Origin: Haliotis asinina | Taxonomy: Eukaryota; Mollusca; Gastropoda; Lepetellida; Haliotidae | Length of the DNA: 64,000 nt | Direction: 5' to 3' | NCBI RefSeq assembly: GCF_037392515.1 | Contig: NC_090287.1 | Span: 12,513,001 to 12,577,000 of the forward strand | In this document: positions 1 through 64,000 of the stretch, piece after piece | Layout: each line of letters opens with the position of its first letter | Position numbering within the stretch: the stretch's first letter is position 1 | The notes under the pieces: generated by a model | What the model was told of the DNA's origin: nothing | What the model saw: the letters and a program-made list of their open reading frames with translations, nothing else | Database searches by the model: none | Position numbers and translations under genes: made by a program

Positions 1-65
1 AACTAGCAGACATATTCATGAAGAGTATTTTGCAGTTAATTATCAATACCCTACTATGACAATAC

Positions 66-401
66 CTGTGGTAAGCTATCGGCATTGACGTTAATCCATC
101 CAGGTGCGTTGACTACCATTCCTGGTGTTGTAGTAGATGTTTCGTGGTTCAGCTCACACGAAGACGTATCTGTGTCGTAGTTGAAGGAGGTACAAATAAC
201 ATCATACATGCACTGCATGGCACAATGGTACTGGGTACGTGAGGACTTCATAACATAGGTGGAGCCCGACAGACGCTGCTTTTGGAACACACTGCCGGAA
301 AGTCTCTCTGAGAGTTCGGTACATGCCATGGCTGCTTGAGTCACACTCAGAAACAAAACTACCACAACAGATACCACATTTATCATCGTTGACTTTGTCA
401 C
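66..401 (-). CDS. Secreted PAN/apple-domain protein, first coding exon
   Basis: The 112 codons begin with a classic signal peptide: a hydrophobic VVSVVVVLFLSV core at residues 9-20, with cleavage likely near residue 26. A PAN/apple-like module follows, with cysteines at 27, 60, 64, 70 and 82 and the hallmark CxxxC...C.SFNYD...C spacing. The exon ends at LPQ, followed on the minus strand by a GTATTG donor, so the intron is in phase 0. PAN domains bind proteins or sugars in secreted and matrix proteins; the exact ligand cannot be read. A diverged copy of the 3' half lies at 26.0-26.2 kb, and a more distant PAN exon with the same layout lies at 45.9-46.2 kb. Downstream exons would lie left of the window. 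The exon identity is solid, the gene name unknown. Confidence 0.7.
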
Positions 402-2670
402 TGCGTGGGCAACGGTTAAGCATTCGTAGAGTCAAAATCACCTCTTTGTATTAATTGCAAGAAAATGTCACAATGTTTCCAATTATGGTCCAGAAACACT
501 GTACTGTTATCTTCTTAGTCAAAGCTGATACCGCTAAGCATGTATTTTGTAAGGAACTCTCAACTGTCTCATCTTGCGTTTTCCAGCAGTAAATTGTTTT
601 CATGAAGTTGTGACTGCGCAAGGTCCTGATGAGCTTGCGTTGTAAAGAAACTTCGAACTACATCGATCTTTGAAGTTTCCTTGGATACCTCTTTTGTTAA
701 AGACACGGCGAATGATGATCTCATTTCTTTCACAGTCACAGACTGGAGTATGTCATGCAGCCAACACAAAGCCAGGAGAACAAATGCTAATTTATGCAGT
801 GGTAGTCTGTTCAATGACGGATCTATACGGTTATTTGTAATCATTGTGAAGTGAAGAGACGACGTCTTTGTTGGCGGATATCTACCATGACGTTTTTGTC
901 ATTCATATTTTGATCGGCGGGAAGCCTGGTTGCGTTCACTATTTCCAGCATCAAGTAACAAGTTATTTTTTTGTTGTTTTGTTTCATGTGAAACGGAATG
1001 CTTTTATGTTGTTAGGGAGACACATGAAACAATCAACCCAGCTCATGAATGACTGACATTTAATGTTCTACTGTTCAATTCTCATAAACTTTCATGCGAG
1101 TGTAGAGACTTCACACAACCTATGCAGCATTTAACATCACCGGTTTACACATTTGCTGAAAATGAATGCAGCTAAGTGTACTACGTTTTATGATACTTAA
1201 TTTCAAACAATTTCATTTCCAAACACATCATTTTCGTATAATGAAGCAATTTCAAAGTTTACATGGCAAGATCCCGGTAACCCTGAGTACTTTCGCCACC
1301 AATGCCAGAGGATATCCAGTTCCATTGACCACCAACAGGTAAAACCGTCAAATAGTAGGAAAAAGTCAAAACAGTAGTGAAAGGCAGTTATGGCACCCAG
1401 ACGAATGAGCATGTCCTACTCTACTTCAACACTCTCATTCTGCACCATTTGACCAGAAAAGCAATTTCCTGTCTGTTTTCCAATACGTTAACAAAAGTCA
1501 GAACATGACAAGCCAGGGCTAATGAGTATGAACCATTAGAATGACAAGACATGTTTGTCGATGAAGCCGAAAATAATCTGACGGGCTGAAAAAACGGTAC
1601 CATGGAATAAAAAACAATATCGTGCAATAACAACAAAAGAAAGTGAGGCAATTCGAGAATAGTAGACTCGGTCTCTTTACATACGAATTATTCGAAACGA
1701 GCATCCTTCCTATGGTATCTGACGTCGCAGTTCGTTATTCACACCTTTAATTAGTGTTACCTGGGACTCGTGGAGATTGCAAATCAGTTCGCTATAGCCA
1801 TTAAGTACGTGATAGGGAATTTGTTTTTCACGACTTTTTGATATGATAACATATTGTGGTTTATTCGGGACTTTTAAAACAGTTCGCTATATCTGTCACT
1901 TCGTTATATCCGTGTTCGTTATAAAAGTATTCTACTGAAATTCGTATGTAATGAGGCCGAGTGTGATATTTTATTTATTCTCCACGCCATACATGCACTA
2001 AATTGACAAAATAGCGTGTGTTTGGTTTTTGTAGTTTTATTGTTCAAACTGAAATCGGTTTCATAAAGAGGTTTGGAAAGAATTTTGTACTGCAGTACAT
2101 TATTTGCATGACGTCACACTAATGACGTCACCACGCCATTCTCGCCTGTCCTTAGTGTAATCTACACTAAACCTACACCATAGCACCCCGTTTCTTGGTT
2201 TGCAGTTGCTTATTACGTTATGTTTTTTCTACCGATATGTCTAAGTTCGACTGAAAATTAAATAGCGACACGGTATCGAAAAGTTTACATTCCCACAATG
2301 CAAGCAGTAGACTGAATGAATTCAGGTATTTATTATGAATGAAAAAGTAGTTTTGTCACAACGAGACTGACCTGAGAGGTCATCGTAATATTTTGTCTAC
2401 AAAATATATAATTATGCCGAGGTGTTTTATTTTGTAGGTGTTGTTGCTACCTCAATTTCGAGTTACAATCAGAGGTCAGCATGGCCTTGCAGTCAGCTCC
2501 CTGGGGGGGTATATGAGCCTCGCCTCGGTCTGGCGCTCTCTTTTCAAAATTGTTACTATCTTGTGATCCATAGTAATATAATTCTGTATGTAAGGCAAAA
2601 CTGCCTTTATTATTTGATTTGCATTAATTCCCATTTATGCATGTAATTTTCATACTTCCTTTATGCATGA
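402..2670. other. Intergenic or intronic stretch, nothing convincing
   Basis: Short open frames occur (for example minus 569-844, with a hydrophobic N-terminal half) but none shows a recognisable domain, cysteine pattern or convincing splice context. Two TGACGTCA palindromes lie near 2,110-2,130 without a gene beside them. Confidence 0.4.
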
Positions 2671-2847
2671 TGTAAGCATATATTATGTAAGTTGCAACAT
2701 TATTATATATCGTTTATGACCACACCCCTGCAAGCTCAGTCTCCTTTTTCTTGTATATACTTCTCACTTCTTGGAAGAAGGGGTGTGGTCACTATTCATT
2801 TCTTCTGGCAATAAACCCTTAAACTTTTCATTGGTATTTTTTCTTAC
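2671..2847 (+). mobile_element. Steamer-like LTR (Ty3/Gypsy type) fossil
   Basis: This 177-bp unit starts TGTAAG and ends CTTACA, a perfect short inverted terminus of LTR type. It contains a polyadenylation hexamer AATAAA near 2,811. Shortly downstream is ATTGGTATCCAG, which resembles a tRNA primer-binding site. From memory, Steamer, a Mag-lineage Gypsy element of bivalves, also has an LTR of about 177 bp. A 78-codon open stretch follows at 2,958-3,194 that could be leader or gag-derived, but I cannot identify it. No partner LTR or pol region is visible, so this is a broken fossil. Confidence 0.5.
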
Positions 2848-3544
2848 AACGAGGTTATAATTGGTATCCAGTCAAATCGTTAGAATCTCAGGTCAAGTCG
2901 TTACGACACAGGTCACGTCGGTGACATACGAGATTATTATGCAACAACGTTGACCACGTGGATAGAGATCACTCTTCCGTAAGCTCTGAACAGAGAGAAG
3001 AGGCTTTCATCCGAGAGGAGCACCCTCTGACATTCACGTCGCTGCCAACGTCGAATAATCCTAGTCCACCGGTCTTCATCGACGATTTTCTGCTGTCAGG
3101 TGCTGTCCCAGATAAGGTCTGTACGCCTGGAATCCATAGGACCTCAGTTGTCTGTGAAGGGGCTTACACGTTGACCCAGGCCATGCGTCGCTGATTCGTC
3201 GCTGAGCTTTGCGTTAAAACATGCAAACGATATTTGGAAAAAATGGTGAAAAAAATATATAACATGCCTTATTTCAAAGTGGAAAACTCACTGTTGCGTT
3301 TGGGCGTTGTGTTTGGGCGTTGTGTTTCCATGTGATGGTGATTGCAGTTAAATTTGAAGTGTTTGGTGATTTCAGTTATAATGTTTCTTTAGTCCGTCAT
3401 TTTGATTACGATAATAAAATTTACAGTGAAGTATTTCTGTTGCGCTCCGGTGCAGAGATTCTTTACAAGCAAAGATGAATACTTTATTTAACAAACTTCA
3501 TGGATAATAACTTCAATATTACGTACGTGTGACGTTTTAACACA

Positions 3545-5100
3545 TATGCTTGTACCGTTGTCAAGCAGGAATGGTGCGCTAGGTACGCTGCAGCACTGCC
3601 ACTCAACTGTGTAACATTATCACACTGGGGTACGCTGCAACATTGTCAGTCAGCTGTGTAGCATCTTGACACTGGGGTACGCTGCAGTATAGCCCGTCAG
3701 CTATGTAGCATCTTGACGCAGGGGTACAGTGCAGTATTGCCAGTAAACTGTATAACATGTTGACACTGGGGTATATTCTTGTACCGTTGTCAAGCAGGAA
3801 TGGTGCGCTGGGTACGCTGCTGTATTGCCAGTCAACTGTGTAACATTATCACACTGTGGTGCGCTGGAGTATGGCCCGTCAGCTGTGTAGCATCTTGACG
3901 CAGGGGTACGCTGCAGTATTGCCAGTAAACTGTGTAACATGTTGACACTGGGGTATATTCTTGTACCGTTGTCAAGCAGGAATGGTGCGCTGGGTACGCT
4001 GCTGCATTGCCAGTCAACTGTGTAACATTATCACACTGTGGTACGCTGGAGTATTGCCAGTCAACTGTGTAACATCTTGACACTGGGGTACGCTGGAGCA
4101 TTGCCAGTGAACTGTGTAACATGTTGACTCTGGGGTGCGCTGCAGCATTGCCAATCAACTGTGTAACATTATCACACTGATGTACGCTGCAGTATTGCCA
4201 GTCAGCTGTGTAGCATCTTGACACTGGGGTACGCTGCAACATTGCCAGTCAGCTGTGTAGCATCTTGACACTGGGGTACAGTGCAGTATTGCCAGTAAAC
4301 TGTGTAACATGTTGACACTGGGGTATATTCTTGTACCGTTGTCAAGCAGGAATGGTGCGCTGGGTACGCTGCTGCATTGCCAGTCAACTGTGTAACATTA
4401 TCACACTGTGGTACGCTGGAGTATGGCCAGTCAACAGTGTAACATCATGACACTGGGGTACGCTACAGCACTGCCAGCAAACTGTGTAACATCATCACAC
4501 TGGGGTACGCTGGAGTATGGCCAATCAGCTGTGTAGCATCTTGACACTGGGGTACGCTGCAGTATTGCCAGTCAGCTGTGTAACATCATGAGTCTTTGAC
4601 ACTAGGGTACGCCGGAGTATTGCCTGTAAACTGTGTAACATGTTGACACTGGGGTACGCTACAGTATTGCCAATCAGCTGTGTAACATCTTGACACTGGG
4701 GTACGCTGCAGTATTGCCAGTCAGCTGTGTAACATCATGACACTAGGGTACGCTGGAGTATTGCCTGTAAACTGTGTAAAATGTTGACACTGGGGTATGC
4801 TGCAGTGCTGCCAGTCAAGTGTGTAGGACGCTGCAGTGTTGCCAATAAACTGTGTAACATGTTGACACTGAGGTTGGTTGCAGTATTGCCAGCAAACTGT
4901 GTAACATGTTGACACTGAGGTTGGTTGCAGTATTGCCAGCAAACTGTGTAACATCATCACACTGGGGTACGCTGCAGTATTGCCAATAAACTGTGTAACA
5001 TGTTGACACTGAGGTTGGTTGCAGTGTTGCCAGCAAACTGTGTAACATGTTGACACTGAGGTTGGTTGCAGTATTGCCAGCAAATTGTGTAACATGATGA
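3545..5100. repeat. 47-bp minisatellite derived from a kringle exon end
   Basis: About 33 head-to-tail copies of a unit of about 47 bp: GCTGCAGTATTGCCAGTCAA followed by CTGTGTAACATTATCACACTGGGGTAC. On the minus strand each unit carries codons for W-Q-Y-C-S-V-P-Q-C, the terminal signature of a kringle domain. A higher-order variant with an inserted TTCTTGTACCGTTGTCAAGC segment recurs near 3,550, 3,775, 3,958 and 4,328. The array abuts the kringle exon at 5.1-5.35 kb, which ends in the same motif. Because 47 is not divisible by three, the reading frame rotates; the long minus-strand open frames here are by-products. Confidence 0.9.
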
Positions 5101-5354
5101 CACTAGGGCTACGCTGCAGTATTCCCATAGCACCATGGGATCAGTGGTATAACACCACGACATAGAATCGTTTGACTCAATCAAGCACCTGTTGCCCGCC
5201 TCCTCCATACTGGTGACTGTTTGCATGTTGTTAGGCGAGTCAAACATATTAGAATATCCATGACGTGTGTGGAAATCCCACCACTGACATGTCCGGCCGT
5301 ACTTGGTAATGTTATGACGGCCCAAGCAAAGGGTTCCTGTCACGAAGCGCTCAC
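5101..5354 (-). CDS. Kringle-domain exon
   Basis: After a TTTGTTCTCCAG acceptor the frame reads GERFVTG, then a kringle: a cysteine after TGTL, G-RTCQWWDFHTRHGYS, GNRC, SWCYTTDP and LWEYCSV near the end. The order C...GRTCQxWD...H.........C...WCYTTDP...WxYCxV is diagnostic. The acceptor is phase 1, as is usual for kringle modules. Kringles are disulphide-rich binding modules of secreted or surface proteins. The last codons, where a final P-x-C is expected, are out of frame by one base and run into the 47-bp minisatellite, so this exon is probably decayed at its 3' end. The decayed PAN exon at 26 kb on the same strand may belong to the same gene. Confidence 0.75.
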
Positions 5355-5499
5355 CTGGAGAACAAAAGTAAAGTTGAGCGTAAAGAAGATGACCCACGTT
5401 TCTTCATAAATGGTTACTTTACATGTATATGCCAGTAACATCGAAACGTCAAAGTGTATTTATGAAAAGGGTAATATGATATTTTTGGTTCAGGAGACA

Positions 5500-5650
5500 G
5501 GAGAATGATTAATGTTATTAGAGACTGCAATAGATAAACAGGAGAATGCTTAATGCTGTCAGAGACTGCAATAGATAAATAAGGGAATGCTTAATGCTGT
5601 CAGAGACTAACATAGGTAAATAGGAGATTCATTAATGCTAAAACAGACTG
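5500..5650. repeat. Short tandem repeat, unit about 41 bp
   Basis: About three to four imperfect copies of a unit holding GAGACTGCAATAGATAAA and GGAGAATGCTTAATGCTGTC. It has no coding signal. Confidence 0.7.
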
Positions 5651-5762
5651 CTGTAGAATACAGCACTGCTGTTAGACTTGCAGTGCAGTGATGTCATAGC
5701 GTTGTGACGTCATCAAATTAATGACGTCATAGCATTGTGAGGACATTGTGCAAATTCTACTT

Positions 5763-6670
5763 AGGAGATAAACATTATGTGTTGGCCAATTTCCGGGTGT
5801 TATTGAGTATTTGAAGCACGGGAATGCATTTGGAACCGACGGCGTGAGCCGGAGGTTTCAAATGAAATATTCCCGTGCTTCAAATACTCAATAACACCCG
5901 GAAATTGGCCAACACATGATGTTTATCGACATTGTCAACACAAAAGTAAACCAAAGGGTTTTAGTGTCTGCACTCGTTTACATCGAGTACGGGTACAGCA
6001 GTGAAGTGTCATCAGTAGACCGTTTCAGCTGGTTCCCATGGTAACGTCTGGAGTTGCTCATTTATGACGTCATTCTAACTTTACGTCACAATATGATTTG
6101 AATGTCGTCACCACTGTTGATGACGCAACAAAACAATTGATTACGTGTCAATACGCAGTGAATAGTCTTGCAGTTTCCGGGAATCTAATACCATTTGATC
6201 ATGTTTTTCGACCAATCAGATTACAGAACACGGTGACTTTTGGTTTACAATGTCAAAACAATATCTCCAAAGAGATAGCGTCTAATCCCACACAAGCGAT
6301 ATCTCCCGTGAAACACAGTTTTTGATGACAAAGAATTGTTCACTAACAATTTTGATTATTCAGTTATGAATATCAATAACCGCTGGATCGCAGAACCTTG
6401 CTATCCTGACTAAGATTCTGCTGCGAATGGCATGTTTAATTGCTTGGAATTCATGTACTGTGAACGAGTGCAGACAGTAAAAGCCTTTGGTTTACTTTTT
6501 TTGTTTACAATATCGATTAACATCCTGTGTTGGCCAATTTCCGGGTGTTATTGAGTATTTGAAGCACGGGAATATTTCATTTGAAACCTTTGGCTGACGC
6601 CATTGGTTCCAAATGTATTCCCGTACTCAATAACACGCGGAAATTGGCCAACACAAAATGTTTATCTCCT
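5763..6670. mobile_element. Foldback element with nested palindromes, 908 bp
   Basis: Both ends read AGGAGATAAACATT(A/T)TGTG inward and the element is flanked by a 4-bp duplication ACTT (5,759-5,762 and 6,671-6,674). Each terminal repeat of about 240 bp holds its own hairpin: TGTTGGCCAATTTCCGGGTG and its complement face each other at 5,782-5,913 and again at 6,520-6,653. The segment GTAAACCAAAGG...TGTCTGCACTCG is also inverted between the halves. No transposase is present. It is a non-autonomous foldback or MITE-type DNA element of unknown superfamily. Confidence 0.75.
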
Positions 6671-7439
6671 ACTTTAATTCTAACCAAGTGAATAGAATAT
6701 TATAACGTGGCATACTACACTGGTTATATCCTTGCGGATGTTAGAGATAGGATGAGGCAAGATATGTATCTGAAACACATTTAATTTAATGCTATATAGA
6801 GCTTAACTGCGTTATGTGAGTAAGTTATGATTTAGAGTCATATCTTCATTATTTCAGCCATATCGTGACTAAAACTAGTTAAAAATTCATAATACAGACA
6901 ATATAAAATGTAAAACCCTGTCAATGAAGGACAAACCGCGTCGAGGGCCGCCTCATATTACTGTAGTTGGTTTTTCGTGACATGGCAGGCAAGCCATTGT
7001 AATATGTAAGAATATGCGATCCTAAATTTCTTCTGAATAGTATATATCATAAGGACGAAAGAGGACGTACGGTTATTACTCAAATTCAGTGTATAAGGTC
7101 GTGTAAATGTGAAAAATGTCTGCGCTGAAAACAAAATGGTAACACGACGTCGACTCTCGAAAGTTAAATGCAGTTTAGCATAAGTTCCCCTGCTGTTGTT
7201 TACAGTTTAAAAACCATTGCGGCTATCACAATTAGCAAAACAACTTAATTCCTTCAGTGAATGAATTTCTCGACTTTGCATGTGTCCCTAAAACTTAGGC
7301 TGTTTTGTCCAACGGCACAAAATCTGCACAGCCAGTCAACTTGCATAACTCTTGAATGGTCTTGTGCTACTCCAAATGTTCCTTTGAACACAGTTCCAGG
7401 TAGCGTTACGCCTATTAAAGCAACATACCAACAACAATA
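6671..7439. other. Stretch without a recognisable feature
   Basis: AT-rich sequence between the foldback element and the next minisatellite. The plus-strand frame at 7,261-7,494 runs into that minisatellite and has no domain signature. Confidence 0.4.
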
Positions 7440-8190
7440 CCTTGTGCATTGTAGCCATGTAAGGGACACTGGAATATACATTGTATCCATGTAGGGGACA
7501 CCGGGATATATGCATTGTGCCCATGTAGGGGATATTGGAATAAACATTGTATCCATTCATAGGACACCGGGATATATGCATTGTACCCATGTAGGGGACA
7601 TTGGAATATACATTGTACCCATCTAGGGGACACCAGGATATACACTGTATCCATGTAGGGGACACCAGGATATACATTGTATCCATGTAGGGGACACCGG
7701 GATATATGCATTGTACCTATGTAGGGAACATTGGAATATTCATTGTATCCATGTAGGGGACAACGGGATATATGCATTGTACCCATGTAAGGGACATTGC
7801 ATTATCCATTATACCCATGTAGGGGACACTGGAATATACATTGTATCCATGTGAGACACCGGGATATATGCATTGTATCCATGTAGGGGACACCGGGATA
7901 TATGCATTGTACCCATGTAGGGAACATTGGAAGATTCATTGTATCCATGTAGGGGACACCAGGATATACATTGTATCCATGTGAGACACCGGGATATATG
8001 CATTGTATCCATGTAGGGGACACCGGGATATATGCATTGTACCCATGTAGGGAACATTGGAAGATTCATTGTATCCATGTAGGGGACACCAGGATATACA
8101 TTATATCCATGCTGGGGACACCAGGATATATGCATTGTACCCATGTAGGGGACACCGGCCTATATACATTGTATCCATGTGGGAGACATA
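7440..8190. repeat. 32-34-bp minisatellite
   Basis: About 22 copies of CCATGTAGGGGACACCGGGA + TATATGCATTGTA, alternating with a variant GGGACATTGGAATATACATT. Long open frames on the minus strand (repeating GYN.Y..VPYM) are produced by the repeat and are not evidence of a gene. Confidence 0.9.
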
Positions 8191-8199
8191 AGAAATTAT

Positions 8200-8600
8200 C
8201 ATTATAATTATCTCACTATCAAAAGCAAATCTTACCTCAACAACATTTGGATTATAAGCAAAATATATGTGGTGTCTGTTTCGTATTTACTTTCTGTATT
8301 TAATCCCCCTTTTCTTAACCAGAATATTATCTGATGTCAGTCATGTTTCATTTTCTGAATATAATCTTCTACCTTCAGCCTTCATCAAATGCCCCGTTTT
8401 TTTTAAAAAAAAGAGTTCAAGATTCTTTAATTCCAGCAAGTATTCTCATTCAAATGACTGTTAACTGTTTGTCTGTGGTGTTGTTTTGTGTTTTCTTAAT
8501 TTTAAAGCCATTTTAAATATTTAATCATGTGATCACTTTCAAATGTAAAAATGAATTCCCCTAGAGGGAAAAATAAAGTATTGTCATTGTCATACATTGC
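8200..8600 (+). repeat. Possible LINE 3' end
   Basis: AT-rich segment with T- and A-runs ending near 8,565-8,592 in GGGAAAAATAAAGTATTGTC followed by ATTGTCAT. AATAAAGTATTGT with short repeats is a common 3' terminus of LINEs. No reverse-transcriptase reading frame is attached, so the call is weak. Confidence 0.3.
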
Positions 8601-8957
8601 ACCAGTGTGTGTCACACCGGAAATTGGCTTCATTAATTATACCCATGAGGGTTATAATGTGAAGAGCAATCATAATAAATAAGACTTACGCTCATATAAT
8701 GCCACGTGAAACCCGATTGTAAGATCTAACAGCGGATTTCTAATTTATGAGGAAATTATGGTTTTACCTTCATTAATACTGATATGCCATTTTAGACATC
8801 AAGCATTTACAACATCCAATATTTTATATATATTCATTTGGAGCTCACAAGGCAATATCATAGCGTTTACCAAAATGGGCGAGTGGTTTTGGATATATCC
8901 GAATAGATTCGTTGTCTGTGTTGTTTATAATACCTGCCGTTTTACATCAAAATATTA

Positions 8958-8963
8958 GATAAG
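8958..8963. repeat. Target-site duplication GATAAG, left copy
   Basis: GATAAG directly precedes the left terminal repeat of the Polinton; the identical hexamer follows the right one at 23,150-23,155. Six-base duplications are the rule for Polinton integrases. Confidence 0.9.
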
Positions 8964-9407
8964 AGCAGTGTACAGCGTCACCCTGGTGGGATTTTCAAGA
9001 TGGCCGCACTTCCGGTCACGTGATCCCCATGGTGACGTCATTCGATTGTTCTAGGATGACGTCATCAGTTGGTGTGTACGGGTGTGACGTCATTCGATTG
9101 TTTTGTGATGACGTCATCCGTTGGTGTGGCGTGGTCCTTAGCAACGGGGGTGTGGCTAAACAACGGTGGTTTGTGCCCGATCTCGCGGGATCTCGCTAGA
9201 TGAAGCGTGTTTCAAGATGGCGGCGGCGGCAGACGGACGGCACGGCATGGCACGGGACAAGGGAGGGAAGGGGGAGAGTGGGGAGGGGGGAGGGGGAAGA
9301 GGACGACGGCAGCTCATAAAGAAAAAAAAAAGCCGGTTCGAGTGTTAAAAAGATTGTATGTCGAGTTTTCCTTTGGGGAGCGTTTGGGGTGGCCCTGAAA
9401 AGGGCCG
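8964..9407. repeat. Polinton left terminal inverted repeat
   Basis: Matches the reverse complement of 22,744-23,149. It is 444 bp long because it carries a tandem duplication of about 50 bp (9,031-9,130) that is single in the right copy. In order it shows CAAGATGGC (YY1-like, 8,997), ACTTCCGG (ETS, 9,008), TCACGTGA (E-box, 9,016), four TGACGTCA (9,033; 9,057; 9,085; 9,109), CTTAGCAAC/GCTAAACAAC (RFX half-site-like, near 9,137 and 9,155) and CAAGATGGCGGC (YY1, 9,213), then a G/A-rich tract. Its inner edge is a histone-type stem-loop. Confidence 0.95.
9391..9406 (-). terminator. Histone-type 3' stem-loop for the left-end gene
   Basis: Read on the minus strand this is GGCCCTTTTCAGGGCC: a 6-bp stem with a TTTC loop, which is the form of the metazoan replication-dependent histone 3' stem-loop. 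It is preceded by CCAAC and followed by ACCCC and then a purine-rich CCAAAGGAAAA that could serve as a histone downstream element. It lies about 130 nt beyond the stop of the minus-strand zinc-knuckle gene. Function is inferred from form only. Confidence 0.7.
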
Positions 9408-9535
9408 TTGGTATTGTTTGGGGTTGGTTTATGACTGGTCCACTGCTGCTGGAGACATCATCGTCCATGGGTTCCAAGATGCGTTGCATGAGAGTGTACA
9501 TGGTGTCCATGCGTTCTTGAACGAGGATGATCTTG

Positions 9536-9922
9536 TCATGGAGACCAGTCAGTATTCGACTGTTTACTCACTTTCTTCGGCGGTTCACTGGACTGGTTGG
9601 TGGGAGCCGAACGTTTCGAGGTCTTGTTAGGGCAGTTCATGCTCTTGTGCTCTTCATTGCCACAGTGACGGCAGGGATGTGGACAGTTGTAACTGCGATG
9701 ACCTTCGTTTTTACCACAGTTATAACACGTGTCGTTATCGTGCTTGTTGGTACTGCCGTTGTTGGTCTTCTTTGGGCATATGTAATGGCGATGCCCTTGA
9801 ACACCACACTCGGTACAGGTCACCATGGGGCAGTGCAGATAACTGTGGTCATCTGTTTCGCACAGGCGGCAACGAAAGGACACAGAGGAGGCGGTGGCAG
9901 CGACGGCGGGAGACGTCTGCAT
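9536..9922 (-). CDS. Four-zinc-knuckle protein, outward-facing left-end gene of the Polinton
   Basis: A 128-residue frame that looks whole. It has four CCHC zinc knuckles: CRLCETDDHSYLHC (about residues 18-31), CTECGVQGHRHYIC, CYNCGKNEGHRSYNC and CRHCGNEEHKSMNC, the third with a five-residue rather than four-residue gap. A serine/lysine tail with PPKKVSK could be a nuclear signal. Such knuckles usually bind single-stranded nucleic acid, as in CNBP or retroviral nucleocapsid. The start is the first ATG after a minus-strand TATATAAAC at 9,971-9,979 with a TGACGTCA just upstream. It is transcribed toward the left terminus and ends at the histone-type stem-loop. It is not a standard Polinton core gene; a role as an early nucleic-acid chaperone is inference. 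Confidence 0.75.
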   Translation of the reverse strand: MQTSPAVAATASSVSFRCRLCETDDHSYLHCPMVTCTECGVQGHRHYICPKKTNNGSTNKHDNDTCYNCGKNEGHRSYNCPHPCRHCGNEEHKSMNCPNKTSKRSAPTNQSSEPPKKVSKQSNTDWSP

Positions 9923-9970
9923 GCTTCAAGCTTCAGTCAGCAACTGATGAGAAAAGCTGGAAAACCTCGA

Positions 9971-10289
9971 GTTTATATAGAGTCGATGACGTCACGCTGG
10001 TGCGAACCGCCAATCGGCGTCACTGCCCTCGTGTGACGCGACGTCATAGGGGTGTGTGACGTCATGGGCCTGCCCCTCGGAAACAAAATCACTCCTCCAA
10101 CTCCTGGTGCACTCTGCCAACTCCTGGTGCACTCTACCAACTCATGGTGCACTCCACGAACTCATGGTGCACTCCACGAACTCATGGATGACTGACACTG
10201 ACTGACACAGGCCAACACTGCCAACACTGGCTCACACTGCTCAGCCTACGGTGACGTCATAGGGTGACGTCATAAACTGTCTATATAAA
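9971..10289. promoter_or_regulatory. Divergent promoter between zinc-knuckle and polymerase genes
   Basis: A minus-strand TATA box (TATATAAAC, 9,971-9,979) with TGACGTCA at 9,987-9,994 serves the left gene. A plus-strand TATA box (TATATAAA, 10,282-10,289) with TGACGTCA at 10,252 and 10,265 serves the polymerase. Between them are further CRE-like palindromes near 10,040-10,065 and a 20-bp tandem repeat. Confidence 0.65.
10099..10187. repeat. 20-bp tandem repeat in the divergent promoter
   Basis: About four and a half copies of AACTC(C/A)TGGTGCACTC.AC. GTGCAC is itself palindromic. The position between two promoters suggests an enhancer-like array, by inference. Confidence 0.75.
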
Positions 10290-10322
10290 GCTGGCTCCGC
10301 GTGGATCTTGTCAGTTCTCATC

Positions 10323-13300
10323 ATGCCGTCAACGACCACGAACAGCGATGAACTTGAAGCAGAAAAACAGGAAGAGGAGCCCGCGCCCTTCCAGTTGGAA
10401 TCGGCACCCAAAAGAATGCTCAAGAAGTTCCAGACAGCCACCCACCGGTTCAAGCTCCAGTTCAACGCAGCTTGGCTACAGTGTCTCCAACCCGAAGATT
10501 TATCGGTCGTTCTCCGAGAACAGCTCGACGCCGTTTTGTTAGAGCTGAGAGACCGCGTGAACGGCCATGATGGTGATTGGGTTGGGTTAAGTTTAGAACG
10601 CCCCGCCCTGGATTCCGACATCCGAATCCCGTTACGTTGCATGGACGAGCTCAAGGGACAGGACATTATGGCTCAAGTAGAAAAGTTCAACAAAGCAGCC
10701 GTGAGTTGAACATCGATGACAGCATGGACATTTTCTTGCTCCACGTTGACGATCCTGAACGTATGGGCGAGGGATACGGGCGACCCAGACACATTGTTGG
10801 TTTAAACACTTTCCTAGAAAAGAAACAATGCATCATTCAAATCAAGAATGAAAACGATCCACTCTGTTTTGCTTGTGCCATCGTGGTGGCCAGCCACCAT
10901 GTCCACAAACCGGATCCCGTGACGAAGGAATGGACCAAAGAATGGAAGCGTCTATGCGACCATCGGAGCCCAGTTCAACTGAAAGCAGCCAAGGCCTTAT
11001 TTCGACAACTGAAGATCCCCGAAGGGCCGTGTACAGAGCATGCCACGTGGGAGACGTTTAGTCAACCTTTGGCTCCTTATTATCAAGTCAAAATCTACTC
11101 ACAGGATACCATGAATCGTCTCCTGAATAAGAGCGAGGTGCCACAACCGACCAAGATCCTACACTTGTATCACCACCACCAACATTATGACGTCATCACG
11201 TCCATGCCAGCTTTCACAGGTGGTGTCTATTACTGCGAAACCTGTGACCAAGGATACCATCACCCACAAAATCATCGCTGCACTCGGGAATTTTGTTGTT
11301 CCTGGTGTCAATGTCCTGGATTCTGTGGCGACGTGGACAACGAAGGGCTCTCCTGCCTTCAATGGATGGTTTCGGAACCAATACTGTTTTCAACGTCATG
11401 CCAAGCATCCCAGCACTTGCTCCACCATTCACACTTGTCGTCACTGCTATGCCAGAGTGAACGTGAGAAAAATCCAGGGGATGGCCCAAGACAAGTGTGG
11501 CACGAATCGTGATTGCAAAATCTGTAAAGAGCCCTTGGAACCAAACCATCAGTGCTACATGCCCGTCATCGAATCAACCAAACACGATGAAGAAGAAGAA
11601 GAAGATGGTGAAAACAGCGATGAAGATGAACAACAGCAACAGTGTCAGTTTATCTTTTATGACTTTGAATGTACACAAGATCAAGGTGCACATGTTCCCA
11701 ACTTGTGTGTTGTCCATCTGGGATGCGGTAAAGGTATTTCCGAGGCCTCAAGTGACCTTTGCGAAAAGTCCATGCCGCAAAGAAGGAGAAGGACCTAGCC
11801 GCATGAAAGTGTTTCGAGGGACGACCACCTTGAAGCACATGGGCGACTGGCTGCTCAGTCTGGCGGAAAAGAAAACCACAAAGAAACGGAAGGCACCATC
11901 ATCAACAAACCGCCCACCCAAGAAACGCTCCAAAACACCCTCCCCAGATGATGTGGAACAAAATGAATACGATGACGAAGAAGAAGAAAACGTTGCCATT
12001 GACGATGATGACGTCATCGTCATTGCACACAACTACCGAGGGTACGATGGGCACCTGCTCCAGCAATACTTTCATCGTCATCTCATGAAAGCACCCCAGA
12101 TCGTCCAACGGGGGAATCTCATCTTACAAATGAATGTGGAGCACCTCGTCTTCAAGGATTCCCTCAATTATCTCACAATGGCTCTCAAGCAGTTTCCAAA
12201 AACGTTTGGATTGGCGGAACTCAAGAAAGGGTACTTCCCTCACTTTTTCAACACCGAAGCTCATGAAGGCTATGTGGGTCCTTATCCTCCCGTGTCCACC
12301 TATGATCCTGACAGCATCAATCATGTGGTGACCCAGTGGGAATGCGATTTTCGGAAAGAACAAAAAGACAACGCAGATATGAGAGCATTCCTGGATTCCT
12401 GGATTCCACGGACGCTTTCTTTGGAGGGCGCACCAACGCTACCAAATTGTACTATGAAGCCAAGGAAGAGGAAGACATCAAATACGTGGATGTGTGTTTG
12501 CTGTACCCTTACATCTGCAAATATGGTACTTACCCCGTGGCACATCCCACGATCAAGGATCACCCTCCCGTGTCTGACTTGTTTGAGCTACACGGTCTCA
12601 TCCAGTGCCGGGTCTTGCCACCCACCGACCTCTACCATCCTGTTCTTCCTTACCGCGTCCAGGGAAAGTTGTTATTTCCTCTGTGTCGTACTTGTTCTGA
12701 ACAAGAGTTTGTTGGTTCCTGTCCCCACGGTGAAGAAGACCGAGCATGGGTGGGTACCTACGTCAGCAAGGAGCTTCAGTATGCCGTTCGAGACTGCGGT
12801 TATCAAGTGCTTCATATCTTTGAGGCTTGGCACTAAGACAGTCTCACCAAGTACGACCCTGACACGCAAGAGGGAGGATTGTTTGCCAAGTATGTGAACA
12901 ATTTCTTCAAGATCAAGCAAGAGGCCAGCGGATACCCTGAAGGCTGTACAGACCCAGACGCCTACATCAGAGAGATTCAGCGAAAAGAGGGCGTCACCTT
13001 GGATCACGCTCACATCTGCAAAAACCCAGAGCTGTGGGCCCTAGCTAAAGCTTGCCTGAACAACCACTGGGGTCAACGTTTGGTCAACGTGTCAGGTTTG
13101 ACAAGGCAGAGTACATCAGTTCCCCAGAGAGGTACTTTGCCCTTCTCCGAGACGAACGGTGCCTAGTGAAGGACATCCATGTTGTCAATGAGGACCTCAT
13201 ACGCGTCACCTACGAACATCAACCAGAATTTCACAACCCACATCCTGCTCACAATGATGTCATTGCTGCCTGGGTGACAGCACAAGCCCGTCTCAAACTC

Positions 13301-13450
13301 TACTCCTACCTGAAACCCTTGGATCGACGCGTCCTCTATTTTGATATGGACAGCAAAGTGTACCGCATGGTGTACACCAAGCAACACATGATTTACGATT
13401 CCGAAGGCATGCCCGTGGAAACACTGCGTCATGGCTATAAGGGCGAGTGA
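10323..13450 (+). pseudogene. pPolB: Polinton protein-primed DNA polymerase B region
   Basis: Broken remains of the family B, protein-primed DNA polymerase that copies Polintons. The N-terminal part shows the family segment with GLSLERPALDSDIRIP and, further on, YHHHQHYDVITSMPAFTGG, typical of Polinton and adintovirus polymerases. A cysteine/histidine-rich stretch follows (YCETCDQGYHH). FYDFECTQD is the exonuclease I motif. DVCLLYPYICKYG corresponds to polymerase motif A, ACLNNHWGQR to motif B and YFDMDSKVY to motif C. Acidic, low-complexity inserts lie between exonuclease and polymerase parts. The start is the first ATG after the TATA box at 10,282. The region is broken in several places. 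It is expressed, in the ancestral layout, divergently from the zinc-knuckle gene. Confidence 0.92.
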
Positions 13451-13829
13451 CTATTCCTGTGGACTCAAGGTGGTGACTGTTGTTCCTGATCATTCATGAA
13501 CAAGAAAACTGCTAATACTGTATATATGGTTTGTTTGTTTATCAAGAGTAATATAACACCATGTTATGTATTGATATTCATGTGTGTGTGTAGTGTCGTT
13601 TGTCTTCAGGGTTAGACGTGGTGAAGTCCATGGTCACCCGTTTATGTTAGGCACAGACCTGGTGGAGTCCATGGTCGCACACCGCCCTAGCACCTCATTG
13701 GTCAAACCCTGTTGTCACGTGTCATAAAGTCACGTGTCATAAAGACCTCCCCAACTCAACTCATTCAGACTTTAGTCGTCAGAGAGAACACGCATCTCTT
13801 GGTTTAAGTCTGTTGCACCCCCAAGCCAA
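13451..13829. promoter_or_regulatory. Spacer with E-box repeats upstream of the CARD gene
   Basis: No gene. A direct repeat of GTCACGTGTCATAAAG (13,714-13,745) gives two CACGTG E-boxes each next to a CATAAAG TATA-like box, about 100 bp before the CARD reading frame. GTGGTGAAGTCCATGGTCAC and GGTGGAGTCCATGGTCGCAC form a diverged pair near 13,620-13,680. Confidence 0.45.
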
Positions 13830-13834
13830 AAAAA

Positions 13835-14185
13835 GCAAAAAATCGCTTCAGTCTCGTAGTAGCCATCAAAGATGTCGGAGCCGTGGTCGACAAATTGGTG
13901 GAGTTTAAACTCCTTACCATCTTCATGGAGGTACGACAAACCTCCTACAATCGGATCAGAGCTTTATTAGATGTCCTCCCCCGGCGAGGACCCCAAGCTT
14001 ACACCCTCTTTTGCAAAGCTTTGAAGGAATGTGGCGAGACAGAAGCCATGAGACTGTTGTTAGTAGAGACTCCCAGAGAGACTCCCAGAGAAAGGCTCCC
14101 ACAGAGGCTCCACTCACAGACAACTGACAGAGACGCCCGAGTGACGTCATCCAAGGTCATGACATCATCGCATGTGTGTATATAA
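13835..14185 (+). CDS. CARD (caspase-recruitment) domain gene carried by the Polinton
   Basis: The reading frame contains a death-fold CARD. From about 13,850 it runs through VVDKLVEFKLLT, SYNRIRALLDVLPRRGPQAY and FCKALKECGETEAMRLLL. The LLxxLPxRGPQAxxxFCxAL block is the hallmark of CARDs and most resembles that of caspase-2 and CRADD. A basic/proline tail (VETPRETPRERLPQRL) follows. The domain is about 70 residues, near full CARD length, and there is no caspase domain: it would be a CARD-only protein. In host cells such proteins block or nucleate caspase-activating assemblies, so an anti-death role for the element is plausible but inferred. The true start is uncertain: the N-terminal helices are in frame, but the first in-frame ATG lies inside the domain. 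Confidence 0.7.
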   Translation, partial: AKNRFSLVVAIKDVGAVVDKLVEFKLLTIFMEVRQTSYNRIRALLDVLPRRGPQAYTLFCKALKECGETEAMRLLLVETPRETPRERLPQRLHSQTTDRDARVTSSKVMTSSHVCI

Positions 14186-14187
14186 AG
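14179..14187 (+). promoter_or_regulatory. TATA box
   Basis: TATATAAAG, about 45 bp before the small open frame at 14,231 and preceded by TGACGTCA near 14,142. A second box (CTATAAAAA, 14,381-14,389) serves the next gene. Confidence 0.6.
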
Positions 14188-14230
14188 AAGAGTTTGTGTG
14201 TGAGACTTGTCATTCATCATCATCATCGTC

Positions 14231-14356
14231 ATGTTGTTCACGTTGTTGTTTGTGATCGCCACGTACCTGGAAGAAAGACACTTCTTAGAACAGTTCAGAG
14301 AAGCGGTGCAAGAGGCGGTGCAGAAGCAGTCACAGGCTCGTGACGTCAATGCGTGA
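14231..14356 (+). CDS. Small hydrophobic-then-helical open frame in the Polinton
   Basis: A 41-codon frame, MLFTLLFVIATYLEERHFLE and then a Q/E/A-rich helix ending in DVNA. The first dozen residues could be a membrane segment or signal anchor and the rest an amphipathic helix. It has its own TATA box at 14,179. I do not recognise it; it may be a small membrane protein or chance. Confidence 0.4.
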   Translation: MLFTLLFVIATYLEERHFLEQFREAVQEAVQKQSQARDVNA

Positions 14357-14434
14357 CTTCACAGCACGTGCAGCTGTGGGCTATAAAAACTCAGGATCCA
14401 TCGAGACACCTTCATTTGTACCAGTTCAGTCAGC

Positions 14435-15278
14435 ATGTCAACATCTCCACGCCAGCACAGTAAGTATGTTTTTCACTTACTTAACTCAACAAAGTACGTG
14501 ACCGCACAGAGCATTTGTAGGCCCAAGGGCATCATGCGTGCACAATGCAATTGCCAAAACGTTGATTTTAATTTTTTTTTTCCCATTCCATGTTACAGGC
14601 GCTACAGATTGTCCACTGCTCCCTTCTTCTTCTTCTTCCAACATGGACCACATCATGAGGGCTGAATACATCAAATCCCCTTCGAGGTACTTTGCTTTTC
14701 TCCAGGATGAACATTATCATGTGAAGGACGTACTCATCATCAATGAGTCCCTCATCTGTGTCACTTATACCGTTCGTAAGTCGGAATCCTCCAAAGAGAC
14801 AGAAGTCAAGACACCCAAGGCCGTCCCTCCTAAATGAGTGGTGATACCACCACCACCACCTTCCAAGACGACGACCCCTGTCACGATGAGGAGGAAGGAA
14901 GTGGTGGTGGTCAGCAAGAAGAAGAAAACACCCACCAAGAAGACACTGGCTCCTCCTAAGGACACCCCTGCCACGGCTCCTCCAAAACAAAAGAAACAGA
15001 AGAAGGCGGAGGAGGAGAAGGTTCCCGTCAAGGCATCCCCTAAGAAGGTGTCCAAGAGTACCTCTCGCAAGGGCACCTCTCCCAAGAGTGTCTCTGTCAA
15101 GGGTACCCCTCCCAAGGGTACCCCTACCACGATCTTAAAGAAGAAGGAGGAGGAAGCCCCTACCATCACCACCACCACCAAGGCAGCAGACCAACAGAGT
15201 GTCAAGAAACAGATGACTACTGATGACCTGTGGAACAACTATCAGCAAACTGCTGATGTTAGCCCCGGCAAGTCTTAA
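14435..15278 (+). pseudogene. Polymerase-derived segment plus lysine/SPKK-rich H1-like basic gene
   Basis: The promoter is CTATAAAAA at 14,381. Near the start is a candidate spliceosomal intron (GTAAGT at 14,460, pyrimidine tract and TTACAG ending at 14,598). Shortly after it, EYIKSPSRYFAFLQDE...VKDVLIINESLICVTY closely matches the polymerase segment between motifs B and C (about 13,095-13,215), so this is a duplicated piece of pPolB. The rest is very rich in lysine, proline, threonine and serine, with SPKK/TPKK-like units (TPTKK, ASPKK, TSPKS, TPPKGTP), as in histone H1 tails and viral core proteins. It could condense DNA. The region looks broken. Its position corresponds to no standard core gene. 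Confidence 0.6.
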
Positions 15279-15299
15279 GTCTCCTCTCCTGCTAGCCCC

Positions 15300-15740
15300 G
15301 ACGCAACACCCCACGTTGAGTTGCCTTCTGATCTTCAAGACTTGTATGATCTACTACCGATGCTACCACCAGTGCCTGCACCCCACTGGTTGATCATTGA
15401 TGATTTGCTGGGCGACCATAGCAAAGAGGAAGAGGCAGAAGTGTTGCGATGGTGTACCAAGAAAAGTAATCATCGCAACACGTCCATGTTGTGCCTGACA
15501 CAAAACCTCTTTGCCTCGTCGCCTCATCATCGCACCATTAGTTTAAATGCCCACTACCTGGTGTTGTTTAAAAACCCGAGGGATGACTCTCAAATGGATC
15601 ACTTGGCTCAACAAATCTTTCCAGGAGAGACGGCTTTCCTTCGAGAAGCTTACGAGGATGCCACTTTGGCTCCTTATTCCTGGCCTGCTCCTACCTTCTG
15701 GCCTGCTCTTCCCTTCAGTCGACCCTGACCTGCCATGGGA
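15300..15740 (+). pseudogene. Polinton packaging ATPase (FtsK/HerA, A32-like) remains
   Basis: HWLIIDDLLGDHSKEEEAE fits the Walker B strand, and NHRNTSMLCLTQNLF, TISLNAHYLVLFKNPRD and FLREAYEDAT are the conserved C-terminal motifs of the Polinton/adintovirus genome-packaging ATPase, a relative of poxvirus A32. In intact relatives this enzyme drives DNA into capsids. The region is broken remains. It lies at the usual place upstream of the small virion genes. Confidence 0.85.
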
Positions 15741-16116
15741 GACAGACGAAAACGTGCTGTTGTTGCCACAGGCTTGTTTAAACCTGCTCGTAACCAAGAT
15801 TACCAATCCACGCCTGTCTGTGGATGAACGTCTGAGTTACACCCAACTCGTCGCCAAAGGAAACCTCAAAGGAAACCTCAAAGGAAACCTCAAACGAAAC
15901 CTCAAAGGAAACCTCAGGGGCGTCACTCCAGGAAACAGACCAAGAAGGGCAACGAGAAAACAGCCCCAGGGGCAGCCTTGACCCGCATGGTGTTGCGAAG
16001 CCAGAAGAACAAGAAGACAACAGCATTACCCCCACTTCCTCCACCAACGCTAAAATAGAGGTATCCCATCCTTATCCTCGTCAGTTCCATGGTAGCAGCA
16101 GTAGCAGCAGGAACAT
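15741..16116 (+). repeat. 12-bp repeat tract and spacer after the ATPase
   Basis: GGAAACCTCAAA is repeated about five times at 15,858-15,917, encoding repeating GNLK in one frame. The stretch then leads to the next small virion gene. No separate domain is recognised. Confidence 0.5.
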
Positions 16117-16449
16117 CATGTTAGCCCGTTTGAAACGTCACAAAGAAGCGCTCTGTCATGTGTGTAGCCCTACAGCAACACCAGCCATTTGAAACATGCT
16201 CCGTCTGAACTGATTCAAGCCATCTGCGAATGTGTGGTGAATTTGTATGGAGGTAACATTCCCATGACAGCACAGCAACGACATCGTTTACAAAAGCATG
16301 GACCACTCATGCATACGTTGATGAAAAAGAAAGTGTCTGTGGCTGAGAAATGCATACTGCTACAACAGAAAGGCAGGGGATTGGGTCTCTTGTCTGCCTT
16401 AGCATCAGTGGTGGGTCCTTTGGTGCCTCGTCTGTTGGGGCGATCATAA
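16117..16449 (+). pseudogene. Polinton small virion protein, pX-like
   Basis: The segment LIQAICECVVNLYGGNIPMT...RLQKHGPLMHTLMKKKVSV is a family signature that I know from many Polinton and adintovirus genomes, where it lies just after the ATPase. The C terminus is a glycine-rich hydrophobic tail, GRGLGLLSALASVVGPLVPR, likely membrane-active. A basic LKRHKEAL segment begins the region near 16,120. The region looks largely preserved but broken near its start. Its role in the virion is inferred from adenovirus core and membrane-lytic proteins. Confidence 0.65.
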
Positions 16450-16491
16450 ATACAGGGATCCTCTCGGATTGGGGTTAGTTGCCTCTGCACC

Positions 16492-17524
16492 ATGATGAAG
16501 CATGCACGGAAGATGGTGATGGTCCCAGAAGAGGTATGGCAAAGTCTGCAAGACAAAAAACGACAACGTCATTTGCTCAAGTCTAACCTGTTGGAACAGA
16601 AACGGTTACACACGCTTCACGATATGGATACCCTCGTTCGTGATGACACGATTCCCTTCAGGGACAGAGAGCAGCAGTATAACACCTTGTTGCAACAGAT
16701 GTTGGCGTTTCAAGACAAAGCAGCAACAGCAGCAACAGCAGCAACAAGAGCACGACGCACTAGCAACACACAACCATTGAACGGAATCCCTGCCAACACC
16801 ACCAGAGAGGAAGGAACAACACCCATTGGGAAAGGAGGGACTCCCCCCATCTTAGCTGCTACCCGGTTTACTTACCGAGTCACACTCTTGCCTGTGTAGA
16901 GGTCGCCTAGAAGTCTTAGGGTCATCCTAAGCATGGAGAGCGCGAAGCCGGTTCCAGAGTCACTGACTCATGATGTTCTTTGATTCTTCTGTTTCAGAGC
17001 AATCGTCCTCCTCCTCCGACCTCATTCTGAATGAAGTGCTGCAAACGATTCCTAAAACGCTACAAGGCAAGGCCAAACAGCTGATGGCACGGATTCAAGC
17101 CCATCCTGAGTTGGGTTGGAAAGAAAATGGCCAATTCGTGGTGGAAGGGGAACCCATGCCTGGGACTCACATGGTGGATCTTATCAATGATCTGGTGCGA
17201 CAATGGACCAAAGCAGATACTCCATGGGGTTGGAACGTTCTGGCTCAGTATCTCGCTTCCAGCAATGTCCCTCATGAACTGATTGGCAACCCTCTCCGTT
17301 GGTCCTGGATGATGAAAACGAAAGGGGCCACGCAGCAACAGCAACAGCACGCGCCTCCCACACCCGTGAAACGCCAGGCAGAAGGGACCTCCTTGTTTTT
17401 GACACCACCCCAATCTAACGTGGAATCCAAGAAGAAAAAGAAGAAGAAAGTAGCTGCAACGCCGCTCAAGGCTGAGACTCCCTCTTCCCCTCTGAACCGA
17501 GTTCATCAATGGATTCACTTTTAA
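16492..17524 (+). pseudogene. Polinton conserved protein of unknown function
   Basis: The left part begins MMKHARKMVMVPEEVWQSL with a long helical, glutamine-rich stretch. The right part holds NEVLQTIPKTLQGKAKQLMA...HPELGWKENGQFVVEG...MVDLINDLVRQW, then a lysine run and a short C-terminal WIHF. Both parts match what I recall of one conserved gene between pX and integrase in animal Polintons; the function is not known. Glutamine and lysine runs are low complexity. The region is broken or split; a stretch just before 16,997 resembles a splice acceptor (TTCTGTTTCAG). Confidence 0.55.
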
Positions 17525-17566
17525 TCATAAAAGTGAGCAGATGGTGACATCAACAGCAGTGTTAGC

Positions 17567-18440
17567 ATGAGACGTCCAAAGAGAAACAACAACAACAGCA
17601 GCAGCAAGTCATCCTCCTCCTCCTCCTCCTCCTCCTCTTTGTCACCTGCCTGGGCACGATGGCTTCACCATACCTATTACGATCCCAAACATCCGTGGCG
17701 GAGGGTGGCGTGGTTTGTGGCAACCCATGAAGTCCAAGACCGGCACCACGTTGATCGAAGCCTTTCAACAAATCCTGAAACAAGCTGAAGGATGTGTGCC
17801 CTCCATTTTACAGCCCGACAAAGGTGGAACGTTTTCAAAGAACGTTGAAAAACCGTAGGTGGCATTATTTCACCCAACATGGAACACGTCACTACCTCAA
17901 GGCTTTACCACAGCTGATGCATGCCTACAATCATCGGCTTCATCGTACGATCGGACAACGACCCGTGGATGTGCATCCCAACAACCCTTACGACAAAATT
18001 CGGATGTTGGATCACATGGAACAACAACGCCAGAAGCAACGGCAGAAGCAATGTCAGCAGAAGCACCGTCAACACCAGCGTTCTCTCTTGTTACCTGGGA
18101 CCCGTGTTCGCTTGAACAAGACCAAAGGGACCTTTGACAAAGGGTATCTTCCCAACTGCACCACCGAACTGTTCACCGTGGATTGCGTCGTGAAAGGACG
18201 TGTTCCTCCTGTCTACCGAGTGACAGATGATCACGGAGAAGTGCTCCAAGGCACATTTAACCCGATGAATTACAACCCATTCAGAAAACAGATGACGTGT
18301 ACAAAGTCAATCAGGTCCTGAAACGGCAGCGGCGTCAAAAGAAGGAAGAAGTGTTGGTGAGGTGGTCGGGCTACCCGGCCAGCTTCGATTCATGGATCCC
18401 TGAGTGTCGTACCCCTTCAACTGGTTTGTGCTTCACATGA
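17567..18440 (+). pseudogene. INT: Polinton retroviral-type integrase with chromodomain
   Basis: After a serine run, WARWLHHTYYDPKHPW is the typical N-terminal region. IEAFQQIL...LQPDKGGTF resembles the catalytic core around its second acidic motif, and RFQRTLKNRRWHYFTQHG...LMHAYNHRLHRTIG the C-terminal part of the core. A glutamine-rich stretch and an SH3-like part (PGTRVRLNKTKGTFDKGY) follow. The end holds a chromodomain: VYKVNQVLKRQ...EVLVRWSGYPASFDSWIPE. Intact relatives insert the element and make 6-bp duplications, matching GATAAG here; the chromodomain probably guides insertion toward modified histones. Broken in several places. Confidence 0.9.
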
Positions 18441-19246
18441 ACTTCGAACGCTTGACCAGGATTTACAGTTCAGGAGCACTGGATGTGACCATGATCGAAG
18501 AGAAATCATCCGAGCCGTCAGCGTAAAGGTGATCATTCCAGAAGGCATGTATTCCGCTCGGTGCTTCAGCGTGCGTGTCTGTGCACCATTGTTGGAAAAG
18601 CATACAGCTAATGTGTACCAGACGGATGCCAGAGGTCGTTACACCGTCACTGTAAACTACCCCAAAGAAGAACTCCAATTTGAAATGCGCGGCCCAACGC
18701 ACGTCAACTTTTATGCTCCCACACCGAAAGGCAGGGTCATCTTGGGCTCTTCCTGCAAAACAGCCACCCAACCGGACCACGATGCCATCAGGTCTGCCTA
18801 CATCACTCAACTGGTGTTGCCTGCTTCCTTGGTATGCATGCTAGGATTTATGCAGCTCCCCATGATCGACGAAGCAGAGGAAATAAGTCAAGTCTACACT
18901 TACCCTGTCCAAGTGAGTGTACGTCCTCTTGTTGTAGGGGAACAGGAAGCCGACCATCTGGCTGGCTTTGATATAGTGTACATCTACTCGGATGTGGTGG
19001 AAGATCAAATCGTCGGGGATACAATGGCTCCCTTACTGATGCATGTTCACGTATCTCGTCAGATGATGGAAGACAGCGTCGTGATGAAAACTCCCCAGCA
19101 TGTACGCTACATGGGATTGCGCCAGGGAACCACTGATGCCATTTAAATCTATGTAATGGACGACATAGGACGTCCCGTGCCATTCCAGAGTGGGAAGACC
19201 ATCGTGATACCCCTTTTCCGTCCCCGTCGTCTGGGCACGTACTGAC
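18437..19246 (+). pseudogene. Polinton minor capsid (penton, single jelly-roll) region
   Basis: The family segments are VKVIIPEGMYSA, YTVTVNYPKEELQF, VGDTMAPLLMHVHVSRQM and, near the end, DDIGRPVPFQSGKTIVIPLF. These are the signature of the Polinton/adintovirus penton, a single jelly-roll protein at capsid vertices. The length of about 260 codons is normal. ATG at 18,437 directly follows the integrase. It is nearly preserved, with few breaks. Confidence 0.85.
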
Positions 19247-19490
19247 ATGGCAGGGCATCAGTGTATCCAACACCGGTGCAGCACCGGCTTGGGTGGCCAG
19301 CAACAACAACAAGGACGAGGTTTAGACACATACCAAGGTCGCATTCATCAACGAGGGAGAGGTCTCGGAAACATCTTGGGAAGCTTGGGCCATTCAGCCC
19401 TCTCCATTCTGAAGACGGTGGGAAGAAGAAGAAGAAACAACAAAAAAGTCGTCATGGAACTTTGTGTCATTGAACTTTGTCATTGGACTT
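19244..19490 (+). pseudogene. pVI-like small virion protein region
   Basis: A short glycine/arginine-rich frame with DTYQGRIHQRGRGLGNILGS and a basic tail (GRRRRNNKK). The (Y)xGxxxQRGxGLG segment between penton and major capsid genes is typical for Polinton minor virion proteins compared with adenovirus pVI; RGRGLG resembles an adenain cleavage site. No catalytic residues are expected. Whether it is whole is unclear. Confidence 0.55.
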
Positions 19491-19604
19491 GACATAAAAG
19501 GATCATTCCCATGGAAAAGTGTCAGTTCAACACCAGACACGAACCTGTCAAGACCTGTTGGACGTACCTGTTGGGCAGACCTGTTGGGCAGACCTGCCAA
19601 GATA

Positions 19605-20897
19605 ATGCGTCAGGATGCTTGTGAATGTGCCAAGTCGCAGTTGGATCTCTTTTCGGTTCCCCCGTGTTGACATCAGTTCAAGAGGGTCAGTGGATTCGAT
19701 ACAGTCCTCTTGCACTCCCTTCGGTGGTGGGTCCCCCCCCAGTTTAACATTGCTAACATCGATTTGAATCAGTGTTACCTCCGCATCTGCCTCAAAATCA
19801 AGAATACCGATGGCACGGATGCCACTCATGATGGGGATGACCGACGCGTCGTGGGGATGAACAACATGATGCATTCCCTCTTTCGAGAAGTGCGTGTGCA
19901 AGTGGGACACAACCAGTTGGAAATCACCCCCTCCATGGGAACCTATCCCTACCGAGCCTATTTGGAAACGTTAGTGAGTTATGGGAAGGCAGCCAAAGGG
20001 ACGCATCTCCAGTGCCCAGGATGGTACACCAATGAATCTGGGAAAATGGATGACTTCAATGCCGTCGCTCAGAATGTCAATGCAGGACTCGTCGCACGAC
20101 GGCGGGTCATTCTACCCACACGAGAAGTGGAACTGACAGGCCGTCTCCACTGTGACCTGTTTCTCCAAGACCGGTATCTGGTGGATGGTGTCCCCATGAA
20201 ACTAGAACTGATTTGGAGCCCGAGTGATTTCTACTTGAAGAGTGCTGGAGATGTGGAATGTCGATTTGAACTGACCAAAGCCGAGTCAACATCGATCCTG
20301 CCATCAGGGAACAGCACATGAAACACATGTCACCAGGAGTCATGGCCAAATATCCTTTGACCCGAGTCCAAGTCACGGCTCATGACATTCCAGGAGGAGG
20401 GCGCGATTTCCACAAAGATCAACTGGTGGGAGGACAACTGCCCAAACGAGTGGTGTTGGGACTGGTGGACAACGATGCTTTTGCCAGCAGCAAGGAAATG
20501 AACCCCTTCCATTTCAAGCACAACAACGTGACCAGTCTCAAACTGAAACTCAAAGGCCAGTAAGTGCATGGCACAGAAATCAAAAGTGACTTTCAGAACA
20601 ACAGTGGTTCGCTCAAACAGTTGTACATGAACCTGTTTTGCAACACGGGACATCTGTGGCAAGAACATCCCTGCAACCTCACCCTAGACGAGTTCAGGAA
20701 CGGATTCACACAGTGGGTGGTGGATTTGACGGCAGATCTGTGAGCAGACGAAGGTCATAACTACCCAAGACACGGGAAAGTTGGGACTCGAACTCCAGTT
20801 TGCAGAACCCTTACCTCGTCCGGTCACACTCGTCTGCTACGAGGAATACGAAAGCGTACTGGAAATTGATTGGTTCCGCAACGATCTGATGGTCTAA
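19605..20897 (+). pseudogene. MCP: Polinton major capsid protein (double jelly-roll) region
   Basis: MRQDACECAKSQLDLFSVPP is the usual MCP N terminus. Conserved parts follow: FNIANIDLNQCYLRICLKI, MHSLFREVRVQVGHNQLE, YPYRAYLETLVSYGKAAK, LHCDLFLQDRYLVDGVPMKL and LGLVDNDAFASSKEMNPFHF, with YEEYESVLEIDWFRND close to the end. This is the hexon-like double jelly-roll capsid protein. The region of about 1.3 kb fits the usual length of about 430 residues. It is a broken fossil with several breaks. Confidence 0.9.
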
Positions 20898-20899
20898 GG

Positions 20900-21341
20900 A
20901 TGGATGGATTGATGACCAAACATGTGAATGCCTATGTCCAGCAGGACCCCCTGCTGCGACCCCTTTACCAAGGGACCTTTGCCCGAGCTCACTTTGCCAT
21001 CACCGTGCTAAGTGAACGACACGGACCTTATCCTAAAACCTACATCGTCAACACGGACCCCAGTCATCTCCTGGGTGTGCGTGTATCATCCAGCACCGGG
21101 TGTCTTTGACTACTTTGACAGTTATGGCTTTGACTTTCGGAATATCATCACCTACAGTGGATAGCTCACACAGCGGTGGAATGTTCAATCAGTTCAACCC
21201 TGGTTCACTGCCTCATGTGCAATGTATTGTTTGTGTGTCCTGGCTCATCGTGCCCACGGATGGACTTTCGACGACGTGATGGAACAGTTTGATCCATATG
21301 CTACCCTCGGCAATGAAGAACGTGTGAAACGCTGGTTTTAA
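20900..21341 (+). pseudogene. PRO: Polinton adenain-type cysteine protease region
   Basis: Recognisable pieces are LYQGTFARAHFAI, TYIVNTDPSHLLGVRV and FDYFDSYGFDF, the last being the conserved FxDSxG block of adenovirus-type maturation proteases. The region lies directly after the major capsid gene, its usual place. It is one of the most degraded parts of the element. Confidence 0.75.
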
Positions 21342-21528
21342 CTCAGACGCCTGCCAGACAACAACAACAACGACGTCCAGAATCCGCAGCCCTGTCAAAG
21401 GGCACAACCTTATCGTTCTGATGTTATGATGTTCTCTTCATGTTCGAGTTCATACCGTTTGTAAACAAAAGATCAGGGACGTCCCTAATCCTGACTCTTT
21501 TGTCACCATGGTTCTTGTTAGCAGGGAA

Positions 21529-21534
21529 AATAAA
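21529..21534 (+). terminator. Polyadenylation signal for the plus-strand core genes
   Basis: AATAAA about 190 nt after the protease region, followed by an A-rich run and TGTCTTGTT (GU-rich on RNA). This is a conventional poly(A) signal, in contrast to the histone-type ends of the flanking small genes. Confidence 0.6.
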
Positions 21535-21604
21535 ACGTTGAAAAAAACCCAAAACACATGTCTTGTTATGATGGTATGAAAGCATTCTTTAGTGAGATGT
21601 GGGT

Positions 21605-21620
21605 GGTCCTGAAAAGGACC
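21605..21620 (-). terminator. Histone-type 3' stem-loop for the minus-strand right-end gene
   Basis: Minus-strand GGTCCTTTTCAGGACC, a perfect 6-bp stem with TTTC loop. It is preceded by an A-run ending AAAAAC and followed by ACCCACA, which matches histone mRNA ends, where cleavage follows ACCCA. CTAAAGAATG downstream could pair with U7. It lies about 22 nt past the stop codon of the gene at 21,642. Confidence 0.75.
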
Positions 21621-21641
21621 GTTTTTTTATCGTTGTGGTGA

Positions 21642-21923
21642 TCACAACGACCACAGGGGCGGCATCGTGCATTGACATGGGGGAATGCCTAGCTTGGTTT
21701 TCTTGACGGGACACTTGCTTCCATGGGTAGCATGTAAGTGTCTTTGAGTCCCGTACCACAGTACACGCAATAGAATGCCATTATAGGCATTGGTACCGTT
21801 GGCGTACACAGGTAAACACCCATGGCCCTGGGTGCATTGCCATGCAGGCAGTGATGGTGGTGGCGGTGGCGATGGCGAGGATGGTTCCAACGAAATCAAC
21901 TCTAAATCCCAGTTTTCTTCCAT
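21642..21923 (-). CDS. Small cysteine-rich Polinton gene, right end, minus strand
   Basis: The start is the ATG at 21,923 (MEENWDLELISLE), just downstream of a minus-strand TATATAGG at 21,953-21,960; a longer upstream start would precede the TATA box. A serine/proline run (PSSPSPPPPPSLP) is followed by WQCTQGHGCLPVYANGTN and scattered Cys/His suggesting zinc binding. It may be a distant relative of the zinc-ribbon-like gene at 22,536. Whether it is whole is unclear. No known family recognised. Confidence 0.45.
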   Translation of the reverse strand: MEENWDLELISLEPSSPSPPPPPSLPAWQCTQGHGCLPVYANGTNAYNGILLRVLWYGTQRHLHATHGSKCPVKKTKLGIPPCQCTMPPLWSL

Positions 21924-21989
21924 GGTTGTCCGCTCCCGTCCTCCTCCTCGTCCTATATAGCAGAACTCAGCCAATCACAGGACAACACC

Positions 21990-22125
21990 TCAAGATCATG
22001 ACGTCACAACCTCACGCGCCATGACAACGTCACGACCTCACGCGCCATGATGACGTCACGACCTCACGCGCCATGATGACGTCACGACCTCCCGCGCAAG
22101 GACCACGTCATCGATGTGACGTCGT
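21990..22125. promoter_or_regulatory. 26-bp tandem array of CRE/ATF sites in a divergent promoter
   Basis: About four and a half copies of CCTCACGCGCCATGATGACG + TCACGA, each centred on TGACGTCA or a variant (for example 21,999-22,006), between the minus-strand TATA at 21,953 and the plus-strand TATATAAA at 22,132. Palindromic ATF/CREB sites close to the genome end recall the adenovirus E4 promoter. Confidence 0.75.
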
Positions 22126-22131
22126 CGAGGA

Positions 22132-22139
22132 TATATAAA
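22132..22139 (+). promoter_or_regulatory. TATA box of the right-end plus-strand gene
   Basis: TATATAAA about 55 bp before ATG 22,194, which decides that ATG over an earlier in-frame codon. Confidence 0.65.
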
Positions 22140-22193
22140 CGTTGCCATCACCCTCACATATCGCCGACTCCGTGTGTGACACGAAAAGTGAAA

Positions 22194-22511
22194 ATGGCCC
22201 GACCAACACCTTACCGAAGAAACTGTGGACGAAAACAATGTCTCCGGTGTAGCCCGACCCTCCTCCACATGAAGAAGGAAGAAGAAGAAGAGAAAGAAGG
22301 GGAAACGCCCCTCATTCCCATTCCCACCACCACCACCACCACCATACCCTCACCACAACTAGAACCCATCATCAAGATTGAAGACGACGATGACGACGAC
22401 GATGGGACGACGGGAGCTGGCACGACAGCGCGACCACCACCAACAACCACCGCGAGAACAGGCACTGCACCCCAGAAAACAGCAAACGCGGAAATGGCGA
22501 CATTACAATAA
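22194..22511 (+). CDS. Acidic/threonine-rich small Polinton protein with N-terminal Cys cluster
   Basis: A 105-residue frame that looks whole. The basic N terminus has CGRKQCLRC (possible half zinc site), followed by an E/K run, a proline/threonine run, and IIKIE followed by seven aspartates. IKIE fits the sumoylation consensus and the acidic run is what enhances it. The rest is threonine/alanine low complexity. Unrecognised; a nuclear early regulator is a guess from composition and position beside the zinc-ribbon-like gene 25 bp downstream. Confidence 0.5.
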   Translation: MARPTPYRRNCGRKQCLRCSPTLLHMKKEEEEEKEGETPLIPIPTTTTTTIPSPQLEPIIKIEDDDDDDDGTTGAGTTARPPPTTTARTGTAPQKTANAEMATLQ

Positions 22512-22535
22512 TTAGCAGACCGATGGCAATTCATC

Positions 22536-22715
22536 ATGTGCCCTACCTGCCTGAAAGCCCATCCATCCGACCGATTCGATCTCGTCCCCACAGCCAAGTT
22601 TTATGTATGCCTCTATTGTGGTGAGGGTGTCCCCAAAGGAACCCAATCCATCCACGATGACATTTGTGTCGGCAAATATGTTTTCCGAGGACTCAAACTC
22701 GTCTGCCAATGTTGA
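22536..22715 (+). CDS. Zinc-ribbon-like small Polinton protein
   Basis: A 59-codon frame with MCPTCLKAHP, FYVCLYCGEGVP, a histidine and cysteine in IHDDICVG and a CQC end. Four CxxC or C/H pairs fit one or two zinc sites. It looks whole; it ends 30 nt before a histone-type stem-loop at the inner edge of the right terminal repeat. It may be a downstream exon or partner of the preceding acidic gene, since no TATA box separates them. Confidence 0.5.
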   Translation: MCPTCLKAHPSDRFDLVPTAKFYVCLYCGEGVPKGTQSIHDDICVGKYVFRGLKLVCQC

Positions 22716-22743
22716 CTTTGAGGCACCTCACCTCCACACCTCC

Positions 22744-23149
22744 CGGCCCTTTTCAGGCCACCCCAAACGCTCCCCAAAGGAAAACTCGACGTACATGCTT
22801 TTTAACACCCGAACCAGCTTTCTTCATGAGCTGCCGTCGTCCTCTTCCCCTTCCATCCCTTCCCCCTCCCCCCCCTTTCCCTCCCTCGTCCCGTGCCGTG
22901 CCGTGCCGTCCGTCTGACGCCGCCGCCATCTTGAAACACGCTTCCTCTCGCGAGATCACGCGAGATCACGCGAGATCGCGCACAAACCACCGTTGCTTAG
23001 CAATACCCCCGTTGCTAAGGACCACGTCACACCCCGTACACACCAACTGACGACGTCATCCTAGAAAATCGAATGACGTCACCATGGGGTCACGTGACCG
23101 GAAGTGCCGCCATCTTGAAAATCCCGCCAGGGTGACGCTGTACACTACT
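22744..23149. repeat. Polinton right terminal inverted repeat
   Basis: 406 bp, complementary to 8,964-9,407. It includes a histone-type stem-loop in slightly altered form (22,745-22,759, GGCCCTTTTCAGGCC), a run of CGCGAGATC units with a perfect TCTCGCGAGA (near 22,946), GTTGCTTAGCAAT and GTTGCTAAGG (RFX-like), TGACGTCA, TCACGTGA, CCGGAAGT and GCCATCTTG. The terminus reads GTGTACACTACT-like on the plus strand. Confidence 0.95.
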
Positions 23150-23155
23150 GATAAG
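23150..23155. repeat. Target-site duplication GATAAG, right copy
   Basis: Identical to 8,958-8,963. Confidence 0.9.
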
Positions 23156-23742
23156 CACGTACAGCTCAAGCGTAACTACTTGCACATGCTCTGTACGTAA
23201 TTCATCAAACGTTATCACATCTTTGTTTATCTCACACATATCCCTGTGCCAATGGCAACTCATTCTGTACTTTTGTGGTAGTTTTTCTATCTCGAACAAC
23301 ATTTAATCACGCATGATGCACGGAAATTTCCGATGTTTTGCGAGTGCAAATCGATGAAAGGGAGATAACTCTAAATCTGCTTTCCTTGTATCGTCTGCAA
23401 AATGTAGTGCTGGCCACGAAGATTTGCCTCTCATTCTAATGAATAAATTTTGACAAAACGTTCGAATGTTGGAATCATACCAACTCAAGCTTACTAAGAC
23501 AAAACGTAAGAAAAAGAGCAAGAAGCAGGATTCGAATCATTTGATTCAAACAGGTTGGCTGTGCGATCCGATACCGATGCTTCAAACAGTTCAGAATTAG
23601 CATTGAGGTGTTCCGTAAGATAAATACATTGTTCACTGGTCACTGAACCCTCGTCCTTCGGGCTCAGGAACATAAACAAACATGCACGGTACATCAACCC
23701 ATGCCGCCCTCGTCACCAGTGAACAACTTATATTGTTTATGT

Positions 23743-23963
23743 ATTGTTTTACGCCGCACTCAGCAGTACTCCTGCTATATGGCGGAGGTGTGTAAACATC
23801 GAGTCTATGTCAGACAATCCAGTGATCAACAGCATGAGCGTCGACCCGTGCAACTGGGAACACATGACATGGATCAACGAAGAAGGCTCGACCCCGTTAG
23901 TCGCCTCTAACGACAAGCATGGGTTGCAGAAGACCAGTTCTAACCCGGATCTTCGCTGGTGCT
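23743..23963 (+). repeat. Haliotis-type short repeat, family A
   Basis: Diverged copy of the family whose plus strand reads TTTTACGCCGCACTCAGCAA...ATCCAGTGATCAACAGCATGAG...AACTGGGAAC...GTTAGTCGCCTCT...AAGCATGGGTTGC. It ends in ACCCGGATCTTC. Confidence 0.85.
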
Positions 23964-24026
23964 ACTATCATTAGCGTTATAAATGCAAGTACAGCAAGTG
24001 TTTCAGAAGTGACGAGGCAGTAGGGG

Positions 24027-24143
24027 TTGGCTAGTGATTAAAGTGTTTGCTAGTCAAGCCGAAGATTCCCATTTCTGGTGTTCCCCGCTGTACCACTGCT
24101 GGAATATTGTTAGGCGGCGTAAAACAATATTCACTCACTCAAA
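24027..24143 (+). repeat. tRNA-like SINE, family B
   Basis: Reads GGCTAGTGATTAAAGTGTTTGC (A-box-like) and ends GGCGGCGTAAAACAATATTCACTCACTC. A short copy. Confidence 0.7.
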
Positions 24144-24244
24144 GGATGTGAACGCCACTATATTCCAGCTATCATCTGTAGGTTTCATAGGAATAACGCT
24201 GAATGGTTTTCTGTCATTAACTGAATGCTTATCAAAGACTTTTT

Positions 24245-24598
24245 TCACTCGTAAACTCGGTTTTCCGTGCACGCACCGCTGAATGCTTCTTGTGAAATGT
24301 AATAAAATCTTCCCTCTTGAGGAAACACTGTTTCATCTTGACTGCAAGTCGTCCGACCAGTAAGGTTTAGACTGATGCAAACGTCAATAGTTTCCCTATT
24401 AGGTTTCCCATTTGTCATTTTCATTCCAACGTGAAATAATGAAAACTGATACCCTTTTCTTATGCCTGTGACAATGTTCGTCCTGGTATGCTGAAAGACA
24501 CACTCTTCCACTGAAAACAGATCAGCTTGTTTTTTCTTCATCCATTCGAGACATTTACATTTTTTCCGAAGGAAGACCAATTGATCGATAGCATGCAT
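24245..24598 (-). CDS. Unidentified open frame, possibly a host exon
   Basis: 117 codons, lysine-rich at the start and then a mixed, protein-like composition with six cysteines (for example RTTCSQDETVFPQEGRFYYI). No domain recognised and no clear splice context, so it may be chance. Confidence 0.2.
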   Translation of the reverse strand: MHAIDQLVFLRKKCKCLEWMKKKQADLFSVEECVFQHTRTNIVTGIRKGYQFSLFHVGMKMTNGKPNRETIDVCISLNLTGRTTCSQDETVFPQEGRFYYISQEAFSGACTENRVYE

Positions 24599-24680
24599 AT
24601 TATTATAAAAAAATACAAACTTTATCTACTGTCTAAAAGTTCATTACCAATTTGTAAAACATTTGTCTTGGATTGGTCTT

Positions 24681-24710
24681 GGTGTGGTGTGGTGTGGTGT
24701 GGTGTGGTGT

Positions 24711-24747
<37 letters not shown>

Positions 24748-24757
24748 GTGCGTGGCG
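24681..24757. repeat. GTGTG/GT microsatellite
   Basis: About seven GGTGT pentamers run directly into a GT dinucleotide tract. Confidence 0.95.
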
Positions 24758-25542
24758 GGTGGATGGGGTGGTGGCTGTGTTAAAGTTATTGATGATTTTG
24801 TAGGGGGTGTACTCGTACCCTCACCAATCTCACCAGATTTCATAAACCGCACGTGTCCGATAATCTGTAAGCTATTGTGCTGTCTTTATGAATACGTTAC
24901 AGCATTCAAAGCAGGATACATGTGACACAAGTGAATGCGGACCATTGTTCTGTAAATCCAGCAAGGAGCCATGCAGGTAGCACTTTATCTCCCCACAGTC
25001 CCTGGTATAGTGATCAACATTCATTTGATGGTGATCTATACCCCTTATTTAGCACTGTACTGTAGTCTCTAAGGAGTTATTTTTATGATAGTATACTAGT
25101 TTCAAATTAAGAGCTGTGATAATCTAGAAATTATCCTTCGATGAGAAGTTTTACATTTAAAAGGTCATTGACTTCAGTATGGATATTAATCAAATTCGTC
25201 TCGTCACGACATCGCTGAATATATTGCCGATGTCACTCACTATCTTCCACTATGTAATCAGTTTCAGTGTTGCATTGTCATACAAGGCAGTTCCACGAAG
25301 TTCACAGAAGAAACCATTTTGTAACAGTCCTATAAAATGTTTGTTTTTGTTTTCCTGCGACCAGCCTAGTTCCTGATGACCAGTCCTACCCAGACACGTC
25401 CCTGGGGGTGAAGGTAACTACAACAGATGAATTGATTGTGTAGTTTTGAATTATGTTCCTATCGTCCCGCTCATAGGTACATAATTCTTCATTCTGGAGA
25501 AAACATTCACGTTGCAATTTGCGTATAATGTTCTTGATAAAA

Positions 25543-25800
25543 AGGGGCGGTGGGGAAGCCAAGCAGTTAAAGCGTTCGCTCGTTAAATGTGAAGTCAACT
25601 TCTGGCACCCATGTGAATGAATACTTCTTGCTTGAAGGTGGCTAAAACGTTCGTTCGTCATGCAAAAGACCCGGGTTCTGTCCCCCATGTTAGTACAATG
25701 TGTGATGCCCATTTAGTGTGTCTCCCGTCATGATTTTGCTGGGATATTGCTGAAGGAGACGGTAAACCATATTCACTTACTCACCCATTCACACACTCAC
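25543..25800 (+). repeat. tRNA-like SINE, family B (two partial copies)
   Basis: GGAAGCCAAGCAGTTAAAGC...CGCTCG begins one copy; GACCCGGGTTCTGTCCCCCA (B-box-like) and GCTGGGATATTGCTGAAGG end a second. The tail is TCACTTACTCACCC. Confidence 0.7.
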
Positions 25801-26008
25801 TCTATGCCAGATAGTTTCATAAAGGGCGTTATCAAAGTGCAGGACTAACATTTCAAATAATTTCTCAGTACACTCCTGAAAATAATTAACTGACTCACTG
25901 GTCTCAGATACTGAAGCGTATTTATATAACAAGTCACACACTCTCTTGTGTATGTAGATGTCACACCTGGGTCGAGGCCCACTCACTTACTCATCAACCC
26001 CGTCAATA

Positions 26009-26181
26009 CCTATGGAAAACTTTTCGCATTGGCGTTAATCCATCCGGGTGCGTTGACGACCATTCCTGGTGTTGTAGTAGATGTTTCGTGGTTCAGCTCA
26101 CACGAAGATGTATCTATGTCGTAGTTGAAGGAGGCAAAATAACATCACACATGCTCTGCATGGCACAATGGTACTGGGTAC
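26009..26181 (-). pseudogene. Decayed PAN/apple exon, paralogue of the exon at 66-401
   Basis: About 170 bp align at close to nine bases in ten with 66-240, including the cysteine block and the GTATTG donor after codon 112. A one-base deletion (GAGGCAAAATAAC versus GAGGTACAAATAAC) shifts the frame, and similarity stops abruptly before the signal-peptide part. It is on the same strand as, and upstream of, the kringle exon at 5.1-5.35 kb, with the Polinton between them. This is a host pseudogene exon or the 3' part of an exon in a decayed gene copy. Confidence 0.75.
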
Positions 26182-29100
26182 AGGCTGGCAACAGATAATG
26201 TTATAAAGTGATAGGTACTGATAGGTGGTGAACCGTGATACTTTCCGTTGTTATGTTTGGGGTTGCTGCGTTTTCTGCGGCAAAGGGACTGGCCGTTTTA
26301 AGTGTGTGTAGACCGAAAGATTGAAGGGTCATTTCAACATTACAACTGCGGTATCGATTTCAACACAATTGTATAAGGAACACGTACACGATGTGTGTGT
26401 TTGCGCATTCGTGCATGCGCCTGTTTGTCTGTGTATGTGTGTGTATGTAAGTAAATTACATTCTTTTCTTAGGTACATGAAATGAGGAAATGAAGATCTA
26501 TGACTACATATACGAATTTCCTTTGTCTTGTTATACTGGTTTAAAGAATTACATATACTATGGGCTGGTGAATAAAACTTCATCGTTGTGCCCCAAATAA
26601 ATACAAAAAAATACTGAGTCTAATAATATCAACATTAATTTTTAAATACTCCTGTAATATGATTTTGTCATGCATCAGACTCGTAACATTTGTGTAATTA
26701 CTTACTTCATGTGGCAGACTGGCAGTAGATGGGTGTCAACAGGCATCACTTTAAACGATGCATTGCCACTGTAAAGACATTGGGCACCATAGCAGGGTGA
26801 GCCCGGAACACTTGTGACGTTAGCAACACCAGACATAATACTGTGATTCAGCTGTGAACCGATTTGAAAGCTGATGCCCGCCGGCGATTGAATAGGAAAA
26901 ACTAATTTAAAATGTTTTGATATATTTAACTAGTTAGCTTTAAAGTGGCAGATTAAAATATATGATCCAAACATGCTCATGCGTTTTTGACTGGAATGTT
27001 CAGTCTCTTGTTTTGAACGTTACGAAATTTTATAAGTCCCGTTAGTCTATCGACACCTCGGCAGGTGTTATGATCAGGTTTCCCCCAAATTTGATGTACA
27101 AGATTATGTTCCCACTGGCAAGCCTGAGGTCTGTGATTGTCAGTTCCAGTAGCATTTGCTGATAATGTTCCTGGCTTAACGGCACAATGTACTTTCTCTT
27201 AGAGTTTACCACCGTGATATAAATGAAAGTCCAACATCGCGTTGACTGTCTTAACTGAGCATTTCAGTTAGGGATTCTTCATCAAAGGCTGCGGAAACTC
27301 ATTCGAAAGAATAATCCAAATGTATTCTAAATATTTCAGTGTGGCAGTACATTGTATGGCGCGTGTAGTTTGTAGCACTTAATTGAAGCGCTCGTGAAAT
27401 ATCGAAGACGACGTTTTCAAGATTCATACCGACGGCATGTGAAGGTTGTGGAACTGGTCCCTGGGTAAAATTGCGATCATTCCATTTGATTGTCGGGGCC
27501 ACAATCACTGGATTGTCTGATTCAGACTTGCTTTTGGACCGCTCGCTCTCTCGCTTCCTTCCTCACTCACTCGCTCGCCAGCCAGTCCGCCCAATCACTC
27601 ACTCACTTAATTTGACATTTCACCTCCACATTCTTTTGAAATATTTGACACGAAGCGTCTTCCAATATTAATCTACAATGTGTTTTTACTGAAGTTGAAA
27701 GTATAACTGTAAACGATGAACCACGTAAATTCATTCTAAATCCTCTCATAGTTTACCTAATGCGGGGAGTGTGGCAGATTCCCTTTGTAATGTACCTACA
27801 ATATAAAATACATACTGCCTAGTATTGACTTAGAGCATTAACACATATATTCATGTCATTGTTATTCAATGCTGGAAATCCTGTGATAGAACAACCCCAA
27901 ACCCAAACAATTGGGAGTTCACGCGTCGAGCATTTGTATTGATTTGGTATCGATCACGTAGGTGATCAGCATTTGTTTCTCGCTATTTTCAAACAAAGAG
28001 TTATGGACTTTCTTTTACATGATTATATAACGTAAGTTGGAGAAAAACGCCTGGCCATTAAACTACTTTCAAACCATTGTTATACCCACTGTATTAGAAT
28101 AGATAAATCTAAGAGTTCACAGTTAATATAAAGATTTCAAAATGTCTGAAGAATAAAATGTCAAACATGAGCCAAAGGAACAAAATGTTACGTGTACAAA
28201 AGCTGAAAAATGAACACGTCTAACCTTTGAGTGTTGAAGAGCAAGAAAAACGCTTTTTGATTAATTAATAAAAGACCGTATGAATATTTTCAGGTTAGAT
28301 GATTTCAGTACTACTACAAAAAGGTAAAATCCCCTTCTCAGTTAGATGAGATATATAAGACCACTGAAGCATAAAATAGGTAAGGCGTTCATAACATAGA
28401 TCTCTCCTTTGACATTTTTCGAAATGCATCTGTTAGTTTGTAAACTGGACAAATGTACTTATGGATATATGTACATTTTGAAAATATGAATAATGATCTA
28501 TATATTCATTGACACACTCGTGAAATATCAACCATAAAAATACCAATATCCCTAACTTATTTTGTCCAGTAGATATACATGTTTCAGTAGGACACATGGT
28601 GAGAAACAAATGGTTGAACTACAATGTATATTTGTTTCGTTTCCTTCCAAATTCTCAAGAAACTTGCATAAGAGATATGCTGTTAAATCATGTGCACTAA
28701 CGTCACTATCTTTGACAATTGAACATTTTCTAAAGTCGCGTTTAGACATGAGTTCATTGTCTTCTGAAACAATTCAAGCTCGATCTGTGTCTAAAACCGC
28801 CAACTTCCACTGAACCATTGACGTAATTGTCATTACTTTTTGCCTTTTAAACCCACTGACTTTAAGTGTACATTTTTCAGTGACAGGTTTAGTTACATTG
28901 GACGTTCGATATCTCTGAACTGACGGCAAACATGACGATCAGCACGTCACTGCCACGCGTCAAGAATGCTGTTCAACAGTGCAGGCAAAAGGATTGAACT
29001 TTCTTGGCACTTTTTGTAATATGCTTTCATAGTTTATGATGTACTAAGCAAACATTGCTGGAACATTGTTCATGAGATAACAAAAATCATGCAAGACTGA

Positions 29101-29305
29101 ATCATCCCGATAGGCAATGACTGGGAAATGCATGGACCTTCAGTTCATGTGAAATAAACTCCGCCATGTTGGTAGGGGCACAATCTGGACGAGTGCTTAA
29201 AAATAGCAGTAACTGTTGTTGCTACTAGGACCTCCAAAAACTGAATGCACTCATGCACCTTCACAGCCAAAGACGTCGTTTAACGAATTAGACTGATTAA
29301 TAAGC
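26182..29305. other. Long stretch without a recognisable gene
   Basis: AT-rich, with short CACTCACTCG-type simple sequence at 27,540-27,605. No domain, splice-supported exon or transposon frame seen. Confidence 0.4.
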
Positions 29306-29656
29306 ATGCTTGAAACTCACTCCGCGCAACGTGACTTTGTAAACGATTACGTCGTCAGCCAGAATGTTATCAGGATGGAACTGAGTCAATATCCGGCGTT
29401 TGCATCAGCGCTATGCAGGTGGTCGACAGCATTCACCCACACATCTGGAAGACCAGTTCCTCCTGGTTACTTCAAGATTGCTACCGCACTCGGAAATGGT
29501 CTGACCAAACCAAATGGCGTCAATGTTATTGCTCGAAGTGGAGGGTATACATTCGCAACCCAAAGACGCAACGACGCCAACCTTAGGATTGACATGAATC
29601 AGGGGGACACTTGCGTACTGGTCTCCACTACTCTTCCGATACGAGGTACTGCCTAG
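29306..29656 (+). CDS. Unidentified single-exon open frame
   Basis: 116 codons from ATG to TAG, noticeably less AT-rich than its surroundings. The middle (FKIATALGNGL, GVNVIARSGGYTFATQRR, MNQGDTCVLVSTTLPI) reads like alternating beta-strands of a compact domain. There is no signal peptide and few cysteines. I do not recognise the family. It could be a small host gene or an exon. Confidence 0.35.
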   Translation: MLETHSAQRDFVNDYVVSQNVIRMELSQYPAFASALCRWSTAFTHTSGRPVPPGYFKIATALGNGLTKPNGVNVIARSGGYTFATQRRNDANLRIDMNQGDTCVLVSTTLPIRGTA

Positions 29657-30206
29657 TCTTTTACAGAGGGCCCTGCCGATGAGTGAAGTATGAATTAAGA
29701 ATTTGGTTGATCATGTTCACTGTAGAGGGGTTCAACTGATTTTGGTTCAGCATAGCTGAATGAACCGATCTGCGTGTTTTGCAGTGAACATGATGTCAGG
29801 TTGCGCTACAGGGATGATATTCTGGACAAGAATGTGAATCGGATCGGCCTTAGCGAAGTCTGTAGTTCTCGGTTTTGCTAGGCCAAATATTCTTATCTAT
29901 TTCAACACATGCACGCATGAACATATCGCGTAATTACGGTGATCCTAACCCCATAGTTTGGCCAACGCAAGAGGTCTAGATGAAACGGTATAGATCATCT
30001 AGAAAAATGGATCAGAGATGTGACTGAATGTAGTTCTCATGCTGCTGTATTTTAAGGCAAGTGGTATTTTGTCTTCTCTGGACCCTAGATTCGCCTTCCA
30101 CTGATCATTAATGACGGATAACATTGCACCATGTATTTTTATTACCGATGTCTGACACATCTGTACTCATATGTGTTATACTAATTTACAGATTGTACGC
30201 AGTATA

Positions 30207-31484
30207 AACTGACGGGCAAAAGCAACTCCCCCTGGAAAAATGTTATGGCTTTAAAACAACAAGAACAAAGTGAAATATGGATGTAATTTGTTAAACAATG
30301 ACATTGGCACATGTTCAATACAAAGAATTCAGCTTTAACAGAGACTTTGACTTATTTTGGTCGACATGGGGTCAAAATAGAGATTTCACTGTCAGACGGT
30401 CCGAACGTGAAACACAGCAATCTGGGATTTGAAGTCACTAATAGCGAGTGTGTCCATCTCTGCATTGAATACACGCAAACACGCATCTTCGCATTGAAGT
30501 GGTGAGGCGTCTGATGACGTCAGCTAGTATACGCCTCCATTCTTCGACAAGTGCTTGAGCCATTTGTCGTACTGTAACTGGTGGGTTCTGTTTCCGTTGA
30601 ATCTGTCGATCGAGGTGGTCCCGCAAGTGCTCGATGGGTGACATGTCAGGAGAGCGTGCAGGCCATGGAAGGACGTTAACGTTGTTGACGTGAAAGAAGT
30701 TCTCTAGCAAACGTGCAGTCGAACATTGTCCTGTTGGAACAATATCCCCTGTCGTTGTTGTTGAAGGATTGGCAGAACTGCCGGTCGAAGAACCTGGTCA
30801 ATATATATCGCTGGCCGGTCAGATTACCGTTGATGTCTTCTGGCCAGCGCAAATGGCACCCCATACCATAACGCTTCACACACCATACGGCTCTGCTTCC
30901 TGGAAGCAGCAGCGAGCTGTCCTTTCATCTCTTCTGTATTCTGTAGCCCTTCCATCGCTTCTAGATATACAGAATCTGCTTGGCCCTGATACCATGTGCA
31001 CGTAGTCTTCTTGTTACCTTCCGTCGACCGACTGGGTAACCAAGAGCCGTTGCCGCTGATGACGTCACCGTCAGGAAGCGGTTTCTCAGTTGCAATAGCC
31101 TCAGGTGGCGATCTTCCTGCGCAGTTGTCACCCTTGGCCTGCCTGTTCTGGGTCTGTCTGAGGTCTGGTCAGTCTGTTGACAACGCCGACGAAGGTTCCT
31201 GACGGTAACGACAGAACGGTGGAACGTTCTTGAAACGTCACCCGTAGTGGCGCCCAGCTGCAGCATTCCGATGGCCCTCTCTCTCTCCTCTGGACTTAAC
31301 CTTGTCATTGTTACGTGTTTTGTTGTTTGTTGTTTTCCGTCCAAAGTGGTAAAGAGTTGCGTTTTCTTGTGGTAATCAAACTAGTGTTTGAGGCAATAAC
31401 GATGTAACAATTTATATTTGATACTGATTTTATATGTTGAAATTACGATACATTTTGCAACAGAAAATTTCTTTTGCCCGTCAG
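30207..31484 (-). mobile_element. Tc1/mariner transposon, broken
   Basis: Termini ACTGACGGGCAAAAG (left) and its complement CTTTTGCCCGTCAGT (right) bound about 1.28 kb, next to TA dinucleotides. On the minus strand the N-terminal helix-turn-helix part reads MTRLSPEERERAIGMLQLGA...VVTVRNLRRRCQQT...GRPRVTTAQEDRHL at 30,961-31,308; the C-terminal catalytic part reads LPWPARSPDMSPIEHLRDHLDRQ near 30,600-30,680. The two lie in different frames with stops between them, so it is inactive. Confidence 0.9.
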
Positions 31485-33463
31485 TATACATGGTTGAATG
31501 TATAAACCATTTACATGAAAACTTCACCCAACATGAGTCGTGAATATAAGAAGGCTTTCCCATCGGTAAATCATGTTTGACAATTTTCTTTTTTCAGTTG
31601 GCAATTAAGTTTTGCTCTCACATTTTCTGGGGGTTAGAATCGATGGTTTTGTCATGATTCATGTAACTGCCAATAAAAGGATTCAATTTGAGGTCTTGTA
31701 ACTTTTTGATGTTTTCGTTTGTTTGAAAAACACCCTTTTACAATATAAATTGACCCCCTCAGTGAAGTATACCACATGCTAAACTTTTGCATAGGTGGTA
31801 GAAGATGCAACGCGGCACACTTGCAACAAGTACGTAGTTCGTATGATGTGTATTTGTGTTGTACGGAAGCGGTAAACTTGGTCTGATTTTTTAAATCTCT
31901 TAATTACGTAATTAGGAGATGGGTTCTTTTAACTGCACAGGGTTGTATACTGCACACTAATAACATGTACTGTACATGTACACTGTAAAATATAGTGTCC
32001 TATTCACAGCAAATCCTCCCCAGGGAAATGAGTGACAAAGACCTAATGCTAAGCAAAGCGGATTTGTTTTGTATCTACGAACTCACTGTATCGTCGATTG
32101 ACGTCTTAAAGAATTTGTTTGCTTGTTGTTTACGCCGCACTAAGCAATATAACAGTTATATGCCGGCCCGTAAATAACACAGCTGGGAACTACAATGACA
32201 TGACTGTGTCATGCAAGTCAGCGAACCTGACCACCCGATCCCGTAAGTTGCCTCTATCGACAAGCGTGGATTGCTGAAGGCCAGTTCGAAACCGGGTTGT
32301 CACAGACAACTGCTGAAATCAGTCTTTGCTTCCGAACAGAGAACCGCAATCAAAAGAACCTGAAATAGCTTTGAATTTCATCTCCAGCAAATACACCCGG
32401 AATACATTGATGAAACGATGTAATGACTGAGCCACCACAACCTGTATATTTGCCTTGTTAATGTGTTTGAACAAACAAAACTGAAACTAAAGACTGACAG
32501 CATCTGGACTAATTGAATCCATTAATTATTCATAATCACACTTAAGCCAAACATACAAATGATTTCGAAAAATAGACTCATATTTGAACAGAGGGATTGT
32601 CAGTCTCAGAGAATCTTTCGTGTAATATTTATTCGAGAACATAAACATTGTAAGTCCGTTTCAGTTTGAAATGCCTTTCAGTTATTGTTATTTAATGGGG
32701 TCAGTAAAGATTGACACACTTTGCTGAGTTTCGCCCTTGCTTCTGGCTGACAAACCAAAAATCACGATTGAAGTATAGCTTCGATTGACAATGTCCGTGT
32801 GGTAGGTCGTTTACGAAACTGAGCCCTTCACAGCTGAATGCGGCACGCGTGCCCGGCTTATGACAAATCTTTAAATGTAGATTTAAATATACGGCGTTCC
32901 CATCACATAAGACTCATACGAGAGGTCATCTTTTGATAAAACGAAAGATTACTGTAAGAACATACGGACGTGGAGTCTCTGTGTGTTGTTAATCGATACT
33001 GACAAAGATATACAACTAATCCTTATGTTATTTCAGTTGGATCACCTAGCCAGATTAAGTCAAATTGAGTTGAATTTAGTGTCATGTTAATTATAAACAT
33101 ACATTCATTCACGTACAACTTCCCAAACTTCCAAACTTCTCTCTCTAGAGTGTCTGGAATTTTGTGAGTCCAGAATTAAATTGTGACTCAAATTGTTCAG
33201 TCAAAGTGTCAGACGTTACCTTGCTATCATTCCCGTTGCTTTGGCATGCAAGTATGAAAATCTTTGTGACACAGTTAATCTTAAAGCTACAGTTCTGATT
33301 TAGTGTTGATTGCAGATTTCTGTCTGCCAATAGCATGGTGCACAACAACCTGTGCGTAAAATACAGTCCACTTGTACAGCGGTACCTATAAATTTATGGC
33401 ACGCCATTTCTTGATAGAGGTGTGTCTCCCTCAACTGCCTGGTGCATTAGTCGTTTCTGGCAT
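31485..33463. other. Stretch holding one diverged family A short repeat
   Basis: 32,125-32,310 is a diverged plus-strand family A copy (TTTACGCCGCACTAAGCAAT, GACCACCCGATCCCGTAAGT). The remainder shows nothing supportable. It lies downstream of the terminal kringle exon. Confidence 0.5.
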
Positions 33464-33738
33464 TCAACACTGAGGTACGTCGCAGTGATCCCATCGCTTA
33501 GCTGGGTCTGTGGTATAGCACCAGAGACTTGTTACACCGTCGGAGGTTGGTGAACGGCAGAAATTGGCCGCTGACTCCAAAGTGTCATCGTCAGGAAAGA
33601 AACTCGCGTGGTCACCATTGCCGGAGTGAGAATGTGTAGTGTGATCGTCCCATCGCTGACATGTGTAGCCCTCTCTTGTAGTAGACAGTGTGCCAGCATA
33701 ACGAGCACGCCCATTCACCAACATGTAACATCGATTCA
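33464..33738 (-). CDS. Kringle-domain terminal exon
   Basis: After a GTGTTGTTTTTCAG acceptor (phase 1) the exon encodes NRCYMLVNGRARYAGTLS, then GYTCQRWDDHTTHSHS, AANFCRS, SLWCYTTDPAKRWDHCDVPQC and a stop. All six kringle cysteines and the CQRWD and WCYTTDP signatures are present and in frame, so it appears functional. The stop codon directly after the last cysteine makes this the last coding exon. Kringles mediate protein binding in secreted proteins. Upstream exons should lie at higher coordinates; the PAN exon at 45.9-46.2 kb is the obvious candidate, about 12 kb away. Confidence 0.85.
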
Positions 33739-34040
33739 CTGAAAAACAACACAATATGTATGATTTCAAAGTGCATATTGGTTTCTAGTCTCATGTAGAC
33801 AAAACTGATGGCCTAATGCTAAATTGATAAAAAAAAAATAATGAAATAATGTGTATTTACAGCGCGTTGAATTCCATATAAAATATATGCTCAAAGCGCT
33901 CATATTTCAAGAACATACATAATAAAAACTTGTTTTCTGTGCGCAAAACAATAAAGTGGCTGGAGATATACGTTTGAACTGGTAGTGTGTTTCTTAAAGG
34001 GAGGCTTTTCTAGAACTTTCGAAAGTTTCAACAAAATGTC

Positions 34041-34484
34041 GTAGCCAGGACGTTTCGATATGAGTTAACATACGAGGGTTTCTTGACCAGAACGTTTCTA
34101 AATGAGTTAAGCCACGAGGAGTTCTTGACCAGAACGTTTCTAAATGAGTTAAGCCACGAGGAGTTCTTGACCAGAACGTTTCTATATGAGTTAAGCCACG
34201 AGGAGTTCTTGACCAGAACGTTTCTAAATGAGTTAAGCCACGAGGAGTTCTTGACCAGAACGTTTCTAAATGAGTTAAGCCACGAGGAGTTCTTGACCAG
34301 AACGTTTCTATATGAGTTAAGCCACGAGGAGTTCTTGACCAGAACGTTTCTAAATGAGTTAAGCCACGAGGAGTTCTTGACCAGAACGTTTCTAAATGAG
34401 TTAAGCCACGAGGAGTTCTTGACCAGAACGTTTCTAAATGAGTTAAGCCACGAGGAGTTCTTGACCAGAACGTTTCTATATGAG
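34041..34484. repeat. 42-bp minisatellite
   Basis: About ten nearly identical copies of AACGTTTCTAAATGAGTTAA + GCCACGAGGAGTTCTTGACCAG. Since 42 is divisible by three, frames stay open on both strands for more than 450 bp (repeating NELSHEEFLTRTFL on plus). A relict copy with TATGAGTTAACATACGAAGA lies at 35,318-35,388. Confidence 0.95.
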
Positions 34485-35388
34485 TTAAAATTATTTTTCG
34501 CCTGCAATACACGAGAAACCAGCACGACAATGTTTACCCCGCCACTTTGAATGCATTATCAGATACGTCGTTGCATATCCATGCGTGAGATTTCCAGTGT
34601 ATCAGCCAATGAAATAATTTGTCATACATTTAACGTAAACGTGGTGGTCAAGCATGGCGGAGAGCAAGCCGCCCAAGTAGCAACTGCGACCAACATGCTA
34701 TTTTTAAAAAAAATGGGGGGAAGGGAGCAATCAAGATGAAACTCACGAGAGAAAGATCCCTTCAAACGAAGAAACACCACCATCAGTTCACATTTCCCCC
34801 CTAAAAACTAACTTGGATGCTGACACGAAGAGGATACATACCAAGCCAAGTGAGTGTATTCGTGAGATTATTTTAACAATGATGGAATGATATGCAAATT
34901 GTGCTGTGAGTCAAACTTAACACGGAGTAATCCATTTGTGACAGATGATGGTTGTTAAAACTTTTACTTTGAAGAGACATTTTGAATCTGCTGATCATAA
35001 ACGTCCTTCTGGTGACTTGTTAGCCGAGAGCCCCAATGCGGTCCTTTGTATCGCGATTCAGAGTCATGTCTTGACTGTATAGGTCCGCACAGACTGTATA
35101 GGGGCTATGGACTAGTGAATTGTCAGCATATTCAACCTAACAAAGTTCATGATTGGTTCAAATATTAAATGAACATATTATGTTTTCTATTCTTTTTCTA
35201 TATATTGAAATTTTCAAATTTTCAGGACCCTCTAAATTTTCTGGTGTCCCTTACAACCTTACATGTACATGTAGGGGCCTTGGGGCCATATTTTACGAAA
35301 CTTTGGAACAACACTGTATATGAGTTAACATACGAAGAGTGCGTGACCAGAATGTTTCTATGAGTTACCATACGAAAAGCTCTTGACC

Positions 35389-36439
35389 AGACTAGCTATT
35401 CTCCCAACGTTAGTTGCGCTGCGAACTTCCTAAGCTCATCCTTAACACATTGGTCACAATCAGAGTTAAGATTTCCTAGGGACCGAACGTTTCGAACATG
35501 AGGGTCACGTCAAAGTTACTGTTCGTGAGTGATAACACCTGCATCACTCCTTGTCATCTCATCGATACTGAAAATGCACGAAAGGACAATATTTTTCAGG
35601 GTAACCCTCTTTGTTAATATTCATTTTCAATAAAATGGAAATGTTTTATTTCCGATGTTTGAAATCGATTCTGTTGTTTATAAACCATATGCAGTTACCG
35701 AAAGTAAACAATGTGCACGCATATTTCAAATGCAGATGCGTGTATCTTTACACACAAATACACATCAGTGCTGTAGACATTACATCCCCAGCCTGTTCGA
35801 AACATTTGAGTTAAATAGTAGTCGTGGGAATGAAAACAGTAGGAAATATTCTGATTCTTTCACATTTACATATATATATCCAATGTATTCCAAACTCTAA
35901 CAATTTTATTTATGTTTTGCTAAGAATCCGACGCCGACCCTCAGTAAACAGTCTTCCACTTACATAGTGTTACTTTATCTCAGCCTGTCATCAGGAACTT
36001 GTTACGTTGTATGAATGGTGAAGGTGAAAACAATCATTATTTATTTAGAGTAGTTTCATGCTGTGAATCAGACCTGAGTCAGTGTGTCATTTGACCTAAA
36101 GCATTGGTGTGGCATTCACAAGTAAGGTTAATTTTTACAGAGACCCACCAGAGAATACCATCAAGGAACACAGATGTAAACCAATCCGCGCCATGACATT
36201 AAACCGCCGACGTAATATGCACAATATAATACGATGTAAGTGACGCTCTATTTTCGATTCTACACAGTTCACTGGATATAAGTAAGTTCTAAAGAAGTCT
36301 CGATTGTTGCTGAAGTGAAACTGACAAGCAAATTATATAAATGTTTCAGCAGGATTGACCAGAACATTTCACTATTTAGCGACATGTCCTCCTACCAGGA
36401 ACACCTCCTGGATTCGTCTCTGAATGCATTTATTAATAC
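35389..36439. other. Stretch without a recognisable feature
   Basis: AT-rich; open frames near 35,611-35,900 show no domain. Confidence 0.4.
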
Positions 36440-36607
36440 GAGGGGACGATGGACAGACTAGTGGTTAAGGTGTTCACTCATCACGTCAAAAACGCTAGTT
36501 CTATTCCCCACATGAGTACAATGTGTGAAGCCATATCTGGTGTCTCCAGCCGTCATATTGCTGGAATATTGCTAAAAGCGGCGTAAAAAGCAAACTCACT
36601 TACTCTT
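36440..36607 (+). repeat. tRNA-like SINE, family B
   Basis: GAGGGGACGATGGACAGACT + AGTGGTTAAGGTGTTCACTC (A-box region), then GTTCTATTCCCCACATGAG (B-box region) and GCTGGAATATTGCTAAAAGC + GGCGTAAA; ends in a CTCACTTACTC tail. Confidence 0.85.
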
Positions 36608-36889
36608 ATTATGCTGGCTTGGCACATTCGTCACTTTCAACTCACATCAGATCAACTTTGCTTTTTTATCTCCCCCCAAACACCTTGCCCACTTTCTATT
36701 TCAGTACTTTCCAAACGTTTTCTATGATAATGGTGTGTGGGTTTTGTGATGGCTGCTTTGGAGTGCGTCTGTCATTGTCAGATCTGGACAGATTATCCAG
36801 GCTGACTTGGTCAAACCCATACATTAGGGCCTCAAACTACAGGGCCCGTGTCATTGCGAGGATTAAAGACATTTAAGATATATATACAA

Positions 36890-36980
36890 TTTTGAGATGA
36901 CCCCCGATTCCAAATGCTTCACAGTACAACATATCGTGATGTACTGTGAAGCATTCTGAATCAGGGGGGTCATCTCAAAA
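36890..36980. repeat. Isolated 91-bp hairpin
   Basis: TTTTGAGATGACCCCCGATT...GCTTCACAGTACA and its complement face each other with arms of about 40 bp and a short loop near 36,932. It could be a MITE or the terminal part of a larger DNA element. No target duplication is evident. Confidence 0.8.
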
Positions 36981-37384
36981 ATAATATTTGTAAACTTTTA
37001 TTCCTCGCAGAGACAGAAGTGCCTTTGTCTCAAACACCTTCATCAAATATATGCTTTTTTATTGTCCAATCACTAAATGTAACGTTTGACCGATAATTGC
37101 TAACTAGCCGGTGAAGTTCAGTGCTAGAATATGGATTCCTCTCAGGCTCTTGGTATGGTTTATCAGATATGAAGTTATTTTCTTGGACACAACATGTCGC
37201 TTAAACCTTATTGCCACAAGCGTCTTCTGACAGAAGGTTGGATTAGTCCGTGTTGTCATGTAACATCTCCTAGTGCCCGTCTTCTCTGCAATCTAAGAAT
37301 GCGAAACTGTTATTTTGGGACGCTCAAATGAACGATGGAAATACTTTAAACACGCCTTGTGAAAAGGTTCCCCTGAGTTATGTT

Positions 37385-37525
37385 AGCTAGTGAGTGAGTA
37401 TGGTCCAGCAATATCACGACAGGGAAAACCAAAAATGGACTTCACCCATAGTACCCATGTTTGGAATCGAACCCGGACCTTCGGAGTGACGAGCCAACGC
37501 TTTAACCACCGTCCCGTCCGAGTTA
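37385..37525 (-). repeat. tRNA-like SINE, family B
   Basis: Minus-strand copy: GTGAGTGAGTATGGTCCAGC at the left, GGAATCGAACCCGGACCTTC (complement of the B box) and AACGCTTTAACCACCGTCCC (complement of the A box). Confidence 0.85.
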
Positions 37526-38479
37526 AGGTATCACTGCCTATTTTCAACAAGAAATAGTCTCTGATATGGGACTAACGTTGCTCATGTCAGCAATTGGTAA
37601 TTGGTATTTACTCATGGTCAGGGAGTGTACTACCAAACGTCTAACGTTCAACAAACATTTAGCCCATGTTTTTTTCTTGAACATAAATTGATAACACAGA
37701 AAAAAAAATATTTTTCTTGAGTTTCTTTGATACATAGTGTTGATAACCTATGGTTGTTGAACAATTTGCATAACGTGATTCTCACAACATGATTCTCAAC
37801 CTATGGATATCATTACTCGCAGTGACCACTTGGTAATGAGACCACTTATATTAAAAATATTTATGATATGATTACCTTTGATGCATGTTGCAACTCCACC
37901 TAGAGGCCGACATTGCTCAACAGGCCCACACATATGATTCTCGCAAACTCCCGCCAAACTCTGAAAGACAAAAGAGTTTGTAAGTTATGTAATCGTCTAG
38001 GAGATACTGTCGCACTGACGCCCGTACAACAACAATCGCCATGTGATTGGAATATTGCTGAGTATGACGTAACACTTAACTCCCTCACTCACTCACTCAC
38101 TACAAAACAATTATCTAGCCTCTTGTAAGAATGCCGAGTTTTGATTGGTCCACGTAACCCTGATAAAAACCATGTATATCCATCACGATCCGCGAGCGGG
38201 AGTATAAAAGTCGTGTACTCCTGCTCGGGGAATACAACCTTACTCGGGACTGATAAAACCCCGTATTTCCCTCGACACGATGTGATAACTTATAGTGTAA
38301 AATGAACCAACTATCGACAGTGCGATATTTACATTGCTTTACATTGTCACATTGTCTGGCTCATATTCATAAGTAAGGAACGTATAAACTTTATTGGAGG
38401 GATCATGAAACCATAACAAGTCGGGATAATTTCATTTGAAAATCCACCAGCGGGAAAGGGGTCAAACGACCATGTCACA

Positions 38480-39110
38480 AGCTCAATAACGGGTATGTCC
38501 ACTATCGGCATTGACAACAGCAGTGTATCGACGACGCATAGAGCCTATCAAACGTGCAAGGAAGGCTTGTAGAATGTCACGCCAAATTCAAAGTTCTGTT
38601 GCAAGGTCAAGGACGTTATCCGTCGGATGAGGAAGACGGCGTAGACGTCGATCCATCTCGTCCCAAATATGCTCTATCGGGGAGAGATCCGTCGAATTGG
38701 CAGACCCAGGCAGTAATTCAACGTTGTGGTGTTGCAAGAAATCCATAGCAATCCTTGCCGTATGAGGGCGGGCTTTGTCCTGTTGGAATGTTAACCTAGA
38801 GCCATGACGTCACAGAAAAGAAATTGTCACAAGTGGAAGAATCTGATCTTTGTAGCCCACAACAGTTAAGTCACCAAAGGCGTTCCCTGGCCTGCTGTTA
38901 TTCCACCCCAAATCGTCACGGAATCACCACCAAAGCGATTCCTCTCCAAGACACAGACCTGTGCATAACGTTCTTGTGGCCTGGTAGCGTCTTATCAGTG
39001 CAGGTGTTCCGGTGGCAGTGGAAATGTGCATGTACTTGTCGTTGAGACATTCCACCACGGACCATCCCAATGGCCTCATGACGTTAGGCAGACGTTAGCC
39101 TTGGCATGCT
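38480..39110 (-). mobile_element. Tc1-like transposon remnant
   Basis: On the minus strand near 38,650-38,720 the frame reads LLPGSANSTDLSPIEHIWDE followed by MDRRLRRLPHP, the conserved C-terminal catalytic block of Tc1 transposases; further blocks (ARPHTARIAMDFLQ) lie near 38,740-38,790. Frames are interrupted; no intact termini were found. Confidence 0.8.
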
Positions 39111-39448
39111 GTGCGTTTCAATAGCCTTTCATTTATTTGGACGATTGCAGGGGCAGGGGTTGAGCTTTACAAAGTGACAGTATTGTGTGGCATTCATTTG
39201 CTCTGTTTTTCTTTCCTGAAAGACAACCACAAAACCACTGACGTCACGGAATGTGGCAAGTGCATGCATGTTGGATACATGTCTCTAATCTCTGAATTTA
39301 AATCCTTAGGTTTGATAAATTTAGATTTTTAATTCCTGTATGTTCAGTTTTCTTATGTGCTTAGTATAGCTGGAATATTACCGAGTAAAACTAAACTCAC
39401 TCATTCACTTTAACAAAGGCAATGCCTAGAAACGTATGTCCGAATGGT

Positions 39449-39712
39449 GAATGAGTGAGTTTAGTTTTACGCCGCACTCAGCAATATTCCAGATACATGG
39501 CGGCGGTCTGTAAATAATCGAGTTTGGACCAGATAATCCAGTGATAAACAGCATGAGCATCGATCTCCGCAACTGGGAACCGATGACATGTGTTAACCAA
39601 ATGAACGAACCTGACCGTCGGATCCCGTTAGTCGCCTAAGCATGGTCGCCTTTTATGGCAAGCATGGGTTGCTGATGTGCTCTTCTACCCCGGACCTTCA
39701 AGGGTCATGCTC
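39449..39712 (+). repeat. Haliotis-type short repeat, family A (near full length)
   Basis: GAGTGAGTTTAGTTTTACGC...CAGCAATATTCCAG...AATAATCGAGT...AACTGGGAACCGATGACATG...GTTAGTCGCC...GGCAAGCATGGGTTGC, ending TACCCCGGACCTTCAAGGG. A fragment of the opposite orientation lies just upstream (39,365-39,410). Confidence 0.9.
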
Positions 39713-40924
39713 AAATGGGCCCAAAGGCCAGTCTGAGGGTACATGATATAGCGTTACTGTTACAGTACACCCTCATGGTATCCTTGGTGCCGTTGGCTGG
39801 AGACCCTTGTCCTTCCGCGCTGACCATCCCATAGTAACGGTTTTTAGTACACGGATGTATTTAGAAGTGAATGTTCTTCTGAGATATAGCATATCAAAAA
39901 TGCACAACTATAAACTGTCTGTTATTGAGCCGAAACGTTTTATCAGTGTAATTCGTTGTAATACATGGAGAAGCATTTTGGCAAATTTTACTGCAGTGTT
40001 CTTCCACCAAAGGTTCAACATGGGAGCATGCAATATGTGAACGTTTCTGGAAAATTATGTAAATTAATTATATATGGAGATGTGGAGATGAATTCCAATT
40101 TTGATCAGGCATTCAAGTTGAGAAATCAATGTTTACTTTGAAACCGAAGCATCTGTGAGAAGTAAAATTGCAAAGAAATTATATTTTTTAATTAATGTAT
40201 ATGTTTATCTTTGTTGTGTATCAACTGGATAAAGCATCTCGGCTCCTCTAAATCCCCATTTGACCATGGGAAGAGCACATTTAAAATCATCCTGCATGGT
40301 GTTGCAGGTCGGATCCCAGTTTCATCACAGGGCTGTTACAAGGAAGAAATTATAGGCTTGGAGTAGATTGCCCCGGGTCTGAATTACATGATCATGAAAT
40401 GGCTGTCCCACAGGGCAGCTCCCCGTATTGACGCCGGCACCCCACTGGCAGTGGTAAGAGGCAAATATAGAGGGCTTCCTGCTAGTTGTAGGTCACACCC
40501 TGTGGCGGTAGAGGACGGGATTCCAGTAGGTGCAGGAACAGGAGACAGGAACCGCATTCCTTCCGATTCTACCAGTAGGCTGGTCACGCAACAGGGTACT
40601 TTCAGCACATGTACTCAAAGATAGCATTTGGTATTGGACAAAATGTGATGAATTTTAAAAAATCACCAAATACTATTTATGGTAGCTGAGGTTGGAGTAG
40701 ATCCTCCATATTGAAGCTACATAAGTTATCAGGCCATAAAACTCAACCCATTTGCTATTTCGCAGGATATCTCTGGGAATTTTGGAGAACTCAGAAATAT
40801 TCTTATCTCTGTGGCGGTTCTGTGTACGGGGACAGTATTCACTGTTATCAGTCGGGACACTTGCCAATACCGAGGTCGATATGTCTGTTACATCATGCGT
40901 GACAGGGCATGTTGTCTCGATTAA
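39713..40924. other. Stretch without a recognisable gene
   Basis: Overlapping plus and minus frames at 40,384-40,624 have balanced composition but no domain. Nothing else is supportable. Confidence 0.4.
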
Positions 40925-41060
40925 AAAGCGAGTGAGTATGGTTTTACGCCGCTTTTAGCAATATTCCAGCAACATCACAAATGGGCTTCACATGTTGAAC
41001 CCATGTGGGGAATCGAACCCTTCTTTTCCTCGGATTAGTGGTGGGCACACTTTGAACAGA
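40925..41060 (-). repeat. tRNA-like SINE, family B, truncated
   Basis: GAGTGAGTATGGTTTTACGC + CGCTTTTAGCAATATTCCAG and GTGGGGAATCGAACCC, minus orientation. Confidence 0.8.
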
Positions 41061-42849
41061 ACAGAATACCACTTGACTAATTAGAGAGCTACTGTAAACA
41101 CCTTTCAGAAGGCTGATAATGATATGGATGAAAAACGTCCATATGCATGCAGGGATACTCTACAACAGGGATAGGTCACTCGCTTGCTTTCTTTACCATT
41201 TGTACTAATTAACGTGTGCCTCGTCATGCTCGTATAGCATTTCATTGGCGAAATGTCATTTTTCACAAACCTCAATTACACCTTAAGAATTTTTAAGTCA
41301 TGAAACTGTCACTATTACTTGCAAATACCTTTCAACTGAAGGTATGTTCTCCTTCTAAAAATTAAACGAATGTGTGAAAGAAGTTTTTATCGGCACAATT
41401 TAGTCTATCTTCGCGGTGAATCGAGAATAGGAACCAGTGAGCTATAACATGCCGACTTGAAACTTTAATACAAATCTACTGTTTTAATACGGACACTAAT
41501 ACCAATTATTGGACTTAAACTGAAGTGACAAAATAGTTCACTTATCTTCTACATGCAGAATTTCAGTTGTCACAACACTCAGCGAACTTAGTCAGCTGTT
41601 GAAAATAAACCGGGCTCAATCTTAAATACTACGCTTCCACCATATTGGCTACACTGGTTACGTAACGACCCGAGACATACGTTCAGCGGCTTTTCGAGGA
41701 GTTTCTTCTCCCCCTCTATATCGGCTCCGTGGTTTAGGTAATGAACGTTTGTCCCAGCACCTGAGTAATGACGTTGTTCGTCCTGAAGTTTTGATCACTG
41801 AGACGAGAGAAAGTTTATCGCCGCTCAAGACGGTCGGTCACGCAAAACATAAATCATTGTTGTCATCGTCGCTTCGACAATACACTATTTAAATGATTAG
41901 AATTAATGATTTTATGTGTGGATGTTTCCTCGATTCCTAACGTTCAGCTGTTAGACTTCAAGAACATCGATCCATATCCTTTTAGTCACAAACTTAGTCA
42001 CATAGAGAGATTATTATATACTGTATGCGGACTTCAAGAAAAGGTTGTGAAGTGTAAAACAGGTATTTAGCAAACCGAGCATGAAAACCTAATCTTCATG
42101 TTCTGTTTCTTGTGAACAAAATCCGTCTAGGAACAGGTTGCTATGTAGCAGGTACGCCGAGCTGCGTCAAGCAATAAACAAACATACGCTTACACATCTT
42201 TGAGAGGCATTTAGAAGTTAAGGCAGTAAGACATGATAACAATATATGGATGAACAACTTTTTTATGCAATCATTGTGAAAGGGAGTCATTGGTACATGG
42301 CGACTCATTTCGCGATGTAGTCATTGATTTTCTGCGACAGATGTCAATAATGTACGCGACTGTGTTTTTCCTTTTCACTCAGTGACTTTTCGGTGGATAT
42401 TCGAATCGTTCAAATATTGAGTAGTTGGTTTAAACGTATGTGTAGTTCCAAAAGAAATATGAAATTGATAAACATGCACTATACTTATTTCAATACCGGT
42501 CCGGTAACCATGAACAATATGACTGGTGTACACATGTTTCGTTTCAAGACGTGCATTTGAAAAATCCGAAAAGGTCAACAAAGTAAGACTTGGGAGTTCT
42601 CGGTGCCAACGTGAAAGAGCTTTGCAAAATGGAAATCATATTACGTTCATCGATTAGAAAAATTGCAAATATTTTCATTGAAATCTGTTGGATTTTGTAT
42701 AAACTCGTGTGCAGCTTTGATGATGTTGATGCATTTGGGCTCTGAATCGGTAGCTGGGACCGCGATGGGCGAGTTGACTGACATCCAATGCTCGAGGGAA
42801 ACAAAGACCAGAGCCTTGAGCAAACACTAGTTGCATGGATATGAGCGCT
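41061..42849. other. Stretch without a recognisable gene
   Basis: AT-rich intergenic or intronic DNA. No domain-bearing frame or repeat of known family seen. Confidence 0.4.
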
Positions 42850-43530
42850 TTATAAATATCCTATGGCATGGCTCGCTGCTTTTATTATCGTCTCCGCCAC
42901 GCCTGTGGCTTTGGCTCCGAGGTCCATCCATGGTATGACCCTGAACATGTCCAGGGCGTCCTGGAAAATGATGCTTTTAAACTTCTCTGGAATAGGCCAA
43001 TATACAGCCTGAGACGAATTCCAGCCAACAAACCTGATCTTGTCCTTTTTGATAAAACCAATGAAATTATTTATATCATTGAATTTTCTGTCCCTTTTGA
43101 CAGCAATGTGATTGGCAAGATTCAGGAAAAGCATGATAAATATGCGGACCTCGCCTTTGAAATGTCTCGCTTGCATCCCAAGTACACTGTCGTCAGGCTC
43201 CCCATTGTTCTCGGTGCCCTTGGTTTGGTACCTCCTGATCTCTTGGCGCAGATCAGGAGAGTGCCCGGGTTCTCCACCGGGAGCACAGCCCTTCTGACAA
43301 TCTGGGTAATGCAGAAGGCGGCAGTGTTGGGGAGCCTCCATATTCTCCGGAAAGTTCTTGGTGGGTTCGACTAGGCAGTATTTCCTGGGAGAAGTCCCAT
43401 TCGCTGTCTGGGCTGCGTGTAGGACAGGTCGAGGGCCCTGAGCTGATGATGAGCTTGACCAGCCTGACTGTGCCAGGATCACCCGAACCCTCTCTGCTGC
43501 ATTTTCATTCTAATCTGTAAAAATAATAAT
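42850..43530 (+). mobile_element. LINE (non-LTR retrotransposon) 3' fragment
   Basis: The open frame 42,868-43,374 is the C-terminal end of a LINE ORF2. It has WNRPIYSLRRIPANKPDLVL, then IYIIEFSVPFDSNVIGKIQE, KYADLAFEMSRLHPKY, VRLPIVLGALGLVPPDL and VLGSLHILRKVLGGFD. The PD...E(F)S arrangement resembles the PD-(D/E)XK restriction-like endonuclease tail of RLE-type LINEs. The reverse transcriptase itself is absent, as expected from 5' truncation. A 3' tail with AATAATAATGATAATAA follows at 43,517-43,540. The frame is still open, so the insertion may be fairly young. Confidence 0.75.
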
Positions 43531-43959
43531 GATAATAACGATGTCATGTTTGTTCAGTTCCTTAACGAAGTACTTCGATATGCAGCTGTATTTAACCTAT
43601 AACCTTCAGTATAAAAAAAATCAGTATTTTCAACATGTGAACAGGTAATGTCTTCACGGTTTCGGTGGATCTACTTCCAGAATCAAGTCCCTGCTTGTCA
43701 AATCTGCGGTAGACAGAAGTTATAAATTCTCTTACTGAGTTTACGTTGCTGCTAATTGTACTTGGAAGTGAATTTGCCTCTGTGTTCTAAAGGTGATTGA
43801 CAGGAGGCACGATCAGTTTCTGAGACGTGTTAATATTACTATGAATCTGCCTTTTGCCGTAACATGATATGCAACAATAATATTCAGCTAATATATAGTC
43901 AGGAACTCACTTCTGCCCAATATCAGCACGGAAATCCTCATAGAACTAAGACGAGAACG

Positions 43960-44105
43960 GTAAACATTTGCAAGTCACGTATTACGCCACTTTTAACATT
44001 CCAGCATTATCACGGCGGAGGGGACATCAGAAATGGGCTAGTACCCATGTGAGGAATCGAACCAGGACCTTTGGCGTGACAACTAGGCTACCACACCGCT
44101 CCTCC
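43960..44105 (-). repeat. tRNA-like SINE, family B
   Basis: ATTACGCCACTTTTAACATT, CCCATGTGAGGAATCGAACC and ACCACACCGCTCC in minus orientation. Confidence 0.8.
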
Positions 44106-44448
44106 GGTATAAACAAACAAACCAACCCGAACACTGAAACAACGCAGCACTAGCTTTCATACAGGAACGCTAGTAAAATCTTACAGACAAACACCCAGAC
44201 ACGCCATCAATATTTACGACGGAAATAATGGGCACAAAAACTTAGACAACACTAAGTAATTTGAATTCTAACAGACTCACTCAATGAATATCAAGCAGTT
44301 AAAAAAACAAACAAAACACAGTCAATAAATTAATAAACGAAAGAGTAGAAAGCACGCAGGATCTACACAGTTCACGTGGATTTCGGCCATGTTGGTGTGC
44401 TTGGTAAGGCCAAAGTGGTATTTGAACTCACAGGAGCTAACTTAAATA

Positions 44449-44564
44449 TATACTGAACAGCAAAAGAAATGCAAGTTTCGAATCCAATCTCATGACTGTA
44501 CGTTTTCGTGTTTATATTTTCTATTCAGACACTTGACAAAACGTTTTGTTCTGCTGTTCAGTAT
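44449..44564. mobile_element. Tc1-related MITE and adjacent 11-bp repeats
   Basis: TATACTGAACAGCAAAAGAA at the left faces CTGCTGTTCAGTATA at the right; ends are TA-flanked and the internal part is too short for a transposase. It is followed by about four copies of TATACTAATGG (44,562-44,605). Confidence 0.7.
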
Positions 44565-44605
44565 ACTAATGGTATACTAATGGTATACTAATGGTATACT
44601 AATCA

Positions 44606-45175
44606 AAAGCCTACAAAAATATAACATCTTCCCAAAGTGGCAAAGTAACTGCCAGATTCAATTATACCGAGATATCTATTCAACAAGCTTAACACTGCCT
44701 TTCTTTGTACCTACCTGCTAATGCGTTTGACTTATGTTTCATTTTGTAGGTAAATCCATGTGTTTGAAATGCGTGTATTTTTTCTATGTTGTGAGTATGG
44801 TTGAACTTTTTGCTGACCTTCTTTCACCCCTTTGGTTTTATTCTTAACTACTTTAAGACGCGTCACCCGCTGTATTGTAGTGATTGTTTTGATGTTTGTA
44901 TATTTTATAATGTTATTCTCAGATGTTGTAAGGATGTACTTGATAAAATGTGCTGAAATGAATTATATAGCACAACACAATACCTGGACATGGACAGAAA
45001 GAATATCGCTATTGTGATATATCGTTTTACGGTGCCTGTATAGAGCAATATAACGTTTGACAATTGAAAAACCCAAAGCCGTTTTGAACATATGCTTGTC
45101 TACATTTGTGAATATAATCCATGGATACACGACTACTGCGTTCATCGGAGTAGCTACATTACATATTCCTTATAG
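44606..45175. other. Stretch without a recognisable feature
   Basis: AT-rich; the frame at 44,832-45,017 is hydrophobic but has no family signature. Confidence 0.4.
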
Positions 45176-45179
45176 ATGC

Positions 45180-45350
45180 TGACAACCCTTGAGGGTTAGA
45201 ATATTGGCCTTCAGTGTTGGCCGGGTGGCCATCGGTTCCCAATTGCGCAGATCGATGCTCATGCTGTTGATTACTGGATTGTCTGGCCCAGACTCGATTA
45301 TTTACAGACCGCCACCACATAGCTGGAGTGTGGCGTAAAACTAAACTCAC
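45180..45350 (-). repeat. Haliotis-type short repeat, family A
   Basis: Minus orientation: GGTTCCCAATTGCGCAGATC, ATGCTGTTGATTACTGGATT + GTCTGG, GATTATTTACAGACCGCCAC and GTAAAACTAAACTCACTC. Confidence 0.9.
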
Positions 45351-45899
45351 TCAATCTCTACATATACCATTTTACATAATCCATCACTTGGTACTTTGTC
45401 GGTGTAATTACGATACAGGTATTTTGTGGCGTTTCCATCATCAAGCTAACCTTCTGTGAAACAACTGGAACACAGCTGAAAGCAGCGGTACACTCCATTG
45501 ATAACTAAGAATGTTACCATACATATAATCACGACTATAAATGTTTAACGTGACATTCGTCACGTCCCAGTGACAAGACTCATCACAGATTCTGACTAAG
45601 AACCATTTTGTATCATTTCGTCACATTAATGTAGACTTGTTTTGTAATCAGCTAGAGAATGTTATTGCGCAGTACAGAAAATCAATCGATCATTGACATG
45701 GAAATACACATTTTACATATTGTCACCCAAAAATGATGTTAATTTGAGTTGTTACGTCATGTCTAAAAGTAGGTAGCACAGTATCAACAACGCAAGTTTT
45801 GAAAATATTGCAGGTATGTTAAGGACACTAAACGGAACTTCAAAAAGTACCAGCATCTGCTAAAAACCCAACAAAGCAAACTTTAAGTATACATTGTAC

Positions 45900-46208
45900 C
45901 TTCGGTATTTGCACAGATTCCGTGTACAGCCAGTTTGCAACCGACTGAAGATTACCCGGCTTGGAAAGTCTTGTTTCACTATTCCTTTCACATAGTCCAG
46001 AAACTTCGTAGTAGTTAAAGGATTTGCAAAGGGGCTCGACGACACAGAGAAGAGCACACACACCAACAGTCGAAGTGGTGTCACTCATGTAGGTATGGAG
46101 AGTCAACCTTTGACTAGACAAGTACCCCATGTTGCCACTGACTTCAAAGCAAGACAATTCCGCTACAGGAACTCCACAGAATAGTACTCCAAGACCAAAC
46201 AACCACAT
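45900..46208 (-). CDS. Secreted PAN/apple-domain protein, first coding exon
   Basis: 103 codons. A signal peptide (MWLFGLGVLFCGVPVA) precedes a PAN/apple module with LTLHTYMSDTTSTVGVCALL, CVVEPLCKSFNYYEVSGLCE and GNLQSVANWLYTES. The C...C...C.SFNYY...C pattern is the PAN signature. The exon ends IPK before a minus-strand GTACAATG donor, phase 0, the same phase as the exon at 66-401, supporting common descent. In-frame codons beyond the donor are probably intronic. The next exons should lie at lower coordinates; the terminal kringle exon at 33.5 kb is on the same strand. Ligand and function unknown. Confidence 0.75.
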
Positions 46209-46504
46209 ATCCCTGTCTCATATAAAAATGTTAAATGTTGCTCGCGCTGAATATCCGAACCACCGTCAGCAACCTATGACATTAAGCACGTCAGGAAAAG
46301 GCCATGAAGTTTGAACAGTGTCTAATCTGCAAGTGGGAAATGTTAGACTAACAGTACACCTGAACAGGTATGAAAAGCATGCACCACAGCGCGGTCGTTT
46401 ACGAACAATGGGAACAAGGCTTGCCAATAATCAATAGCAGAAACGAGGCACTGAAACTGAAGAAAATGACAAATGGAATTCATCCAAGGCGTAAGAGAAG
46501 ACTA

Positions 46505-46690
46505 ACGGGATCGGGTGGGCAGGGTCACTGCCTTGGTTGACATAATCGGTCCCCAATTGCGCAGATCGATGCTCATGCTGTCGATCACTGGATTGTCTGG
46601 TCCAGGTTCGATTATTTACAGATCGCCGCCATATAGCTGGAATACTATTGAGTGTTGCGAAAAACTAAACTCACTCACTCACTCACTCAT
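46505..46690 (-). repeat. Haliotis-type short repeat, family A
   Basis: CCCCAATTGCGCAGATCGAT, GATCACTGGATTGTCTGGTC and ATATAGCTGGAATACT with a CTCACTCACTC tail, minus orientation. Confidence 0.9.
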
Positions 46691-47305
46691 GCTTGGAGAC
46701 ATCCAGTCTGCGTTATATAATATACTTTATGTATTAATCATTGGTGTCTTTTTGAGGTATGTATTTAAACTGGTTCTGATAGGTTCGCATGACGCTTTCG
46801 TTGACTGGGTTCACTTCTGACATCGAACAATATTGGTTAACTGCAAATAAAAGCTCCCTAAACCCCTTCCACGTTAACAAAAAATCCACATTCGTAAAAG
46901 CAAGTCATATAATGCCATGTGTTTATGAATCACTGTCACAGTGATGCTGGCTACTTTTTCTGCACAGATCAATATAGTGCATCTGGCCATGAAGCCTATG
47001 CACAGATAACCGTGCCTCGTCTACACAGAATATAACCTGTATATGCACTAGTTTTAATGATTACTTACCAAGATGCTTTATATTGTACACGAGTGTAATT
47101 TGGTAATATACGTACAGATATGGAAATGGCCAGGTAAAGAGTAAGAGCTGTCACAAACGTGTAGTTTAGTAAACGCGAATATGCTGCTTCGTCTGAGACA
47201 CAGCAATGAAGAAAAACCGGAAATATGTCATTGACTTTCCAGGCAGAGTCAGAAGCATGCGATTGTGAATAACTATTAAGTGATGTCGGATTTTGGGATA
47301 TATCC

Positions 47306-47320
47306 CCCACCCCCACCCCT

Positions 47321-47360
<40 letters not shown>

Positions 47361-47400
47361 ACCTCAACCCCCACTCCCTCTACTCCCTCCCCTCGCCTCC
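47306..47400. repeat. C-rich and CT microsatellite
   Basis: CCCCCACCCCCACCCCTCCC then about 18 CT dinucleotides and a pyrimidine-rich end. Confidence 0.95.
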
Positions 47401-47439
47401 CTTACATACCTTCCAGTTGCATTGTGTTCCTCAATTTGG

Positions 47440-47600
47440 CGGTCGGTGGGGTAGGCCAGTGGTTAAAGAGTTCGCTCGTCACGCCGAAGACTCGAGTTCG
47501 ATTCCCCACATGGGTAAAACGTGTGAAGTTCATTTCTGGTGTCCCCGTCGTGATATTGCTAGAATATAGCTAAAGGTGACGTAAAACAAAAGCACTCACT
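47440..47600 (+). repeat. tRNA-like SINE, family B
   Basis: Best preserved copy of this family: GGTAGGCCAGTGGTTAAAGA (A box), GACTCGAGTTCGATTCCCCA (B box), GTCCCCGTCGTGATATTGCT, ending GTGACGTAAAACAAAAGCAC + TCACTC. Confidence 0.9.
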
Positions 47601-47845
47601 CTACAATTTGGCAAACAAGATCAAACAACATTACAGCAAGATATGTTATGAAAACGTCACAGACAGAGCATGCCCGAGTTGGGCCTGTACATGCAGACTG
47701 ATGTCCTCCATGAGTAGATGACAAATGCATTAAATTGATTGAATCGATTTCAGTGTCACATCTTGTTAGCATTCACACAAACAAATGATCAAAACTAATT
47801 AACATTAGAGATAGAGTAGTCTATTCAAATACCCTCAGGACGTTC

Positions 47846-48151
47846 TTAATAAATCATGCCACTGTAAAGATGTGAAGCCAGGCTAATGTTGAACCACGTA
47901 AAGATAAGTATCTTCTTTACAAGTTCAGGTTTCTGTGAAATGATAGCAGATCCCTTGAGTATGTACACGCCATTCAGTTGTAGAGGCATGTATTGGTAGA
48001 AGACGTCTAGCTCTACCACCTTTACAAAATTAATCATAACATAGTCGATGATTGAAATACCCGAGAGTACTGTTCCGACTGTAGATACGTGTTTGAACAA
48101 GACGTTTAAGCAGGCAGCACCTTTCAGTGGAACAGTACCCACGTTTTTCAT
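47846..48151 (-). CDS. Unidentified hydrophobic open frame
   Basis: 101 codons of protein-like composition (VLSGISIIDYVMINFVKVVE, LQLNGVYILKGSAIISQKPE). No known family recognised. It could be a relic of a transposon or host exon; there is no splice evidence. Confidence 0.2.
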   Translation of the reverse strand: MKNVGTVPLKGAACLNVLFKHVSTVGTVLSGISIIDYVMINFVKVVELDVFYQYMPLQLNGVYILKGSAIISQKPELVKKILIFTWFNISLASHLYSGMIY

Positions 48152-48439
48152 TTCTTTAGGACAAAAATAATTTACAAATTCACTTATACATGATTTTGGA
48201 AATAAGTAAAACGTTTCAGAACTATCTCAGTGCCAGGGAGAAAACAGGTCACGTGCACGTGAATAACAGTTATAGGTACAGTCCGTTTGATTCCATTTGA
48301 GACCGATGAATTGCTCACTAACACAAAATCTAATAATTGCAACAAGGCCAAAGTTTGCACAGCCACATGAAATCGACAGACCAACTCTGATGATGTGTCT
48401 CATAATTTTGGACACCCGAAGAAAAAAGTTGTTTAACAA

Positions 48440-49540
48440 ACGATCACCAGTTTCTTGTTATCTTTCGCTATTTTGTACGGTGGGGGGAGAGGGGGGGGGC
48501 ACTTGCTGGCAGAACAGCCGGTCATCAACAAGCGTGTGTTGTGAAGATGGGGTCATCTCAAAAGCCGTTATCCGGTTACCACTTGAGATGATCAATGGGA
48601 GTCGGTGTTGCCACTTTCAGAAGACACCGTTGTCCGAATCGGTGTCGCTGTCGTCAGAGTCTACCCTGACGACGACTGGCTTGATGGTGGCATCCATTCT
48701 ATCATGTCCCCCTTCTTACTGTTAGATGTTTGGGCCTTTGTATTAGGTACTTGAACGCCATGATATGGAGCGTTATCAATGACAATCAGACTTTTGGGAG
48801 GCAGTGCTAGTACCAATTGATTTTGTACCCTTTCTAAGAAAACCATCGCGTTCATTTCGGTATGATAGTCTCGGTTGTCTTTAGATTTTGCCGTGAAGAC
48901 TAGGGAGCAGCCAGGTAGGAATCACCGACTCTTGCAACCAGCATGGCGCACAATCAGTCGCTCTCCCTTGCCAAGTGGTAATTTTCTGGCACAGGACTCT
49001 GAAGAGGAGCTAGCGAACCATTGTGTCCCTCTGGTATGGGAAGCATTTACCCATGTTTCGTTCAAATATGCAGGCTCGTAAACCTCTGTACGTTTCTTTC
49101 GAATTGTGCGTAAGTACTGGTTTCTTAGTCGAACAATATCAGACCTGTCGCACAGTGCACGTCTATTTTCTGAGCCTACTTTTTTGTAACGGAAACCATA
49201 TTTGTGACGCAACTTCCATAACTGATATTTTGAAATGTCCAAAGAATGATTTGTCTGTATATGCTTTTTCAGAATACGCAGAGAGACAAAGGTATTTTGT
49301 TTATATGGAGACTCAATGGTTTCTAACCAGCTGTTGTTGAAATGAATCGACTTTCTCACATCGTGTGGATTTTGAGACGATCCCCTCAGTTGTGTCCGTG
49401 CAGGTTGAATCGGTACGGTTTTTCAAGATCCCTTCCGTCGTCCCAACAGCACGTGCAGTTCGTAAACGATACCTGACCAAAGCATATTGAGGCCTACCCC
49501 TTTCACCTTCGTTTTAAAAAAAAAAGTTAAATGCTTTGCA
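48440..49540 (-). mobile_element. IS630/mariner-type DDE transposon remnant
   Basis: Minus strand, N-terminal half at 48,922-49,359: LRILKKHIQTNHSLDISKYQ, LWKLRHKYGFRYKK, YLRTIRKKRTEVYEPAYLNE + TWVNASHTRG, GKGERLIVRHAGCKSR. C-terminal half at 48,661-48,855: MNAMVFLERVQNQLV, LPPKSLIVIDNAPYHGVQVP, SNSKKGDMIEW. DETW and DNAPYH are the second half of the DDE core, although the first shows NETW here. The halves are in different frames, so it is inactive. No termini were identified. Confidence 0.8.
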
Positions 49541-50965
49541 AATAATTGACTTAGCGGCGTGTGATAATCTCATTGTTTCAGGTACTGCAATCACGAATGT
49601 CTGGTTTGCCGAGCAAATCACACGTGTCAATTTCACAATTGCACCTTGCCCACCTGGCTGTTCTGCCAGCTAGAGTCAATCGACTGATTGACATGAGTAT
49701 CGATCTGTGCCAATACATATTTCCCAATGCGACCCAACATAAAAAGTGAGTGAGTGGGTGTATTTCACACGGGAATATCAAGTTCAAACCCGACCTAAAC
49801 TGTCTTTGTCTTTGCTGGAGGGTTAAGTCATATTACCATTTCATCCATCCACCATCCATCCACAGCTGGCTGAACAGAGGAAAATTTTGAACGGCCGACG
49901 TGGCCTGAATTCACTTTTTCACAATCTGTCAGCTTGACATTGGTGATATGTCTAAAGTGATGAATGAGTATGGTGCTGGGATTCGAACCTGCGATCATAG
50001 CTTTCTGGTGCGACTAAGCGACGCATACCTACAGAGCGATTTGCTAGACACGCCTAGAATGACCGTGCGCCGTCATTACTATGAATCGTAGAGGTAATCG
50101 TTTGTCTTGGTCCTAAAACACACTTCACTGACAAAATAGATTTACAATATGTGAAATAATTTTCAAAACAACAGTGACAGATTTGCATTAACTCCAAGAA
50201 AAGAAGCCCTTATTGCCATTACGAGGGCTACGTTATTTATGAAACCACTGGAGCTAACAAAAGACTAGTGAAGTCTGAAATTCTGCGCACGTTTAGACTG
50301 GTTGACTTTCTACACATGAGCACTGGTAATCGTAAGGGGCGACATCGCGACAATGTGATATATTTATTATGTCACGCTGTCGCGTATTTTCAAGCTTTTG
50401 TATGTCGTTCGTCGCCCTTTGGTTTTCAAAACGCAACAATGCGACAAATGGCCGAAATGTCGCGCTGTCGCACTGTCTCGCTTGGTAAATTTTGCCTCTT
50501 TTTGCTTCTTTTTTTTTGAGATGACGACAATGTCACAACGTGACAATATCCTTTCTAGAATTTCATACGAAACAGATTTCAGTGGCGAAAAGGGCAAAAG
50601 AGTGATAAAGATTACAGGAATGGATTATTTCAAATCAGTCATGTCAACAGTTGAGTAAGAGAATGTTCGAAAACGGTCCTTCTTTTCCATGAACGCTCGA
50701 TATTGTGTCAACGCCTGATCCAATTCCTCAACAAGACCATTTTTGTCAGAAGGTAGTGGAGCGACAAATGCTGCTGTATTGTGACTATCGGGTAGAGAAT
50801 CACAATGGAGTGTCATTGAGCAGTATACATACATTATTGAACCTTAGTTTTCACACAAGCTGTGGGCAGCTTCATGGATGGTTGTCACAATAGTTACTCC
50901 GTGGCGTTTAACAAGACACTTTTTCTTTCGTTCTAAACTACGCTTTAGCTTTCACTACGACATAT
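49541..50965. other. Stretch with a truncated family B repeat, otherwise unexplained
   Basis: 49,965-50,040 (TGGGATTCGAACCTGCGATC, TGCGACTAAGCGACGC) resembles a tRNA-like SINE fragment in minus orientation. Around 50,340-50,500 GCGAC/TCGC words recur, but without a regular period. The short minus frame at 50,625-50,834 looks protein-like but unrecognised. Confidence 0.35.
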
Positions 50966-51640
50966 GCTCTTCACAAAAGAAACGCATAAGCCATTTGTAG
51001 TTTATTGCGTTAGTTTAGGAACAATTATTTCATGTAGTTGCAATGATAAAAATGTAAAAGTTCACACGCCTTTAGACAATGAGATCGTCAGCACAACATC
51101 AGTCTTGTAGTGTTTCTGTTTATTAGAATCCACAAGATGTCAAAGACAGTACAATTACTGCTCGGCACTGTCTCGACACAGACCATATAAACCGACGAAG
51201 TCGCTCTTGTGCAATTCTTCCTGCAGTGTGACGGCTGTTTTGACGTTGACGTACACGCTGACCGAGTTCATCCCATTGGTGTTCTATCGGGTTTAGATCT
51301 GGTGGTCGGGAAGGCCATGGCAAGACACTGAAGTGAGAACTGGCAGGGTAGAACAGGCTGGAACAACTCCTCCTGTGATTCATAATCGGAAACATGTGAC
51401 GTGGACTTCGTTGATGTACCGATTTGCTGTCAATTTCCCCTGAACAACCACTAAATCAGATCTTTGCTTGCAGGGCACAACACCCGACATCGTAACAAAG
51501 TCCCCACTGAATCTGTTGACCACTCGAATACAATTAGGGGCAAAGCGTTCATTTCTTCCAAATTGAAAATGCTGTCTTCCATCTTGTCCCTACCCACTGA
51601 ACTATCACGAAACCTAAGTTAAACTGTCCAACCACGTAAA
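50966..51640 (-). mobile_element. Tc1-like transposon remnant
   Basis: Minus-strand SVLPWPSRPPDLNPIEHQWD + ELGQRVRQRQ at about 51,230-51,330 is the conserved Tc1 catalytic C-terminal block. Frames upstream are interrupted and no inverted termini are clear. Confidence 0.75.
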
Positions 51641-54185
51641 CCTTTGATGCATACGTATGATTTATACGAATTTGTTCATACATGTACAATGTTCCCAGTT
51701 TCAGGGGTCTTTTTACCGTTCAAATGGTCAAGCAACAATTTCTCGCGACAACGGTGGCTTTTTCTTTTGTTTCTTATAGAAAATCAATTACAGGCTCAAT
51801 AAAAGAAACTGGCTGTTCGGCGATTATTTAATTCGTATGTCAGGACATCGATACACTCACAGCCCAGTTTATACTTTAGGACGAAATTATCTCTGGAAGG
51901 TACCCGTGCGACAGATCGGCAAGTAAGCTATGTTGCATGAGGAACATGAGGAACAGTTCATGCAAAACAACCGCGTAAATTTTTGCCGGTCTGGTAGACA
52001 TATAATATCATATCAATCACATTGTAAGTTACAAAAATACTCTTGTGCAAATATTCTAAAGTGCAAAGAACACAGAACAGATTTAACCAGGTAGCCATAT
52101 GAATTGTGAATTAGTATACGATCTCTTCCAACAGTAGCAGCCTGTGACGGTTTAGTTAACGACATGCTGCCTAAACCTCGACATAAAATATAGAAATACG
52201 AATTTTTAAAGTTTAAAGCTAAAATTCAGTTGTAAATACCAATTTCCTATGACACAGGGTATTGGAACTCATTGTCACCCGAGTTACTTGTAGTGTCTCT
52301 TTTCAACAGATCCGAGAAAATTCTGATTGGCTGAAAAGCAGGGCATAGTCTGAATTGATTAACGAGACTCGTGTTTCGGTTTGTGGATTAAACCAATCCA
52401 TGGCAACACTTGGTCGATTTAAATTCGAGTGAGTGAGCAACGTCTTGTCAGCAACATCACGGCAGGGGACAATAGAAATATAAAAATAATAAAACAGTAA
52501 TTAAAAAATGTAAAAATATAGAAACCTCCATTTCAAATGATTATTCAAGTTTCGTGCTGTTAGAACATCTAACTCATGGAGGAATAGCAAGATCATGGAT
52601 AAAATATTTTTATGTTTTAAATAGGTCCAAGTGCTAGGAAACAACTTCAGTCTGTGTATACACTTTCCACACGTCACTGAAATGTACACACTATTTCGGA
52701 ACCGCTCCGGTAGACACTCTGATTCGTTCTAACAAGTGTATTGGTCGTGTAAGTATTTCATTATAGATTATAGACAACCGCACAGAAGTAGATATTTATT
52801 CCGCGAAGGCATGCAACTCGTCCGTATTCTGAACACATTGGATATATTGTGGTAATAGTATATGAATTTCAAGCATTTCAGATTACATCAAATTATATCG
52901 ACAGTTATCTGCAACAATTCAGTTAAGATATACATGTATTTGTGCACACTTTGCCATCCTTTGGTTGTTATATATTTTTAGCAAAAAAACCCCGTAATTC
53001 ATAAAAATTTGTACACAATTTTGAATTGAAAAATTATACCAGTATTATGTATATTGCGTTGACGATGCTGATTACACGTTTTAAAAAATGTTTAATTGCA
53101 CACTTAACTGTACTATTGTAATAAAGACATGTGATTGTGTTGCGACCGTTGATAATGCCTCGGAGCAAAGTTGCACGTATGCATAATAGGTTACACTGTA
53201 GTATCTCACAACAAAATGCTCTGCAGGTGTAAGCTGAAAGATTATATACTTTTAGAGCACCACGAGAACGATTCATGGAGTATTTCAACATTACAACAGA
53301 GAGGTGTCGAATTCAACACAACTGCATGAAGCGCACTTAAAAGATATGTGAGAGTGTTGTTTGTTTGCTTGTTTGCGAGTGCGAGTGCGTGTGCGTGTGC
53401 GTGTGCGTGTGCGAGTGCGTCTATTAAATCTTTCCCACTCTGACAGAGAAACTGGTTGTTCGTTTGCCATCACATTAGACAATATTCAAGTTATATGTTT
53501 GAAAATATTCGTGTCTGGATTGGACAATCCAGTGACGTACACCATGAGTATCGCTGTACGCCATACGATGACATGCATCAACCAAGCCAACGAATCTGAC
53601 CTTCCTCACGACATGCGTAAATGGGATTACTGTAGACCGATTCAAACGCGGACCTTGTGAAAAGAGATTGTGTGGTTATGACGTGATGCTAAAAGAACAC
53701 CACTAAACGGTATGTCGTGTATACGTGTATGTAGTTCTGTATGTATGGGGAGCATAATACGTATGGCTTATCCTCCAGATGCGAGATAGGTACGATGCGG
53801 TTAAACCCCCACAGCACTAAACCATCTATCGAACTTAAATAATCCAATTCAAATTTACAACACAATTCCTTTTGCCAAAACATCAAGCATGAACATGCTA
53901 ATGAAAGGCCAGAAGTTAACTATCCTTCTCATGATATGGGCCTCAGTATATTCCACAAAATGTGATGGTAGCCAACAGGCAAAGACGTCGTCATGTCGTG
54001 TGGAGTTACGTCCCTTTGGTTATGTCAGAAAATTCTGCCACAGACCGTAACATGACTTGAATAGTGTTCGACGAGGCATTAAACCACACTCATCATTAGA
54101 ATGTGTTTTGATTAGTATCTTACGAATTTTTTAACTGAATAGTCATGACATAATATATACTGTTTTACCATAAAATTATACACAG
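51641..54185. other. Stretch with a GT/GC microsatellite and a partial family A repeat
   Basis: 53,375-53,420 is a GCGTGT-type microsatellite. 53,518-53,600 (GACAATCCAGTGACGTACAC...ATGACATGCATCAACCAAG) is a diverged family A fragment, plus orientation. Nothing else supportable. Confidence 0.5.
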
Positions 54186-54199
54186 AATAATGTGGGTCA

Positions 54200-54455
54200 A
54201 TGAGTGAGATTAGTTTTACACCGCACTCAGCAATATTCCAGCTACGTGGCGGCGGTCTCTAAATAATCAAGTCTGGACCAGACAATCCAGTGACCAACAA
54301 CATGAGTATCGATCTGCGCAGTTGGGAACCGATGACATGTTTCAACCAAGTTAGCGAGCCTGACCACCCGATTATGATGGTCGCATCTCACAACAAGCAG
54401 AGTCGTCTTTTATGGCAAGCATGGGTTCTAGCCCGGATCTTCAAGCGTCCAGAAT
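54200..54455 (+). repeat. Haliotis-type short repeat, family A (near full length)
   Basis: AATGAGTGAGATTAGTTTTA, CACCGCACTCAGCAATATTC, AGTCTGGACCAGACAATCCA, ATCGATCTGCGCAGTTGGGA, ACAAGCAGAGTCGTC and ATGGCAAGCATGGGTT in order. Confidence 0.9.
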
Positions 54456-55329
54456 AATATATTCAGGACACTAGCGATTACTCTAGCTTTGTTCTTAATA
54501 CATTACGTTACAGTTTTACACTTGCATATGCAACTGACGCCAGAGCCTCAGTGTTTGGCACCTTAAGATTTTACCATATCTTAACTAAATCAAGTGAAAC
54601 ATTTGCTAAAGCAGTGTCAGAATACTTCGTTTCAATATTTGTCGTTACACTGCTCTACTGTGGAGTGCAACGAATAACGCTGAGACTAAGTTTACTCAGA
54701 CTGTTGCTAAAGACGACGCACTGAACTGAGTTTCTTCTACATAAGCGCTGGGAGAACAGTGCTCGTAATGTGTATAGACAGAGCCCAGTGTTAATCCGCG
54801 ATTAAGCCCAGTGCTCTAACATACCTTGATCACAATAAAAGTGACTTCTATTATGCTCAGTATATTTACATCCTACTTAAAGCCAGAATCCCCAACAAGC
54901 ATTCATTATGAACGACACATATTTCGAATAATTGCAAGTAATGATAAGTCTCTACCGAAACCACGGAACAGATTAAACAGACCCCAGGCATTGCTATAAA
55001 TTGTGTCGTCAAAGACCGGAACCTGCTTGTGTCTGTGTCTGAATGCGAAGACGTCGCGTGCAGCAGCTGCAGGAGTTATTGACATGATCTGTCTGGTGAT
55101 GTGGCAAGTCAGTGATGACAGAGTGATGAAGACTCGCTGGACACAATGAAAGGAAACAACTAGAAAATAGGTAAAGTTGTATGGAGGATGTAATGTTCAA
55201 GTGATTCATTGTCTGTAATCTCTCCTCGTTTATGTCAGTGTATGGAACACCAGTAGGGGGAAATTTCTGTATGTATGTCACAGTTCGTAATTTCTCTGTC
55301 TCTGATTCGGCGAGTGTATCCCTTACTTG

Positions 55330-56539
55330 TGTGCTCTTATATTTGAATGCTGTCATTATATTCCTCGTTTATAACGTCCCTGTGATTTATATCAACATAT
55401 CCCGTGTTTATAGTGACAGTGTGATTCACATCAGTATACCCCTTGTTCATAATATCACTGTGATTCATATAAGTTTATCCCACTTTCATAATTCCTTTGG
55501 GATTCATATCAATATATTCTTCGTTTATAACGTGACCGTGGTTCATATCAGTATATCCCTTGTTCATAGTGTCACTGTGATTCATATAAGTTTATCCCAC
55601 TTTCATAATTCCTTTTGGGATTCATATCAATATATTCTTCGTTTATAACGTCACTGTGGTTCACATCAGTATATCCCTTGTTCATAGTGTCACTGTGGTT
55701 CATATCAGTTTATCCCACTTTCGTAATCTCTCTGTGATTCATATCAGTATATCCCACCTTCATAACCCCTCTGCGATTCATATCAGTATATCCCACCTTC
55801 ATAATCCCTCTGCGATTCATATCAGTTTATCCCACTTTCATAATCCCTCTGTGATTCATATCAATATATCCATCGTGTAAAATGTCACTGTGATTCTTAT
55901 GGATATATCACAGCTAATGCTTCTGTAAAATCTTTCTGTATATCCATCGTCTACAATGCTTCTGTTATATCTTTCTGTATATCCATCGTCTACAATGCTT
56001 CTGTTATATCTTTCTGTATATCCATCGTCTACAATGCTTCTGTTATATCTTTCTGTATATCCATCGTCTACAATGCTTCTGTTATATCTTTCTGCATATC
56101 CATCGTCTACAATGCTTCTGTTATATCTTTCTGCATATCCATCGTCTACAATGCTTCTGTATATCTTTCTGTATATCCATCGTCTACAATGCTTGTTATA
56201 TCTTTCTGTACATCCATCGTCTACAATGCTTCTGTTATATCTTTCTGTATATCCATCGTCTACAATGCTTCTGTTATATCTTTCTGTATATCCATCGTCT
56301 ACAATGCTTCTGTTATATCTTTCTGTATATCCATCGTCTACAATGCTTCTGTTATATCTTTCTGTATATCCATCGTCTACAATGCTTCTGTAATATCGTC
56401 TACAATGCTTCTGTTATATCTTTCTGTATATCCATCGTCTACAATGCTTCTGTTATATCTTTCTGTATATCCATCGTCTACAATGCTTCTGTTATATCTT
56501 TCTGTATATCCATCGTCTACAATGCTTCTGTATATCTTT
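55330..56539. repeat. 39-bp minisatellite with two subfamilies
   Basis: The left half (to about 55,900) has unit TGATTCATATCAGTATATCC + CTTGTTCATAATGTCACTG. The right half (55,930-56,539) has unit GCTTCTGTTATATCTTTCTG + TATATCCATCGTCTACAAT, about 15 copies, much more uniform. Both have a 39-bp period and align as relatives. Since 39 is divisible by three, long plus frames arise (repeating YLSVYPSSTMLLL). Confidence 0.95.
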
Positions 56540-56639
56540 NNNNNNNNNNNNNNNNNNNNNNNNNNNNNNNNNNNNNNNNNNNNNNNNNNNNNNNNNNNNN
56601 NNNNNNNNNNNNNNNNNNNNNNNNNNNNNNNNNNNNNNN
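56540..56639. other. Assembly gap, 100 N
   Basis: Exactly 100 N directly at the uniform end of the 39-bp array. A round number suggests a placeholder of unknown true length. Confidence 0.98.
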
Positions 56640-57540
56640 GAGTTTATATCCTGAGACACACAAGTACCAGCTTCCTTGGGTGGTATATATCCTAACACGC
56701 AGATTCCTGCATCCATGTAGACTTAACTCCTCATACACACATGTACCTGTTGCGTTGTAGGTTTATCTCCTAATACACACAAGTACCCGCTGCGTAGTAG
56801 AATTTGTCTCCTAATATGCACTGATACCCGCTTGATGTAATCGTTGCCATGGTTACTCATTTCTCCTAAAATAAACAGGGGCATCTGCGGCTTTGTAGAG
56901 TTTATCGCCTGATACATTTAGAGACGTCAGCTGCCTAGTGTGGTTTTATCTCTTAACACTCGCATTTACCCTGTGTTCGGTAGGGGTATGTCCCCAAACA
57001 CACTCAAAGGAAATTGCTGCCTTGTAGATTTTTTTCTCCTAACACAGACATGGGGAATGGTGCCTTTCTCCATAGAGAAACTGTTTTTGAAAGTTATACA
57101 TTAAATATATAAGCACTCGGGCTGTATGGCCCGTGAGACACTAAAATGTCAGAATATCACAGCTTTACAATAAAATAAGAGAAAACAATCACATGGAAGT
57201 TATAACCACGTTGACGCACGCATGCACACAATAATGCTCTTCCTCACTCATACACTCTCCCATGCATACACGCAATCAATCATTTACACAGATTAGCAGT
57301 CGGATAATCACGCGCTCACATACACAATCACAAGCTTATTGTGGTTTCAGGGTGGTATATTCCTTATTACATATTCATTAATTTATTACTTAGTTCCCAC
57401 CAGGTGTGTACTTTGTCATCTGACATATACAGGGGTAACCGCTGCTTTGTAGCGTTTCATCTCCAGACATATGTAACTGCTGACCAGCTGCCTTGCAGAG
57501 CTTATTGCCTTCCTAAGGGAAAATACTACATTTAATACTT
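56640..57540. repeat. Degenerate repeats after the gap
   Basis: Loose recurrences of TTATCTCCTAATACACACAA + GTACC-type words every 50-60 bp to about 57,060 and again near 57,400-57,520. No gene. Confidence 0.5.
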
Positions 57541-57930
57541 ACGGAAAATAATTTTTTGTTACAGATATGCTCAATATATGAGCATGTACAAATATGTTGA
57601 ACATAACACTTGTACGATCATTGAATGAACTTAGTTTGTGTTCGATTTTATTTATAAATTAAAAAATTCGCAGCACAAAATATATCTGCATGCAAGATTC
57701 GTAATAATTATATTCATTTCACAAAGTCTGATAAAAAGCCCCAAAAATATATCTACACAGCATTGGTACCATAACTTCAATGTTATGACAGAAATTTGAG
57801 TCTACACTGGTACTGGTAGTGACGCAAAAAAACTTCTTCATTATCAATTATTATGCTACCATATATTAAATTATTTAATTGCAGTGTGAATGGCAGCATT
57901 ATATGAAAGCACCGTCGTGCATATAACAGA

Positions 57931-57995
57931 CTTATATACACGACATTGTTTTGTCGTGTATATAAGAGCATTATATACACGATGTCGTGTATATA
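57931..57995. repeat. Two adjacent perfect palindromes upstream of a gene
   Basis: CTTATATACACGACA/TGTCGTGTATATAAG (57,931-57,966, six-base loop) and TATATACACGA/TCGTGTATATA (57,972-57,995, two-base loop). They share the word TATATACACGA and lie about 240 bp before the ATG at 58,229. Confidence 0.85.
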
Positions 57996-58099
57996 GCCAC
58001 AGCCTTCAAAACAAGCGCCACAGTCAGGAGATAAAACGCCCTCGCTGATTGGCCAATAGGATACACATATCCAATCATAAATCAGATTGTACAGATGGA

Positions 58100-58119
58100 C
58101 CGGAAGTGGCGTGACGCAA
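58100..58119 (+). promoter_or_regulatory. ETS site and CRE-like site, probable promoter of the next gene
   Basis: CCGGAAGTGG (ETS) followed closely by TGACGCAA, about 120 bp before the start codon. No TATA box; typical of a housekeeping promoter. Confidence 0.45.
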
Positions 58120-58228
58120 ACCACAAAATGGAGTATTCACGAGAAAGAAGCAGATGAGTTTCCAGAAATGCTAATTTCTGTATGACTGTCTCATTTTAAG
58201 TAATAGACGTAGAACGAAATATGTAGAT

Positions 58229-58544
58229 ATGACAATGACAGAACCCACTAGCCATTCCTCCGACACTAAAACCGAAAATGGTCAGCTGAAAGAATTTGTC
58301 AGTGCTCAGAAAGATGTCCCGACGTCGTCCTCCGGACAGGAAGTAAACAAAGTAGCTTACCAAAGTGGGGGAGGATCCCAGCCTTGCGAGGATGGGGGTC
58401 CCCTCATGCGAAATGACGATTCAGACTCGTCATCTGAAGAGAAAGCGTTTCAAGATTCCTCAGCCAAGTTTGAGAAACGCGGAGTTAAGTTTCACGAAGG
58501 AATCGTCGCAGGATACAAGGACGCTCCCGACCCATGGAAGGATG
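58229..58544 (+). CDS. First coding exon of an unidentified host gene
   Basis: ATG in a reasonable context (GATATGACAATG) opens about 105 codons: a Ser/Thr-rich, acidic, apparently disordered N terminus (SHSSDTKTENGQ, MRNDDSDSSSEEKAFQDSSA) and then KRGVKFHEGIVAGYKDAPDPWKDG. The exon ends at GATG before a GTAAGAAG donor, phase 1; codons beyond look intronic. The serine/aspartate run SDSSSEE fits casein kinase 2 sites. Such tails are common at the cytosolic N terminus of transporters and adaptors, but I do not recognise this one. The promoter lies at about 58.1 kb. No second exon is visible before the window ends. Confidence 0.65.
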
Positions 58545-61500
58545 GTAAGAAGCTTTCAAGAAATCTCCTGTATGCATTGTCAGGCCATACCTGTTTTTAC
58601 ATACCAAGGTGTTCTTGTCAACAGCTGACAATAGTCTGTTAATGAAGCACCCTAGTGTTTTAGTCACATAGTTCTGAGCATGTTCTCTGACATGTTGTGA
58701 CATTTATCTGTCACGTGCCATGAGTGATAAAAAACACTATTTTCATAAAGTGTTTACTGTTTATGAATATTTTATGATGTTATTGTTCACACTATGTTGT
58801 ATCAGTCCTTAACATGTGTCAGCTTTTTAACGTGTTACAACACTGGCCCAGCTTTTCCAGAGAATTTTGTAGTAAGTCGCCTGTACAGTAGCCTTGGCAT
58901 GGTATGCGGAATTAACAAGGCACATGAGAATCAACAATTATAGAAATCTTCATCAATATAAAATGTTCATAGAGACATACATTTCAGCATTTGACACATC
59001 TCTAGGCTTAGTAGCGGGATGAAGCCATCATCCACACAACAGTATCAAACTCAAAGTCGACTGCGCAAGGACATCAATGTTTGTGAATTTGATAGCTGAA
59101 GTCCGGCCAAACAGTATCGTGAATAGTTTACGACAAAAGCCGATGCTGATGTAGGATTGAAGTTCATGTCTCACAATGCTGATAGGAAGGTTTTAGTCAG
59201 GAAATCTTCAGAATTTCTCTACTTTTGTCTTTTTTCATCAAAAGATGCATTTAAACAAGCAAAAGTTCCAGTAATCTTGAATGAAAATTTAAATGATATT
59301 CTACATGCCTAGGGAGACATTTACTAAATAAACACAAGCATATGTTTGTTATTCATCAATTAAAACCATTTCATTTGATCATAAAAAGTCATATTAATTG
59401 TTTTTACTTAGTAACTTTTCATGAAAATTTGTTATAAAGTTGTAAGGATTGTGTCTAACATTGGCTACCGAGGTTATTTTTCCCGAAGAACACCCCACCT
59501 TCTGGGGTCACGACCTTTTAGCATTACCATTTACCAATACAGATGTCTGGCAGATCAGTGATTTCAGGAATGAAAACTATTAAATTTCATCTTGATGTTT
59601 TTGCATTAGTGCAGAAAAGTAAAAATTCGTTTGCTGGAAAACTTTGAATAAAAACGTCTACTTTGAAGTTTGTGATTTCCGAAATATGACAGCAGGGAGA
59701 AGAAGTCGTTTTGTTTACAAACACGAAATCTTATGTCACAGTTTTATGTGTAGCAACCGCGTAAATCCAGAAGTGATAGGTGCACGAAAATAGATATCCA
59801 CGAATTTACATTACGCCAGGATACTTTAATTGCTGTACATGGCCAAGTGAATTACAGCGATACTCTCAACTTCTCACCTTTTCCCTGTGCTATATTCTGA
59901 CCTTTCACAGTTAAATTCAAGACACCCTTGAGACTGAGGTAAATTTAACATATTCTGTCATGAGAAGAGTGAATGTTATCCTGAACCTCATTGAAGCTGT
60001 ATCATCATCGATAGCTGACAAGTTATGTTTATATGTGACAAGATGTTGTCAAAGTAATATTAATCACTATTGAAATTTGAGATTAGGGCTCTCTATTGGC
60101 AAATATATTGTATTGCAACATACTGTGATTATGGTACCCGTATTCCAATATGTATTGCGATATATTGGGAGCCTATATCAGTGAGTGTATGACAGTGGCT
60201 GAATGAGTGACATTGATTGTACATGCAGAGACGTCTCTATTTTCTATATACAAAGGCCATAAAAATGTAATTAATTTTTTTAATAACACTAATAACAGAA
60301 ATTTTGAATTTAGATTTGATTTAGTTGTATTTTCTTTGTCATGAAATGTGTTGTATGTACAGTTTGCTGTTTCTCAGTAAATTACAAGGGACTATGTAAT
60401 TATAAATGAAAGTCTCTAAATTTGAACTTAAACCATAAAGATAATCAGAAAACTCCATATATAGTTCATTATGAAATGTACCGATTCTGAGAAAAAACAT
60501 TGCAATATGTATCATTTGAAATGTGTATTGTGACATACTGGTATACGCCTAATATTGCACAGTCCTGAGATATTCTTGCATAAGTTAACTGCAGCTCTAG
60601 TCATTATCAATTATAGCTGAAACTTGCTATAAGTAATGAGATATTTACTGAGATTATTGGTATTATTTGCCCTAAAGTTCTCAAAGCCCATAATAAGGTA
60701 GTGATCATAGCTCTCCAATGATTGTAGCTATATGGAAAAGAATGGGAGTGAAGATCAACTAGCACTATATATTAAAATTCATTATTTAACATGCACAGGA
60801 AGTTTCTGAATCTCAGTGTGTGCGCTTATTGTTATTTGTTTTTCACTTGTTCACAGTTTTAGAGTGCAGATGTTAATACCTGAAATTTGAATTATCATGG
60901 GTACTACTATATGAATTTGTTAAAAAAAGTGTTGTTATCAAATTACCAAAATATACATTATTGTATGTTAACAAGCAGCTGTTCGAACTTTTTAATATTC
61001 ACCTTTAGTCCTTTTAATGCAAGTGATGTAGCATACAACATGATATTCTAAAATATTCTGTGACATAATTTGTGGCCATTGAAAATGATGTTACTAAATA
61101 CCTGTTGTGTGATTTGGAAAAGGTATGAGTATTTTCTACAGTATAGCGAAAATAGCATACAGTTGGATTCTGTGACAGTTTGCAAAGTAACCATAATTAA
61201 ATTAACCATTTTATGTCTGATAAAAGTTTAGGTCCATTCAGTATGATCATATAATACTGTATGAAAACACTTTTAGGTATTGTTGATAAGGGCCAATTTT
61301 AGGCTAGTCGATAAATATGTTCGACTTTGTTGAGGGATGACATCATTTCATAGGAGCTGTTATCTGTCACTTTTCACTATACGATATACAGAGATAAACT
61401 TTATTGATTCAAGGATTATATATGTATACGATAATGAATCATACAAAGAACCGGTATCCAGGGTATCAGCTGATTGGTCTGACAATATGCATACTGTGTT

Positions 61501-62876
61501 ATGTTTTCTTTTCGATTCAAACAACCTACTGGATGAAAACTGTAGCTACATGTTGCCACTGACTGTTTTTAACACAGACCTGTGTCTGCTGAGTCATACA
61601 AACCAGTAAATCATTAAATGCAAAGATGCTTGTCATTTTTAGTTGTGCTATAAACCTGACAAATCTTTAGAAAATATGAGTGCGAGTTGTCTATGAATAG
61701 TTGAGTATTCTGATGATGTTGACATTCTCTTAACTCATAGTCATATAATATAGTGTAAGTTTGTCTGCTTCCTACAGAAAAAGGTTTAATTTTCATAGAA
61801 ACCCTGGCAACACATGAGTAACATATGTCATTAGATATTTGTTATGGATACAAATGACATAGTATGATTCAGCCATTGTTTCACAGAGTTTTAGAATGAT
61901 GTAAAGTAAAGAAAATTGTCAGTAGTGTACTTAAGGATGTAATATTTACATGTGTAACAGAAACTTTATAATAATTCTCCAGAAGTAGGCACAAAGTACA
62001 TTACTGTTCATCCATCTGGATGCCTTATACATTTTTTCTGTATCCATTCTCTGAATTTGTGCATACTGGATACACATTTCTGCATAGTGTTACACCCTGT
62101 GTTTTGAACTGTTGCCTGTTAACCATTGTTTACAGTATGTTAGATGGACAGAAAACATATCCTTTTCAAATATATCACTTAAAATTGCTCAATATTTTTC
62201 ATCAAATTTGTGAGGGTGGAAAACGTTGGTGACTACACAGTATTAAAGTGTCTTCTACCTGTCAGATCCCAAAATATCCTGATTGTAATCATATTTGGAG
62301 GTGATGCTGTAATACTAGTCAACAACTAAGTGACTTACTATCATCAGTCCTCTTTTTATGCATTCATTCATGTCATCCAATAACTTGAAAATCTATCAAT
62401 GATTAGCCAATTTTGTCCAATTTGTTCATTTGTAGGCCAAGATCATTGTAAGTTTCACTCCAAACTTGCAATTGTATGTCATGTTATGACATCGCAGATC
62501 ACCACATGTATTTCTTTACAGTTATGTTTCTGCCCATGATTTTGTTTCAGTTTATCATTAAAGTAATTTACAGTTAGATAATGTACAAAATTATGTTTCT
62601 TTCTAACTCTTACACCAAAAATTGAATCGTACGAATGATAAGAGTATTAATCTTGTGTTCTTCAAATAGGAAAATATGCTTGTTTAGGCACGTGAAGATT
62701 AGAGAATAACCCACAAGGCATGAATGTTTATATATATCTTCCACAGTGTCATTTCCTTCAAACATTTGTGGGGGTTTTTTTTGTCTTTTTTTTCGGCGGT
62801 GGTAGGGTTCATGAAAATTCTGCAAGGTGCGATTGAGGAAGGTATGTCAGTTGTGGGCAGTAACCAGTTCCACTTC
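58545..62876. other. Probable first intron, no feature recognised
   Basis: AT-rich, with many short frames and no domain, splice-supported exon or transposon frame. Open frames such as 61,337-61,609 are not recognisable. Confidence 0.45.
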
Positions 62877-63914
62877 CAGGCCCCCCTAAGTAATTGAAGG
62901 AATTACAGCAAATTTGAAGGAATTGCATCTCAAATGTAAACAAACGCAGCCCACTCGCGAAACAATTGCAGCGATATCGGTAATTTAGCGGTAATAACAG
63001 AAACACATCGGCCCTATCGGAAGCAGTGTCGGTAATACTGGAAACACGATCGGCCATCTTCGGAGATTTTTCGGTCGCGAGCGGAAACGCACGCAGCAAA
63101 ACATGGCGTCGTTGGAACAAGCGCCCGTCTCGGTGAGATTTGTTTTTAGTTCCTACTATTACAATTTTATACTTATCCATCTTTGACCACCCGTGTTGAA
63201 TGCGTTTAGGTATGAGGTGTTGTCGGGGCAATAACTTATGTTTTTAGGAAAAGATAGTCACTCTAGGAGAGTGTCACAAGTCATGCCCCTGCAGTTTGTT
63301 TACATCTGAACATCGAAGTCGTGCCGATGATCACGAACGTGCGCCAGATATAACATCATTTTTTAAAAAAAAATGTGTTTAAATTTGTCAGTTGCACTTC
63401 ATAGCAAGACAAATTATGGCTCATAAACTTCTTCATGGCGCACGTTCATGATGTTCGTAATCATCGGCACGACTTCGATGTTCAGATGTAAACAATCTCC
63501 AGGGGCATGACTTGTGACACTCTTCTGCAGTGACAATCTTTTCCTAAAAACATAAGCTATTGCCCCGACAACACCTCATACCTAAACGCATTCAACACGG
63601 GTGGTCAAAGATGGATAAGTGTAAAAATGTAATAGTAGGAACTAAAAACAAATCTCACCGAGACGGGCGCTTGTTCCAACGACGCCATGTTTTGCTGCGT
63701 GAGTTTCCGCTCGCGACCGAAAAATCTCCGAAGATGGCCGATCGTGTTTCCAGTATTACCGACATTGCTTCCGATAGGGCCGATGTGTTTCTGTTATTAC
63801 CGCTAAACTACCGATATCGCTGCAATTGTTTCGCGAGTGGGCTGCGTTTGTTTACATTTGAGATGCAATTCCTTCAAATTTGCTGTTATTCCTTCAATTA
63901 CTTAGGGGGGCCTG
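62877..63914. mobile_element. Giant palindromic foldback element, 1,038 bp
   Basis: The left arm (62,877-63,346) and right arm (about 63,437-63,914) are inverted copies of about 470 bp separated by about 90 bp. Ends read CAGGCCCCCCTAAGTAATTG inward on both sides, flanked by a 5-bp duplication ACTTC (62,872-62,876 and 63,915-63,919). Both arms carry the same outward-to-inward open frame of about 120 codons (MPRQHLIPKRIQHGW...), a by-product of the inversion. No transposase, so it is non-autonomous; superfamily uncertain. Confidence 0.8.
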
Positions 63915-64000
63915 ACTTCTGATTTGCGCAACATGCTATGCACACTTGCAGACAACTATAGACAGGAGTCGAGTTTAAGAAATTCCTACCTCCACCTTTG

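Follow-up and report, generated by a model that had tools for sequence, protein, structure and literature searches.

Histone-type mRNA 3' end signals at three small terminal genes of a Polinton clade in the abalone Haliotis asinina

Genes and stem-loops of the Polinton copy

The window, which is the whole stretch of 64,000 nucleotides that was analyzed (C8:12513001-12577000 of the 1.14-Gb Haliotis asinina genome), contains a degenerate copy of a Polinton/Maverick element, which has terminal inverted repeats (TIRs), a 6-bp target duplication and a piece of a family B DNA polymerase (PolB) (Table 1). The polymerase match, at 28.6 bits against a cut-off of 25.8, lies in one piece of a region that is broken across several frames; this split, a stop inside gene C and a shortened gene A mark the copy as decayed. 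The capsid gene scored below the cut-off with Pfam (Capsid_N, 11.9 bits), and a protein search returned 441 relatives of the capsid protein, the best of which carries the name 'F54H12.2-like', in Haliotis; we take proteins of this name to be Polinton capsids. The capsid copy in the window matches in pieces, at 84–91% identity, and the capsid protein of the related copy L013 shares 99% identity with a protein of Haliotis asinina. An adenain-like protease likewise fell below its cut-off (13.2 bits), and an integrase-like C-end with a chromodomain-like stretch was recognized by eye at 17779-18440, where there was no fitting Pfam match. In its PolB piece, TIRs and 6-bp target duplication, and putatively in its capsid gene, adenain-like protease and, by eye, integrase end and chromodomain-like stretch, the element resembles Polinton/Maverick elements and adintoviruses.

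Table 1. Features of the Polinton copy, in window coordinates
Feature	Position	Strand	Basis or remark
Degenerate Polinton/Maverick copy	8964..23149	.	TIRs, PolB piece PF03175
Target duplication GATAAG, 6 bp	8958-8963 and 23150-23155		flanks of Polinton copy
Inverted arms	8964-9027/23086-23149; 9123-9201/22955-23033; 9179-9327/22819-22967; 9326-9412/22738-22824
Purine core AAAGGAAAACTC, histone-downstream-element-like	9363..9374	-	16 nt past stem; H1-like, 1/1000 shuffles as good
Histone-type stem-loop, left gene A; inner edge of left TIR	9391..9406	-	RF00032 32.1 bits + exact pattern
Gene A, zinc-knuckle protein, frame shortened here	9536..9922	-	zf-CCHC 22.9 bits
Only + strand AATAAA of element	21529..21534	+	3' of protease end of core block
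Purine core AAAGAATGCTTT	21579..21590	-	14 nt past stem; conserved between copies
Histone-type stem-loop, gene B; outside TIRs	21605..21620	-	RF00032 37.7 bits
Gene B, small Cys-rich protein, 93 aa	21642..21923	-	stop 21 nt before stem
Divergent B/C promoter	21924..22193	.	TATA boxes both sides, TGACGTCA palindromes, GGCGCG repeats (window copy)
Gene C, first part, frame stopped early in window copy	22194..22511	+
Gene C, Cys-rich C-terminal part, separate frame in window copy	22536..22715	+
Decayed stem-loop, gene C; inner edge of right TIR	22745..22759	+	2 mismatches; complete in relatives
Purine core AAAGGAAAACTC, TIR copy	22776..22787	+	sequence

The original prediction held that three small zinc-binding genes of this element are followed, in sense orientation, by stem-loops of the histone mRNA form, two of them at the inner edges of the TIRs. 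The stem-loops are present as described: those of genes A and B are exact histone hairpins with a 6-bp stem and a TTTC loop, the third is the right-TIR copy minus one base, and both the orientation and the placement at the TIR edges hold. In a scan of the window with the Rfam model RF00032, only the gene B hairpin (21580-21625, minus strand; E 2e-07) exceeded the cut-off of 34 bits; the gene A hairpin (9366-9411, minus strand; E 2.4e-05) scored below it, and the gene C hairpin, with its missing base, was not reported. The pattern GGNCCTTTTCAGGNCCACC, with up to three mismatches, occurs 3 times in the 64 kb against 0.06 expected, a number reached by none of 100 shuffles. The two TIR hairpins are not independent of one another, and that of gene B lies outside the TIRs.

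The zinc-binding character of the genes stands for gene A, which matches zf-CCHC above the cut-off of 20.8 bits (the L076 copy falls under it, at 18.6 bits); genes B and C are both Cys-rich, with no Pfam match over the cut-off. Pfam found no histone domain in genes A–C, which on this measure do not encode histones, and a protein search with gene C gave no match at E 0.001. The gene A frame is longer in eight relatives (for example, L040, L076 and L078); in relatives, gene B is mostly 105 aa long, and gene C is in several a single longer frame (156–196 aa) whose stop lies 20–22 nt before the stem. Of the predicted distances of 20–130 nt between stop and hairpin, the 21 nt of gene B is representative, whereas the 130 nt of gene A arises because the frame is shortened in the window copy. 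It had also been claimed that the core genes end at AATAAA. The element has a single AATAAA on each strand (the minus-strand one at 13968), so this is borne out for the protease end alone, where a poly(A) signal also follows the stop by 64, 64 and 193 nt in the related copies L013, L014 and L077.

Spacing, stem pairing and the downstream element

In a set of 59 distinct Polinton stem-loops from the genome, which excludes the decayed right copy in the window, 41 are preceded by a frame whose end is conserved, and in 39 of these 41 the gap from stop to stem is 20–25 nt. The gap is 20–24 nt in 16 of 17 cases for gene B (44 nt in L077), 20–22 nt in all 16 for gene C (two as short frames only, L006 and L041) and 22–25 nt in seven of the eight conserved-end copies of gene A (35 nt in L030). 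The other 18 stem-loops lack such a frame. They include broken or shortened genes, such as the window copy of gene A, gene C in L036, L079 and L081 and gene B in L001 and L015; divergent loci (L037, L038, L042, L063 and L080); and L034, L054, L072 and both hairpins of L012.

Stem pairing was assessed in 34 hairpin ends, hand-chosen from 59 distinct 64-nt stretches after removal of chance hits and near-duplicates. All 204 cells in these 34 rows are standard pairs. One stem pair covaries, being C-G in 17 of the chosen rows, U-A in 14 and U-G in 3, with 14 both-side changes, and none of 500 shuffles reached the covariation score. Counted instead by how many pairs change on both sides, of which there is one, the rows did not exceed the shuffles (309/500). 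The search pattern fixed the remaining stem letters in 26 of the 34 rows, and therefore it is mainly this one pair that is informative. Between the gene B ends of L011 and L079, the sole difference in the stretch is a compensated C-G/U-A swap.

A purine core follows most of the hairpins. By one regular expression, it starts 12–16 nt past the stem in 25 of the 37 distinct flanks, and 13 nt past it in host H1; the other 12 flanks either lack it there or match the expression elsewhere. Conservation of the element exceeds that of the flanks next to it in set B (0.87 versus 0.60), in set A/C (0.69 versus 0.31–0.33) and in the MULE set (0.87 versus 0.45–0.47); the farther flanks of set B are conserved at 0.82–0.84. 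For seven of the eight flanks tried (six of the seven from mobile elements), no more than 2 of 1000 shuffles equalled the likeness to the H1 element; this likeness is weak for gene B in the window, where 84 of 1000 shuffles were as good. In mouse, a purine core of the form AAAGAG pairs with U7, according to PMC7026596. The U7 snRNA model RF00066 found no match in the genome at E 0.001, and the control was also silent, so this search is uninformative.

With two of the three hairpins in the window at the inner edge of a TIR, the hairpins could be part of the TIR at the DNA level, as a binding site for a transposase or terminal protein, and resemble histone ends by accident. We regard this as extremely unlikely, given that the gene B hairpin is outside the TIRs, that the hairpins sit in sense at a near-constant distance from a stop, that most carry the downstream element, and that a MULE and host H1 bear the same kind of cassette.

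The poly(A) signal A(A/T)TAAA is absent within the 352–400 nt examined at 56 of the 59 distinct Polinton stem-loops, the exceptions being L038 (at 376), L064 (at 265) and L080 (at 316), and none was found near the H1 hairpins in five units. The MULE-type loci and their kin differ, with A(A/T)TAAA 34–68 nt on in 10 of 12, at 319 nt in L048 and absent in L058, such that 11 of 12 have a signal within 400 nt. Among chance matches to the pattern, one of five has such a signal.

A further possibility is that the element picked up a 3' end of a host histone gene by chance, and that this end has persisted as a neutral passenger, in keeping with the 80% identity over 51 nt between the TIR stretch 9361-9411 and host H1 3' ends. 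However, subfamilies that have diverged from one another still retain the hairpin, with a stem change that is compensated, conservation of the downstream element exceeds that of the adjacent flanks and poly(A) signals are missing, which makes neutral passage of a captured end highly improbable.

Distribution in the genome and beyond Polintons

A genome search with RF00032 scored 75 of 157,806 first-look candidates, and of these 75 matches among the best candidates a single array on C6 accounts for 62, the other 13 lying outside it. The C6 array has the hairpin in all five units inspected; H1 is the product of both units that were translated, and a single unit tested matched Linker_histone at 102.5 bits. 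All 13 matches outside the array (34.9–41 bits) lie in Polinton copies related to that in the window, about 87–93% identical on the capsid side and about 75–79% at the right end, and every one of these copies has both the gene B and the gene C hairpin. Within this genome, the check for enrichment beyond the inverted-repeat copies did not refute the original prediction.

The genome-wide stem search covered two stem sequences. The first, GGNCCTTTTCAGGNCC, has 368 exact matches against 0 for a reversed control, and individual loci were drawn from 100 of the 368. Sorted by hand, the 30 places that come first along the genome (L035-L064) comprise 16 Polintons, 9 MULE-type loci, 3 other repeats and 2 matches without the downstream element; L063 is classed as a Polinton solely through a gene-A-like frame. 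L048, L056 and L058 are other repeats that bear the hairpin cassette, and a protein search with the L056 frame gave no match at E 0.001. Matches with no downstream element, at L050, L052, L074 and L075 (two), were taken as chance.

On C1-C5, the list of 89 hairpins is complete and the list of capsid loci is a lower bound, with loci in several pieces counted once. Here, a hairpin lies within 20 kb of 20 of the 22 capsid loci whose identity is 66% or more, mostly about 0.8 and 1.9 kb past the capsid 3' end, and several of these loci have one also 13–16 kb to the other side; the clade loci C3:21618825 and C3:102114 have no stem-loop within 20 kb. A distant Polinton lineage (capsid 30–32% identity) has a GGNCCTTTTCAGGNCC hairpin within 20 kb at none of its nine loci on C1-C5. 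The second stem, GGNTCTTTTCAGANCC, has 69 genome matches against 2 for its reversed control and none on C1-C7, and therefore none near these nine loci.

Outside Polintons, L061 contains a piece of a MULE transposase (PF10551, 31.8 bits against a cut-off of 27.6), and its relatives at the nucleotide level include L039 and L049; the final frame of L057 and of L061 has its stop 23 nt ahead of the hairpin. Of the 69 GGNTC (GGNTCTTTTCAGANCC) hairpins, 60 are in a tandem array on C11. The one unit inspected (L083) has a 110-aa frame that stops 2 nt ahead of the hairpin, with ACAAAGGAAACTTGA after the hairpin, and this frame has no Pfam match over the cut-off and no good PDB match. 'Polintons' as the scope of the original prediction therefore proved too broad, given the distant lineage, and too narrow, given the MULE and the non-histone array. 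Because the MULE-type loci and the C11 array bear the hairpin cassette, the histone 3' signal seems to have been freed from histones in Haliotis asinina. In combining a stem-loop and downstream element with a nearby A(A/T)TAAA (10 of 12 loci), the MULE-type loci recall an H2A.X gene with dual 3' end processing, as described in PMC7807067; H2A.X is a histone gene, whereas these loci carry a transposase gene for which dual 3' end use is a prediction.

In IMG/VR, searches for relatives with the PolB piece, the major capsid protein (MCP) and an MCP alignment found none, and a protease scan found one weak locus. Five matches to the stem-loop pattern there, none with a downstream purine element by eye, were taken as chance.

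A proposed model for histone-type 3' ends in one Polinton clade

Our results support a model in which genes A, B and C of one abalone Polinton clade very probably carry histone-type 3' signals, through which host SLBP and U7 would cleave their transcripts and tie their expression to replication time. In the most likely reading, the three small terminal genes use histone-type (SLBP/U7) 3' ends and the core block has AATAAA. The signal itself, its constraint, its spacing and the missing poly(A) signals can be read directly from the DNA, and the view of these stem-loops as histone-type 3' signals finds good support in the near-fixed spacing in relatives, the covarying pair, the H1-like purine element and the absent poly(A) signals. 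The ends match those of replication-dependent histone mRNAs in stem, TTTC loop, flanks, short stop distance, purine core and lack of a nearby poly(A) signal, although replication-dependent histone genes encode histones and these genes encode zinc-binding or Cys-rich Polinton proteins, with processing predicted.

The proposed 3' signal is the 6-bp TTTC stem-loop about 20–25 nt past the stop with a purine element, putatively of the U7 snRNA-pairing kind, usually 12–16 nt further on. Host SLBP and U7 snRNP would cut the transcripts directly past the hairpin to yield mRNAs without poly(A). The element would thereby make two classes of transcript: a rightward core block (capsid, protease) running to AATAAA, and genes A, B and C with histone-like ends, B and C probably diverging from a promoter with TATA boxes on both sides and A reading leftward. 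SLBP and histone mRNAs are limited to S phase in the animals studied, and therefore the small proteins would probably be made during host genome replication, in dividing cells or those of the embryo, a time at which a DNA element that replicates itself may gain most.

Alternatively, the histone-type 3' end may work and serve not for cell-cycle timing as such but as a compact, poly(A)-independent ending for the germline or early embryo, where SLBP is rich. The core and gene B 3' ends are convergent and packed within 21529-21620, a MULE and an array of tandemly repeated non-histone genes carry the same signal, and the B/C promoter of the window copy, in which this was measured, contains no E2F-type sites. 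In the animals studied, however, stem-loop mRNAs are largely confined to S phase and are lost as it closes (PMC12775136). We consider an ending of this compact kind possible but doubtful.

No earlier description of a histone-type 3' end in a Polinton or adintovirus was found in the literature searched (open-licence papers, titles among the best-listed), in line with the original prediction, and in bearing such predicted ends the abalone element differs from those elements as described there. Papers on histone stem-loops together with transposons were unrelated by title. PMC11071296 mentions histone-like proteins in related viruses, without the term 'stem-loop', and PMC12775136 and PMC6303110 call histone mRNAs unique in their type of 3' end.

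In summary, it is an evenly balanced proposition, drawn from sequence, that a Polinton clade, a MULE and at least one non-histone multicopy array have adopted the histone 3' end as a general replication-coupled, poly(A)-free class of mRNA, coupling mobile-element expression to host DNA synthesis. If mobile elements use histone 3' ends, some of the transcripts that they make would be absent from RNA data selected for poly(A). If true, the model would also give the timing of Polinton gene expression a testable handle and make SLBP and U7 candidate host factors for transposons.

Polinton copies in the Haliotis asinina genome

A second Polinton copy lies on the same contig, 137 kb away from the copy in the window. 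The breaks between its capsid matches fall where those of the window copy do, the scores of the two are nearly equal, and the pair looks like the product of a local duplication. A more distant Polinton lineage, with capsids 30–32% identical to the capsid reference protein of the window's clade (P0001), gave at least 35 capsid matches. Because none of the matches listed contains an internal stop and many have near-equal scores, this lineage has perhaps been recently active. No stem-loop was seen near its capsid at the nine loci tested.

Features and their positions (C, contigs of the H. asinina genome)
Feature	Position	Remark
Second Polinton copy	C8:12669915	
Distant Polinton lineage, examples	C6:13924715; C2:77979381; C13:30777048	
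Tandem hairpin array	C11:17161837-17256443	60 hairpins GGCTCTTTTCAGAGCC
Minisatellite-like tandem stretch, left of element	window 7254-8144	reads as repeated MDTMYIPVSPTW-like frames
mir-7445 resemblance, both strands	window 39385-39470	score below cut-off

Histone-type stem-loops in other repeats

The repeat unit of the hairpin array is about 1.65 kb in most cases. The single unit examined (L083) holds a 110-aa non-histone frame, whose stop lies 2 nt upstream of the hairpin.

In MULE-type transposon loci (L039, L049, L051, L055, L057 and L059–L062), the same kind of cassette, a histone-type stem-loop with a downstream purine element, sits close to where the transposase frame ends. An A(A/T)TAAA lies 34–68 nt beyond the stem-loop, so that two 3' ends would be possible. 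Three further repeats carry the cassette. The likeness of L058 to the MULE loci is confined to about 51–59 nt around it (94–98% identical), and that of L048 and L056 is somewhat longer; downstream, L056 and L058 resemble each other. It looks as though the cassette had moved, or were maintained, independently.
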